Positions 1 through 64,000 of a stretch of 64,000 bases of DNA are shown here, piece after piece. Below the pieces are notes generated by a model. That model was given only the letters and a program-made list of their open reading frames with translations. It was not told the DNA's origin and made no database searches. The position numbers were made by a program, and so were the translations under genes. The DNA comes from Pyrenophora tritici-repentis (lineage: Eukaryota > Ascomycota > Dothideomycetes > Pleosporales > Pleosporaceae), in assembly GCF_003171515.1 (NCBI RefSeq), contig NC_089395.1, positions 1,488,001-1,552,000 of the forward strand, given 5' to 3'. Position 1 is the stretch's first letter, and every line of letters begins with the position of its first letter.

Positions 1-801
1 GTTCTAGATTTCCAAAATATCGTACTATTACACTTACATAATCCATCGCATCGCATCGCATCTTGCCCGCCTGATGCCATCCATGATGCCAAAAGAAACG
101 AACCGAAAAAACTCAAAAAAGACGGGTCAAACCAGCAAGTTCAAAATACAAGAGTAAAGTACCGTAGAAGAACAAGGAGATAGATCTCCGCTTTTCCCAG
201 CGCAGAAATCTTCGTCTCGATGGAAAAAAAATGTTGTGTGTATATGTGGTTGACATCATCAATCAGTCGGAATACAAAAACATATGCAAGCTAGCTGCAC
301 AGCTATGCAAACCATGATTAGAAAAAGACGGCAGCGGCAGCGGCAGAGGAAAGAATAGAGACGACGATGATGATGATGATGAGGATGATGATGAGAGAGA
401 GATGGGTACATATATATATCCCACCACACCATACCAAGAACCTCCTCCCCCCTCGAAAAAAAAGATATATCCACAAAAGAACCATAAAAGAAAGAGAGAG
501 AGATGCGCATCCATCGCTAAAACAAGAAGAAAGAGAACAGAACCGCTCACTCCACTCAATGCCGATGCCGATGCCAATGTTAATCCTCCTATCCAATATC
601 CCTCGTCCAATGTCCAATGTCCAACCAGGACCGACCCCCACGTTCGCTGAAAACCAAAAACCCCCATGACTAGCTATCAGCGAATGGAATTATGAGTAAA
701 ATGATGCAAATGTTACTTGTGAAACTTTATCTAGACCAAAAAAAAAAGATGCCAAAATTAAAGCAACGGGGGAGAGACGCTGATGGAAATGAAATCGCAC
801 A
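1..801. other. No gene seen; low-complexity 3' flank
   Basis: I see no supportable gene here. The stretch is downstream of the BOI2-like gene on the minus strand and holds A-rich tracts and a GAT/ATG trinucleotide run at about 362-396. It probably contains the 3' untranslated region of that gene. Confidence 0.5.
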
Positions 802-3800
802 TCACAACGCAACCGCCGTAGCAGAACTATCATGCTTATGCGGATCATGATGATGATGATGATGATGCTCCGTGGACGTATCCGCATACGCTAGCAGCGC
901 TTTCGCATCATCAAGACCCGATATCGCTAGCCCCTTTTCGTCTTCTTCCTCATGAATGGTGCTTTCCTGCAGACTTTCCTTTGCGCTTCTCCGTTCCGCC
1001 GCATCCGCAGACGCGTTGTCATCTTCATCCATGAGGTTAGGGGGCCGTTGGCGCATCGCACGCGCCTTTTCGAGCGATATGGTTTTTTGCTGGTACGTCG
1101 TGGTAAAAGGGAGAGCTTCGTCGCGGTCGATAGTTGCCTTCATTAGCGCGGCCATCCAAAGGCGGCCGACGGCGAGGTTGTCGACGGCGAAGTAGTGGAC
1201 GATTGGCTTGGTGAATTGGACGCCCTTTTGGAGACCGGCGCGTGGGGGGACGAGCTTGAAAATGAACATGCCTGATACGTCTCCTTCGAGGCCAGGGATA
1301 CCCTTTGCGCTATCGGTAGATGCGGTTGTTTGCAAGGTGGCGTTTTGAGGCGATGATGGGGATGAGGCTGCGCCTGTTAGCGAAGCATGGAGTCCTGCCA
1401 TCCTCTCGTTGTTTGCGGGGAGAACACGATGCGATGATATGTCGATGAGACCTTTTTCTTCCGTGTCGTTTTCGGTGTAGTAGTACGCGAGACGTCGACC
1501 ACGCAGCACAAATAGCCGGCTTTTCCACGTCGTCATAAGGCTCGACGACTTCTTCTTCATCCAGCCGCTGTAGTCGCAGTTCTCCATGGCTTCTTGTGGG
1601 GTAATGGCCAAACGACCCTTGAGATATGCGCTTGTGCCGTGTTTCTTGGCCTTTTTCCGCCCGTCCTTGGCTCGTTTGCTTGCGTCGACTTTTTCAAGCT
1701 CAAAACTCTTTGATAGCGAAGTCCCCGACGGTGTACTTGAGCCAGTCCGCGAGGGCGACTGCATTGGGGAGTCTTTATTTGGAGAGATCGCGTCTGCGGT
1801 ACTGATGTGGGCTTTTTCTCCACCAGTGATTGCGTCTGATATCGCCCGTAGGCCCCTGGATTGTGAACCTTTTTTGCTGCTAAAAAAGGAGCGAGTATGT
1901 GATTGTGCAGCGGGTGAAGGAGATGCGCGGCCTGTACTTGAAGTTTCGCTACCGGGCATATGAGGCGAGTTTGCAATGGCGTCGATGCTGTGTGAGTCGT
2001 ACGCGAGCTTGGTTACTGTCGGATGCATTTCGCTCGCTGGCTTGAGAGGCCGTACAAAGTCATAAGCACTGGAGCGATCACTCTTGATGCTAGTGCCGTA
2101 ATATTGCTTGGCAGCGGACGAGACTGGACTGTGTTGCAGGGCTGAGTCTGCGCTGCCGATTCTGCTATGGCGTCGGTTGTAGGAGAGACGTCGTCCAGCA
2201 TCTGTGGCGTAGCTACCGGACCGCGAATGACTCGGGCTATCTTTCTTGCGCAAAACGTTCCTGTTTTTTCGGTTATCAACCTCGCCGCCCGAGAAGTAGC
2301 CCCTGTCAAGCTCTGACGTGGCCAGCCCAGCTTCGTTTTGGTCCAAAGCGATTCCGTTGGTGCTCGAGGCATGGGCGTGATGCGACGAAGACGGTCTTTT
2401 TAGCTCCTGTGGGGTTTTAGACGAGGATCCCATGGTCCAGTTGCGGTCGAACGAGGGCATTTTCTTATGCGAAGTGGGGGGATGCAGACGAGGGCATCTT
2501 GTGCATATGTGGGGCTTGGGTGCCTTGGTTCTGGTTGTAATCAATAGACGAGTGGCGGCGCTGGTGATGCATGCTTCGTACAGAGGCGGCCGAGGGTCGG
2601 TTCGGCGAGCCCATGGTAGGAGAGGCAGGAGTATGCTGAATAAGTGGAGAAGTGGCTTCGATAGTGGAAGATCGGCCGGCAGATGAGGCTGCACGCGGGA
2701 TGTGTTGGCGATTCGTGCTGCCACGAGAGCCCATGCCTTCGCGCAGTGTGGGTATTCGAGGGGAGGACAGCACCCGTGGATGCAGCTCTGTTTCTTCCAG
2801 TTTCGGTGGGAGAGTCCTCAGGGTCGCCTAGGGCGGGCATTGTTTGGGCGAGCTGGGCGGCTTCCTTTGCGCTCTTGACCTCTGATTGGAGCGCATTGAT
2901 CTTCATCCACGTTCGCAGGCGCGGTCCCATGGGTCCCAGTTCAAACTCTTGCATGAAGATGAAGTTGCGGTCGACGCCCAGCAACGCCTCGCCGTCAATA
3001 TCCTGGTCCCTGAAGACATTGCAGTGCTTCTTCTCCACGCCCACATCTTCTAGGTATTCTGCCACGCGGGCAGGCGACCATGTCTTGACCTCCTCTTCCG
3101 TGTGCCAGTTTTGCTCCTCGTCGTCCGTCTCCTGGCCGTTGATGTAGGATAGACGGTGGTGGCTGCTGTATTCACTACCAGAGTCGTTTGCGCGCAATTC
3201 CCTCCCAACGGCGCTGTGACGCGGCGTGTTCATGCCGGTAATATGCTCGTCGATGACGCTGAGCGTCTCGTGCATGACGGGGCTTCCTATGGGCTCGGGG
3301 TCTGGCGCAGGCTCCCCGTTCAACGTCATGCTGATGCTGCGCTGGCCATTCTGCACCGACGCCCTGCGCGCTACATCGGTTCCCGAGGCAATGTGAAGGG
3401 GTTCAGTGGGTGCCGACTTCAGGGGAGGAGGGGCACTCGTGGCAGCTGGTGGCTGAGACGCGGCTGGTTCAGAGAGAGCCATACCGGGAGGACCCAGCAA
3501 TTTGTCGTCGTGCGTAGACAATTGCGAGGGATTGCGCGAGAGCATGGTAGGAACGGGCGTGGGCTTTGGCGCCGGGCGCGTGTAGACTGGTAGGACGAGT
3601 GAATACATGGGCACATGATGAGGGAGTGCACATATCAGGGTGCATGTAGAAAACATGTACATACCTTCGGGGAAGAGGCCATTTTCGCCCGTCTCCGTGT
3701 TCTTGCCTAGGAACCAGCCGTCGCCAAAGTCGTCGTCGCGCTCAATCAGCTCGATGCGGTCCCCACGGCGCAGGCTCAGCTCATCAGGGCTCCGGGCCAG

Positions 3801-3945
3801 GAATTCATCTGCAACCACATGTCAACAGTTGAAAGCGCAACATGTACTGCATCGTGATGCAACAGCGGGGGTGAGGGGTGAACCTACGCACTACGACGAG
3901 GGTGTCGCCGGGCCGGCAGCTCTCGGTGTGGGAGCGTTGGGCCAT
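802..3945 (-). CDS. BOI2: BOI1/BOI2-like SH3-SAM-PH polarity scaffold (two apparent frameshifts)
   Basis: Scaffold of the fungal Boi1/Boi2 family, which acts at sites of polarized growth and exocytosis with Bem1, Cdc42 and the exocyst. Three exons are visible: 3945-3888, 3808-3665 and 3586-802, with introns of 79 and 78 bp. Splicing makes a continuous SH3 domain (residues about 16-67; ends LFPEVYT). A SAM domain (about 233-300, starting WSPARVAEYL) and a PH domain (about 740-887, starting GWMKKKSSS) follow. Expected length is about 994 aa. The tail ends in a His run encoded by an ATG/CAT microsatellite at 842-867. The exon 3 frame changes twice, each time repaired by removing one base from a homopolymer: G4 at 2760-2763 and G6 at 2476-2481 (plus strand). 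Protein-like sequence continues in the shifted frames, so assembly indels are likelier than extra introns. Family assignment is strong; the exact model around 2460-2775 is less certain. Confidence 0.88.
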
Positions 3946-4864
3946 GCTTGTCAGCTACGGACAAGACTTGTTGGGTCGGTCGTGGTTGCAGCGCTTTAGG
4001 CACGCTGGTGGGTGGTCGCATCCAAGGGCGGCAGTCACCTGTCAGTAAAGCTTCATCTCGTAGTTGACCTGTACGAGTCGGCGTCGGCGTTGGCGCGGTC
4101 GGCTGCCAGGTGGGCGGGCCTGTTTCGGACTCCCGAGCGCAGGGACGTACTGTTAAGTACTGTACCTATTGCTGACTGATGGGAAACAGTCGGTGCGGGG
4201 GATGGTGTCAATGTCGATGACGGCAAAGAGGGTGCTTGTATACGACTCTGTTATCGTGGCCTGCTATATTTGGGTGGTGCGAGTAAAGGGCCAGCGGAGC
4301 CAGCCTTGGATGACTAGCCCAAAGTGCTGGCCTGGCCGTGGCTCAATAGGCGACAGGCGTTAATTACACTGCATCGCCCCAATTACCTTGTATGCCCTAC
4401 GTACCACAGCACATGACTGCACAGATAACCACCGTAGCACATGATTAAATCTCACTGACAACCCATCATCATGAAAGCCTCATGTGCGGAATGGCCCGAA
4501 TGACACCAACACCGAGTGCGAGTCGTGCTAGCTGCAGCGGCCATTGCAGTAGCCCAGCCTAGCAAATATCCGACTGTCCCGACTTTGTTCGCGAAGATTC
4601 GTCAGTCGATTGACATGTCCGTGCGTAGGGTGAAGAAGGTCTCCGCATTCCTTTGCTTTGCCCTGCCCTCAACCAAGTGCATTAGTCGCCTAGTCGTCAT
4701 GCGCTATGACTCTACCCGTCCAAGATCCGAACTGACTGTCCGATCACAATACGACAAACTGCCACTACCTATTCGAATACGACATGAAGGCGTCCCATTC
4801 GACTGTGCCCAAACCCGATACACGTCAGCCAACATAGCGCATTGGCTGCCTCCAAGACGGCGCT
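3946..4864. promoter_or_regulatory. Divergent intergenic region between BOI2-like and SP-RING genes
   Basis: The two flanking genes diverge, so both promoters must lie in these 0.9 kb. I see no convincing gene and no clear TATA box or other named element. Confidence 0.4.
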
Positions 4865-7800
4865 ATGGTACACAATCGACTGCCCCCCCAGGACAAGAAT
4901 GCCACGGCCCAGACCCTCGACTATGCCCTGGGCAACCTCGGTGGCCGGCGCAAGAGCTGGATGCTACCGCCTGGGGGAGGAGGGGGAGTAGGGGCATCAA
5001 CAGTGGCAGTAACAACAGTAACAACACCAACAACACCCGGAGCAACAGGAAGAGGCGCGGCGCCCATATCTTCACCCATTGATCCCGCAGAACTCACGAC
5101 AAACCCTCTTCCTTTCAAGGTGCGCGGTCGCGTAAGGCCGAGGAAACATGGCGTGCAGTTGCCCAAACGTCCCACAATCAAACCACCATCCAGGCGACAG
5201 TCGGAATCTGTTTCCAACTCCACCTCGCCCCAGCTCCCAAACGTCACGGTCCGCCACAACAGCGCCAGCCATGCGCCATCAGGAGTTAATAGTGTCTTTC
5301 CCTCGCCCGCCCCAAGCGAAGAGAACATGGGAAATGCGGCCGCGACACCGACTACGGTAGCTGACATGTTTCAGCCAATGTACGTGCCGGATACACCAAC
5401 TGAAGCCGCTTCCATCGACACAGCACGCCGTGAGAGCCTTGGGAATGTCCAGCATGACAATATGCCTTCTACAACCACAGTTCGTCCAATGTCAACACAC
5501 GTCAGCAGCCCAATAGTCGAGCGCACTCCATCCGTTGGAGGCCATGCAAACAACCAGATGCCGTCGCCACAGTTGGCACAAGGCGTGCAGTTCCAAGACC
5601 CCCGCGCCAATAGAACACCGCCTCAGCCACATCCGCCCTTTGCCCCCCCACGTCCCTTGTCCCGGCCTTCGTCCCGGCCATCGCTACCCCCACCCTCTCC
5701 TGTCGTTGCGCAGAATGCTACTGTTCCTACGCCACGGTCCACCCCACAAATACCCTCAATAAGTCCCCACGAATGGTATACTGTCGACGACTGCCGAAGG
5801 CTATTGGATGCTTTCTGTCCCCCCTCATCGGCAACGCCAATAAATAACCTCAACGGGCTGAGGATGAGAGTTTTACGCGATGCTGTCGAGAGTGCTGACT
5901 GGACCTATCTTACCATGCACCAGTTCTACTGCATGTTCACTTATTGCCCCAACCAACTGCCACACTCGGTGAGGAACATGCCGGACTTGGAGGTTGCTAT
6001 TGATGTCATGGCCCAAGCACTTAGCAACAACATGACGCTGACGCCCTTTTACCTGCAATTCTTCTCAACCTTTCCTTACCACGTCAATCACATTGCCAAC
6101 AAGTGGCCACAGATGTTCAATCACTAGATTGAATGTTTTCGTGACTTTGTCAATCACTCGGCCATGTTTGAATTGCTGAGGCAGTCATGTGAGACACGTA
6201 TGTGTCCCCCTCTTGCGCGAGAACTTGCCATCAATCTTAAACTGAACTCTCTCACCTTCCAGCGTCTCTTCTTCCTCTGTATTATGCGGCGCATCTGGCC
6301 CGTCAACGATCTTGCGATCAAGACTCCATTTGAGGAAAAAGCGCTTGCCATCTTTTCGCAAAACCAGATGTCGTTTCGCCGACAAACGTTGGGACAGCAT
6401 CAAAACCAGACAGAAGGTCAAACGTACGAAGCATTTGCTTCTGCACTAAAACAGCTAGTCGAAACGCTTTCATTGGCCGGCCATCAAAATAGTGTGTCTC
6501 CACTGCAGCAACAACAACAGCTACAGCAGGAACAGCAAAATCAGTACCAAGTGCAACGAGAGCGGCAGAGGCAGTATCAGGAACAACAGCAACAACTACA
6601 TCAAGAGCGATTGCGTCAAGACGAGTTACGTAAAGCACAATTGCGGCAGCAGCACCAGCAGTTACGACAGATATATCAAGAGCAACAATTGCTGCAGCAG
6701 CAACAGCATCCACAAGAGCAAGCACGCGGGGAACTAATACGCACGGAACAACAACATCAAGCTCCACTGCAGCGGGAACGACAACAGCAACAGCAGATAC
6801 AACAACAACATCAAGTACTAGAGCAGCGGCAACAACTACCTCCAGGTGTGTTTCGACCAAATTATCCGCTAGCACAACTGCCACCTCCATCTGCTATTCT
6901 TCCATCGCAGACGCAACAACAGTCTCCGATTCATCAATTCCAACCGGAGCCATTGAATCTTCGGCTTCCACCGTGGCCGACTTCAAATCCTCAGTTTCAA
7001 GTTCAACAGCCTGCAACTCCCCAACTTCCGACGCCACAATCTGCAGATTCCCAGGTTCAAGCGCCACAATTTGCAAATCCTCAGATTCAAGTCTCTACAA
7101 ACACACACGTTCAGCACAACTATCCAGCATCATTTGGCAACCGCCCTGAAATTTCGCGTCTCAATACATCATTCAATCCGCTGGCCGTCATCCAACAGTC
7201 CCGTACACGGCCTCGGCCTGTTGCGTCAAATTCACGAGGAACGCCTTTACTTCCACCTGCAGGATGGCAACAGCCTCTACAGCGAGAACCTAACCCTGTG
7301 CGCTTCAGTCTTCATCAAGCTAACCTTCAAAGCCCAGTACTGCGCGCAAAGACCATTTCGTCGCCTCTCTACATTTTTCAAGATGGATTTATGAGGCGTC
7401 CTGAGCGACCATCGAACCCCAGCCTTTCAGTTGAGAAATGGAATTTTACGGTATGCCGTGAAGACATGAATAGGCTTCCACGATCAAACTGCGCCGGAGG
7501 TGAAGTGGCCAGGGAAATTGACCAGAACAGTAAACTCATCCGTCTGCGTTGCATCAAATGGGGCAAACCCGAAGACCCAAGCGACGCCGCCTGGGCAGCC
7601 GCCGACACCAAATGGATCCCACGCTCCTACTTCTCCTTGAATGGTCACCACCTCGAACAACGTAAAAAGCTGCACCACGGCAAAGACATGCCCATCGACA
7701 TTACCGATCTTGTCACCGAAGGCGAAAACACACTCGAATTCACCGTCCTAACCTCAATCAATGACACAGCCCACCACGCCTACTCCATCGGCGTAGAAAC

Positions 7801-8423
7801 CGTCGGCGTCGCAACCCACGACTCGATTCGCGGACAAGTGACCAACCAAAACTACGTGCCCTCTGAAAAAGTCCTCGCCGCCATACAAGACCAACTCTCC
7901 AAGTCCACGAATGACGATGACGACATCGCCGTCGTTTCAGACTCCACCCTCACAATCACCCTCTTCGACCCCTTTTACCAATCCCGCTTCTGCGACATTC
8001 CCGTCCGCGCAAAATCCTGCCTTCACAACAATTGCTTCGACCTAGAAACTTTCTTATCAACGCGGACGCGCAAGGCAGACGCATCGGTGGCGGACCAATG
8101 GCGTTGTCCAATTTGCAGGGGTGACGCTAGACCGCACACGCTGCTTGTGGATGGTTTTGTAAAGGAGATTTGTGAGGACTTGCCTAAGAGGGGGGTTGGG
8201 CGGTACGAGGGCGGTTGTGGTGGAGAAGAATGGGAGGTGGGAGCCGAAAAAGGAGGTTAGGGAGGGGGTTTGTGATGATGATGTTGAGGCTAGGGATAGG
8301 GATAGGGATAGGGAGAGGGAGAGGGAGAAGAGGGAGAGGGAGAGGGAGAAGAAGGAAAGGGAGAGGGAGAAGAAGAGGAGTTTTGTGCCGGATGATGTTG
8401 AGGTTATTGATTTGTGTGATTGA
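4865..8423 (+). CDS. MIZ/SP-RING zinc-finger protein, probable SUMO E3 ligase (nonsense codon and frameshift)
   Basis: SP-RING proteins act as SUMO E3 ligases, usually in the nucleus. The reading starts at ATG 4865 and has a proline-rich N-terminal half and a helical block near residues 300-420. A glutamine-rich stretch (about 547-658) is followed by a conserved domain (about 842-990). The SP-RING follows (about 1029-1096), with the LFDPFYQSRFC lead-in, a C-H-C set in CLHNNC and a WRCPIC pair. The C-terminus ends in an acidic VEVIDL motif, a likely SUMO-interacting motif, after an Arg/Glu/Asp repeat from GGGATA and GAGAGG runs (8295-8385). Two lesions break it. An in-frame TAG at 6125-6127 lies inside the helical block, with the same frame open on both sides. 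A G6 run at 8190-8195 needs one base fewer to reach the VEVIDL end. Corrected length would be about 1,185 aa. It is either a broken allele or affected by sequence errors. Confidence 0.8.
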
Positions 8424-9737
8424 AAAGTTGGTTTTTCTCGGCTTACTTGGGCTGGGATGGAATGGGATGGGATGGGTTAAGGTGCATGGTGCATGGATGC
8501 ATGGGTGGGCGTGCGATGGAGTTTTGAGTACATTTTGATTTTTTTTTTGGCGGGGCGGGCATCATCTCTTGTTTTTGATGCAGGCAGGCAGGCAGGCATC
8601 TTCATGGGTGGGATGTTCATGTTCATGTTACGTGTATATACCCCCTTGGTTCATTATTTCCCTTCCTATCTTCCTTTTTCTTGTTCTCATTTCATCCACC
8701 TCTAGACTTTCTTTCTTTCTTTCCTACTGTAATACTTGCATCCTTGGGAACGAACGAAACCTACACATAAGATTTTAATTTAGACATGTACGTGCACCAA
8801 GCAACAGAAGATGGAAATGTATAATATTGAATGCTTTTTCGTTGGCGAATTGGTGTGGTGAGGTAAGAGTTGTGTGTAGATGTAGTTACTTCGAGAGAAG
8901 AATTAAAATTAAGATTAACCAACAGTTCTGCGTTTTCTGCGTGTGTAGCTGGTCTGTTTGTTTGTTTATTTTACTACTCAAGAGTGAAGTGGGGGCGTAG
9001 ATAAGTAGGTATTGTCTCGGTTTGTTTTGTTCCTTCATGTCGTCCCACCCACGACGTTCATGTAGTTTTTGTGATAGAAGGGGATATGTACTAGATGGTC
9101 GTGTCGTGTAGTCCAAGTCTGCGTCTGCATATTCTGTCTTTCTCAAGGGGGAGGGGGAGGGCAAGAATGCAGGAATGATAGTTTTTTACATGTTTTTGTA
9201 GCTTCTTCGTCTTGTTTGTTTGTTAGGGTCGGAGGCATTTTCCGTTGTTTAGTGCATGGAAATCACAGGTCGGGGGAGGTGAAGTGGTTGTATGTGTATG
9301 AATAAATTGAATGAATGGGTATATCGTGCTAGATTAAAAATGGCCAACTATATTCAACGTCATCTCGACGGAATCAAACAAACAAATAAACGTCTCAAAT
9401 CTAATATTTATCGGATCGTAAGCGCCGGCGCTGACTAGTTGTCCGGGCCAAGTACGTTCGTACAATGGTCGTGAAGGGGAAGGGAAAGGAAAACGCCCAT
9501 CTTGGCGTTATACTTACACTTACACTGACATGTACATGTCAACCCCATGACTTCTCTCCCCCCTTCTACCACGTGTCGTGAACCCTGCATAGATGACCAC
9601 CACCACTCACCCATCCTCGTTATCAAAAACCAACCTCACACTCCTCCTCGCAATCTCACTCCCCTCGGCCTTCTCATCCATCAACCACCACAACCTCCCA
9701 TCCCCACTCTTACTACTCCCCCGCCCTACTCTTCCCC
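8424..9737. other. Convergent intergenic region, no gene seen
   Basis: This region lies between the 3' ends of the SP-RING gene and the minus-strand SprT-like gene. It holds T-rich and G-rich simple sequence, including a CAGG run at about 8580-8597, and nothing that codes convincingly. Confidence 0.45.
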
Positions 9738-11129
9738 CTACTGCCTACCCCCCCCTCTACTCCTAACCACCCTCTCCCCACCCAGTCCAACCAATCCACC
9801 AACCCCACTATCCTCTCTTCCCAACTCCCTCCTCTCCTTCTCCTTCTCCCCCGCAAGCATCCCCCAAACCCCCAAATCATGCCAACTCGGCAACGCCGCG
9901 CCAGCACCCACATCGCGCAACAACGCCGGCAAGCGCCCGAGATCCATGCCCGTACCCAGGAGAACAGAAGCCACGTGTTCGATTTTCGCGGCTAGCAGCT
10001 GCCACGCGCGGCCGTGGCCGAGGGGCCCGATGGAGGAGGCGTGTGTGGGACAGGCGGCGCAGGTGTAGGCTTGGAGGTAAGCGTGGGACATTTCGTGGAG
10101 AAGGGTTGAGAGGCGTGACGATACCGCCGCCGCCGCTGTTGTTGTTGTAGAAGTGGATGTACGGTGTCCATGCGTGTGCGAATGTTGTCCCCGCCATAAA
10201 CACGGATGCAGCAAAACCTGTGTCCCCAACACCCTGTTAAAATTACTCCTCCCAAAACTATCGCTACACGCTTCACTCAAATAGCTGAAGCCCGCGCTCA
10301 GCGTCTTGTTATGCGGCGGTACGCAGCCTGCAAAGAAGACGGCGTTGAGGTGCGAGAATAGCGTCGCTAATTGGTGCGTGGAGAGTGTGTGCCGGAGGTT
10401 TGCGCTGCTGAGGTGCGGGTGCCAGGCTGTTAGTAAGGTGCGCAGTTTCTTGACGGCTACAGTGGGCGAGGCGGATGGGTGCAGGTAGGTTGCGTCGAGC
10501 CAGGCGATGTGGTGTCGGACTAGGGTCATGGCTTCGTAGGTGCCGCCGTGGAAGCGGAGGGTTAGGGTAGGGAGGATTGGTGTGGGGGTTTTTAGTTGGA
10601 GTGGTGTTTGGAAACTTCTTGTTTTCTTGGTGGATGTGGTGGATTGGGAGTCTTGTGGTGGGAGGTCGCGAATTGTGCCGTGGGAGGCTGTGGTGCTGAT
10701 TTTGTAGTATTTCGGCGCGCATTCGTCGCAATTGCAGAATACATCTTCGTCTTGGACTCTTTGTTGGAGATGACGGAGTGTGCGGGGTGGCTCTGGTTTA
10801 TGTTGTTGTTGTCGGACTTTCTCGCTCGTTGTTGGTGTTGGCCGCTTGAGGATGCGGTCTTCGATGAAAGAGAGCTTTGGATCGAGCGCAATGAGTGGCT
10901 CGAGGAACGGGAGGACATTTTGCCATCGCGAGGCACCATAACAAGTCTTGCCCTCTGTTTCGTGATTGTCACCATCTGCCGATGTTGTATCTCTCCCTTC
11001 CCTCTTCGACTTCGAGCCACCAAGCAACAATCTCGCAATGCGGCGGACGGGATGAAGACGACGTCTCTTCTTCTTCTCCACACAATTGTGTGTGGCCGTC
11101 GTTTCAGTAAAGGTCGATGATTTCCCCAT
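9738..11129 (-). CDS. SprT-like zinc metalloprotease domain protein
   Basis: Single-exon gene of 463 aa. The start is the ATG at 11129; the frame is open further upstream but only with non-ATG codons. The C-terminal half carries a SprT-like zincin core: the helix LLHEMSHAYLQAY near residue 344 gives the HExxH zinc and catalytic motif, and GHGRAW follows near 371. Family members (Spartan/SprT type) are DNA-associated proteases, but no DNA- or ubiquitin-binding module is visible here, so the substrate is unknown. The N-terminal third is basic and low complexity, with a CNCDEC cysteine cluster near residue 145 that may bind metal. The last 30 residues are Gly/Arg-rich. A shorter relative lies at 17941-18882, so the family is duplicated locally. 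Domain call is confident; function is inferred. Confidence 0.78.
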   Translation of the reverse strand: MGKSSTFTETTATHNCVEKKKRRRLHPVRRIARLLLGGSKSKREGRDTTSADGDNHETEGKTCYGASRWQNVLPFLEPLIALDPKLSFIEDRILKRPTPTTSEKVRQQQHKPEPPRTLRHLQQRVQDEDVFCNCDECAPKYYKISTTASHGTIRDLPPQDSQSTTSTKKTRSFQTPLQLKTPTPILPTLTLRFHGGTYEAMTLVRHHIAWLDATYLHPSASPTVAVKKLRTLLTAWHPHLSSANLRHTLSTHQLATLFSHLNAVFFAGCVPPHNKTLSAGFSYLSEACSDSFGRSNFNRVLGTQVLLHPCLWRGQHSHTHGHRTSTSTTTTAAAAVSSRLSTLLHEMSHAYLQAYTCAACPTHASSIGPLGHGRAWQLLAAKIEHVASVLLGTGMDLGRLPALLRDVGAGAALPSWHDLGVWGMLAGEKEKERRELGREDSGVGGLVGLGGERVVRSRGGGRQ

Positions 11130-14100
11130 GGGGACGGTATACGCAAATGCAATCAAGACCAAACAAAAATCGAGTTGGAACTATATCGCTATGATGAAAA
11201 CATTGAAAGAAGGAAAAAAGAGGAATGGGAAAGGCGAAAAAGAACCAGAGTCATGATAGCCGTTCTCCACCGGAAAGCCCCATCCCCACCTGGGCACTCG
11301 AGAGGCGGTAAGAGGATAAGATTGAAGGATTCGGGGATTGACAACAGGGGTTCATTCCTTTCGTGTCGGTGTCCATGTGCAAAAGCCTTGGGTGCGTCGT
11401 GCACAGACACGATTCAGAAGTGGGTTTGGGGGGACATCGATACGGTGCATGCTTGTGCGTAAGCCCGACTCCAACAGACTTTCCGACTATCCTGTCACGT
11501 CAGAATCTGGAAATCTCCTGCGGGCAATCTCCAAGTCAGCTGAGGAGAGAAAGTTGTGGTTTTGCTGTATGTATCATGCGTTGTCCATGTTGCGTGAATT
11601 GTACAAACCACGACCACACCGGCCATTAGCCACACCGGACCGATTATCTGGGATTCCAGCAGCAGGGAGCCACGTGGATTGCAGTCTTGCCCATGCCCAG
11701 GTAGGTGCCCAATTGTGCATAGTTTAGACCCAGTCTTGGCATTTCGGGGGTTGCCCTGGACGTTTACCTTACTCTCCTACTAGCCGGGACCCGGTGAAAC
11801 GTCGTGCACGTGCACCCGGAATCGCGGCATGCAGCCGATATCGAGTCAGCTCGTTCGGAAAATGGCACGCAACTTTATCGTCTGTCTATCTGTCGTCAGG
11901 AAGAGGAAGAGGAGAAGGAGGAGGAGCGATTGCCACATCTCACACCCCCGAGTGTGCGCGGCATGCGCGTTCGTTCCCGCTTCCGCGCCGTGGCAAATCG
12001 GCCTCACTAAACCGCAAAACTCTTTTTTCTTCGTCTTCGCTCCAGGGTTCCTTCCAGGTTCCAGGATCAAAGGTTGAAGGGGATGCGACGCGACGCGACG
12101 CGACAATGGGGCGTTGTGGAAAGTACCAACCGCTAGCGTTTAGGTAGTGAGGCATGCATCAGGCAGGGCGTCAGGTTGTGAGGCTTACCAGTCCAACGGT
12201 ATATGTCTAGGGACCCCCTTTCGCAAGGTAAGTTAAGGGTCCAGCTCTAACACACACCACACCACACCAACTCTACGCAGCTAGCTAGTTAGTTAATCCC
12301 CACACGTTATTGATAACGACTAAGGTATTTCAAACGCGAGGAACGCGTATCTAGTTAACCCGCGCGCCAGAGGTAGGTAGGCGTCGTGTCGTCTTGGAAC
12401 GGTTTTGAGACTAGTTTGATTCGCAAACAAACTTTTGCATCTGCATCCTTGCTAAACATTGCCATGTCGTTAGAGTAAGTAGACTCTTGGTGGGGGTTGT
12501 CGTCTCTGCTTTACCTACCGGCTAGATAGTCGACACAGCGTTGGCGCGCATAACTATACAACGACGAGAGCTAGTTATACCAACTCACTCGTAAAATAGC
12601 ATACCCAAACCCCCAAACTAACCCAATGTAAAAATAGCGACGATTTACCACATACGCTGTTTTAAACATTGCAGATATTCCTTATACAAGCGAGCAAGCC
12701 CGTTATATCGAACCATAACAAGTTAACCGTACACAAGCGCAAAACTCCCAAACCCTTCATCTTCGGCAAACGCAGCGCGTGTCTTCCTGCAATAAGAAAA
12801 TAAAGCACACGTAACCGCACTGCACTGCCACATCCCATGGCAGCCATGTTCCTAACAAGCAACGACATGGGATTCTTCTTCGTGAGGCGCAGTCTGAGGC
12901 GCAGTCCACATGTCAAACATGCCTGCTTGTCTCAGGTATTTCTACCTACTGCTGAGGTATTTTTTTTCTGAGACAAACCAACTTCCAGGGTAGGTAGGTA
13001 AGGTAAGCTAAGGTAAGGCATGGTGTACCTTGAGGAGATCGGAGATCGGAGATCTGCTTTTCAGGGACAGGACACTAACTTGACGTTGACTCGGCTTTAA
13101 TCCGAGCACGGCTTCGCGATGCACTGGAGAAAGCTGGGGCTACCAAACGAGGCGCAAGCGCGTGCGGCATGGGAAAGATGAAAGATGGATGGGGGATGTG
13201 TTATGCATGTTTGGTGTTTTATCATGCCAAGCTCAATGCGTTTGTGTGGGTGAATCATAGTAAACTTGGTGGAGTGAGACGTAGATGCTGTTGTGTTACA
13301 TCCAGCCGTGGATTACACCTATGTACATCCCGAGGCTGTTGTTGTGGTTGTACGAAACGAGGGTGGGTTTGAGGGTGCGGGGAATGGGAAGGTGTAAACT
13401 AGACTTGCTGTGTAGAATGTGTCAGGTGTTTTGGCAATGAATTTGTTTCTCTGTAGTCTAGGGATGTCTTGCGTTTCTTGAAGGCTTGGTTTATTGGAGG
13501 GAATGTAGGTATGTATCCTTTCTTGCCCCGCACGATAGAAAATGCTTGGTTGGTACATAACATTGAGTTTCTTCCTTTTCTTTGACAAGCATGATTTCCT
13601 CAAAGATGCATCCGTCCATGTCCTTCCAACCACCGTGAAACCAAACTTGCATTTCCATCACGACAACGTTCAAAAGGCGTTTAAACAACCGCAAGTGTAA
13701 CCATATTTATTCCTATCTTTGATCAGTAAACTTCAGCGCCAACATGTAGACATGGACGTACGGAGAGAGCTTAACGCCCAGGGGGGCACCATTATAGATC
13801 TGGCGAAAGCACGGGCACGTTGCATCTTTGAGTTCGCATGCTTGGGTCGTGTATCTGCCCTTGGCATCTCTAAAACACAAGTTAACAAAGTATACATGTA
13901 GACGCTGCAATGTATGCTACTTACCCGTATCTACCACATTTTGCGTTCATGCTTGCACAGCGACGGTCTTGGCTGGCTGTGCATAAGCCATCACCGGCCC
14001 TGAACCCCCATTTTTCTTGCGCGACGGCTGCAGACGCGAACAAGGCAAATAATAGTGGTGATAGCTGCATAATATGGGTCTAGATTAGGAACCATGAAGT

Positions 14101-15980
14101 GTGTGTATGTGAATTGTGGTACTTGTTGGAGGTACCACTCGACTGGTTGAAGAGATGGAACGAAAGAAGGGCAGTGATGCGGTGTAAGTACTCCTCTCCC
14201 CTGAATTTCGGATCTCTTCGGTGTATTCAGATGGGTCATCTTTCACTCATCGGGGTGTTGTTAGTTCATCTCTCATGCTTACGGCGGCCGGCCATCGGCC
14301 ATCAGCTTATGCCTGGCTATGACGCGTCTTTGTGGTTTTCGAGTGAGTCTTCAAGTTCTGTAAACGAGTCCAATACACTACTAGAGAACCATGAGAACAA
14401 TTCATGAGCCCGCTGCTGGCACGATAGGATAGGAACAGAAAAAAGACGCGTACTGTACGTTTCTTTTCTTCTTCCGCAACACTCCAACGCTACCCTTTGA
14501 ACAGCAGGACCGGGCCGAATACGTACGTTTGCCTAGGAAAGGCGGTACGTGCTGTACGGTGAAGGCAGATCGAATAGACGGCCTCGGCTACGTGTAGGCA
14601 AGCTACATGTTCCCGCATCCGGTGCTGAGGCTCTAGGACAAATGGACGGCGCCATGTAAGGCTAGGACGGCGGGTGTGGACTCGCTGTTTGCGTGGCAGC
14701 GGCGCAGGGGCTGCCAATGTCGGGGAAGCCGGAATAGACGCATGGAAGCTTTCAGGGGACGAGCTGGCTTGGGGGTGGCTGCGGTAGGGTCCAGAAGATT
14801 CCTGTGAGGAGCTGGATCAAGTGTGCTCGGAATGTTGCTGAAACGGTGTCCAATCACATACAGCAGCTCCAAGGCTCCGGGTATCCCAAACCGTGGCGTT
14901 GATGGCTTTCATGCAACAGTCAGCCACGTCTGGCGGGAGTGCGCCCTGATGCTCAATGGAACGATCAAGGGATCCAATTAGCAATCGGGGCAGACCCACC
15001 GTGGAAGTGGCAAACCAGCGCAAGCGGATTAGAGCCGAGATTAAGCACTCGTTCGCATGTAACGTCAAAGCGGATGTGACCCAAGACCCGCTTGGTGTGG
15101 TGACTGAGGCATGCCGCCACGACCCGGGACATTGGGTGTAGGGGATCAGAAAGGATGATAGGATCAGCGAGGCCTAGAGTTGAAAACACCGGCTTCGCAA
15201 ATTTCATGGCAAAGAGGGTTGATGGTACTTCCCGGCGCACAGTTTCACCAAACCCGTGGGCGACGCAGTCTTCAGACTTTATGGCTCTGGACTGCGTGTG
15301 CGTGGCATGTCGAAGCATCATGTGCACTGCACCATTGCTGGCCTAGGGCTACCAGGGACTAGCTGTGGTTGACGGCGTCGAGTGTTGCGCAACCAGAGGC
15401 CATGGCTGGATGGAAATAAAAATGCGAGCTGAAGACTGGGCGTTTCCGGGTTTTGGTTGAGCGATCGGTCCCTTAGCACGTTCCGTCGCGCCTTCTGGTG
15501 GTCGATCTCTTCTCCAGATTGTCGCGGCAGCGGCATGCATGGTGCAAGCTATTGAATTACATCGGACGTGAGAGCGGTGCTTTTGGCTTGGCCGTGTGAG
15601 GTCAGAGGAGTGATGGATACGAGTGGTGACGTGCCATCAATCTCGACGAGATGCGCATGCAGAGGGCAGAGGCCAGGGAACAGCCTGAACAGGAGGGAAG
15701 CAGTCAGGCGGAGCCAGGATGTGGGTGCCAGGATGGCTGATGCGGAGCATGGGGGGTTGAAGAAAGTGGCCTGCGAACCAGCATTGTGGTCCCGGCGCCT
15801 TAGCTTCGCCTCCCAAGCCGCCTTGTGCATTGCTCAGCGCCTTATAGCAGCCTTTGGCCGCCCGCTTTGGGGGGCCAATATCAGTCGTGGACACGTCCAA
15901 ACATCCAAACAATTTACAAAGGTTGATGATTGAATCATCTACACACACATCACCATCCATACCAGCACACGACATTCACA
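11130..15980. other. 4.8-kb stretch without a convincing gene
   Basis: Only short open frames on both strands, without recognisable domains or plausible splice chains. It contains degenerate AGGTA repeats around 12,990-13,020. I found no tRNA-like B box, no terminal repeats and no RIP-like decay. It could hold long 5' untranslated regions, a noncoding RNA or a lineage-specific gene I cannot recognise. Confidence 0.4.
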
Positions 15981-16667
15981 ATGGCCACCATGTTCCGTGC
16001 CTTTTCCTTCAACCCGCCCGTCTCGCCTGCCTACTCAGCCTACGAGGCCGAGCGGGCTGCTATGAATGTGTCGCCTACGTCAAGAGCCGAGTCGCCCAAA
16101 CACATGTTGAACCGACCACCCACGCCGCCGTGCACAATGGGCGACCTCGCTGCCCAACTCAACCAGCAGTGCCTGCGCATCGACACAAACACACGATGCT
16201 ATCCCAACGGCCCTCTGACGCCCGCCAGCGACGACGACGACGAGTGCGCATCGCCCACGCAGGAGCGACCGACGTACTCGCGCGTCACTGCCTCACTACT
16301 GCGCATGCAGCGCCAGTGCAACTCGCGCATGCAGTGCAACTCGTCGCACGTGCGCGACATTTCCAAGCTGGTCAAGATGATTGAGCACCAAGACCAGTGC
16401 ACAGTCAGCGAGTCGGCGTCGGCGTCGGCGTCGCGCACCTCTTCAACCTCATCAGCGTCGACATGTGCGTCAGCCTCATCAGCCTCATCAGGCGAGGACG
16501 AGGGCGTCAACATGGAGTACGACATTCCCGTCCAGGGCATTGAGACGCTCGTCAGCATGCCCGCATGGCGAGCAGGCGAATACCGCGACACGTGCATCCG
16601 CGTCACCAAGCCGGTGCGCATGCGCAAGCGTTCGAGGGAGAATGCTGTGTGTAAGAGGCGGTTGTAG
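15981..16667 (+). CDS. Hypothetical protein, low-complexity, Ser/Ala-rich
   Basis: Single-exon gene of 228 aa, not recognised. I chose the ATG at 15981 because its context (CACAATGGCC) fits a fungal start and a CA-rich leader precedes it; an in-frame ATG at 15930 is less likely. Visible features: a Pro/Ser-rich N-terminus with the motif RPPTPPCTMGDLAAQLNQQC, an acidic run DDDDE, a Ser/Ala/Thr tract near residues 160-190, a YDIPVQGIETLVSMPAWRAG block, and a basic KRRL terminus that could act as a nuclear signal. Codon use is GC-rich like the core genes. Likely a real small orphan of unknown role. Confidence 0.6.
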   Translation: MATMFRAFSFNPPVSPAYSAYEAERAAMNVSPTSRAESPKHMLNRPPTPPCTMGDLAAQLNQQCLRIDTNTRCYPNGPLTPASDDDDECASPTQERPTYSRVTASLLRMQRQCNSRMQCNSSHVRDISKLVKMIEHQDQCTVSESASASASRTSSTSSASTCASASSASSGEDEGVNMEYDIPVQGIETLVSMPAWRAGEYRDTCIRVTKPVRMRKRSRENAVCKRRL

Positions 16668-17029
16668 GCGGCCGTCGTGGCACCTCTGTTGGACATTTGA
16701 TTACATGCATAGCGAAGGCGTTTTGGGCTGTTACTACAGATGCACTATACCACTTGATCTTTGACAACATGGGAGCTCCCTTTGGGTTGAGCATGGCGTT
16801 GGCTTATTTACAGTAGTCATGTATAACTACATATAATATAATTACATCATCATCATCTTCTCGAATTACCACGACGTGCTTACTGACCCACCACTGCGGG
16901 CACCCACGTGATGAATGTCACCGCGAACCTCAGCACTGGTAAATTGGCGACATTAGCGACCCACTTGAGACTTTTGCTGATCGTCAACAAGCTCTATGCA
17001 TCCTCCCACTCCCACTACCCACGACTACC
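16668..17029. other. Intergenic, no gene seen
   Basis: Short gap between two genes on the same strand. It must contain the terminator of the upstream orphan and the promoter of the RRM-like gene. No clear motif seen. Confidence 0.4.
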
Positions 17030-17860
17030 ATGTCTGTCCGACGAGCGCTGGCGCCACGCTCAATTCATCTGCGCATTGTCCCCCGCCCGGCCAATCTGTC
17101 AGAGAGCCGTGAGATCTTCCGCGTCTTGCAGCGCTTCGGCGAGATTAGCACCTTCAAGTATCTGCGTGTATGATTTCCTCAAAAGCTGTATCAAGTGCAC
17201 GGCTGACAAAGCCAGTATGAATACCAGAACCCCGCCGACAACGTCGCTCTTGCCATCTACAGCGACCAGGCATCCGCCCAGCGCGCCCTCGACGCCTCGC
17301 CCATCCGCTTTGCCCTTGAAAAGGTCATTAGCCCGGAATCCGAAACGAACACACCCGTGACCCCCACCGAAGACGAAGACGAAGACATCATATCGACGAC
17401 CTCGCAAACACCTCCCAAACAAGGCATCGACGAGATCCTACGCCCGTCAAAGCTCCTAAACCGCACTTCAACCACGACACGCAACACCAAGCCCGCCCCG
17501 ACACCCCCACCCATGCCTTTTGAGCCCCTCTCCCCCCGCATACAAAAGAAGTCGACAAAATGGTTCCAAGTCACAATCGACCGCTCGCGCGCCGTGCACC
17601 AGGACTATATTGAACGTCAGCCCTTTTGGAAACAGTTTCACCCCATGAAGAGCATGGCACAGCTGGATCTGGCAAAGTCTGTGCCGCACATTGGGTTGAG
17701 CGATGTGAGCAAGCGGCCGCCGAATGCGCACCGGACGCCCAATCGGGTGCTGAAGACGATGAATGAATATGTGCAGACGAGGATGCCTACTTTGAGGCAG
17801 ATTGTTGAGGGTGGGGAGAGGGAGAGGCAGTTTGTGGAGAGGCGGGCTGGGAGAAGTTAA
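17030..17860 (+). CDS. RRM-like small protein, possibly mitochondrial
   Basis: Two exons, 17030-17167 and 17216-17860, joined across a 48-bp intron in phase 0; 260 aa. The join gives a continuous beta-alpha-beta pattern: IHLRIVPRP, then REIFRVLQRFGEISTFKYLR, then ALAIYSDQASAQRALDASP. This looks like an RNA-recognition-motif fold near residues 10-80. The N-terminus is basic (MSVRRALAPR) and free of acidic residues, which suits a mitochondrial presequence, but this is inference. The middle is acidic and Pro/Thr-rich. The C-terminal 120 residues are basic and helical (WFQVTIDRSRAVHQDYIERQ). I do not recognise a named family. The intron branch and acceptor (GCTGAC...CCAG) look normal. Confidence 0.68.
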
Positions 17861-17940
17861 GAGAGGGATTTATGAAGGGGATGTATTGGTACAGGAATAT
17901 TCGACACTCGGCGCATTCGACGCATTCTCTAAGGCGCGCT

Positions 17941-18882
17941 TCACTCATCTACCAAGCCCCACCGCCCCACCTCCTCCAACGTCGGCCATCGCAACAAGCT
18001 ATTCCAGCGAACAGCCACCGTCGTAAATCGGTCATTTGATAACGGAAATCCGAGATATGCTTCAGTGGCACGCTCGGTCGCTTTGGCTATCCGTTGCCAC
18101 GCTCCTCCATGCCCATCTAGTTGTCCGACATCCTCATTGTATGACGCGCAAGATTTGCAGGCGTAATGGTCCAAATATGCGTGTACCAGCTCGTGAAACA
18201 ACATGCTCAAGCGATCTACAGCCCGTCCGTTTAGACCAGCATAGTTAGTTGTGGTTGGGTCGCATGCATGCCCCACGTCGAGTGGATTCATCGTGATCCT
18301 GGAGGGGTTTCCAATTACGGTAGGTTCACTACACTTGCCGTAGAGATAAAGACCGAGCTCGGTCCAGGAAAACTCAAACCGCATCTCATCGACCGGTGTG
18401 ATCATGAAGAAAATAGTCGCAAAGATGCTTAACAAAGCCTTCATCTCCCACACTTCTACGCATCGAGCGTCATATTGACTCAGCCTTTGCAGCACAGCTG
18501 TCTGCGAAGTGTCTCTGAGTGTCGATCTCCACCTGGCAAGGGCTTCCAACTGCTCGTTTGTACCGTGTCTGGAATGCTCATTTAGGGTCTCCCACACCTC
18601 CTGGCTCAGCACAAGCACATGGTGGCTTCTGAACTGTAATGGGCGCCGTATATGTGTGGGCCGGTTTTTGTTATTTATCTCATGATACTCGACTAGGGGC
18701 CGCTCGCAATTTTTGATACAAGCATGTGCAGCATGGGCCTGCGTTGGGGTTCCTGTGTGTCTCAAGGCTTGGTCGTGCTCTTCTATCAGTAGATGGAATT
18801 CTGCAACATTGTTCCGGCGGGGTTATTGGTTGGACCGCCTCGAGATATCGTATGCACTTGAGCCGCCGGGTGTTGCTTGCAT
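17941..18882 (-). CDS. Second SprT-like metalloprotease domain protein, in-frame TAA near start
   Basis: Relative of the gene at 9738-11129. Near residue 227 it has MLFHELVHAYLDHYACKSC (HExxH helix) and then GHGGAWQRIA, the same spacing and the same C-terminal GRWG block. The frame is open from about 18822 to 17941 but has no early ATG. The best ATG in the same frame (18882) is separated from the rest by one TAA at 18825-18823 that could derive from CAA. Either the N-terminus is broken, or translation starts at an internal Met (for example in VWEMKALLS) and gives a shorter but still catalytic protein, or a small first exon was missed. It converges with the RRM-like gene, with only 80 bp between the stop codons. 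Confidence 0.65.
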
Positions 18883-19685
18883 TGCGGGTCTGTTCCTGGT
18901 GCTGATGAGGATTTGTATGAGTCAAGGGGGGAGTAATCAGGGTGGTTTATACTAGGAAAGGAAGGCCATCTTTCTGAGTAGCTGAGACATTTTCGTCAAG
19001 ATATGGAAGACACTGGCATGTCTTGGTTGTAGTGAAAGAACTTTGTCTCATGGCGTAGAAGACATTTGCTTGCATAGCAGGAGACATCTAAAACAATCCA
19101 AGGCAGATAACTCTAGAAGTTGTGTGATTCAATCTCATGCACGTAGTGCGTACTTTGGAAGACTTTAGACATGGGAGAAACTCGGGCAGATACGAATGGG
19201 ATACTTTGACATGTTTCTTCAGTGTTTGTCTCATATATTCTATGTCACACAAATGAAGTGCCTTATGAAACTTGTCCGCAAATTGTTACTGCCCTGACAC
19301 CCACAAAGGCACGCCTACCTAATGCCTGATTTCAGTAGTATACCGACGAGGAAGTCGCGATGGTGACAGTCATGGCTTCATGACGTTTGCCAAGAGTCCA
19401 TAACGGCAGCCACGACAGTCACCTCCACACTACACGTTGAACACATACCGAGATACTTACAAACACTACATAGTAACGAAACTATTTCAACTGACAAAAA
19501 TAGTCCAGCATTAATGCAGGCTTTGCCAGTTACCAGCAAGTTGCGAGCCGAGCAAAGGGTCCCCAATACCCGTAACGAACCATGGAACCAAACCCCCACA
19601 GATCTCGCAAGACTTGGCAGCATGAGCACTCGAATTCCATAACATCCACCTCATCGACGACCCGCCGGCATCTGACTACGCTATA
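18883..19685. other. Divergent intergenic region, no gene seen
   Basis: Contains several loosely repeated GAGACAT/AGACAT words between 18,985 and 19,220, possibly degenerate. No coding signal that I trust. It serves as promoter region for the genes on either side. Confidence 0.35.
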
Positions 19686-21362
19686 ATGGGACGATTTTCC
19701 AACCCGTTTCAATCGCATCGCGTCCCGCCTACCAACGCAACAACGGCCGACGCACCCACATCAGCGCTACCCACGCCACCTGCCAGTACCCAATCGTCCG
19801 ACATTACGCTTCCCGAAGGACCCAACGAGATACGAAACTACGTGCGCGGAGCCAATAAACAGATCCAATGGCTCCAGGAGTGTCTAGCCAAACTAAGCAA
19901 CTCCGATATCACGCAGGTCAACGAGATCAAGCGAGCGCTCAAGTCTACGCATCGGGGCCTGGAGAAGGTGCATATTGAGCGGTGTCCGGGACATGGAGAG
20001 GAACTCGAGGCCTCGGTTGGGTATGTGGTGAGGTATGCTTGGCGGACGTATATGAGCGCGGTGAAGCTGGAGGAGAGGATGAAAGGGGTGGGTAAGGGTT
20101 CGCCTCAGCTGTTCTTACGCGACAGGGCCGAGGATGGAAAGAGGAAAGATAAAAAGGTAAGTAGGGATCAAGAAGGCCAGGAAGTTCGCAACGGCAATAG
20201 AGATCGAAAAGGCAAAGACAAGAAGGTGGGTTGGAATCGGGAGGTCCAGGAAGTGCGCGGAAATACCAAAGACCCAATAAAAAAAGACAGGAAGGTGGAA
20301 AGAAATGACCTTGTTTGCGACAGTAGAACTCGCGATGGAAAAGACAAGAGAGGGTATATGAACAATGAGGTTCAGACTGTTGGCCTCCCGACCAGTGAGG
20401 AGAAGATGAGAAGTGAACGGGAGCCGCCGGCCAAGTCTCGACGATACCTTGAGAGAGACGTAGAAGAGCTCTTCCTCATGTCTGGTGCTCTTCCCATTGA
20501 AGATGGTGCGACCTCGGCTCCAAGTCAAACAGCAGAAGCTGACCCATTAGACGCTGTCACGATCCTACCACGCACTTCCTCCCCCGAGTTACCTCCTGAA
20601 ACCCCAAGAAACCTCAGCGTTGTAGAAACAAACCCGGAACAGATTCCACAACCGAGGCACGAGGTAAAGAGGCGGTTACAACAAGAAGAAGACAACTCAT
20701 CCTTTGAGCTGCTCGATCCGGACAGAGTGCGACGGGGCAGCTGTAATGGTTTCATGATTACGGAGATGACCATGAGAGGTCTTCAAGATCCTAGCTTTGT
20801 GTTGCCTTATCTGCACTACATGAAGATTCACGAGCTGCGATGCCTCAAGGAATGGTTGGTCTATACGGGTAATGTCATACAGTCGCAGCCTGTTAGCCGT
20901 ATGGAGAAGGTGCTTCTCTGCATGCAGGTCCTCCAGAGCGGCTGTCGATATGAAGCTCTGGCAGTGATACACTCCCGCTCCCCCTGCCAAGTCAAGGAGT
21001 CGTGCAATGAGGTCATGCAGGGCCTGTTACACTGGCATGCACTGACGGTCAAGGATCAAGACATAGGAGACCAGGCCAAGTCGCTCATTCTCTGGGGAAT
21101 TTGGGACAGATACTGCGCCTCTGACGGTCGAGCGGGCCTCTACTTTGGTTTCAACTGGACGCAACTTGCAAAGGTGCTCGTGGCCCTGAATGTGTACATG
21201 GGACGCTGGCGAATGCAAGGCAGGTTTGCCACGGACGGGCCGGCATTCGCGTGGGGTAAATTCTTCGAGCCAGAGACACAAGTGCCGGATGGAACAGAGA
21301 CGGATGAAGAGCAGCTTTGCAGCGATCTGGACGACGAGAGCTTCGACGGATCCCTCTGTTAA
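19686..21362 (+). CDS. Hypothetical protein with charged repeats and a possible C-terminal HTH
   Basis: Single-exon gene of 558 aa starting at ATG 19686; not recognised. Residues about 1-45 are Thr/Pro/Ala-rich; about 48-130 form a helical block (NYVRGANKQIQWLQECLAKL). Residues about 140-230 carry three or four degenerate copies of a Lys/Asp/Arg/Glu unit built around GKDKKV.RN.EVQEVR. The C-terminal third is globular: MEKVLLCMQVLQSGCRYEAL, then helices reminiscent of the HTH that precedes DDE_Tnp_4/Harbinger-type transposases. No catalytic DDE domain follows, so if related it would be a remnant or a co-opted DNA-binding module; this is a guess. The tail is acidic. Confidence 0.6.
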   Translation: MGRFSNPFQSHRVPPTNATTADAPTSALPTPPASTQSSDITLPEGPNEIRNYVRGANKQIQWLQECLAKLSNSDITQVNEIKRALKSTHRGLEKVHIERCPGHGEELEASVGYVVRYAWRTYMSAVKLEERMKGVGKGSPQLFLRDRAEDGKRKDKKVSRDQEGQEVRNGNRDRKGKDKKVGWNREVQEVRGNTKDPIKKDRKVERNDLVCDSRTRDGKDKRGYMNNEVQTVGLPTSEEKMRSEREPPAKSRRYLERDVEELFLMSGALPIEDGATSAPSQTAEADPLDAVTILPRTSSPELPPETPRNLSVVETNPEQIPQPRHEVKRRLQQEEDNSSFELLDPDRVRRGSCNGFMITEMTMRGLQDPSFVLPYLHYMKIHELRCLKEWLVYTGNVIQSQPVSRMEKVLLCMQVLQSGCRYEALAVIHSRSPCQVKESCNEVMQGLLHWHALTVKDQDIGDQAKSLILWGIWDRYCASDGRAGLYFGFNWTQLAKVLVALNVYMGRWRMQGRFATDGPAFAWGKFFEPETQVPDGTETDEEQLCSDLDDESFDGSLC

Positions 21363-22199
21363 GGTGAGTCGCCGGGGTATGCTGAGAGACAGGGCGCAGG
21401 CAGACAAGTAAAAGGCTCGTTTCGGCATTACGCAGGTCCGTACTCAGGAACGCAACACGCACACGCACACGGCAAATTCGGCGCGGAAAGGTGGCGCACG
21501 TCTGGCGTTGGTGGAGAAGGAAGGCTGTGCGTAAAAAATGCAGATCCACTCATGCACTATGTCGAGATACCTCCACCACTGTGTCGCTATCGCAGCGGCA
21601 CTTTGCATATCGGACGGCATGGAGTAAAGCTCGTCGCCTGAAGGCTGTAGTGCTGGTGTCTGGTGTTTCACGACGATCTTGGCTCCCGGCGCGGCGTAAA
21701 GCCTCCCGCGCTTACAGCAAATGAAATGCTCTCGTGTAGAGTCTCACACGGACAATCGGCGCCTCTTACACGATGATTGAGGCCAATTGCCGAAGGCCCA
21801 TCGAAAAGCTGCGGTACAATAAAGCACCGCAACAATAGCAAAAATAGCCAATGACGCTCAGGAGAAAGGGTTATCGGAAATCGGCAAGCGCCGTTTGTAG
21901 TTTAAGGCTCGTTGACCAATTAGTGATCCCCAGGGAGCATTCCTGCACTAGACAACTCCTTAAATCTTGCAGGGCTGCACCCCGATTGCTCTTCATCACC
22001 GAGTCTCAAAACACGGTTCTGACGCTCCCTTGAACGATCTTCCCCTCGTTTGCATTTTCTCGTTGCGAGAGTCCGCTCCTTCAGCCCCAAGCATCCCAGT
22101 CATTCCTTGATACACCACAAACAGCGCGTCTGGTCTACGCGCGATACCACGCTCTTTGAACACAAATCACTCGCTCACAAACCATCTCGTATTTCAAAA
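21363..22199. promoter_or_regulatory. Upstream region of the CRH gene, no gene seen
   Basis: No coding signal. The last 200 bases before the GH16 start are CT- and CA-rich, as expected of a leader and promoter of a well-expressed fungal gene. Confidence 0.35.
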
Positions 22200-23430
22200 A
22201 TGAGGTCATTCGTATTTCCCACGGCGGCGCTTCTTGCTGGCCTGATCTCGACGACGTCTGCGCAAACTCACACTGACTGTATGTCTTCTATATGAGATAT
22301 ACATGTCGTAGGTACTAATGTCCATCTGTAGGCTACCCGCTCAACACGACAGGATGTCCGGATATGGAGGCGCTTGGTGGAAACACCACCTTCAACTGGA
22401 ACAAGACGGGTATTCCCAATGACGGCAAGGTCTGGAAGATGCCCAACCAGGGCAAGATTGACTGGGTTGAGAAGGGCGCAACCTTTACTATTGAGCGATC
22501 AGGCGACTCTCCCACAGCGAACTCTGCCTTTTACATGCTTTTCGGTCGCCTTGAGATTGTCATGAAGGTCGCGACCGGAGTGGGAATCATCTCCAGTGCT
22601 ATTCTCCAGTCGGAAGCGCTTGATGAGATTGACTGGGAGTTCCGCGGCAACAACAACTCGATCCTCACAAACTACTTTGGAAAGGGCGACACATCGACTT
22701 ATGACCGTGGCAAGGATTACATACTCGACTTCTCACCACAGGAGGATTTCCACAACTACACCATCGACTGGACCAAGGATCGCATCGAGTGGTGGGTCGA
22801 CGACAAGCTGGTCAGGACGCTCACGCCGGCAGAGGCCCGCGACGGAACACGTTACCCGCAAACGCCTATGAACGTCCGTCTTGGTTCGTGGGCTGCAGGT
22901 GACCCAAACAAGAACGACCCCGGTGTCGTAGAGTGGGCTGGCGGTATCACCGACTTCAAGCAAGGCCCGTACACCATGACGATCCAATCCGTTTACGCGC
23001 AAGACTACACAAGCGGCGCCGCCAAGTACTCCTGGGAGGACATGGATGCATCTGGTAACTGGGAAAAAGTCAAAGTGCTCAAGTAAGTCATCTACGCGTT
23101 CTGAAACACTCGACGCACATAACAAAAAAGCTAACAAAAACCTGCAGGGGAAAATCCGAGGTGCTTGAAGAAATCCAATCGCCACACGGCGTCAGGAACA
23201 GGTACAAGGCGCTATCCAACGGCGCAAAGATTGGCATCATCGCCGGTAGCTTGGGCGGAGCGGCGCTGGCTGGAGTCATTATTCTTTTCTGCTGCATCAA
23301 GCAAAGGCGCGCGGGCAGGAAAGAAGCTCAGGCTCTGCTTGCGGAGGAGCAGAAAGAGGCGGCCGAGCTCAGCGAGTACAAGGCGCAGATGCAGGCTGGG
23401 CGGTTCGGCATGGGATCGCACAACGTCTAA
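22200..23430 (+). CDS. CRH-family GH16 chitin-glucan transglycosylase
   Basis: Cell-wall enzyme of the Crh1/Crh2(Utr2) family, which links chitin to beta-glucan at the plasma membrane or wall. Three exons: 22200-22278, 22332-23082 and 23148-23430, giving 370 aa. Residues 1-21 form a signal peptide (MRSFVFPTAALLAGLISTTSA). The GH16 catalytic motif ExDxE is seen in LDEIDWEFRG near residue 124. Several N-glycosylation sequons are present (for example NNNSI, HNYTI). The C-terminus has a membrane helix (IGIIAGSLGGAALAGVIILF, about 300-322) followed by a basic cytosolic tail. It is therefore anchored by a transmembrane segment rather than an obvious GPI signal. Phases at both introns agree with the domain reading. 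Confidence 0.92.
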
Positions 23431-23908
23431 TAGCCGTGGGACGAGTCATGTTTTGCGCATGTGTACAATCTTTAATTGGAGGGGGTTTCTTTCTGATTGG
23501 CAGCTTTCTTGAATACATCGAGCCTGCTGTTTTTCCTTGTCATGGTCGCGTTATGATTGTTCTTCATACATATATACCCTTGTTGCTGTTTCTACTCACA
23601 GGCAAAAGGCTATTTCGTAGTTTTTTAGTGGACAAATGCGATATGGCTTGATGTCATGTTTGACTATTGCGGCTCTGTTGCATGACTACGTAATGGTGGA
23701 GATGCGAGGCTCACATGTGCATGTGCCTGGTTGGTTTCTCCAGAACTCCGCCGGAAACCTTGGAAGCATGTGGCACGGCCAGCACCGGCTAACTTGTCCT
23801 ACCTCGGCCCCTCTGCTTGCGGTGGACCGGCCTTGCACAATCCAGCGATTGAATATTGAAAGACGAATGCCATAGCCAATCTCTTTCCAATTATCCATTA
23901 TCGCAAAT
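23431..23908. other. Intergenic, no gene seen
   Basis: T-rich 3' flank of the CRH gene followed by the promoter of the acyl-CoA dehydrogenase gene. No further feature supported. Confidence 0.4.
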
Positions 23909-24926
23909 ATGGCTTCTTTTTCGAGATCACTCCGACCTCTCACTCGCGTTGCGGCTGCTTCGTCACGGTCGCTACGACCAGCAGTCCGCGCCGGGCCTCA
24001 GTAGGTGTTCAACAATGTAGGCGATGCAGTGCAGCGGACTAATGTGAATGCCGTACTAGAATACGATGTCTTTCGTCGACCATGCCGCGCAGAGAAGCCA
24101 TCGATATCTCAGATGTACCGCCGACGCCCATCACACATCTCTCCGAGACGGAGACACTCATGGGCGACTCCGTATCCAAGTTTGCAAACGAGGTCATCCT
24201 GCCCAAGGCACGAGAAATGGACGAGGCCGAAGCAATGGACCCAGCTATAGTAGAGCAACTCTTCGAGCAAGGCCTCATGGGTATTGAGATACCCGAAGAG
24301 TACGGCGGTTCAGGCATGAACTTCACCTCTGCCATCATCGCGATTGAAGAGCTGGCAAGAGTAGACCCCAGCGTCAGCGTGCTATGCGACGTGCACAACA
24401 CACTCGTCAACACAGCCATCCTCAAGTGGGGGTCCGAGAAGCTCAAGAAGGAGTGGCTGCCCAAGTTGGCAACCAACACAGTCGGATCCTTTTGTCTGTC
24501 CGAGCCCGTGTCCGGCTCCGACGCCTTCGCCCTCGCGACAAAAGCCACACGCACAGACACTGGGTACAAGATCAGCGGCAGCAAGATGTGGATCACGAAC
24601 AGTGTCGAGGCAAACTTCTTCATAGTGTTTGCCAATCTCGACCCCAGCAAGAAGTACAAAGGCATCACTGCGTTCATCGTGGAAAAGGGAACACCCGGGT
24701 TTGCGATTGCGAAGAAGGAAAAGAAACTAGGCATCAAGGCTAGTAGCACTTGCGTCATCACGTTTGACGATGTCGAGATCCCGAGGGAGAACCTTCTGGG
24801 CAACGAGTTTGAGGGTTACAAGTACGCGATTGGACTGCTGAACGAGGGGCGCATTGGTATCGCTGCTCAAATGACTGGTCTAGCTCTGGGAGCATGGGAG
24901 AATGCCGCTAGGTAAGCCCCGCCTCT

Positions 24927-24969
<43 letters not shown>

Positions 24970-25347
24970 ACCCCCCACAGCTACGCCTGGAACGACCGCA
25001 AACAATTCGGCACCCTAATCGGCGAATTCCAAGCCATGCAACACCAACTCGCCCAAGCCTGGACGGAAATCCAAGCCGCCCGCGCCCTCGTCTACAACGC
25101 GGCACGCAAAAAAGAAGCCGGCGAGGACTTCATCACCGACGCGGCCATGGCCAAGCTCATGGCCTCGCAGGTGGCGGGCAGGGTGTCGGGCCAGGCGATT
25201 GAGTGGATGGGTGGCATGGGGTTTGTACGCGAGGGGCTGGCGGAAAAGTACTTTAGGGATAGTAAGATTGGCGCGATTTATGAGGGCACGAGTAATATTC
25301 AGCTCACGACGATTGGGAAGGCGTTGCAGAAGAGGTATACGAAGTAG
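23909..25347 (+). CDS. Acyl-CoA dehydrogenase, short/branched-chain type
   Basis: FAD enzyme that oxidizes acyl-CoA to enoyl-CoA in mitochondrial beta-oxidation or branched-chain amino-acid breakdown. Three exons: 23909-24000, 24060-24911 and 24981-25347; 436 aa. The first 31 residues (MASFSRSLRPLTRVAAASSR...) are Arg/Ser-rich without acids, a typical mitochondrial presequence. The flavin signature CLSEPVSGSDAF lies near residue 177 and the MWITNS block near 210. The C-terminal IYEGTSNIQL near 413 carries the Glu that is the catalytic base in short-chain and 2-methylacyl-CoA dehydrogenases. Intron 2 contains a CA dinucleotide run (24929-24964). Substrate chain length cannot be decided from sequence alone. 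Confidence 0.92.
24929..24964. repeat. CA microsatellite in intron
   Basis: About 17-18 CA units inside intron 2 of the acyl-CoA dehydrogenase gene, just upstream of the polypyrimidine/acceptor stretch. Confidence 0.9.
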
Positions 25348-25974
25348 AGAGTGTGAGGGATGGGAGGGGGAGGGGTGGATGATTGGGGGAGGAGGCATTC
25401 AAAAGAAAGAGTGCTGCGTGTCTAAGTACATGGAAGGTTGAAATATACTTGTATCAAAACATATCACGATCATCGCTGATACTCCCTCCCTGTATGCACA
25501 TCAGGCTCATCTTTTCCTCAACCAGGGCACGGCACGGCGGATGTAAGATATGTAAGATGTAGATCTCGGTTCTATGGCCGTCGTGCCGTCGTCGAATCGT
25601 ACCGATACACAATGAAGATCAGAAGTAAGAGCGGAAAAGCTCGGTAGTGTACCAGATTACTGTGTATGTCATTGTTCCGTGCGTGGTGTGGGTGAGATAA
25701 GGTAGTGGGGTCTAGGGGTCTGGAGACTTTTTGGTCCTGGGGAGGGCTGAACCATTAGTTAGTACACCCCTTCTTTTTCTTCCTTTTTTCTTCTCCTATA
25801 ATAATACAAGTTGGATGGTAGAAGACGTTACAACATAGGTGAAGAGAAAACGTAGAAAGGGGATTATAAAATTAGATTGAATAGTTATTGAATTAGTGTG
25901 GTAATAAGATAATAGTGAGTGTACTTGAAGCTTCGGAGATGACGGCCGGTAGTCGTGAGATTTGCACGTGCTTA
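25348..25974. other. Intergenic, no gene seen
   Basis: Flank between the acyl-CoA dehydrogenase gene and the Fot1-type element. AT-rich toward the element; no gene. Confidence 0.4.
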
Positions 25975-28073
25975 ACGTGTCTGTGCGCGTGATGCCCATA
26001 ATCGCGTGCCGCACACCCCGCAACATCAACACCAATCCACCCTTACCACTTCAACCACCCATAACTCCACAACTATGAGTTGTATCAACGCTGCGATTGA
26101 AGCTATTGAATCGCGTGATCCCGGAGATAAATTTACATACTCTGAGGTTGCGCGCCGCTTTGGTGTTGATCGCTCTACGTTGTCGCGACGCCATCAACAG
26201 ATCCGGGGCTCAAATGAAGCCAAATCACGTAATCAGCAACTCCTTCACCCACACCAGGAGCTACAGCTTCTAGAGCACATTGACGAGCTTACTGAGGCTG
26301 GCTTACCACCGACGAGGACTATGATCCAGAACTTTGCTAGTGCTATAGCCGGAAGGGCTGCCTCCCAAAGCTGGGTGACGCGCTTCTTTCACCGTCATCC
26401 CGACGCGATTATATCACGTTGGTCAACTGGTTTGGACCGCAATCGCCACCGGGCTGATTCTGTATACAAGTACGAGTCGTACTTTGATCTACTATCTACT
26501 AAAATGGCTCAGCACCATATTCGGGCGCAGGATGTATATAATATGGATGAGAAGGGATTCCTTATTGGAGTGACGGGGAGGAGTAAGAGAGTGTTTAGTA
26601 AGCAGAAATATGAGACTGGGGGCTTTAAGAAAGTGATACAGGACGGCAACAGAGATTGGATCACTGTTATCGCTGCTATATGTGCTGATGGGAGTACGTT
26701 ACCGCCCGCGATTATATACGAAGCTACTTCGGGCAACATGTACGCCAGATGGGTTGATGATATCGCAATTGACGATCCAGTCTACGTTACCTCAAGTCCC
26801 TCAGGGTGGACCAATGATCAGGTAGGCCTGGCATGGCTCGAACAGGTGTTTGATCGCCATACGAAGGAGAAGGCCGGCAATCACACACGCTTACTCATCC
26901 TTGACGGCCATGGGAGTCACGTTACTATGGAGTTTATTGACTACGCGATCGCCCACAATATTATGTTACTCGTACTACCCCCCATAGTACCCATACGCTG
27001 CAGCCACTCGATGTGGTAATGTTCAAACCTCTGGCAGCCGCGTACTCACTCAGCTTGCAGCACTACCTCCAGGCGAGCCACGGTCTCTTAGCTGTGAGGA
27101 AGGATGACTTCTACCGTCTTTTCAAGCCTGCCTGGGACTCCTCTTTCATTAAGAAGCACGCGTTGAAGGCATTTAAAGCCACTGGGATAGCTCCTATAGA
27201 TCCCGAAGTAGTACTTAAAAAGTTCCGAAAGTCAACACTAACAGCACCGCCGCCACTAGTGAACGTGAGTAGAGCTACTATCACGAACCTCATTAATCAG
27301 GCCTACGATCCGAGCTCTATTGCGGCCAACAACCTCTCAGACATACTCCTCCGCCTCCAGGCTGCCAAAGAGATCGCCGAGTACGAGAAGGACGCACTGC
27401 GCGCGGCGCTACACGTTCACCAGAAGCCCCGCAATCGGCACGAACCTCCCTAGATCTACAGCAGCGAAAAGCGTTCCATTCAGGGGCAGTTTGGTGGTCG
27501 CCGTGCAAGCTTCGAGAGGCCCGCTTCAGGCAGCTAGTGAAGGAGAAGGAGAAGGAGAAAGAGCTACTTGATAAGATAGAGTTGAAAGAGGCAAAGGAGA
27601 ACAACAGGATCTATCAACTTAAGATCAAAGAGGCAGCGCGGGCGGCGCGTGAGGAGGCAAAGAAGGTGCGGGATGAAGCCAAGGCTGTAAAGGCTGCCGA
27701 ACTTGACGCCAAACGACGCGATCGCGACGCTGCAAAGGCTATACAACAACCCCAATCGGGCAAGCGTAAGGCTTCAAAGCCCGCTGCAAAGCAACAGCCA
27801 AAAAAACGACGCGTGGGTGGTGCTGGCGGTGGTACTCTGGCTGAGGTGGCTGCACCGGCTCCCCCACCAACAACCACCCGACGCGGCCGGGCCGTCAATA
27901 CTCCGGCAAAATATAGATAGACAAAGTTGTAGAGCTACGTCTATAGATCAATACACCGGAAAATCTCGCGATAATAGTTATTGTACGTGGCTGCGCAGCC
28001 TCAACTTTGCCGTCGTCGCGATATTGGTGGGGTGTGCGGCACGCGATTATGGGCATCACGCGCACAGACACGT
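25975..28073 (+). mobile_element. Fot1/pogo DNA transposon (Tc1-mariner superfamily), structurally complete
   Basis: 2,099-bp element bounded by perfect 45-bp terminal inverted repeats (25975-26019 and 28029-28073, outer end ACGTGTCTGTGCGCG). It is flanked by TA at 25973-25974 and 28074-28075, the expected TA target duplication. It encodes one transposase (26075-27920). It shows no RIP-like decay, so it arrived recently or escaped the process. Confidence 0.95.
26075..27920 (+). CDS. Fot1/pogo-type transposase (two apparent frameshifts)
   Basis: DDE transposase with an N-terminal Psq/CENP-B-type HTH (SEVARRFGVDRSTLSRRHQQI) and the DDE_1 core: YNMDEKGFLIG, then LLILDGHGSH, then the LPP...LQPLDV block. 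The C-terminus is Lys/Glu-rich and ends RRGRAVNTPAKYR. The frame breaks twice: at C6 26978-26983, where one added base restores the canonical LPPHSTHTLQPLDV reading, and at C4 27427-27430. Both are homopolymer sites. They may be true inactivation or base-calling errors. Without them the protein would be about 615 aa, longer than most Fot1 transposases because of the charged tail. Confidence 0.87.
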
Positions 28074-28984
28074 TATCGATGGATGATGCCATCACCGCAC
28101 CTCGACTGCAAGTAGTTTAGCCCCGCGGCCGCATCGCTGGGCTGCAGCAACATGCATGTACATGTGAAATTATTGATCGCTTGTGGATACACGACAGACG
28201 ACGACGACGCCTGACTCGGGCGGCAGCCGTGTTCTATGACAGCTGCCGGTAGTTGAGCTACTGCGCGCTGCGCGCCTTATGGCACGCAGGAACGACGGGC
28301 CTCAGCGCTGGAGCGGAGTCCACCTTCTGATGGGGTGCATGTGCAGGTGCATCAGTCCATGTCTCCCCACCCTTCTGCTTCGCTCGACCCACCGGGACTG
28401 ACCTCGTCGTTGGCATCATTCCAGCAGCCGGGCCGCAGGCGCAAAACACTCAACAACGGCGCCTTTTCTGGAAAGACTAGGATCTATCCATGTTAATTGG
28501 AATCCACCGCTAACGCTTGTACCCTGAACGAAATATCTGCAGAAAAGAACCATGGTTTGTTCGCTGCTGCTGCTACTGCTGACGCCCGCCGCCGCCGTCT
28601 CTCCTTCGTCATTGCTGCTGTGACGGGTGTGTCTCGCATCTTTCCGGCTGTCTCGGCTTGCAAAAGCCTGAGGCTGCTTATTTGCGTCCAAGCCAGCGTC
28701 TCTTGTCCTACCCTATAGTCGAATACGAAGCCTACACAAATCCTGTTCTTGCCTATTCCTAACCTCATCCCTGTTCTCTCCTCTCCTTCCAGTCCCGCTT
28801 CTCGCGTGACAGGCCCACATCGCACCACGATCTTTAGCCCTACCCGTCTCTTATCATCGACGCCAACGCACTCGGGCTTGTTGGAGCAGTTCCTCAGTGT
28901 GGTACTAAGTTTCGACCGTTTTTCTGCCCTAAAACGCCGTTTGGTCACCTCATGGTCGCATAACCTAACCACAGCCCGCCCGCC
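28074..28984. promoter_or_regulatory. Upstream region of coiled-coil gene, no gene seen
   Basis: No convincing gene. CT-rich sequence from about 28,740 to 28,980 probably forms the leader of the coiled-coil gene. Confidence 0.35.
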
Positions 28985-31900
28985 ATGGCACCCGGATCCA
29001 AGACTAAGGATCTGGACCGTCCAAATGCTAATATTCGTACCGCATCTGGTTTGGAGAATATACTCCCCGCAAGTTTCATCAATATGCAGAAATGTGCTGG
29101 CGATATTCCAAAGGACGCCACATCACAGCCGTCCTCGCGTGCCATGTCGCGAACTCGTCCGTCTGCTACCCCGCTCTCCGGTTCTAGCCTATCGCGGTCC
29201 GTATCGTCCATGACAGATAGCTTCATGTTGGATCGTAGACGCTCTCCTTCAACAAAGCCTCTGCAATCTGAACATGATGGCGGGGAGAACTCGGAAGTCC
29301 CATCTCCAAAAGCGGGAGATGCGCCCACCGTCATATCAAACTGGGCGCACCTTTCTTACATGAAGACTCAGCGTAATACACTACGTGCCGAACTGAAGGC
29401 ACACCAGATTGCGGGTGCTGAAGCGAAGCGATCCGTGACATCACTACGTCGTCTTGCCTTTCGCATGGCAGTTAACATATCAGTCAAGGAGAAGCAGATT
29501 ACGAACACTGCTCGAAACCTTGCTAGGAGTAGAACAAACAGCTATCTCGAGGGTAAAGGTGCGCAGAGGAGGGTGGATGAACTAAAGAGGGCGTTGAAGA
29601 TTGAGGAGGAACGGAACAAGGAGATTCTAGAGGCATTGGAAAGGGCTTCTATGTTGACCCTTGAGTGTGAGTGTATCGGATCTCGGCCTTAGTTTTGCTG
29701 ACTGAAATGATAGACTCGACTCCACAAGATGAGCCTCAACACCGACCAGAACACAGCTTCTTCTCACCACCTCCGTCCCCACCGACGCGGTCAAGTGTGC
29801 CAGGTAGTCCAATCAGCGAGCCAAGGACCCCAACACGGCCGTCTCCGTCTCCCTGGAACGATGTCGATTTTGAGCTCACTCCTCGCATCGGAAGTGTAGC
29901 TGAGATACGTACGTCCGATAGTCGTTTGATACGAGCGAAACGCGAGTCGGATCGGGCGCTTGCCGTATGTCGACGCCGTATCGAACAGCTACAACATGAA
30001 TGTGAAGAGAGTAGAGAGGATAGCAGATTCCTCGAGATAACTCGGGAGGGGCTAGAGCAGGAGATACGGAATTATCAGTCTCAGATCGCTGTTCTGGAAC
30101 GCTCAAGGTTTGCCGTGGAAAAGACACTACAGTCCACCAAGTCTCAACTTTTCACAGTGATAGACTCAGAGGACAGATTGATACAGGAGCTGCAAGCCAA
30201 GAGCGAAGAGCTTGCTGCCTGGGAGGGAAGGGGTGGTGATATGCAAGGCAGGATTGATGCGTTGCAGAAAGAGAACACCGATCTGGACGAACGCCTCCGC
30301 GACCAAAGCGCTCAAATTAGAGAACTTGAGATCCGTACAGCTATCCTAGACGAGAGCTTACAATCATGTCGGAGCAAGCTTGAGGCTGCCGAATGCTACG
30401 AGACATCCCTGCAAGAACGACTGACCGAGAAGGAACAAACATGCGAAGGCTTGAAGAAGCGACTTGACCGAGGACGGCAGCACGTCGCTAGTCTGGAGCA
30501 GAAGATCACCGGCTATGAAGCCGATGCGGCGGAACATTTGCGGAAGATTGAACTCGATGGACATGACATTTCAGAGCTACGCGAGCAACTACAAAATTCG
30601 CAAATCATGAACCAGAACAATGAAAATGCATTGGCAACTTTGAAAGAAGAGATGGAGGTTCTACAAACCAAGTTGCAATCCGAAAGCGATGCACGCGATG
30701 CCCTGGCTACCGAGCTCGAGACGATGCGGACTGAGAAGACTGGTGTGGAGGATGAGTTACGTGTCATGACAGAGAGCTGGGACCAAGAAGCAGCAGCCAA
30801 AGTGAAGCTCTTGGTTGAACTGGAGGATCTGCGCAAATCGTACGATACTGCCGAAGCTAGTCTTGTACAAGCTCTCGGGCGCATTGAGTCACTGGAAGTA
30901 GCCGATGCCACTGCTCAGGCTACAGCAGAAACGCTCCGAGCTGAGAAGTCCAAGCTTGAGGCAGATTTAAGGGACACACAGCAATTACTCTCTAAACTGT
31001 ACGAGGATGTGCAGACTAGAGACAGTGAGATTGCTGAACTGCAGTCTGCGAAAAAGGACTACGAACAGAGGCTTCAAGACTCAGAGCAGCAGGTTTTGTC
31101 TCTCGCAAAGGAGCTGGAGCAAACAAAAACTGTCATGAGGAAAACTGACGAACAGCATGCTGCGGATATGGCAAAGAGCGATGAACATTTGCGTGAACTT
31201 GAGTCGTCAATTCTCAATCTCCAATCAGCTTTGGCTACGTCGGAGAAACTGGAGGCGTCTCTACAAGAGGAGCTACGTCTTGTGCGAGACTCCAAGGATT
31301 CTGTTGAAAGCGAGCTTGGTGATGCTATGCGATCAAAAGCAGAGCTTCAAGATCGGGTTGACTATGTTCAGTCACAGCTCATATCGACAGCGGGCGAACG
31401 CGACGGTCTACAAGCGAATGTTACAAATTTTGAAGAGCAATTGAGGACTAGCGCAGACACCCAAGCCAGTCTTGAAGAGCAACTCGCGGCTATCACTGAT
31501 GAAGGGGCGTCACTCAGATGTCGCGTGTCAGAGCTTGAAACGGAGCTCGAAGACCATCGTGATGCAAAGTCAAAAGTCGAAGAGGCCTTGTCGATTGCTC
31601 AGATGGATGGTGAGGCATCTGGTACAGAACTGGCTGATCTCCACGCTCGGATCGAGGAGTCGGAAGCTGCCACACAAGAAGCCCAGGCAGGTCTCTATCA
31701 TGCTCTCCGCTCAAAATCAGATCTCGAAAACCAACTTCAGTCCGCACGAAACAAGCTGAAAAAGGTTGAGTCAAAAGCCAGTGATGTGCGCTCACGGCTC
31801 TCTACCATTCATGAGGAAATGGTGGAACTGCGACAGTCCAAGGAGAAGGCCGACAAAGACTTGAAGGTTGTTAGTGCTGCTCGCGATGCACTCGACCAGG

Positions 31901-34250
31901 ACTTACAACACTCGCGGTCTCAGCTGCAGGCAATCCAGGCAAAGGTATCTCAGCTCGAAACGAGACTATCGTCCACCGAAGAAGAGCTTGAAGCTATGTG
32001 CCGAGCCAAGGCGGCGGTCGAAAAACGTCTGAAAGAGACTCTGGAGGCCACTGCTGAGCTGAACAAAGAGCTGGATACGGCTCGTAAAGAGAACGCTGAC
32101 ATGCGAGACCGACTCGACAGCATGACAACATCTAATGCAAATCTGAAAGAGGATCTTGTCGTGACTCGCTCGCAGCTAGCAGAGATTGATCTAGAGAATA
32201 CCCATCTCACGTCGAAATTATGCGACGCGGAAGAAGAGCTAGATACTCTCCGCCAACTCAAAGACGATGTCGAAGGGAGGCTTAGTGAAGCGCTAGCAGC
32301 ATCGACAAATGCAGAGCAGAGTCTGGCGTTGACTCGCGCCCGTCTCGAAGAACTTGAATCACGAGACTCTCGCATGGTTGCAGAGCTGGCTCAAACCAGA
32401 GCGGAGATGGATACCCTGGCAAAGACCAAAGTAGAGTTGGAAAGCAAACTTGATGCTGCTGAAAACAACACCGGATCTCTTCAGGCCGATGTTTCCAGCA
32501 TGCGCTCACGGATGGCCGAACTTGAATCTAACACCGCGACCTTGCTTTCTCAGCTTGCAGCAAGTGGGAAGGAACTAGAAGAGTTGCGATCATCACGCGC
32601 TCTTCTTGAAAGCTCTTTTCAAACTGCTTCCGCCCGTAGCGGTTATCTTGAAACTGAACTGCACGCTGCTCAGATGCGGCTTAGTATTGCTGAGGCGGAA
32701 AGTCTCGAAGCGATGAACAGGTTCCTCTTAGCCAACAAGGAGCTAGCCTCTCTCCGTGATGAAAACGTAAAGCTCGACACGTCTAGAAAGGAACTGCTAA
32801 CCCGCCTTGCAACCGCAGAGGAAGAGTTGAATACTGCGCGCGAGAACAATATCCGACTCGGAGCCTTCCTAGAACGTGTGGAGTCAGACATGACTAAGGC
32901 TCAGACTGCAGTTGAAGAGACGGAGAAGCGCTATCATGAGTTTGTGCAAAGTGCACAAGCCAAGCTCGAAGCCGCGGAGAGCTCCAAACTACGATTTAAG
33001 GACCGGTTGACGGAGCGAAACAACGAGCTTGAGACGTTGATAAACGAAAACTCCGACCTTCACCAACAGATTGGTGACCAGACACGCGAACTGGGTGCGC
33101 TTAAGGTGGGCAAGGGAAAGCTGGTGGAGGAGCTATCCAAGAAAGAAAAGTACATCGAGGAACTCGGTTCTTCTGCGGAGAAGCGGCTGAAGTCGATGAA
33201 CTCTGCGTACAACGGTCTCAGACAGAAGTTTGAGGAACAGCAGAGCCAACAGCGGCGGTTGGATGATGACCATGAGACCGCCCTTCGCCTGGAAGCAGAG
33301 CTAGAGAAGAAGATGACTGAGATTGAAGAGATGCATCACAACCAAGAAGAACCCGTCGCCTCCTTTGCCGCGTTAGAGAAAGAAGTAGAAAACCTCAAAA
33401 ACGACAAGAGGGCTTTCGAGAAGCTAGTCGCGACGCTTTACGAGAAGATGAGACACCTAGACGTCCTAGACGAATGGACCGAGCAAGGCGAAACCAATCG
33501 CGCTGGCTCACAACGCCACATCACCATCCAAGATGAACCATACGACACTGCTCCGTCAAGCCCCATGTCAGCTCATACGCGGAGTTCTATAGGGTTGGGA
33601 TTACATATCAGCGGGCAACACGATAGACCTGTGACACGTGCTAGTACCATATCACACCACGACGAAGACGATGCATGGACCAGACAGATAGAAGAAGCGC
33701 GCATGCAAAGGAACGAAGCAGCCCTCCTCCTCAGCGGCATGAAGAAATTCCGCGACAACCTCAAAAAGACCCTGCGAGACACCGACGCTCATCTCCATCG
33801 TCTAGAAAAAGATATCAAAGCGTAAGTCGCCCCCCCTTTCCTTATGACACAAACTTGAACTAACACACACACCCCCACAGCAAACACACCCCCAACCTCC
33901 TCCGCAAAAAAAGCCGTCCCTTGAACTCGCCTACCCCCGCCACCTCCACCGCCATCGCCATCGTACCCCAAACTCCTACGCGCCGGAAATCCTACCACGG
34001 CTTCGGCTTCTCCCCCAAGTCAAATCATAGACATGGTAGTTATCATTTTCCTCCTTACTCTGAAACCCCGGTGGCGGCGTCGTCGTCGTCGTCGCCTGAT
34101 CGACCAAGGACGAGTCATGGTATTAGGGGTAGACTTGTTGGAAGGAAGAGTGTGGGTGATGAACTTGGTGGGGGTGTGGGTGTTGATGGAAAAGAGCATA
34201 AGAGGAGGTGGAGTCATGGGTTGAGGGGGTTGTTTGGTAGGGATTTGTAA
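28985..34250 (+). CDS. Giant coiled-coil protein, 1,719 aa
   Basis: Three exons: 28985-29666, 29714-33821 and 33881-34250, with phases 1 and 2 that fit. The N-terminal 280 residues are Ser/Pro-rich with a short helical segment. Residues about 290-1,500 are an almost unbroken coiled coil of heptads rich in Leu, Glu, Lys and Gln. The C-terminus has a separate helix (about 1,560-1,597) and a Ser-rich basic tail ending GLRGLFGRDL. No motor, actin- or lipid-binding domain is visible. Such proteins in filamentous ascomycetes act as spindle-pole, septal or cytoskeletal scaffolds; similarity to the ApsB/M-protein-repeat class is plausible but unproven. Long repeats of low complexity make homology from composition alone unsafe. 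Confidence 0.82.
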
Positions 34251-34850
34251 GGGGTTTGGTTTGGGTTTGGTTTGGTTTCTCCCGTGTTGAGTTTTGTTTG
34301 GGGGGGGGGGGGGGGTTTGCCTGGTGTGTATGGGGGTTTGGTGGGCATTTCCTATGTTCTTTTCACTAGTGTGTTAGGGTTAGATTGGGTTGTGGGTTGT
34401 AAGAATAGGCGTGGGTGTATACTCATTTCTAGGGTGGATTCTTCTGCTTCTGCTTTCTTTTTTCTTTCGTTCTGGATACGGTTGTTTATTCATCGTACAC
34501 ACCATGGTGGCTACCGGTAATACATGCTGCCGTCTTTTTCTTATTTGTCCGTTTGTTTGTTCGTTTTGTTAATTGCGTTTGGGATGGGCTGGGACATTGA
34601 TATGGCATAGCTATTACTCAGGTGTGCGTTCTCTTTTTTTTCAAGTTAGGATAAGAGCGATGGTATGGGTACAAGGGGGTTTATTAGTAGAGCATTGTAG
34701 AAGTGTAGAATGAGAGAATTGAGTTATGAATCTTTTGTCTGTCAGGTCTTTTCGGTGATTCATCTGGGTGAATGGAGGGTAGGGACGGGGGTGATGACGC
34801 GTGTGAGGGGGAGGGGGAGGGCGAGAGTTTAACGGAGGAGATGCAGATAG
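34251..34850. other. Intergenic with G homopolymer
   Basis: Downstream of the coiled-coil gene. Contains a G run of about 15-16 bases near 34,300-34,316 and T-rich sequence. No gene seen. Confidence 0.45.
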
Positions 34851-35103
34851 TGTCGGATCACAGATATCAACGATATCTCAGCCATGCGATCGGCTGCACT
34901 GATCTCGGTCACGCGAGCAGGCGCACTGGCATCAGTCACGCGGACAGGCGCACTGATCGCGGCGTCCGAGCAGCGCTCAGACCAGACCTCCTATATCTAG
35001 CTCTTCCATAGTTAAGACAATCAATCAGAACCATCACCGAACAGAATGAATTCCTAGTCATCGTTATTTTCCTTTCAGCACTAGTGCTACAGCTCTACCA
35101 ACA
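34851..35103 (+). mobile_element. Solo Copia-family LTR with 5-bp target duplication
   Basis: 253 bp starting TGTCGGATCA and ending CTCTACCAACA. Its ends match the 192-bp LTR of the Copia element at 47141-53075 (shared blocks around GACAATCAATCA, CACCGAACAGAATG and CTTTCAGCACTAGTGCTA), while the middle differs and is longer. The 5-bp duplication GATAG stands on both sides (34846-34850 and 35104-35108). An element once inserted here and was lost by LTR recombination. Confidence 0.9.
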
Positions 35104-35622
35104 GATAGGGCTATCATGTTGAGAATCTCATACTACCTAACTTATACACCTCTCCATGCGCAGTGTAGTAAATACCCCTTTGTAAGCCTGCGTGGTTCCG
35201 TGCGAGCTAGTGATGACGGTATAGATAAAATAAGAGTGAAAAAGCTCCGCAGTTACTCTCTTCACAATTATGCAATTGATGGTTCTTCATTCTTCCCCCT
35301 GTAGTCTAGCGCTTACCTACAGGATCTACAGGATGGGTACTTTATCTTTGTTATTCATCACACTTAGTTTTCCAAAGTCAATTACTGTAAGTTACTCAAG
35401 CGAATGAAAAAAAATAGCACAAGTTAGTATGGGGATGAATACGGCTTGGTGGCAAAGTTTGTAGATTTTATCGTATTTCTCTCTAGAATCTCATACCACG
35501 GCCGAAATACCCAGCTGAGCGTGTGAACATCAGCAATCCGTGCTATCATGCATTGAATTGCATTTCAAATCCATGCTGCCGCCGGTTTTTGCGCCAATGT
35601 TGTCGCGCCAGACAAGTAGCGT
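35104..35622. other. Intergenic, no gene seen
   Basis: AT-rich gap between the solo LTR and the 3' end of the ribosomal protein gene. No supportable feature. Confidence 0.4.
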
Positions 35623-36296
35623 TTAGGCGTCGCTCGAGTCATCGTCGGCAGCAGCCTCAGCAACGGTCAAGGCAATGCGATCGAGATCGCGCTGACCCTG
35701 AGCCGTAATGCGACGACCGCCAGTATTATCATCCAGCTCCAGAATCTGCAGCTTGGCGAGCGCCTGAATGGCCTTGCGGTCGACGCTGCCGCTACCGTTG
35801 TAGTGATGGGAAGGGCGCATTCCGCGGTTCTTGCCCGTGCCGTGAACTTTTCGGAGGCGACTGACGCCGACTACATGTTGTTAGTCTGGGATGAATGAAG
35901 CGCCGGGAGGGTGGTGCATCATTTACCAGTCTTCCTCAGGTAAGAGGTGGCGGGCAACAGCCGCGCAGCGAACGTAGAACCAATCCTGATCCGAGGGCGG
36001 AAGTTCCTTTGCATGACCCGTCTTAACTGTATCGACCCAGCCTTTGCAGCAAAAAACGTTAATACCTTTCTCTCTCATCGCATGCTGCATCGCGTGTGTA
36101 GATGAATTTTCTCATTCTTGCTCAAAACATACCCGGAACAGGCAATTTGCCTTGGCGCTTCAGAAACTGAGCATACGCTTGTATGAACAGCTGCGCCTAC
36201 AAAATCGACCCCCTTTCAGCAAAGATTTCCGTCATCAGAGCCTTTTCAGGCCCCTCACACTTGCACACTTACGTCGACGTCGCGGACTCCAGTCAT
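35623..36296 (-). CDS. RPS19: 40S ribosomal protein S19 (eS19), one apparent frameshift
   Basis: Small-subunit ribosomal protein needed for 40S maturation. Four exons on the minus strand: 36296-36273, 36196-36133, 36041-35927 and 35870-35623; expected 149 aa. Family landmarks are all present: a MTGVRDVD start, [60 protein letters not shown] and the [15 protein letters not shown] tail. The first intron follows codon 8, common in fungal ribosomal protein genes. In exon 3, just after ARHL, the reading needs one base fewer (the AA at 35942-35943) to continue to the conserved YLRK and the donor. A true frameshift in this essential gene is very unlikely, so this is good evidence for a local sequence error. 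Confidence 0.93.
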
Positions 36297-36508
36297 CGTG
36301 ATGGTCCTGGTCTGTGTAGTCCTGTTATCAGCAAATTGCCCGTTATCGCAGCTCGCGCGCGGACTTACATTGGCGTTGAAAGCTGAGTATGGTCTAGAAT
36401 TAGGACTGTCTGGACAGTGGTGAAGCACAAGAAACGTGAGTGAGAGAAGAGCCGAGCGTGTGTACGCGGTAATTTTTGATAGGTCGAGCTGTGCACCTAC
36501 GTGACATA
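36297..36508 (-). promoter_or_regulatory. Truncated upstream region of RPS19
   Basis: Only 212 bp separate the S19 start codon from the Tc1/mariner element, so part of the promoter or a leader intron may be displaced or supplied by the element. Confidence 0.4.
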
Positions 36509-36718
36509 TTGTGGTTTTCGAAATACCTTGAGCCGCCTGGATCTGGTTAGCTTGGTGCCCAAGAACATCAACTCCCATAGTAATTTGTTAGTAAATTAAT
36601 GCAGCAGCCGTTTCCCACCTCCAGAAGCCCATGAAGCTAGTCCTGTACTCTAAATCGTTCGTGTATAGCGTTTTGTTTGTGTGGAGCTTGTTGCGAGCTC
36701 AATCTAGCTGCTGTTGGG

Positions 36719-38413
36719 ATGCCGCCCAAGCGCCAGCGTAAGCCGAAGCAGCCATTCGATCAAGGCGTTAACCCGTCCTCCCAGAAGCGTAGAGCGCCAG
36801 CAACTAGACAAAATCCTACCCATTTAACGCCTAAACGTGTCCGCCGTGAGGCGCTGCCGTCGCCTCCAGCGACTGCTCCGCCGCGCCGTCAAAGCCCGTT
36901 GTCCGAGCCTGAGCTGCAAGCCACCCAAACAGCTGCCTCCGCGCAAGCTGAAGATATCGTTGGCGAGGATGAGGATACTTTCGAGGATGGAGATGGCGAT
37001 CCGCTGCCTGAGGATGAGGATGAGATCGCTGCTAAGGGCGCTGCCGGTAGTGTTGAGGATGAGGGAGAGCCAGCGTACCGACGTCAAGAAGGCACTCCAT
37101 GGCTGCCTCGCTCATCGCAAGCGCTAGAGGATGAGGTTAATCCTGTACTGCGCGTTAGGTGGAGGGCTTGCCTTGGTGGTGATATGGAGAAACACTTTAT
37201 TCCTGAAGCTGCCGATAGCGAGCACGGCGTACGGCTGTACTCGCTGCATTTCGACGACCTATGGCAGTGGGTAGATGACGTTGTTGCAGAATTACGGCCA
37301 AAAAGAGCGAAGATCTCATCTGTTTGCACTGTTGTTTACCCAGCTAAGCAGGCCAAACGCGAGCGCGCGATAAAGCGATTGCGGCGAGGTGTTGATGCAA
37401 CGTGGAATAGCTTTCAGCGCCTTGTTGTAGAGGTTGATAACTATGTCAGCGAGCCAGTAAACGTCGATTTCGAGCTCATCTTGGCTGAAATTCCAGGGGA
37501 GCAGCAGCCGTTGCCAACGGTTGTCGACGGTCCTCGTCGACGCACCGCAACGGTGATTCAAGAGGAGGGGCTTGCTGGTGTAATAGCAGCTGAACAAGCA
37601 GGTAGCGGGCATGCTATTGCTATCCGGGATAGATGGCGCTGTACAGATACCCATTGCGAGAACTATCCTTATTGCTGCTGGATGGCGCCAACAGCGAGGC
37701 AGCCAGCGCGCTTCGAAGATCACCTCTTTGTCAACGGCAACATTATCTCCATGTGGGCAAGAGCAATTACAGCGAGAAGGGCAACGTACGATGAGCCATC
37801 TGATGATGTACGGCTTGCAATTTTGAGAGCAAAGGACCTGCGGGTGCATGAGAAAACGCGCAAGTTGCGGGCGGCTGGAGATGGCGACGATGATATCAAA
37901 AGCTTAACAAAACTGCTCATCGTTGGACAGCTTGAGCGGATGAACAGGCAACCTCAACAGGAGTCTAACTTGCAGGCAGCTGCACCAACGATAACAAGAG
38001 CTGAGGTATCTAGTGCATCTCAGTGGGCGCCTATCCGATATGATCATGAGCAGGAGATTAACGAGCATACTAGTAATTTCTTTAACTACCTTAAGTTAAA
38101 ATTTCCTACAGTTGGAGAGGACATTAACGAGCTTTATAAGACTCTTGTTATTGACGGAGCTATGGATATCAACCTCTTGATGCAGCCATCTGGTGATATC
38201 TTGAAGTTGTGGACGCAGCATTTCAAGCAGCCTCCTGGCTGGTTTTTCACGCTACAAAACACTGCAAAAGAATGGCAAGCTGGGTACCAGGGTCTCACAG
38301 ATCGTAACTGGAGACGAGTCGAACGTTGTAAGAAAAGAGAAGAGATTGCGCGCAAGAAATTGGTGGTTGAACCGTCTAGCAGTGTTGTGGAGGATGATGG
38401 CGAGAATGCTTGA
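36719..38413 (+). CDS. Transposon-borne protein of unknown function
   Basis: Single open frame of 564 aa from ATG 36719 (MPPKRQRKPKQPFDQG). Not recognised. The N-terminus is basic and Pro-rich, probably nuclear-targeted, followed by a long acidic stretch (about residues 75-120). The middle has a helical segment (YSLHFDDLWQWVDDVVAELR). A cysteine cluster WRCTDTHCENYPYCCWM near 305-320 could bind zinc. The C-terminal third is helical and basic (WFFTLQNTAKEWQAGYQGL). Because it shares an element with a transposase that is complete by itself, it may be an accessory DNA-binding factor or a captured host gene. Confidence 0.7.
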   Translation: MPPKRQRKPKQPFDQGVNPSSQKRRAPATRQNPTHLTPKRVRREALPSPPATAPPRRQSPLSEPELQATQTAASAQAEDIVGEDEDTFEDGDGDPLPEDEDEIAAKGAAGSVEDEGEPAYRRQEGTPWLPRSSQALEDEVNPVLRVRWRACLGGDMEKHFIPEAADSEHGVRLYSLHFDDLWQWVDDVVAELRPKRAKISSVCTVVYPAKQAKRERAIKRLRRGVDATWNSFQRLVVEVDNYVSEPVNVDFELILAEIPGEQQPLPTVVDGPRRRTATVIQEEGLAGVIAAEQAGSGHAIAIRDRWRCTDTHCENYPYCCWMAPTARQPARFEDHLFVNGNIISMWARAITARRATYDEPSDDVRLAILRAKDLRVHEKTRKLRAAGDGDDDIKSLTKLLIVGQLERMNRQPQQESNLQAAAPTITRAEVSSASQWAPIRYDHEQEINEHTSNFFNYLKLKFPTVGEDINELYKTLVIDGAMDINLLMQPSGDILKLWTQHFKQPPGWFFTLQNTAKEWQAGYQGLTDRNWRRVERCKKREEIARKKLVVEPSSSVVEDDGENA

Positions 38414-38717
38414 AGCTTAGTGGCCTGAGCGTTTTTGGTGACAGCGGCCCGTGCCCGCTATAGTGTTGAGGTTTTTCAGGCGTTTCAAATGCGCTGCAAC
38501 AATAGTCTATTTGGATAGCCCTATGTACAACACTACAACGTTATGCGATTATAACAGGTTAACTTCCTAAGATAGTTCTATATGTATAGAAATAGCTCTT
38601 ATTTTTTTAGAATTATTAAATCGCTTTTGTGGGTTGCGCATTAAGGTGTAATCGTTCGCATTTGTATGGTATCATCTACCTATAGAAACGTACTGTGGCA
38701 TCCATTTAAAAGCACAA

Positions 38718-39692
38718 TTAATAGGGATAGCCACACCTATGGAACCAGCTTCTGCAGTTAATATTACAGCACACCAGCTGCGCTGCATACTCAAGAAAGA
38801 CCCCAAAGTCAATGAAGTTCTCCGCTTGCGCTGAATTCCTTTTCATCCACCCCTTGAGCTGCTTAAAGCTCTTCTCGATGGGGTTGAAATCTGGTGAGTA
38901 TGGCGGCAGATACTCAAGGAGTACTCCAGCACTTTGGCAAAGCACCCGTACACGCTCTGATCGATGGATGGAGGCGTTATCAAGCACGATTACTGAGGCT
39001 GGCCCTGGGTGAGGATTGCAGAACGGCAGCACTTGAAACTCTAAGAAGTCTTCTAGGATCTCAGATGTAATCGCGCCTTGAAAGATCTTATAGCTTATGT
39101 AGCCATCTATCGTCATGGCTGGCAGCAGCGACCACCGTTCTGATCGCCTGAAGCTGTGTGATAGCTCCACCGGCTCCCCGATTGGAGACCAGCCATACTT
39201 GCGGTCGCCCGTACGCTCATTGCAGGCGCTCTCGTCCAACGCAACGATCTGCTCCGCCTTATAGTGTTGCGCCATCCTGGCAAGATAGAGGCGGCGGAGT
39301 GGCTCACTCTGCTCCTTTGCCCGCTTTGTTGCAAGCTTGCGAGACCATCTCATCTTCTCTAGCTCTCGGTAAACGCTCGCAAGGCTTATCCTAACGTCGT
39401 ACTCGTCGTACAAGAAGTCCCTCATCTCATCCATGTATGCGCCCGGTGAGCCATTGAGGTATGCCTGAAGGCCTTCGCGCTGAGCTTGCCGGAGTATAGA
39501 TGGCCGCCCAAGTCGAACGCAGCGCGGCGGATAAGGCACGCCCCAAAACTCTAAGCTCAACCTCAGCTTTGCTACTGTGTTACGGCTCGCACCTGTAGCT
39601 CTAGAGATGGCTCGATCACTTTCGCAGGCAGCAATTCGGTCGAGGATAGCCTGGAGAACAGCGGGCTGCAAGCGGTGGCCGGTGCCTGGCAT
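38718..39692 (-). CDS. Tc1/mariner (IS630-like) DDE transposase
   Basis: 324 aa from ATG 39692. Order: N-terminal HTH with a resolvase-like turn (SDRAISRATGASRNTVAKLR), a second winged-helix part (DVRISLASVYRELEKMRWSR), then the DDE_3 catalytic core. The first Asp is in IVALDESACNER, the second in VIVLDNASIHRS, and the Glu in YLPPYSPDFNPIEKSFKQLK. All three are present and the frame is unbroken. It is transcribed toward the element's partner gene. Confidence 0.93.
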   Translation of the reverse strand: MPGTGHRLQPAVLQAILDRIAACESDRAISRATGASRNTVAKLRLSLEFWGVPYPPRCVRLGRPSILRQAQREGLQAYLNGSPGAYMDEMRDFLYDEYDVRISLASVYRELEKMRWSRKLATKRAKEQSEPLRRLYLARMAQHYKAEQIVALDESACNERTGDRKYGWSPIGEPVELSHSFRRSERWSLLPAMTIDGYISYKIFQGAITSEILEDFLEFQVLPFCNPHPGPASVIVLDNASIHRSERVRVLCQSAGVLLEYLPPYSPDFNPIEKSFKQLKGWMKRNSAQAENFIDFGVFLEYAAQLVCCNINCRSWFHRCGYPY

Positions 39693-40099
39693 CGCGATGA
39701 GATGGGCTCGAGAAAATTGCAACACCAAAAACGCGAGTCAGTAGAGGCGATCGCAGCAAACAATGAACTTCAAATACGTTGTGGGTGTTAGAAAGCGTGG
39801 CTGCATCGATTTACTAACAAATTACTATAGGAGTTGATGTTCTTGGCCACCAAGCCAACCAGATCCAGGTGGCTCAAGGTATTTCGAGAAACACCCATAA
39901 CAAACTCAACACCCCCAAATCTTTACAGTACTATACACCCACAACAACCTATTTAAAAAAGCTAAAAAATTAAAAGTATAGTTACTCTCCTCTTAATAAA
40001 GAGTAAGCTGTTTTAATTTTATAAGATTTTAACAGCGTTATTGTATAGTTATAGGGATAGAGAAAAAGTAGAATATCTAGTTTTTTATGTTACCTAGGT

Positions 40100-40855
40100 G
40101 TGTGTGTTAGTCTCACATATCTGCCAATGAGGAAACGACTGGGCCCACCAACTTCAGACTCCATTAGTATTAGTAAGCTGAATTTGTCGCTTCATGTCGA
40201 ACTGAAGCCTGAGGGCCCAAACCACGGTACTAGCCAGACGATGCCTTCACCCAAAGCCAGGCCAGCTAGAAAGCATCAGAGACCTGTCTTCGATCAGGAG
40301 ACGCAATTAACGAAAATCTGTACTGCTATTGCAGCCAAACGTCATGCGAATCCCAAGTGGCAATTGTCGGTGCCGACCAAGCATGCGCAGCCAGACGGCG
40401 ACACTGTGAGCTATTTCAGCCGCTTATGTACAATCCTGTAACGTGCATCAGTACACGGCTACATATCCCGAAAGGCTTCACTGCTGACGGTGGATGCTGG
40501 CGACGAGCCTATCGTCACACATGAACAGACATCAGTCAGCGACAACTGCAGCAAAACCAACGTTTCCCAAGGCAAAGACACTACGCATATTCGACATGAG
40601 GCTTTGGTGCAAGTAGAGCAACAGACGAGACCTGTTGAAAAGCTCTCATCCCTGCAACTGCACCCTTTATATCGCAGTCATACCCGATCTGATAATAACA
40701 AAGAGTTGTCTCCGAGCATGCATGAAGAAGAATACGGCTACGATGCAGTTGATGGAACTTAGGGAGATGATAGTGAGCCAGAGGAGGGTGAGATAACGAC
40801 TGACCATCGAGACCTAACCCACGCCCTTCGAGATATCAACTATGATCAAGGGTGA
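40100..40855 (+). pseudogene. Degenerate protein-coding remnant
   Basis: One frame stays protein-like over 250 codons but is broken by TAA at 40439-40441 and TAG at 40760-40762, which could have been CAA and CAG. The text before and after the stops is polar and acidic (for example GDDSEPEEGEITTDHRDL). A possible splice donor GTGAGT follows YDQG near 40850 and a CACAG acceptor lies near 40919. No family recognised. Stops of the C-to-T type fit RIP-like decay of a duplicated gene. Confidence 0.45.
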
Positions 40856-41468
40856 GTAGGGCAATACGTTTCCTGTTTTTGGACAACATTGTTTGAGTGA
40901 GCTTTATGACATATCACAGATTTTCCTCTCTTCCCCGAGCTTTCCTTGTCCATGTAAAGCTATTGAAACACCCTGCCCGACTCACGTGTAAGAATGGTAG
41001 CGTTTTGCAGACAGTGCACCTCCCATCTCCGCGTCGCGCAGCCGGTATGAAATCGCGGTCTAATTTCTCAGCACGGCACCATCTCTCGGGGCCCGTGGTC
41101 TGCCATGGGCTCTACCGGTCCGTTTTCGACTTTGCCTTTTTCGTTAGATTCTGTTTTGACGTCGCACACGTATCGAGAATGCCTCGTGCATTGACAACGG
41201 TTTCTAGCCATTCCTGACACCGCTTTTTTAGGATTTCAGCGTTGGAAGGACTTGCATCTGCGATCACATAATGGGTCGCTGGACTACCAAGCGTCAGAGA
41301 GCTCTGCTTGGGCCACTGTCATTACACTTACGGACGTGCTACCACCATGAATTAATTACCGTACGAGCCTCACGTAACCTTCCGAATATCTCCGAGAAAG
41401 CAGGCGGGCGATCTTGTACTCCTTCAAGCTGGCATGGCATACATATGTAGGCTGGTGGCTCGTCAGCG

Positions 41469-41597
41469 CAGACTTGGGAACAATCAAGACACTAGCGGGT
41501 TTGTTTCCTAATATAGGGTGGCACGAACCTTGGAGTGATCTGAGACATGCTTAATTAGGAAACAAAACCGCTAGTGTATTGATTGTTCCCAAGTCTG
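41469..41597. mobile_element. hAT-type MITE, 129 bp
   Basis: Near-palindromic element: CAGACTTGGGAACAATCAA at the left end and its complement at the right, with about 45 bp of inverted repeat. It is flanked by an 8-bp direct repeat CGTCAGCG (41461-41468 and 41598-41605), the duplication size of hAT transposons. No coding capacity. Related in end sequence to the MITE at 53434-53561. Confidence 0.88.
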
Positions 41598-42004
41598 CGT
41601 CAGCGTGAGCATAGTTGTTGGCCAAGCCACATGAAAGGGGTCTGCCCCGATTGAAGTTAAATAAGCCTCTCTATCATTCCCGCGTTCTGCTCAAGCCTCG
41701 CCACTAAACTTGTTGCGGTTTGTGAGGCAAGGGTATTGCGCATGTCACGTGCGTTGTCCTGGCGCTCCTCCCTCCCCTCCATGAGCACCTTCTCCCCTCA
41801 CCAGCATCAGAGATACGTCATGTAAATAGACCCTGATTATGGCTACATATAAGGTGGCCATGACAGCACAACAACAACAGAACACAATATACTCTGATGA
41901 CTGCCTCGCGCGGTTACACTTTAATTGACTGCATTAACTGCAACAAAACTCGTACTTCCGATCAGACAATAAGACAACCCTCGTTCAACTCTTTGACCTA
42001 TACG

Positions 42005-42374
42005 ATGTTGCTTCAATCGCAGATTGCATTCGTCTTTTGCGCTATTCTGGCAGCTGCTCCAGTTATCCATGCGAAGAGCGTTGTAGCCGATGGTCCTTGC
42101 AATTCAGATGAGATTGCCGGTTGTAAAACAAAAGGATATGGGTGTTGGAGGTGGAAGTAGGTACATTCTATTGTCTACACCAATCCGACTAATGCAATTT
42201 TAGAAACGCAGGCGTTATATGCATGGATGTTCTTCAGATTTGTCACGATTGCAGTACGGGCTTTGATGGTAGGGTCCTCGAAGCGTACGTTTTTGTTTAC
42301 ATCCCCCGTCTGTAGCTATAATCTCTAACATAAGTAGTAATCGGTTCGGTTATGATTGCGGTTGCGTTAAATAG
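42005..42374 (+). CDS. Small secreted cysteine-rich protein 1 (candidate effector)
   Basis: Three exons: 42005-42156, 42204-42284 and 42338-42374, phases 2 and 2; 89 aa. Residues 1-23 form a signal peptide (MLLQSQIAFVFCAILAAAPV...). The mature part has eight cysteines: three in exon 1 (GPCNSDEIAGC, YGCW), three in exon 2 (VICMD, ICHDC) and a C-x-C in the short last exon (YDCGCVK). A TATA-like CATATAAGG lies at about 41,845. Size, cysteine content and position among transposons fit fungal effectors; no known effector family is recognised. Shares exon layout with the next two genes. Confidence 0.72.
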
Positions 42375-42962
42375 CCAACCTGCTTTTCCTCAACTACTCG
42401 ACCCTTTGTATCATCCGACAAGACGATGCGATATTCATCTCGACATCCCATCAAGCATTTGGACAAAATAGCGGCACCGTCAAGTCAGCCACAACTTGGG
42501 AATGCGCTCTCTTAGTTCACACTAGCCGTTTAAATATATACTCTTCAAACTATCTATTCTCAGGTTCTGCTCTAGATGTTGTTATGACTGTGTCTGTTGA
42601 TTTCGAGGATCAAGGGCAGAATTGTAGGCCCACACGTTCAACGCAATGCTCGATGGTGGTATCTTGTACCTCCCAGCTAGTAAGCATAAGCTAGCTGTAA
42701 ACGCTCATAGCTTGCCGCTGTATGCGTTAATGATCGGAGCAACTAAGCCATACTTGCACCGATATTCGTGGCTTACATTAGTGAAGAAGGTAACCATGTC
42801 ACAGTATACGCGGCCTAGACTCCTATTGACCTAGACTATCTTGGCTTTGAGTCGGCCAAGGTGTTTAACGTACACCTGTCCGTCTCCTACCTCTCTTTCT
42901 CCTCAATCCAAATCAAACACTTTCCCAAATCACAACAACATCTTAGTGTTCCTATCTTGATT

Positions 42963-43415
42963 ATGCTACCACAATCTCTGGGTCTATTTGCGTTTTCCGC
43001 TTTCGCGGCAGTTGCGCAAGGCGCAAGTGTTTCACTGGATGCACGCCAGGGACTCAAACTTGCATGGATTAAGGGCGGGTGCAGCACTGTAGAATTGAAT
43101 TTCTGTAAAACACTAGAGACACAGTGGCCGAAGAAGGGAGTCGTTAATATGGAGTGTTCAGTCTACACGCAAGCATGATCTAACCTCTACATTGAACGTT
43201 TTGTTAACCTACAAATAGAGACAAGCCAGCCGGAAGATTGATCGGACCTATATGCGAGGAAATTAGGGATACAGTAGATTGTCTATGTTCGAGTGGTCGC
43301 TCCGGTCTTTGGCTTGCGAGGTAAGCATTTTCTTTATACCCAGACGTTTTGTGGCTACAATTACTGACAGAAGTGAAGCAATACAGAGGGTTTCCAGTGC
43401 GGCTGTCATCCGTGA
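42963..43415 (+). CDS. Small secreted cysteine-rich protein 2 (candidate effector)
   Basis: Three exons: 42963-43168, 43219-43320 and 43379-43415, 114 aa. The signal peptide is MLPQSLGLFAFSAFAAVAQG. Cysteines occur in GGCSTVELNFCKT, MECSVY, PICEEI, DCLCSS and the terminal FQCGCHP. The first intron would use a GC donor (GCAAGC at 43169), the only choice that keeps phase 2. The last exon is 37 nt, the same as in gene 1, and I placed its acceptor (GAAG at 43378) by that match; the nearer ACAG acceptor at 43370 gives a different reading frame without the C-x-C end. Paralogue of genes 1 and 3. Confidence 0.66.
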
Positions 43416-43650
43416 TTCCGAACAGGGCATGGCTAGAAAGTAAGCTAATGTTTGGTATACGTACGCTGGTGACATTATGTCAGCATGGGCACGGAGGGAA
43501 GTGGTCCCTTGATTACACCGAACTATCTTAGCTTTGGAGAAGGGGACGGAGCATTTAAGAAGCCGATTGATTCTCAGTTCAGGCAACGCAACTTGCGAAT
43601 TCAGTCCACACAAAATCAACATTCTGTTCAGTCTCTCTTCAACTCACACC

Positions 43651-44119
43651 ATGTTGTCCAAATCTCAAGTCCTATCTGCCTTTGTCGCTTTCACGGCAAT
43701 TGCGCAAGCTATGAATGTGCCGCTGGATTCGCGCGACACCCCGGGGATTGCCTAGAACGTGCGCAATTGCTCGCCCGAGGAAGTCACTTTCTGCAAAACC
43801 TATGCCACAAGTAGGGGAATCGGCTTTAAGAGTTGTCAAATTCTTTCGTAAGTACAATCCGACGTCTACATATACCTCGCTAACTCGCATTTAGACCGTC
43901 ATACAATTATCCAGGTCCTCAGAACCCTGTATGTCTTTCATCGAACAGTTGTACAAATAACTGTCCGGTTCAAAGGGGCTATAATGTTGAGGGTTATGTC
44001 CCTATGCCGTAAGCGTTTCTCTATATGTAGAACCTGTAGGTACGACTACTAACGAACCTAGGAATACACCTGGCTACACCTGCGCTTGCGGTTATGCTGG
44101 TGAATTCGGTGGAATCTAG
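43651..44119 (+). pseudogene. Small secreted cysteine-rich protein 3, nonsense codon
   Basis: Three exons: 43651-43847, 43895-44008 and 44062-44119. The signal peptide is MLSKSQVLSAFVAFTAIAQA. The block NCSPEEVTFCKT matches GGCSTVELNFCKT of gene 2, and the end GYTCACGYAGEFGGI matches the C-x-C terminus. An in-frame TAG at 43753-43755 falls where gene 2 has Trp. TGG to TAG reads as CpA to TpA on the other strand, the RIP signature. All splice sites remain intact, so the loss is recent. Without the stop it would have encoded about 122 aa. Confidence 0.68.
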
Positions 44120-46502
44120 TTGGATAAGGCGACTCGAGTTCATAGCGGCATTCGACGGAGCAGTTGGATTTGATCGTGTCGAGATTGGACCAGCATCACC
44201 ATCGGATACTCTACACCAACCATTCTCTTCTCCATACAATCAATCAACATGGATACAGGACATTGTCTAGACAGTGGCATCGTGTTTCTCGTGATGGACT
44301 CTATTAAACTATGGAACAACCGGTCGACGACACGCATGCGATGCGTGGGTGTTTCGCAGCACCTGTCTCGCGTCTCCCAAGGGGCGGAAGCACCGGGCGC
44401 AAATCATCTGAACACGCGAAGAGATCTGCCGTGAGTGTGCCTGGCGTAAGCGCCAAGATGCGAGATTCTCGTGTCTGAACATGGGTGCAAGTATTGGATC
44501 GTGTTGGTCAAGTTACGCGAGCGATTCGCGGTTGAGTTGCTGATCCGTAAGCACCGAGCTCATCCCACCGCAAAAGACGGTGACGTCCAGCTGGAAGCAA
44601 CTGTGGCGGCGGGCCGATATTGCCTAGCGAGATGGGGGACGATGTGCACGCAGAGCTAGTCAGAATGCTATACGAAGCCTACCAATGGAAAGGCTATGAA
44701 TAGAATGTAAAGCTAGAGCCCGTCAACTACATATCAATGACGCTATTAACGCAGGTACACCAGTTGTTAGATATACAAGATAGAGCGCGTCGTGCCAAGA
44801 GAGGCTTAACTGTTCACCAAGGCGCCAGTTCTCACAAATTCCTTTAAACAAACCACTAGTAACAGACGGGCGGCGATCAAGCCCTCTAACATATGCATAT
44901 CACTGTACAGTAGAAAGAATTCTCAAAAACCGCTTCGTCTTGTGGAATGTCACCCAGCGCATCGGTCCAGCCGAAATCTCGGATTGTAGCGTTTTATCCG
45001 GGTTTCGTCGAGCATCGCTAGGAATATAGTTGTGGCATGCGCACATTCTGTATACTCTATTACATGCAATCTTCCTATTGAATACGTACTTGAAAAAAAA
45101 TACAACAAGTCAGTATGCAGTCGCATTCTTCTATGTAACATGTTAGTTGCAGCCGTTGCGATAGGTTGATGATGAAGGTGGAGAAACGTGCGTGAACTTG
45201 TTGTATTGGAGCTACGGGAGAAGGGAGAATATCTGTGGTGCGCGCACGGAGCAGCTGACTAATCAGTGCCTGGCCAATCAGAGCACGGGAAGCCTGATTC
45301 ACCGTGAATACTAGTGAAGGCTCTCACCGCGTCTCGACAGTTGAACATGTGGCAAGCCAACAGCGATTCAGAGCCATCGAGCACTCTCATATCGTCCAGA
45401 TAAATCAGTGTCGCGATCACCAACTATTACGCAAGAAAAGACATGGTTTCGGCATTGGCTAATCGTGTCCGAGAAGTATCCTTGTTAGCTTCTGTTGTCA
45501 ACAGATTCCTGCAGAGTATCTTCCAAAGGTGTCGCGCTTCCCCGCATTAAACTTCTAGAAGTCCATCAACGGCCCCTTAGACAAGGGTCAAGGGTGCATT
45601 GTGAAGGCTAAGCCGAGTTGCGAAATTCTACATCTCTGGGTTCTATCCAGCACGAAGCCCTGTGCACTGGAGCCGCAGTCTTTCGAGATCTCTTATGTGC
45701 TTCCTAGCTGATAAAAGCATCTTGGGGCCCTTGTAATTAGAGTGCAGTACCAACATGTACAACTGCCTCGCCGGCATACCTTGGTGGATCAATATTGTAG
45801 AGTGTCGTTTTGATCTTGCATCTCAATTATTCCCGAGTGATGCCGCATTAGACCCTTCCAGACCTCTGACACGAATAGTGCACTTGGTTAACGATGCACC
45901 TTAACCCGCACGATTGGGTGAACTACTCATTGCTATACAGCCTATCTCACGTCATCGCTAGGATTGGCATTTGATAATCACCGCAACATGCTTAGAGCAT
46001 CTTACTACCGACAATTATAATAAGCACCAAGAAGACAGAGTTTATCTGCAGATCTGAGAAGCGAGCATGCCTTGCTGCTAATGGTTGATTGTAGACTAAC
46101 TTTACGAACTTTACGACATGACTTCCACCTTGAACCATCTTACTTTACGTACCTGCAGCCCAGGTAATGCATAATAACTATGTGTCAGAATATGGGCATA
46201 TTTTGGGTGGTGGACAAAATCCGGGTGTTCGGAGCTGTGGATTCTGTGGATCAGTTAAATTAGTCAGCGCGCACAATCCACCGCGACCCAACTGATCGAA
46301 CAGCGTTGGACAACAGAACAACACGACATCAGACCAGAACAATACAATCGATCCCCATCATATTATTATACTATTATCCCCGTCTTTGATAACCCATCAC
46401 AATCTGACACTATGCCACATTCTTGACCATAAATATGAGCGGAACAGCCTTCTATAGCACCAAGCAACCAAACAGTCCTTTACAGATTACCTCTTTTCTA
46501 AT
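44120..46502. other. 2.4-kb stretch without a convincing gene
   Basis: AT-richer than the left half, with short broken frames. A frame near 44,330-44,560 has scattered cysteines (ICRECAWRKRQ) but is interrupted and not assignable. Probably decayed repeat or gene remnants. A TATA-like ATAAATAT at about 46,431 sits upstream of the next signal-peptide exon. Confidence 0.4.
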
Positions 46503-47140
46503 ATGAAGAATATTTTCGTTATCGCTACTATCCTGCTTATTCCTGCGGTTTTCGCTGCGCGAGTGAACCCTACTGTAATCCTGGACTTACCGAGCTGCCC
46601 GAGGCAATGCCCGCTTTCCTGATGCAACACCAAAACTTCAACACGCGATAACTATCAATATGAGCTCAATCGAGGCTGCGCTTGCAGCTATAGAATCGCT
46701 AAAGCCTGGAGAAATGCTTATATATACTCAAATTGCAGCAAAGTATGGTGTTGATCGCAGAACGCTCGCGCGCAGACACCAAGGCGCTACAATCTCACGA
46801 GACGCCTAAGCTCAAAACTTACAAGCGCTCCACCCCCAGCAAGAGAAGGAGCTCGTACGCTATATAGAGCGCCTTACAAGGCAAGGCCTGCCTCCCTCAC
46901 GGCCTATAATACGACGCTTTGCTTCAGATATCACGAAAAAAGAGCTAGGAAAAGGCTAGGTTGATCGCTTTATCCAGCGCCACGACGTCCATCTCATCTC
47001 ACGCTGGGTGACTAGGATCGATCGCTCACGCCACCAGGCTGACTCTATATCAAAGTATAGCCTCTACTTCGAGCTTCTACGCAGTAAGCTCAGCTAATAC
47101 GATCTTGAGCCTCACAATATATACAATATAGATGAGAAGG

Positions 47141-47332
47141 TGTCGGATCGTGAGTATCGGTAGAGACGTCGGCTGCTGGACACTTCGGCCCGACTTCGGC
47201 CCACCTTGCGCAGAGCTTAGGTATACCTTCGTAGCAGCTATGTTCGTAGACAATCAATCACCATCACCGAACAGAATGCATTCCTAGTTATCGTTATTTC
47301 CTTTCAGCACTAGTGCTATAGACCTTCCAACA
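47141..47332 (+). repeat. Copia 5' LTR
   Basis: 192 bp; TG...CA ends; matches the 3' LTR throughout. Confidence 0.95.
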
Positions 47333-47661
47333 CTGATCAGTGATTGCTTAAGGCGATCACAGACAGCAAGGTAGAAGAGACAGACCGCATCTTCGACGAA
47401 CTCCCTGACGCACGACGTTATACTCCCGGGAGAAGATTCTGTGCTAAGAACAGAGCGAGGCAGAGATAACACGAAGCACTCTTAACCTCCCTCTACAGCT
47501 GCTGGTTTAGCTTAATCCGCGAACACAGAGCGCGTCAGCAACGCAATACAACTCAACCGTACGAGCGTCTCCGGACGATCCGATCACGTACAACAACAAG
47601 CGCTGGCACGACCAACCAGCGAGACAACAACACCGACAACGCGTCAACACCCGCTAGCAAG

Positions 47662-49550
47662 ATGGCGGATAACCAAAGCGAAATAAGCTCTGCAGACTCT
47701 GCTGAAGCTCAGAATCAACTACAGAATGAGCAATCAGAACACCTCTTAGACTCACCATGGGCCAAATTTACCGCGGAACAACTTATGGAAAACTGTCCAT
47801 ACACAGTTGCACTCAAGGTCATCAATACAGCTCTCTGGGGTGTACCCGCACCGGCGGACGCAAATGAGACACACGCAACAACGTGGGTCGCTAAAGCTAT
47901 CCACGACTACAATGTGTCAATGGCCTGGGACGATGACCTCTTCATTGACTACAAATGGGACTTTGAAGGATGGACGAAGGAGCTATTTAGCAAGGTTGAG
48001 CGTGGTACACTAAGGTCTCTTAAGAGTGTGCTACGACACCGGGGAGTATACACTGGCAACAATCACGCCAGGGTGGCGGACTCTCTCTACAACATTCTAG
48101 GTATAGAGAATACTCTTGAATGGGAACCAGCAGAGTTTCGAGCCATGAAATTCGACCAACAGTCCGAAGCGTACCAGCGCCAGCAGAGCAATAAACGCCA
48201 ACAGGACACTCAGCACACAGTCTATCCAGCTGTACAACAACCACCGCAAGTACAACAACCGCCGCAATTACAACAACCGCCGCAATTACAACAGCCACCG
48301 CAAGTACCACAGCCGTCGCAATTACAACGACCGTCGCAGGGCGAGCAACAAGAGCAGTATAGAGTGAGACAAGGCGTCCAGAGCCGTTCCCAAACAATAG
48401 AGCCACAACAGCCGCTACACATGAGCGGTACGCTGGAAGGGCCTCAGCATCGACAACTGTGGGAGCAGGCCGCGCAGCCGCAACAAGGGCGTGCGCAACT
48501 ACAGACACGGCCGCCAGCGACTGCATATCGCGAAGTCACGCCATTTCCGCAACAGCCAACGAACCGCGTCCCTAACAGACCACCCGAACTACCATACGAC
48601 CCGTACAAGACGCTACCGCCGCGATGGTCCCGCAACGATCGACTCGACGCTAATACGATCACGCAGTTCTCTAAGCTATGGGACAATAGCAACAAGTATA
48701 CAGGGAATGCGTACGATCTCCTAGACGATAAGATCAAGATCTTCTTCAGCATCTGCTGGCAGGTAGATATCCAAGAAGAGCAGTTTCACGCAGTGTTTCC
48801 CCGTATCCTTACCGGACGTGCAGAGACATTCTACATACAGGTTGTAGAGAGAGATGACAGCTTTGCTGATGCGTACATGGCAATCAAAAACCACTTCGAC
48901 CATGACGTCCATCACCAGCACTACTACACAGACTGGACGACTACAACCTTCGCTCGCACCCGCACAGAGAACCCCGACAAGGGACTACACGAGGTTCTGC
49001 AGATCCTGCTTGACAAGCTGCAGCTATGCCAGCGTGCCCTTGGCAAGAACTTTGAGGGCGAGGATGCCCTACGTACCACTGTCATCAATGCCTGCCGAGG
49101 AGTACCAGAGCTTGAGATGGCACTGTTCAAACCAGCCACAATCTGTGAAGGACTCTTCTCAGACCTACGTTCTGCAGTTGAGACACACCTTGCACGGCAA
49201 CACACTGCCCAGATGGTCACAGAGGACCAATATTACTTAGATCGCCGATACAACGGCAATGGAAGAATCCGAGGTGGATCTCGAGGTGGAGGAGGATTCA
49301 GAGGCGGATCCAGAGGAGCATATCGAGGAGGCGAGCAGCGCGACGACAACGGACGAGGATTCAAGCCACGCTGGAGGAAGAAATGCTTTGTTTGCCAGAA
49401 GGAAGGATGCTGGTCTACCAACCACACAGACGAAGAGCGCAAGGCTGCCCGTACACAGTTCTTCTCTACGCTATACTTTACAGGTACACAGCCCCCAAGG
49501 ACTTCTCCGTACATCTTGCAGAATACGAAGGGATCGAGCACACTAGCCAG
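47662..49550 (+). CDS. Copia gag polyprotein
   Basis: Starts at ATG 47662 (MADNQSEISSADSAEAQ). Contains a long Gln/Pro-rich linker (about residues 170-280), a retrotransposon gag-like helical region (WQVDIQEEQFHAVFPRILTG and following), an RGG-rich stretch, and a zinc knuckle of the C-x2-C...H type in KKCFVCQKEGCWSTNH near 573-588. The frame stays open to 50028, but beyond about 49,500 the text is out of frame with pol and looks non-coding. The end given is approximate. The switch to pol lies near C5 49492-49496. Confidence 0.82.
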
Positions 49551-52500
49551 TACAATCAGAGAGGCTGGAGAGAGGAGGAAGACTGCGAGGATGACGACGA
49601 TGACGACGTCGCGGAAGCATACCTTGAACACCAGTTTTTCACGGAGCAATGCCTTGCAGATCAGGCGTTCTTGCACCACATCTCTGGCGACGACGTATAC
49701 CGCCAAGACGCGCCATCAGCGCCAGCGTCACAGTTCCTGCTTGAAGACCGCTACACAAGATCTGTGTACCAAGGGATCCTACCGGATACAGGCGCTGCCA
49801 ACGTATCCACAGTTGGCAAGGAGCAGTACCTTGCACTCACAAGGGAAGATCCTACAGTTAGGATGGATACGTCTACAGCAGGAAAGGCATCTATCAAATT
49901 CGGCAAGGGCGAGGCTACATCATCTATTGGCACTGCACAGGTCTCTACAGACATTGGGACGATCAACTTTGAGGTGCTTGACGCACCTACACCATTCTTA
50001 TTGTGCCTTGCAGACATGGACAGGTTAAAGGTCTACTTTAACAACACCACAGATGAGCTAGTCCAGGGTGACGTACACATCCCGGTGATTCGCAAATGGG
50101 GACATCCTTGGTTCCATCTGAACAAAAGAGAGAGAGCAACTGTGTTCCTGACAGAGACAGAGTTGCGACGGCTCCATCGACGATTTGGACACCCAGCTGT
50201 CACGCGACTTGTTAAGCTCTTAAAGGATGCTGGCTATAACGACTTCGAAGAAAGAACCCTAGAAGAAGTCACTAAGTTCTGCCACCACTGCCAGCTCCAC
50301 AGCTCCGCACCGCGCCGATTCAAATTCACTCTCAAGGATGATCACCACTTCAACTATGAGATCCTGGTGGATGTGATGTACCTGAGCAACAAACCTGTAC
50401 TGCATGTGGTCGATTCCTCAACAGCGTTTCAAGGCGCGAGGTTCCTTAGCGCTATCTCAGCTAAAGAAACATGGCAAGCACTGCGGATACTATGGATCGA
50501 CACGTATCAAGGACCACCAGACATTATCACGCATGACGCAGGCACTAACTTTGCAAGCACAGAGTTCCGCGCAGAAGCAAAGATCATGGGAGTCACATGC
50601 AAGCAAGTACCTACGGAGGCGCACTGGTCTATCGGCAAAACTGAGAGGTACCATGCACCTCTACGCCGCGCATGGGACATACTCTATGCAGAACTCACTG
50701 ACACTATGTCCGACGACGCGATTCTCCAGATGGCTGTGAAGGCTGTCAACGATACTGCTGGCCCCGATGGACTAGTCCCGACGCTACTAGTCTTTGGAGC
50801 GTACCCACGAATGACTGCAGAGTCACCGCCATCCCCGTCAATGGTTAAGCGCAGCGAGGCTATTCAAAAGGCGACGAAAGCCCTACGCAAGATCACGGCA
50901 GAGCGCCAAGTTGCAGACGCCTTGAACACCCGCAATGGACCAGCCACTGCAGACATGCTCGCGCTCCCACTCCAGAGCGAAGTCTTAGTATGGAGAGAGA
51001 GTGATGGCTGGAATGGCCCGTACAAGATCGCCAGTACAGATGGCCACAACGTCACTGTTGACATGGTCAATGGTCCAACGACATTCAGATCCACTGTCGT
51101 CAAGCCATACTACAGACCGGACCACCTTTGGAGCGACCCCGATGCGCCACACGCGCCGAATGAGCCGCATGAGCCGGTAGCAGTACCACCGGCAGTGCAA
51201 CCACGCAGGAGAGGCCGCCCTCCAGGGTCAAAGAACAAGCGGAAGGCGCACGCGTACATCACCAAGAAGGAGCAGGACGATCTTGAGCTAGCTATCAAAC
51301 TACGTAACGATGGAGTGATCACAACCTCAGGCGCCCCCTTTGAAGCGTCTGATGACCAAGAGATCAGCGACCTCGTAGGTCGTGGAGTCTTTAAATTTGA
51401 GCAATACGACGAGAGGCTACACAGCAAGATCCGGATCTTCAAGTCACGCCTAGTACGTGAGGTCAAGGGAAAGACAACCAAGCCCTATGAGAAATCCCGC
51501 CTAGTTATCCAAGGCTACCAGGACCACGGCAAGGAGACTATTCTGACGCAATCTCCAACCATACAGCGATGTAGCCAGCGCCTGATTATGTCGCTGGCGC
51601 CCGAGATGGTACAACGCGGAATGAACATCGAGCTCCGTGACATTACGCAGGCGTATCCCCAGGCGCAGACAACCCTGAAGAGGACGATACTCGCACATCT
51701 TCCTACTGAGCTAGTCCATCGATATCCAGAAGGCACGCTACTCCATGTGATCAAGCCGCTGTATGGAATCGCTGAGGCAGGAGTCCACTGGTGGACAACG
51801 TATCACGGACACCATTGCAAGGAACTGGACATGGCAACATCGACGTACGACCCATGCCTATTGATCACGAACAGCGACGACGCAGGCATCTTCGGCATCG
51901 TTGGCATGCAGACAGACGACACTCTCATGCTCGGGACACCAGCGTTCTCGTCACGTGAAGAGAAGAAGATCCAGAAGGCAGAGTTCAGGTCAAAGCCAAA
52001 AGCAAGGCTGACACCAGAAGTGCAGTTAGACTTCAATGGATGTACACTCACGATGGACGCCAGCAGAGTCTTGACCCTTAGGCAGAAAGGACAAGGAGGA
52101 AGGATCAGGCTTGTGAATATCAGGGCACCCGACCGCGCGCAACAGTACACCGAGCAGCGCGCCCGCGGAGCGTACATCGCATCAACATGCCAACCAGAGG
52201 CGTCATTTGACCTGTCCGTCGCTGCTCAAGCTCAGCAACCATCAGACGAGGACATCAAGGCACTCAACAAACGCCTGAAATGGCAGATGGAGAATCTTGA
52301 TCGTGGCCTGCGCTACGTCACTGTCAATCTTATGGAGGCCAAGTTGATGGTCTTTGTGGATGGCTCCTTTGCCAACAACAAGGACCTCAGCTCACAGCTA
52401 GGCTTTGTCCTTATGCTCGTCAACGAGTCTATTGACGTCAACACCTTCACAATACAGGGCAACGTGATCCACTACAGCTCTACAAAATGCAAGCGCATCA

Positions 52501-52799
52501 CACGGAGCGTACTGGCCTCAGAGATCTACGGCATGGTCAACGGCTTTGACATAGGCATTGCAGTTGCAACCACGCTGAGGATAGTTACAGAACGACTTAG
52601 ACTACCTGCAATTCCCTTGGTTATCTGTACAGACTCGTACTCCTTGTACGAGTGCCTAGTAAAGCTTGGGACGACGAAGGAAAAGCGTCTCATGATCGAC
52701 ATCATGGCGCTGCGCCAATCATATGAGCGTCGCGAGATCACGGAGATCCGCTGGATCAATGAGGGATGGGTGCAGAGGCCGACAAGCTTTGATGGCTGA
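49500..52799 (+). CDS. Copia pol polyprotein (PR-INT-RT-RH)
   Basis: Continues in the -1 frame relative to gag; open from before 49383. Aspartic protease motif GILPDTGAANVST; GAG-pre-integrase zinc site (HRRFGHP...CHHCQ); integrase core with D in LVDVMYLSN, D in HDAGTNF and a following E; Copia RT block with RDITQAYPQ and MQTDDT; RNase H with FVDGSFANN and CTDSYSLYE. It ends at TGA 52797-52799, 84 bp before the 3' LTR. Either a programmed -1 shift joins it to gag, or one base is missing from the C5 run at 49492-49496. Confidence 0.9.
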   Translation, partial: DFSVHLAEYEGIEHTSQYNQRGWREEEDCEDDDDDDVAEAYLEHQFFTEQCLADQAFLHHISGDDVYRQDAPSAPASQFLLEDRYTRSVYQGILPDTGAANVSTVGKEQYLALTREDPTVRMDTSTAGKASIKFGKGEATSSIGTAQVSTDIGTINFEVLDAPTPFLLCLADMDRLKVYFNNTTDELVQGDVHIPVIRKWGHPWFHLNKRERATVFLTETELRRLHRRFGHPAVTRLVKLLKDAGYNDFEERTLEEVTKFCHHCQLHSSAPRRFKFTLKDDHHFNYEILVDVMYLSNKPVLHVVDSSTAFQGARFLSAISAKETWQALRILWIDTYQGPPDIITHDAGTNFASTEFRAEAKIMGVTCKQVPTEAHWSIGKTERYHAPLRRAWDILYAELTDTMSDDAILQMAVKAVNDTAGPDGLVPTLLVFGAYPRMTAESPPSPSMVKRSEAIQKATKALRKITAERQVADALNTRNGPATADMLALPLQSEVLVWRESDGWNGPYKIASTDGHNVTVDMVNGPTTFRSTVVKPYYRPDHLWSDPDAPHAPNEPHEPVAVPPAVQPRRRGRPPGSKNKRKAHAYITKKEQDDLELAIKLRNDGVITTSGAPFEASDDQEISDLVGRGVFKFEQYDERLHSKIRIFKSRLVREVKGKTTKPYEKSRLVIQGYQDHGKETILTQSPTIQRCSQRLIMSLAPEMVQRGMNIELRDITQAYPQAQTTLKRTILAHLPTELVHRYPEGTLLHVIKPLYGIAEAGVHWWTTYHGHHCKELDMATSTYDPCLLITNSDDAGIFGIVGMQTDDTLMLGTPAFSSREEKKIQKAEFRSKPKARLTPEVQLDFNGCTLTMDASRVLTLRQKGQGGRIRLVNIRAPDRAQQYTEQRARGAYIASTCQPEASFDLSVAAQAQQPSDEDIKALNKRLKWQMENLDRGLRYVTVNLMEAKLMVFVDGSFANNKDLSSQLGFVLMLVNESIDVNTFTIQGNVIHYSSTKCKRITRSVLASEIYGMVNGFDIGIAVATTLRIVTERLRLPAIPLVICTDSYSLYECLVKLGTTKEKRLMIDIMALRQSYERREITEIRWINEGWVQRPTSFDG

Positions 52800-52883
52800 T
52801 GCTACACACAGTTACCATCAACACATACTGTCACTACCGATACAAGCAGAGTTACTAGCTACCCAGAAAGAAAAGACTTCCAG

Positions 52884-53075
52884 TGTCGGATCGTGAGTAT
52901 CGGTAGAGACGTCGGCTGCTGGACACTTCGGCCCGACTTCGGCCCACCTTGCGCAGAGCTTAGGTATACCTTCGTAGCAGCTATGTTCGTAGACAATCAA
53001 TCACCATCACCGAACAGAATGCATTCCTAGTTATCGTTATTTCCTTTCAGCACTAGTGCTATAGACCTTCCAACA
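52884..53075 (+). repeat. Copia 3' LTR
   Basis: 192 bp, same as the 5' LTR; followed directly by the GAAGG duplication. Confidence 0.95.
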
Positions 53076-53433
53076 GAAGGGCTGTATGCTAGGAATACTT
53101 ACTCGCTTAAAGCGGGTGTTCAGCAGGAGGCTATATGAGGAGGGGAAGATCAAGGCTCACATCTAGGATAGTAATCGGGAGTAGATAACCCTGCTGGCCT
53201 GCATATGCGCTAATGGATCAGCCCTTACGCCTGCCCTAATATATTAATCAGCCTTAGGCTTAATACAAGACACCTAGCTGCAGGCTCTAAGACCTAAGGA
53301 TCAAGTATATACATCCTCCTCACCTTCTAGCTAGACGAACAACGATATAGGACTATCCTAGCTCAAACAAGTGTTTAATTAATTTACGAAGGAGAAGGCA
53401 GGGCGAAGCTATTAATTACTCATCCTTAATGGC

Positions 53434-53561
53434 CAGACTCCGCAACAATCAATCGGATCGGCATGATTGATTCCTATCTAGGTTAAAGGCTGCCTAATGA
53501 AGTAATTCTTTAACCTATATAGGAATCAATCATGTCAATCGATTGATTGTTGCGGAGTCTG
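53434..53561. mobile_element. hAT-type MITE, 128 bp, inside the decayed Fot1-like element
   Basis: Ends CAGACTCCGCAACAATCAAT and its complement, with inverted repeats of about 55 bp, flanked by an 8-bp direct repeat TTAATGGC (53426-53433 and 53562-53569). The end sequence resembles the MITE at 41469-41597 (CAGACT..G.AACAATCAA). Confidence 0.88.
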
Positions 53562-54853
53562 TTAATGGCCATAGATCTCATCTCACGATAGATTTTATTA
53601 AGTACTGCGATCGGAATAGAATCCTCCTTGCAGTATACCCTCCTTATTCAACTTACACGCTCTAGCCGCTTGACGTCGTCATGTTCAAGCCATTCTCAAC
53701 AGCCTACTCAAACTAGGTAGCTGCGTTCATAGAGAGGTGCCAAGGGCTTACATCTATAAGCAAGAGGGACTTCTATCCTATGTTTATGGCTGCCTAGGAG
53801 ATCTTATTCAAGGAGGAGACTATAATCAAGGCTTTTAAGGTAACTGGCCTCTTACCTCTCAACCTAGAGGTGATACTTAAACGATTCAATCAGCTAGCTC
53901 AATCCAGCCATTTAAGTAATAGCGACTCCTTAGCCTTAAGCGCCTTAGACTAGCGGAAAACTGAGCGCCTTCTACGCAAGGTAGTAGGTAATAAGAGTAA
54001 TCCATGAGCTTAAAAGCTCAGCCGAGCCTTCCACTCTATCTCAGTTCAAAAAACACTAATTAAACACGAGGCTTAAGGCCTTATGCAGGCTCTTATTAAT
54101 GAGAGGCAGTGTAGAAAGCGAGGCAAGACTCTCCCTCTAGAGGCAGGCGAGGACTATTACGGTGGGGCTGTATTCTGGTCTCCAAGGAAGGTAAAGGAGG
54201 CACTTGATCGCCAGCTCCAATAAGGGCTTAAAGAAGAGCGACTACAACACCAGAGAGCTAAGGCAGCTCGCCTACGTAAAGTGAAGAAGCAGGAGAAGCT
54301 TTAGGCAGCTCAACAGAAGTGTGCAGTAAGAGCAGCAGCTTAAATAATAAGGCAGGAGGAGAAGGCTCGTAAGGCTGCTAATTAAGCCTCACGACAGGCA
54401 GCCCGTAAGGCTTAACAACGACCCCAACAAGCTCAAAAAACTACTTAAAGAGGCAAGAGGAGCCGCCTTAATATAGCTACTAAGGCAGGTTTAAAAAATA
54501 GAGCAGCTGCGCAGCCTCAGGGTAGTGGTGAGGCCTCGGGTGCTGCAGCAGGCCCACCACCATCTCAATCACGACACGGCCGGGCGATCAAGCTCCCAGC
54601 AAAATATAGATAGCTATATATATCAACCAATGCCTCTAGAACTCAACTCTAAAAAATATCGCGATAATAGCGATCGTACGTGGCTCAATAGCCTCAAATC
54701 AAGCTATTGTTTTGGTGTTGGTGAGCGGGCATTGCCCCGGGCAGCTCGGTATTCCTGGAAAGCAGAGAGTGAGTGTTATATTGTTGGTAGGCCTTGTACG
54801 ATCGTACGGGTGAATAACAACAACGAGGTTCTTCTGGTGACTGGTATTGGTAT

Positions 54854-55065
54854 TGTGGTAGAGGGATAGCCTCAATAGTCAGAAGAGAGGCTGCCGACCC
54901 GCAATCGGTAGAGAGTAGAGAACAAGAAGGTATCCGAACAATAAACGGTAGTATTAAGAATGGTGTACGATAACTGTCGAGCTCCTCTACGCGGAGTCGT
55001 CCTAAAATACTCAACCCTAGCGCCGATTACCTAACGCCGAACACGTGACAAGCTACTACACCACA
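54854..55065 (-). repeat. Gypsy 3' LTR
   Basis: 212 bp, at the left on the map because the element is reversed. Preceded on the minus strand by the polypurine tract. Confidence 0.95.
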
Positions 55066-55394
55066 TTTTCCTCCCCAGCCTCCAGCTTGGTCCCCTCAAG
55101 CTGCCGAATGCCTCTCAAAACTATCCGACCCGCTTTCGACGACTCCTCCGACTGTCTCGCGATGCCTGCCGCAACCTGCAACCATGCTGCCTTCCTGACA
55201 AACACTCGCGTTTGCTCCTCCACCTCCGAAGCGCTCTTAACTAGTCCAGGCCAGAGGTTCTTGTTGAAAGTCCCTCCGCAAGCCCACCGCTGCCTTCAAC
55301 TGCTCTCTCACCTTACAACCACGGCAGCGATCGCCTCTCTTCTTCCCCAATAGCTGCTCGGTGATGCTAACCTCCCCAGCCTCTTCTGTCTCCC

Positions 55395-58300
55395 TTACTC
55401 TGTGTCGCTGTCCCCGCGCGCTATCCGGAGGCGCCGGCTTTGCCCTCCCCTTCTTGAACCTTCCACGATATTTCCTCGGTTTATCCCTCCGACTATCGTT
55501 CGCCTGTCTTGCTCTCCTTCGCGGTCCTCCCCAGCCTGAACATCTCTTGTCTGGTCAGCTCTTGGCGTCGCTTGCCTTTGTCTTGGCGCCGTAGGCCTTG
55601 CCATTGGCAATCTCTCGGTCTCGGGATACAACCGCAAGCGCCCTCGCAGCAGGCTATCTTCTAGCTCCTCCGGCAGTTCTTCGAATTTCTTTAGGCGATC
55701 AGCCCGAGTTGTATTCGGAAAAGCAACCTCATTTAGATCCTCTAGCCGGTAGTACCCTTTATCTGCCTGCGCCTCCCGAACTCTGTATGGACCTCTCCAC
55801 CTGTCATCGAGCTTCCTATCCGAGCTCTTGTCGATGGACTTAATCGCGTCCCAAACTAAAACTAGGTCTCCTACTTGAAAGGGCTTCGGCACGTCCTTCT
55901 TAGCGTTGCGGCTCTCCACAGCTTCTCTCCGAAGTCTTCTCGTACGTTGGACTGCTTCTTCCAGGTTCTCTCTGCGGAATTGCAGCTGCGTAGCTCTCAC
56001 CGCAAGAAGATCGGCATGGCTCCGAACTTCGCTCCACGGTAGGCTTTGCCACGTTGGCACTACAAGTTCAATCGGAAGGACCGGATTTTGACCAAGCACC
56101 AACTGCGCAGGTGAGAACCCGAGCGGTCTTCGTAGCGACACTCTCTCGGCCCACGTTATTGCTGACAAGTTGTCTATCCACAAGCCCGGCATCTTTGCCA
56201 GCCCATGGATAAAGCCTTGATGACCTCTTTCGATAAGCCCTTGCGCGCGCGAGTTATACGCGGAGGCTTGAACCCGGTGAATACCAAAGAGCGTAGCCAG
56301 CGACTGGACTACTGACTTGTTCTCGGTTCCGCCGTCTACCGAAATCCTTTCGGGCACACCCCAACGACAGCAGATCTCTTCAAAGATAAACTTCGCAACT
56401 GAATCGGAACTTGCTGTCGAGAGCGCACGAGTCTCTGGCCAGCCCGAAAGATACTCTCTTGCAACTAGCAGGTAGGTCCTGCCGCGTACCCTCGGCATGT
56501 GCGTAATGTCGACTGTCCACCAAGACCACATTGCCCGAGAGTATGTCGAGTTAAGCTCTGCTTCTTTCCGAGTGCCTCTCATCGTCTGGCAGACCTTGCA
56601 AGGCCCGAGCTGCTTCGCTACCTGTCTGTACATGCCGTCCCACCAATACCGCTGACATACAGCTCCGAACGTCGTCTGGATCCCTTTATGGCCTAACCGC
56701 TCGTGGATTTCCTGGATTAACGCTGCCTGTAGGTCTTCTCCGTCTACCACTCGGCGGACTGGCATAGCCTTGGTAGCTTTCCTAAACAGGTGTCGGTCTC
56801 GCACGAAGAAGCGCGCCGCATTCTTTGTCCACTTTCGCCGTTCTTGACCCCGAAGCCCATCTGGTCTCTTCAACGTCCGCAGGAACACCGCAATCTCCTC
56901 CGACTTCTCATCGTACTCCTCTGTGAGCAGCTTCCCAATCGTCTCTTCAGTAGCCATAACTAAATTTGTCTCCTCATACCTGTTTAGCACCCGATCGATA
57001 AACGGCTCTAGGTCATCCTCGTCTTCCTTTGGCGGCGTCCACCCCTCAGGCTGCGGATACCTCGATAGAGCATCGGGGATAACATTCTTCTTTCCTGGCA
57101 CGTGGACAATCTCGAATTCCCACTGAAGGATAGTCGCAAGCCACCTATTCATCACAGAGCCTGGCAAATCTGGAGACGACCGATTGAGCTGCGCAATTAG
57201 CACCTTTGCGTCTGTTTCCACTCGGAAGGGGTGTCCATAAAGGTGGACCTGAAAGACCTTCAGCGCCCAAACAAGCGCTTTACACTCGAGCTTTGTGGAG
57301 TGGAGCTTCGACTCTGCTTCGGACCACAGCGTGCTTTCAAACCTTATTGTGTGGCGACGGCCATCCGGACCAACTTGCTCCAAGTGAGCCCCTGCCCCGC
57401 GAACTGAGGCGTCCACGCCGACAATCAAAAGACCGCCCCGATAGTTAATCGCCACAAGCGCTGGCGGAGAGGTAATCGCTTCCTTCAGAATCTTCATCGC
57501 ATGCCTCTGCTCGTCTCCCCAAATCCACCTAGCGTCCTTTCGAAGGAGCACGAAGAGCGGCTCTGCTTTCAGCGAGAAACAAAAGATCCATTGCCGATAG
57601 TAGACAACGATGCCAACAAACTGTCGGACCTCTTTTACGGTTCGGCACTCCGGCCACTCAAGGATCTTTCGGACCTTATCCTTCGCAGGATGGCGACCGT
57701 CCTTGTCAACTTCATACCCTACAATAGCCATTCGGGGAACTCCCCACCACGACTTCTTTCCTGAGACTGTGGCCTCGGCCCGAGCGATGTCCGTAAGGAC
57801 CTTATCCATCTGCAAAGCATGTTCGAGAACAAACCGACGCACACCATCGAAAGCTTCCTCTCCTCCGTAGTCGTCTCGAGGCCCTGCCACTACAATGTCA
57901 TCTACAAAAGGCGCTGTCTCCGGAAGGTGATCGTGGAGGATCTTCATCACCGCCCGAACAAAGACCGCCACAGAGTTTGTCGCGCCCATCGGGAGCGTGC
58001 ACTGTCGGTATAGTCCGTTTGGCGTCTGAAAGGCTGTCATGTCCCTACTAGACGTGTGCAATGGTATCTGGTCATAACCCGAAAACAGATCAAACAGAGC
58101 GTAAGTCCTCCTGTTTGCGAACCTCTCCGAGAACTCATCAGCAGATGGCGGGATATAGGCGTCCCTTAAAGTCACGGCGTTGTATCGTACAGCATTGTTA
58201 ATGAACCGAAAGTCCTCTGGTTTAACTGGTCGCTCAATCTTCGGAACAAGAAAGTACTTATTGCGGTACTGCCCGTCGCCATGCTCGAATGTCCCTCGTT

Positions 58301-59020
58301 CTGCCCGTACGTCCACCATCGCGTTCACAATCGGCACAAGCTTCTTTGGTAACGGAAAGTTCTTCTCTTGCCACGCGGTGTGCGGAATAGTCCGAATCTT
58401 GTACGGAGGCTGTACATCTTCGTGGATTTGCGACATGTGCTGAAACTCCCACGCCAGCGCATCCTCTCGCTGGAACATAAGCTGTTGGATTAAGTGAACC
58501 TCATTCGGACGGAGATCTTCGCCAATATTCATCTTTCGAAGACGCTCCGGGTTTAACCGATGCCCTCTCGGAAACGTTGCTGTACGGACATAGAAAAGGT
58601 GATCAAATGGGCCAATGTCCGGTCCTCTGAGTGCTATTCGAGCGGCTTGACGAGCTATTGCGCGCTCCTTCCAGTCCTTACGCCCGAGATCCATCGGTGC
58701 GTCTTCTCTCGGTATGTCCACAGGCTTTACTTTATCGGCGACTCTCTTGTACAGGGTATTTACTTCCCCCGATAACCTGTCACGCGACAGACGAAACTGC
58801 TGCCTTACTATCTCCTCGAAGGACCTCTGCTCCTCCGCTGACAACACCTGCCCCGACTTTCCCCCTTCCCGGCGGTCCAGCTCTTCCCCGAACAACCATC
58901 TGTACTCAGGCATGCGCGCAAACCAGCGCGCTACCCGCATGTCACTCGGTATAAGTTCTGGGCAATACTCCTCCGCCGAGCACACTTCCCCAGTAAGCGC
59001 GCTCGCTATCCTTTTCCCTG
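55395..59020 (-). CDS. Gypsy pol (RT-RNase H-integrase)
   Basis: About 1,200 aa in the -1 frame relative to gag; the frame opens at about 59025. RT blocks YALFDLFSGYDQIPL, LPMGATNSVAVF and PFVDDIVV (FVDD catalytic site); RNase H with GVDASVRGAGAHL, KLECKALVWALK and ETDAKVLI; integrase zinc region GHKGIQ...CKVCQTMRG, then core DITHMPRV, SVDGGTENKS and a following GLIERGHQG. The order after protease (RT, RH, IN) defines Ty3/Gypsy. No chromodomain seen. No ATG suits the start, so expression by -1 frameshift from gag is the natural model. The coordinate 59020 marks the slippery codon, not an initiation site. Confidence 0.92.
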
Positions 59021-61981
59021 ATGCTCAATCGACGCCGCGTTGGCTGTAGGCGCTGGGTCACACCCTATAAAAGAAACTTCACGCCGACCGTCCATCGACT
59101 TGATGTAGCAAAGTGTCCGACCAACAGTGTCGAACTGTATCTGGAGACGCGCCGTTGCGCACCATGGTGTCCCAAGAAGAATTGCTCTCCGTAAACGTCT
59201 CACAATCCGAAAGTGCGTTGGCACTATAATCCCTCCAACTGCAATTGGAACCGAATAAGCTGTGCCTACAAAGGGGTCCATCCCTCCATCGGCGGTTATC
59301 ATGCCCTGCTGCAATTCGGGAGGCAGACCCGACTGATCTAGCTCAGTAATGTAGACATTCAGCGCTCTCGCTGTCGAAAGCCGCATAACGTTCAGCTGCG
59401 AGCCCGTGTCAATAAGCGCTCGACCCATACCACCGTGGAGAGACACCCAGCATGTCGGCAACTGTCCTTTCACCGAATACCGCTGCTGCTGTAACTCGCC
59501 CTTTAGTCGCGCTTCGGAGGGCATTCTCGATTGCGCTTCGACGTAGCCGTCTTCCTCGTCACTAATCTCGTAGTTTTGGAAATCGTGGAGCTCATTGGCT
59601 TCCCCGACTCCCACTCGGTCAATTTTTCGGCTGCGATCCATCTTCGGACACAGCTGCGTCAGAATACCTTTCGTAATAACCTCCGGTTGAGAGCTCTCAG
59701 TCTCCACCACACAAGTATCTCCAGAACCCCAGTCATATAATCGCTGGACTGCCTCTTCTATCGAACCATCTTCATCACTATCAGCTTTTTCGTCATCAGA
59801 TTTATTATTATTAGCTTGTTGGATCTCCATTGTCTCTCCTGAGCGCGTTTCGTCAACCTGAAAGTGCACACGCGGCCTACGCGCTTCCTCGAGTGCTTTG
59901 GTCACTGCCGCAGCTACTTCGGGAGACGCTAATAAATCGAGCTGCCGGATCCCGCGGACTTCCTGGTTTAACATTGCCTTTGCAAGTACCGTCGGTGCTG
60001 TGTTCTGGGCCATCGCCGCAAGGTCTTCGGTCGTCGGTATGGTCACAGGTGCGAAGGCTCGAGAGGCTTTCGGAACAGGCGCTGGTGCAGGTATAACATC
60101 GTAGTCCACTGTGGCGCTCCGACTGTCTCTCTCGCGCGTCCCGTTGCTTATCGGAGTGTCAAGACGTTGTTGAACCTGAGTTTCAGGCACCTGGGAGTCG
60201 TCGATCTCTACTTGGGCTCTATGCCTTAGCACCTCTGGCTCCTCTTCGACGTCCATGTCTTCATAGCTGCTCGCGGTCCGACTGCTCTTCATCCGAGGCA
60301 TGCCTGGCTTCTTACCAAGGCGAGCTTCACGCTCCCGCTGTTCTTTCGCCAGTCGACCAGCCTTCGTGCGCCCATCTATGGCGTTGACTTCCGAGTCGTC
60401 TTCGGGGTGCAGTACTCTACAAGACACGGTTTCAAGGAACTGCGCAGCTGACCGAAGGGCCATCGTTTGCCTCGCCATCAGCTCCGCTTCCTCGCTTGAC
60501 TCTACTGTGTAGCTCTCGCCGCTGTTACCAGTCTTTTCAACCTTAATAGGCCTTCCTGCTGCGTCGAACCAATTTGGGAGAACTTCTTGCATGGGCCGCT
60601 TTAGTTGGTCATCGGTCACCTTGAAACGCTCCTTTAAAGACTGAAGTAGCCACTCGAGAACCTCACTCCCAAAGGGTTTCGGCGCAATGCCTCCGCCAGG
60701 GAACATGCCCCAGATGTCTGTCGGGTAGGGTCCGAAGTAGTACCGGACTTGCTTCCAGCCATTCGGTTGCTCCTCGCTCCGGGTGTGGCACCACCGATTA
60801 CTCTTCAGAAGGTTCTGGTCCGGACAATTCGCGATAATGTGCCCTTCTCTGCCACAGCACCTGCAGCGAGCACGCTGCGGCTCTCGGTTGCCTGCGTAAT
60901 GTACGCCTACCTGCGGGTTGACTATTGGTGGGTAGATTGACTTGAAGCTCCCGTCATTGCGTTCTAGTATCTCCGTGCTTACCCGGTGGGGTCTTAGCAC
61001 AAGCTGCTTGTAGGCCTCTGCGTAATTCTCTGGCTTAGCGAACAGTCTTCGGATCCCAATATTGCCCTCAGCCATCTCGTTGAACTGTTCTATAGTCATC
61101 GACAGTCCTTGGAAACGCTGGATTAGATCCTCCACAGCCTGATCAACTTTCGGAGCAGCTGCCTTGTCGGGCTGAGCAGCAATCGGAAGAATCCCCGGAA
61201 CACTCTGCCGAGGGGCTTCTGAAGGTCTCTTGAATGTCGGGATAGACTCTTCTACTACTCCTGCATCGCGGCGGGCTAGTCTCCGGCTTGTCGAACTGTA
61301 GTCAGAGTATAGGGCACTCAACCCCTCCTCTTGCGCTTGGTGCTCACGGACAAACTGGTAGATCTTCTCAATCTTGAACGAGGTGACGTCGTCTAGACGC
61401 GGCCGATCATCCTTCGGCATGTGGTGCATTACTCGCTCCATGTCCTCTATAGCCAGGCCCCGGAAGAAGAAGTGTCCTTTCTCAAGCTTTGCGACTTGTC
61501 CTCGGCTCTCCGCAGCTGCAAAGTAGGTCACAAAGTTCTGGTAATATTCGACAATTCGGACCGCAGGTTGTCGTCGCTGCACCTCCTTCACGTAGTTTTC
61601 GATGAAAGCTCGGGTACCTCTCTGCCGAAATTCATCCTGCCCCGCATACAGCTCTCGAAGCTCCTCCTTGTACTCCTGGTAGCTCTCTATCCCATAGTAG
61701 CTTGGCAACTTTCGGATAAACGCCTTATACTTTTGTGTGCAGAAGTATGGTAGCTGCTTCTTCCGAAGCTCCTCTGGCCAGCCCACTCGATCAGCTTCGA
61801 AGTCGTACTCGTCTAAGAACTCTGAAATGTTCTCTCCATCAAAGCGTGGCGCGTGCACATCGTGAGGCTCTAGCTTGCCTAGGTACTGACGATAAGAGTC
61901 ACGGGCTGCAGGTTGTCCAGGCTCTGCCATTAGGATTGACACAGGCTCCTCGCTCTGTGCTGAAGACGTCTCGGACGGCAT
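59006..61981 (-). CDS. Gypsy gag with aspartic protease
   Basis: 991 aa from ATG 61981 (MPSETSSAQSEEPVSILM). Capsid-like helical region in residues about 40-230 (FDGENISEFLDEYDFEADRV), one CCHC zinc knuckle CRCCGREGHIIANC near 385, and a long charged linker. A retropepsin-type protease near 860 carries the catalytic triplet in RALIDTGSQLNVM and the later AILLGTPW flap/hydrophobic block. The protease is thus made with gag, and only RT-RH-IN need the frameshift. The stop TAG is at 59008-59006. Confidence 0.92.
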   Translation of the reverse strand: MPSETSSAQSEEPVSILMAEPGQPAARDSYRQYLGKLEPHDVHAPRFDGENISEFLDEYDFEADRVGWPEELRKKQLPYFCTQKYKAFIRKLPSYYGIESYQEYKEELRELYAGQDEFRQRGTRAFIENYVKEVQRRQPAVRIVEYYQNFVTYFAAAESRGQVAKLEKGHFFFRGLAIEDMERVMHHMPKDDRPRLDDVTSFKIEKIYQFVREHQAQEEGLSALYSDYSSTSRRLARRDAGVVEESIPTFKRPSEAPRQSVPGILPIAAQPDKAAAPKVDQAVEDLIQRFQGLSMTIEQFNEMAEGNIGIRRLFAKPENYAEAYKQLVLRPHRVSTEILERNDGSFKSIYPPIVNPQVGVHYAGNREPQRARCRCCGREGHIIANCPDQNLLKSNRWCHTRSEEQPNGWKQVRYYFGPYPTDIWGMFPGGGIAPKPFGSEVLEWLLQSLKERFKVTDDQLKRPMQEVLPNWFDAAGRPIKVEKTGNSGESYTVESSEEAELMARQTMALRSAAQFLETVSCRVLHPEDDSEVNAIDGRTKAGRLAKEQREREARLGKKPGMPRMKSSRTASSYEDMDVEEEPEVLRHRAQVEIDDSQVPETQVQQRLDTPISNGTRERDSRSATVDYDVIPAPAPVPKASRAFAPVTIPTTEDLAAMAQNTAPTVLAKAMLNQEVRGIRQLDLLASPEVAAAVTKALEEARRPRVHFQVDETRSGETMEIQQANNNKSDDEKADSDEDGSIEEAVQRLYDWGSGDTCVVETESSQPEVITKGILTQLCPKMDRSRKIDRVGVGEANELHDFQNYEISDEEDGYVEAQSRMPSEARLKGELQQQRYSVKGQLPTCWVSLHGGMGRALIDTGSQLNVMRLSTARALNVYITELDQSGLPPELQQGMITADGGMDPFVGTAYSVPIAVGGIIVPTHFRIVRRLRRAILLGTPWCATARLQIQFDTVGRTLCYIKSMDGRREVSFIGCDPAPTANAASIEHQGKG
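59012..59018 (-). promoter_or_regulatory. Probable -1 ribosomal frameshift heptamer (GGGAAAA)
   Basis: On the minus strand the last gag codons read CAG GGA AAA GGA TAG. G_GGA_AAA is in the correct X_XXY_YYZ phase and lies three bases before the gag stop. The pol frame opens only after a TGA at about 59028-59026, so a shift must occur within about 20 bases, and this is the only canonical site there. Confidence 0.75.
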
Positions 61982-62441
61982 ATTATTCGATAAAAGAGAC
62001 CTGCTCTGACTGTGTCTTGGACACTAAACGTTATTCCTCTTCTCTTGTTCTGAATACAGATCCGCTGCTTCCGGACTCCCGATTGCCTCTCTGAGACAGG
62101 TTCCTTCCCTCTCTTCCGATGTCCCTTCACCGCTTTGGTGAAAGTGCCTCCTTAGCACTGGGCGTTACGCTCTCGCCTACTCCTATTCGGCTGTACGTTG
62201 TGCCGGTTCTGCAGTCCTTCTGCAGGTTACCACACCGCTCCGCTGACACCGTAGAGACTCCCCGAGAGTTCCGCCGCCTTGGCAAACTTTATCGAGAAGC
62301 GCTCAGAGTTCAATGGGGTCCCCGAAAACTCGTCGTGGGTCTCTGCCCCTCCGACTTCTCCTCGAAAACAGGTAAAACAAAGAGGTTTCTCTACTACTCC
62401 ACCGATAGACCGTCGTGTCCCCCTGGTTAGGTCACCAAAAA

Positions 62442-62653
62442 TGTGGTAGAGGGATAGCCTCAATAGTCAGAAGAGAGGCTGCCGACCCGCAATCGGTAGA
62501 GAGTAGAGAACAAGAAGGTATCCGAACAATAAACGGTAGTATTAAGAATGGTGTACGATAACTGTCGAGCTCCTCTACGCGGAGTCGTCCTAAAATACTC
62601 AACCCTAGCGCCGATTACCTAACGCCGAACACGTGACAAGCTACTACACCACA
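62442..62653 (-). repeat. Gypsy 5' LTR
   Basis: 212 bp; promoter LTR of the reversed element, followed on the minus strand by TTTTTGGTGACCTAACC, where the TGG start suits a tRNA primer-binding site. Confidence 0.95.
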
Positions 62654-63130
62654 GTATTCATTCTCTACGAACATAGCTGCTACGAAGGTACACCTAAGCT
62701 CTGCGCAAGGTGGGCCGAAGTCGGGCCGAAGTGTCAAGCAGCCGACGTCTCTACCGATACTCACGATCCGACATATATAATAATATATGACTACTAGACT
62801 AACTCACCACGTATAGTGGAATTCTTGCTACTGTACCGGTACAGGTTCTAAAGAAGATACGCACGGTGTCATTCAGGATTGTTGCGAGACTCACACGGGA
62901 GTCACCTTCCCTGACTATCCTCGCGACGTTAAGGGAAAATGGGATGGGACGACCTGCAGATACTACGATGCTGACGTAACCTACAAGATTTCGGTACGTT
63001 GCTTATCTTTTAACATTATAAGGCTAACGTATCTAAGATCTATGACGCTATTTCCGGATTCGCCAAATGCTGCCGTCATATGCCGAGCATTGCCATGAAT
63101 ACAGCCCCCCACCCCCCTGCAAGATCGTGA

Positions 63131-63485
63131 GACCTCGCATAATGAAACAATGCATAGATCTCCCGCACAATCAGAGTATTCAGGCAAGTATAGTCAAAGT
63201 TGGTCATAATGAGTTGGGATTCGCTAGATGGCTACGTAATTCAGACGTTATCTCGTAAAGCTATCGAGAGCTGAGAGCCAGCACAGCCCTGATGCGTCAT
63301 TCAAAGCTTAACCACAATTGACTTGTTCCACTTTGCGAGCTGGAATAGATTCACCGATCTACTTGAAGCTGCCATCCCTTGAAAAGCACCGTCATCTGTG
63401 CAACAGTCGCACGGCCCCGGGTCTCTTGCGATGCTGTAGTGAAAGATGTAGATGAGGCAGGCAGCTATTTGATCCTTCATTCAAA
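63131..63485. other. Intergenic, no gene seen
   Basis: Gap between the last exon of the split secreted-protein gene and the 3' end of the repeat-peptide gene. The two genes converge here. No other feature. Confidence 0.4.
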
Positions 63486-64000
63486 TCATGCTGAAAAGCC
63501 GACGGCACGCTTGGACACATTGATGTCGACATTGGGGATCTTGGGAATGGAGGGGATGTTGGGAAGCTCGAGGGAAATAGCCTCTGGGTCTCGTTTAGCG
63601 CGAACCTCGTTGCCGTTTTCGTCGACGAGGGTGAGACCAGGGTCTCGCTTAGCGCGGATCTCGTTGCCGTCTTCGTCGACAAGGGTTAGTCCAGGGTCTC
63701 GCTTGCCGATGTTTATCTTGGGGAGAGATGGAAGCTTGGGAAGGTCGACGGAAGCATCAAGATAGACTGAAGCCGGGTCCCGCTTGCCGATGTTTATCTT
63801 GGGGAGAGATGGAAGCTTGGGAAGGTCGACGGAAGCATCAAGATAGACTGAAGCCGGGTCCCGCTTGCCGATGTTTATCTTAGGGAGAGATGGAAGCTTG
63901 GGAAGGTCGACGGAAGCATCAAGATAGACTGAAGCCGGGTCCCGCTTGCCGATGTTTATCTTGGGAAGAGATGGAAGCTTGGGAAGGTCGACGGAAGCAT
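63486..64000 (-). CDS. Kex2-type repeat peptide precursor, 3' part only (candidate RiPP or secreted peptide precursor)
   Basis: Minus-strand frame open from the window edge (64000) to TGA 63488-63486, 171 codons; start and any signal peptide lie outside. It consists of repeats separated by Lys-Arg. Four 27-residue units end in KLPSLPKINIGKR; complete units begin DPASVYLDASVDL. Two 18-residue units follow (DPGLTLVDEDGNEIRAKR and DPGLTLVDENGNEVRAKR), then a last segment DPEAISLELPNIPSIPK... ending SKR and a short AVGFSA tail. Seven KR sites suit Kex2 cleavage in the Golgi, as in KEP proteins, pheromone precursors and dikaritin RiPP precursors (UstA type). No pheromone-like Trp/Cys core is present. 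Tyr in SVYLD would be a possible cyclization residue if it is a RiPP. No tailoring gene is visible in the window. Confidence 0.8.
   Translation of the reverse strand, partial: ASVDLPKLPSLPKINIGKRDPASVYLDASVDLPKLPSLPKINIGKRDPASVYLDASVDLPKLPSLPKINIGKRDPASVYLDASVDLPKLPSLPKINIGKRDPGLTLVDEDGNEIRAKRDPGLTLVDENGNEVRAKRDPEAISLELPNIPSIPKIPNVDINVSKRAVGFSA
63701..64000. repeat. 81-bp tandem repeat, 3.7 copies to window edge
   Basis: Units begin at 63701, 63782, 63863 and 63944, exactly 81 bp apart and differing by single bases (for example CTTGGGGAG, CTTAGGGAG, CTTGGGAAG). The period is 27 codons, so copy number changes keep the frame of the repeat-peptide gene. Copies probably continue beyond 64000. 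Confidence 0.95.

What the first reader, a model, noticed from the sequence alone, without database searches (positions are those of the whole stretch)
63486..64000. Unlisted repeat-peptide precursor with seven Lys-Arg sites: possible new fungal RiPP or Kex2-processed peptide
The minus-strand frame at the window edge has no start codon inside the window, so a simple gene finder would miss it. It reads as a tidy series of peptides separated by KR: four 27-residue units (SVYLDASVDLPKLPSLPKINIG core), two 18-residue units (GLTLVDE core) and a tail. Regular dibasic spacing with conserved residues on both sides is the hallmark of secreted multi-peptide precursors; Tyr-containing repeats also fit dikaritin-type RiPPs. 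The 81-bp near-identical repeats imply recent copy-number change. It lies beside candidate effector genes and young transposons.
Basis: partly seen in the sequence, partly recalled or inferred. Interest (0 to 1): 0.87.

Follow-up and report, generated by a model that had tools for sequence, protein, structure and literature searches.

The report
Fungal precursor of repeated secreted peptides
A fungus that appears to be the wheat tan-spot fungus carries a small gene for a secreted protein that looks built to be cut into many short peptides, much like a mating-pheromone precursor but not the mating pheromone; it is a new member of a known kind of fungal protein.

Summary
Reading past the window edge gives a complete 253-aa gene: ATG at 64304 in window numbering, a 57-nt intron after 7 coding bases, a signal peptide (by eye), nine Lys-Arg sites, five 27-residue units with identical cores, two 18-residue units, one 28-residue unit, a tail. 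It meets the published definition of a Kex2-processed repeat protein (KEP). Seven of nine KR sites are followed by DP, once DP-EA: the Ste13 signature of alpha-pheromone precursors. The genome has one Kex2-type match and two DPPIV-type matches, and its alpha-pheromone gene, on another contig, uses such spacers, DP-EA included. The dikaritin/RiPP reading is not supported: on this contig the nearest UstYa match is about 790 kb away, the nearest tyrosinase about 103 kb. Likely products: linear 23-, 14- and 22-residue peptides acting as a non-mating signal or surface/host-interaction peptide; processing and function are inferred. Three database searches found three proteins, two named Pyrenophora tritici-repentis and one unnamed, each joined to parts of the upstream gene. 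New member of a known kind.

The parts
63486..64000 (-). Part of the KEP gene inside the window (3' part of exon 2, stop TGA 63486-63488). The gene goes on to ATG at 64304 in window numbering (G000:C6:1551486-1552304); exon 1 64298-64304, intron 64241-64297, exon 2 63486-64240
   Evidence: the same splice is used in the annotated protein P0002
63942..64000 (-). 27-residue unit 2 (cut by the window edge; runs to 64022). Unit 1 is at 64023-64103, the N-terminal related unit and signal peptide lie beyond it
63861..63941 (-). 27-residue unit 3, DP-ASVYLDASVDLPKLPSLPKINIG-KR
63780..63860 (-). 27-residue unit 4, same protein sequence
63699..63779 (-). 27-residue unit 5, same protein sequence
63645..63698 (-). 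18-residue unit a, DP-GLTLVDEDGNEIRA-KR
63591..63644 (-). 18-residue unit b, DP-GLTLVDENGNEVRA-KR
63507..63590 (-). 28-residue unit, DP-EA-ISLELPNIPSIPKIPNVDINVS-KR, resembling the N-terminal unit ISVDGSVKLPKIPSIPKIPKVGVNVG-KR
63489..63506 (-). C-terminal tail AVGFSA

Best explanation
A complete gene for a Kex2-processed repeat protein (KEP) with alpha-pheromone-like architecture. Steps inferred from the sequence: the signal peptide takes the 253-aa precursor into the secretory pathway; Kex2 cuts after the KR pairs; a Kex1-type carboxypeptidase removes K and R; a Ste13/DPAP-type dipeptidyl peptidase removes DP (and DP-EA). This would release four copies of ASVYLDASVDLPKLPSLPKINIG (and a fifth starting GSASV), two 14-residue peptides GLTLVDE[D/N]GNE[I/V]RA, one 22-residue ISLELPNIPSIPKIPNVDINVS, and one N-terminal peptide of about 26 residues. 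They are most likely linear and unmodified, and act outside the cell as a non-mating signal or as a peptide used towards the plant or other microbes. The gene, units and spacers are shown; proteolysis, release and function are inferred.
For: Complete ORF with a short first exon, 57-nt GTAAGC...CTAAC...CAG intron and signal peptide MHFSTALTATALFVAASGA; the same splice in the annotated P. tritici-repentis protein P0002. 9 KR; 0 of 20000 shuffles reach this. 7 of 9 KR followed by XP/XA; 2 of 20000 shuffles reach 7 (the units are related, so this overstates independence, but all three unit kinds, 27, 18 and 28 residues, have DP). One P_proprotein (Kex2-type) match and two DPPIV_N matches in the genome. 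The alpha-pheromone precursor found here, with five PYGMPVG units at C2:2603833-2604128, uses EA, DA and one DP-EA spacer. Residues 3-27 of the five 27-residue units: 3 variable nucleotides, all synonymous; the two 18-residue units differ by 5 synonymous and 2 non-synonymous changes over 13.7 and 40.3 sites. Nearest UstYa on the contig about 790 kb off. No confident fold: mean pLDDT 38.8 (single sequence, so weak).
Against: No expression, peptide or knockout data were available. The first 27-residue unit has GS in place of DP (three further nucleotide differences, changing the protein), and the tail does not fit the trimming rule. The synonymous-only result rests on three sites and can also reflect homogenisation of tandem copies. 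The signal peptide was judged by eye, no prediction program being available. Kex1 was not searched for. DPPIV_N matches may be other dipeptidyl peptidases than Ste13.
Confidence: 0.85

Rival explanations
1. Dikaritin-type RiPP precursor: Tyr-containing cores cut out by Kex2, then cyclised by UstYa-type oxidases.
For: KR-spaced repeats with one Tyr in each 27-residue unit; genes of 22.3% of 7878 surveyed KEPs had a DUF3328 gene nearby (PMC7329392). The genome has UstYa genes elsewhere (23 exon-level matches).
Against: Nearest UstYa match on the contig is at C6:2344304, about 790 kb off, against a reported average distance of 3.09 genes; nearest tyrosinase on the contig about 103 kb off. Of 46 neighbouring ORFs listed, 15 were scanned with Pfam; named hits were amino acid permease, a GH141-like match below cut-off, P450, hAT transposase and retrotransposon enzymes. 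Ste13 spacers are reported absent from cyclic-peptide precursors.
Confidence: 0.05
2. Rep1-like structural peptides: cleaved amphipathic peptides that coat hyphae or assemble at surfaces.
For: Several near-identical peptides per precursor; extended amphipathic pattern: the 165-degree moment of the 23-residue core is reached by 35 of 5000 shuffles, that of the N-terminal unit by 181 of 5000.
Against: Four angles were tried on four peptides, so single low counts are weak; the last unit (560 of 5000) and the 14-residue peptide (3756 of 5000) do not stand out at that angle. Ste13 spacers are absent in Rep1 (PMC6339444). Rep1 peptides are given as 37 residues; lengths of 14, 22 and 23 fall in the 9-24 range given for alpha-pheromones.
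Confidence: 0.25
3. Alpha-type mating pheromone precursor.
For: Same precursor plan and spacer type.
Against: The Pleosporales pheromone core PYG[L/M]P[I/V]G is in a separate gene on contig C2; this protein has none.
Confidence: 0.03
4. [quoted passage not shown]
For: Three database proteins join the two (P0001, P0002, P0003).
Against: The three models use different joins; P0002 reads through the KEP's own leader and ATG; the KEP has its own ATG, signal peptide and intron, 436 bp past the stop of the last upstream frame.
Confidence: 0.03

Closest known systems
Kex2-processed repeat proteins (KEPs) as defined by Le Marquer 2019 (PMC6339444) and Umemura 2020 (PMC7329392)
   Same: Signal peptide, at least three repeated units between KR sites, secreted precursor
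   Different: No relative outside three P. tritici-repentis-like entries in the database searched. Umemura's Table 2 has two types that include Pyrenophora (G-8, mostly with DUF3328; G-9, none with DUF3328); whether this protein belongs to G-9 or to any listed type could not be checked, supplements not being open to me
Pleosporales alpha-pheromone precursor (PYGMPVG), same genome, C2:2603833-2604128
   Same: KR followed by XA/XP spacers including DP-EA; Gly before KR (6 of 9 sites here); signal peptide ending SGAAI
   Different: Unrelated core peptide, longer units, three unit kinds in one precursor, one or two spacer dipeptides instead of up to five
Ustilago maydis Rep1 (repellent)
   Same: Kex2-cut precursor releasing several peptides
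   Different: No Ste13 spacers in Rep1 and longer peptides (PMC6339444); the two sequences were not compared directly
Ustiloxin/phomopsin/asperipin dikaritin precursors
   Same: Signal peptide and KR-separated Tyr-bearing repeats
   Different: No UstYa or tyrosinase match nearby; Ste13 spacers present

Membership tests
KEP | N-terminal secretion signal | tested here: met
   Judged by eye from the spliced gene; no prediction program available
KEP | Three or more repeats of 8 or more aa between Kex2 sites, none over 100 aa (PMC7329392 methods) | tested here: met
   Five 27-residue units between KR
KEP | Repeats at least 15% of protein length (PMC6339444 methods) | tested here: met
   5 x 27 of 253 residues
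KEP | Kex2-type protease in the genome | tested here: met
   One P_proprotein match at C8:628252-628515, E 2.3e-30, in an 852-aa frame
KEP | Peptides really released | not testable with these tools
   No peptide or expression data
Alpha-pheromone-like KEP | Ste13 signature XA/XP after the Kex2 site | tested here: met
   7 of 9 sites; first 27-residue unit (GS) and tail (AV) lack it
Alpha-pheromone of Pleosporales | PYG[L/M]P[I/V]G core | tested here: not met
   Absent from the 253-aa protein; present in a separate gene
Dikaritin RiPP | UstYa/DUF3328 gene in the cluster | tested here: not met
   Nearest match on the contig about 790 kb off
Dikaritin RiPP | Tyr in the repeated core | tested here: met
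   One Tyr per 27-residue unit, none in the 18- and 28-residue units
Rep1-type repellent | Amphipathic surface-bound or fibril-forming peptides | not testable with these tools
   Only hydrophobic moments computed

The most novel reading that the evidence does not exclude
A non-mating peptide hormone of an ascomycete: the precursor borrows the alpha-pheromone processing route (Kex2, Kex1, Ste13) to release three kinds of linear peptide, and the adjacent same-strand Fung_rhodopsin-family membrane protein, 436 bp upstream, is its receptor. The receptor link rests on adjacency alone, and Fung_rhodopsin is a large family here (142 exon-level matches).
Probability: 0.06. Interest if true: 0.7.

Novelty: new member of a known kind. 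Interest (0 to 1): 0.36.

Why it matters
It is a complete KEP in a crop pathogen that public gene models join to a neighbouring membrane protein, so surveys that start from annotated proteins with a signal peptide, as both KEP surveys did, could miss it. PMC6339444 says the Ste13 signature is generally dedicated to alpha-pheromones in Ascomycota; a non-pheromone ascomycete precursor with that signature makes a clean test of whether pheromone-style processing serves other peptides. The predicted peptides have exact masses that can be looked for directly.

Tried and rejected
Rejected: dikaritin RiPP, mating pheromone, part of a large structural protein, part of the upstream membrane protein. Known families: no Pfam match over its cut-off (three weak ones with E 0.006-0.065 taken as chance), none in NCBIfam (one weak, E 0.41), no PDB sequence match at E up to 1. 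Structure prediction of the 170-residue window part gave mean pLDDT 38.8 and was not used for a fold search. Homology: whole protein at E 0.001, 3 proteins among 7994 candidates scored (capped to those sharing most words); residues 180-253 at E 10, 1 protein, P0001, among 46; residues 1-58 at E 10, the same 3 among 82. I ran no control showing how well other Pleosporales are covered. Own genome: no second copy (the only other match was antisense to the gene itself, E 0.002, five stops). Papers: the searches listed none that I recognised as describing this gene; supplements could not be opened, so whether the KEP survey tables list it is unknown. PMC9594970 (Ptr pangenome; passages only) has no occurrence of Kex2 or pheromone. 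Copy-number difference between isolates could not be measured: P0002 and P0003 stop inside the repeats.

Full report
What is there. The window is G000:C6:1488001-1552000 of a 40.9-Mb genome in 41 contigs.

The rest of the gene. I fetched the DNA beyond the edge. The frame leads through one more whole 27-residue unit and a related N-terminal unit to a signal peptide. A 57-nt intron (GTAAGC ... CTAAC ... CAG) splits the gene after 7 coding bases; splicing gives MHFSTALTATALFVAASGAAISVDG... and a 253-residue protein. The same splice appears in the annotated protein P0002. The intron is a multiple of three and holds no stop in frame, so retention would not close the frame. The anatomy is: signal peptide (by eye); N-terminal unit ISVDGSVKLPKIPSIPKIPKVGVNVG-KR; five 27-residue units; two 18-residue units; one 28-residue unit; AVGFSA. 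Nine KR occur; shuffles average 1.05 and 0 of 20000 reach nine.

Constraint. The five 27-residue units are identical in protein sequence from residue 3 on; three nucleotide positions vary there and all changes are synonymous. Three further differences turn DP into GS in the first unit. The two 18-residue units differ by 5 synonymous and 2 non-synonymous changes over 13.7 and 40.3 sites. This suggests selection on the peptides, weakly, because tandem copies also homogenise.

Processing signals. Seven of nine KR sites are followed by DP, one of them by DP-EA. XA/XP after the Kex2 site is the Ste13 signature of alpha-pheromone precursors (PMC6339444: abstract, Results, part of the Discussion and the pipeline methods read; PMC9769878: abstract and passages). 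PMC6339444 says the signature is generally dedicated to alpha-pheromones in Ascomycota. I found this genome's alpha-pheromone precursor by the published PYG[L/M]P[I/V]G core: five tandem pattern matches at C2:2603833-2604128 of six in the genome, against one for the reversed control pattern. Its translation uses EA and DA spacers and one DP-EA. So the genome uses the same dipeptides in a precursor whose processing is known from other fungi. One Kex2-type match and two DPPIV-type matches are present; Kex1 was not searched.

Not a dikaritin. Of 23 exon-level UstYa matches in the genome the nearest on this contig is at C6:2344304, about 790 kb away. Of 25 tyrosinase matches the nearest on this contig is C6:1447660-1448352, about 103 kb away. 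Of 46 reading frames listed around the gene I scanned 15 with Pfam, plus P0003: named hits are amino acid permease, P450, a GH141-like match below its cut-off, hAT transposase and retrotransposon enzymes. Of the other 31 frames one is the gene itself (scanned); the rest were not scanned. The Tyr argument stands only as a lead: each 27-residue unit has one Tyr.

The upstream gene. Its Fung_rhodopsin match comes from P0003 (E 1.2e-21), whose upstream exons I can read in this genome. The one frame of it scanned alone (L003:3741-4166) had no match, and the whole-genome search for the family, which works exon by exon and scored 150 of 160 candidates, lists no match at this place.

Relatives. Three protein-database searches found P0001 (402 aa, unnamed, with the same five units), P0002 and P0003, and nothing else; cut-offs were E 0.001 and E 10 (one search found P0001 alone). 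P0001 and P0003 join the repeats to several upstream exons and P0002 to the first one; the joins differ, which looks like gene-prediction error. P0002 and P0003 end inside the repeats; their first 27-residue unit differs from this one at 5 and 4 residues, which may be allelic variation or assembly error. I cannot say whether other Pleosporales lack the gene, as no control for their coverage was run, and Umemura's type G-9, which spans Pyrenophora and 13 other genera without DUF3328, could be this family or another.

How it probably works. Secretion, Kex2 cleavage, Kex1 and Ste13 trimming, and release of linear peptides: every step is inferred from sequence and from known processing of alpha-pheromones. 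The activity is unknown. I favour a signalling or biotic-interaction peptide because of the Ste13 signature, an argument PMC6339444 makes for such KEPs. By that paper's counting rule (three or more fragments per pattern) this precursor has one repeated motif; counting all fragments it has three unit kinds. The main rival is a Rep1-like surface peptide: the 23-residue peptide has an extended amphipathic pattern (35 of 5000 shuffles reach its 165-degree moment), but four angles by four peptides were tried and not all units show it. Knockouts of six KEPs in Coprinopsis cinerea gave no apparent phenotype in pure culture (PMC9769878, abstract and passages), so a subtle role is plausible.

Verdict. 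Real, complete, and ordinary in kind: a survey counts 7878 KEPs in 1345 of 1461 strains, 2560 of them stand-alone (PMC7329392; outline and abstract, named sections, passages). This one has pheromone-type spacers around a core that is not the pheromone, and is hidden in public gene models by fusion with its neighbour.

Noticed in passing
window 54854-62653: Ty3/gypsy-type retrotransposon (RT, RNase H and integrase matches in 55398-59024; frame 59009-62023 without Pfam match, taken as gag by position) with a 212-nt repeat 100% identical at both ends, so a young insertion, within about 0.8 kb downstream of the KEP gene.
   Followed up: partly
window 47470-52796: Ty1/copia-type element: RVT_2 match and a gag_pre-integrs match below its cut-off in 49182-52796; none in 47470-50025.
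   Followed up: no
P0001, P0002, P0003: Database proteins join this KEP to parts of the upstream Fung_rhodopsin-family gene in three different ways.
   Followed up: partly
L036 (around G000:C2:2603833-2604128): Alpha-pheromone precursor with five PYGMPVG units; three of the units have an internal KRP that a naive KR cut would split.
   Followed up: partly
P0002 and P0003, first 27-residue unit: Differs from this genome at 5 and 4 residues, mostly in the C-terminal half; allelic variation or assembly error.
   Followed up: no
L003:3741-4830 minus: Gene directly upstream of the KEP on the same strand, Fung_rhodopsin family by its counterpart P0003, 436 bp between its last frame's stop and the KEP ATG.
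   Followed up: partly
L005:6479-9007: Open 843-aa frame with a hAT transposase dimerisation domain, about 12 kb upstream of the KEP.
   Followed up: no
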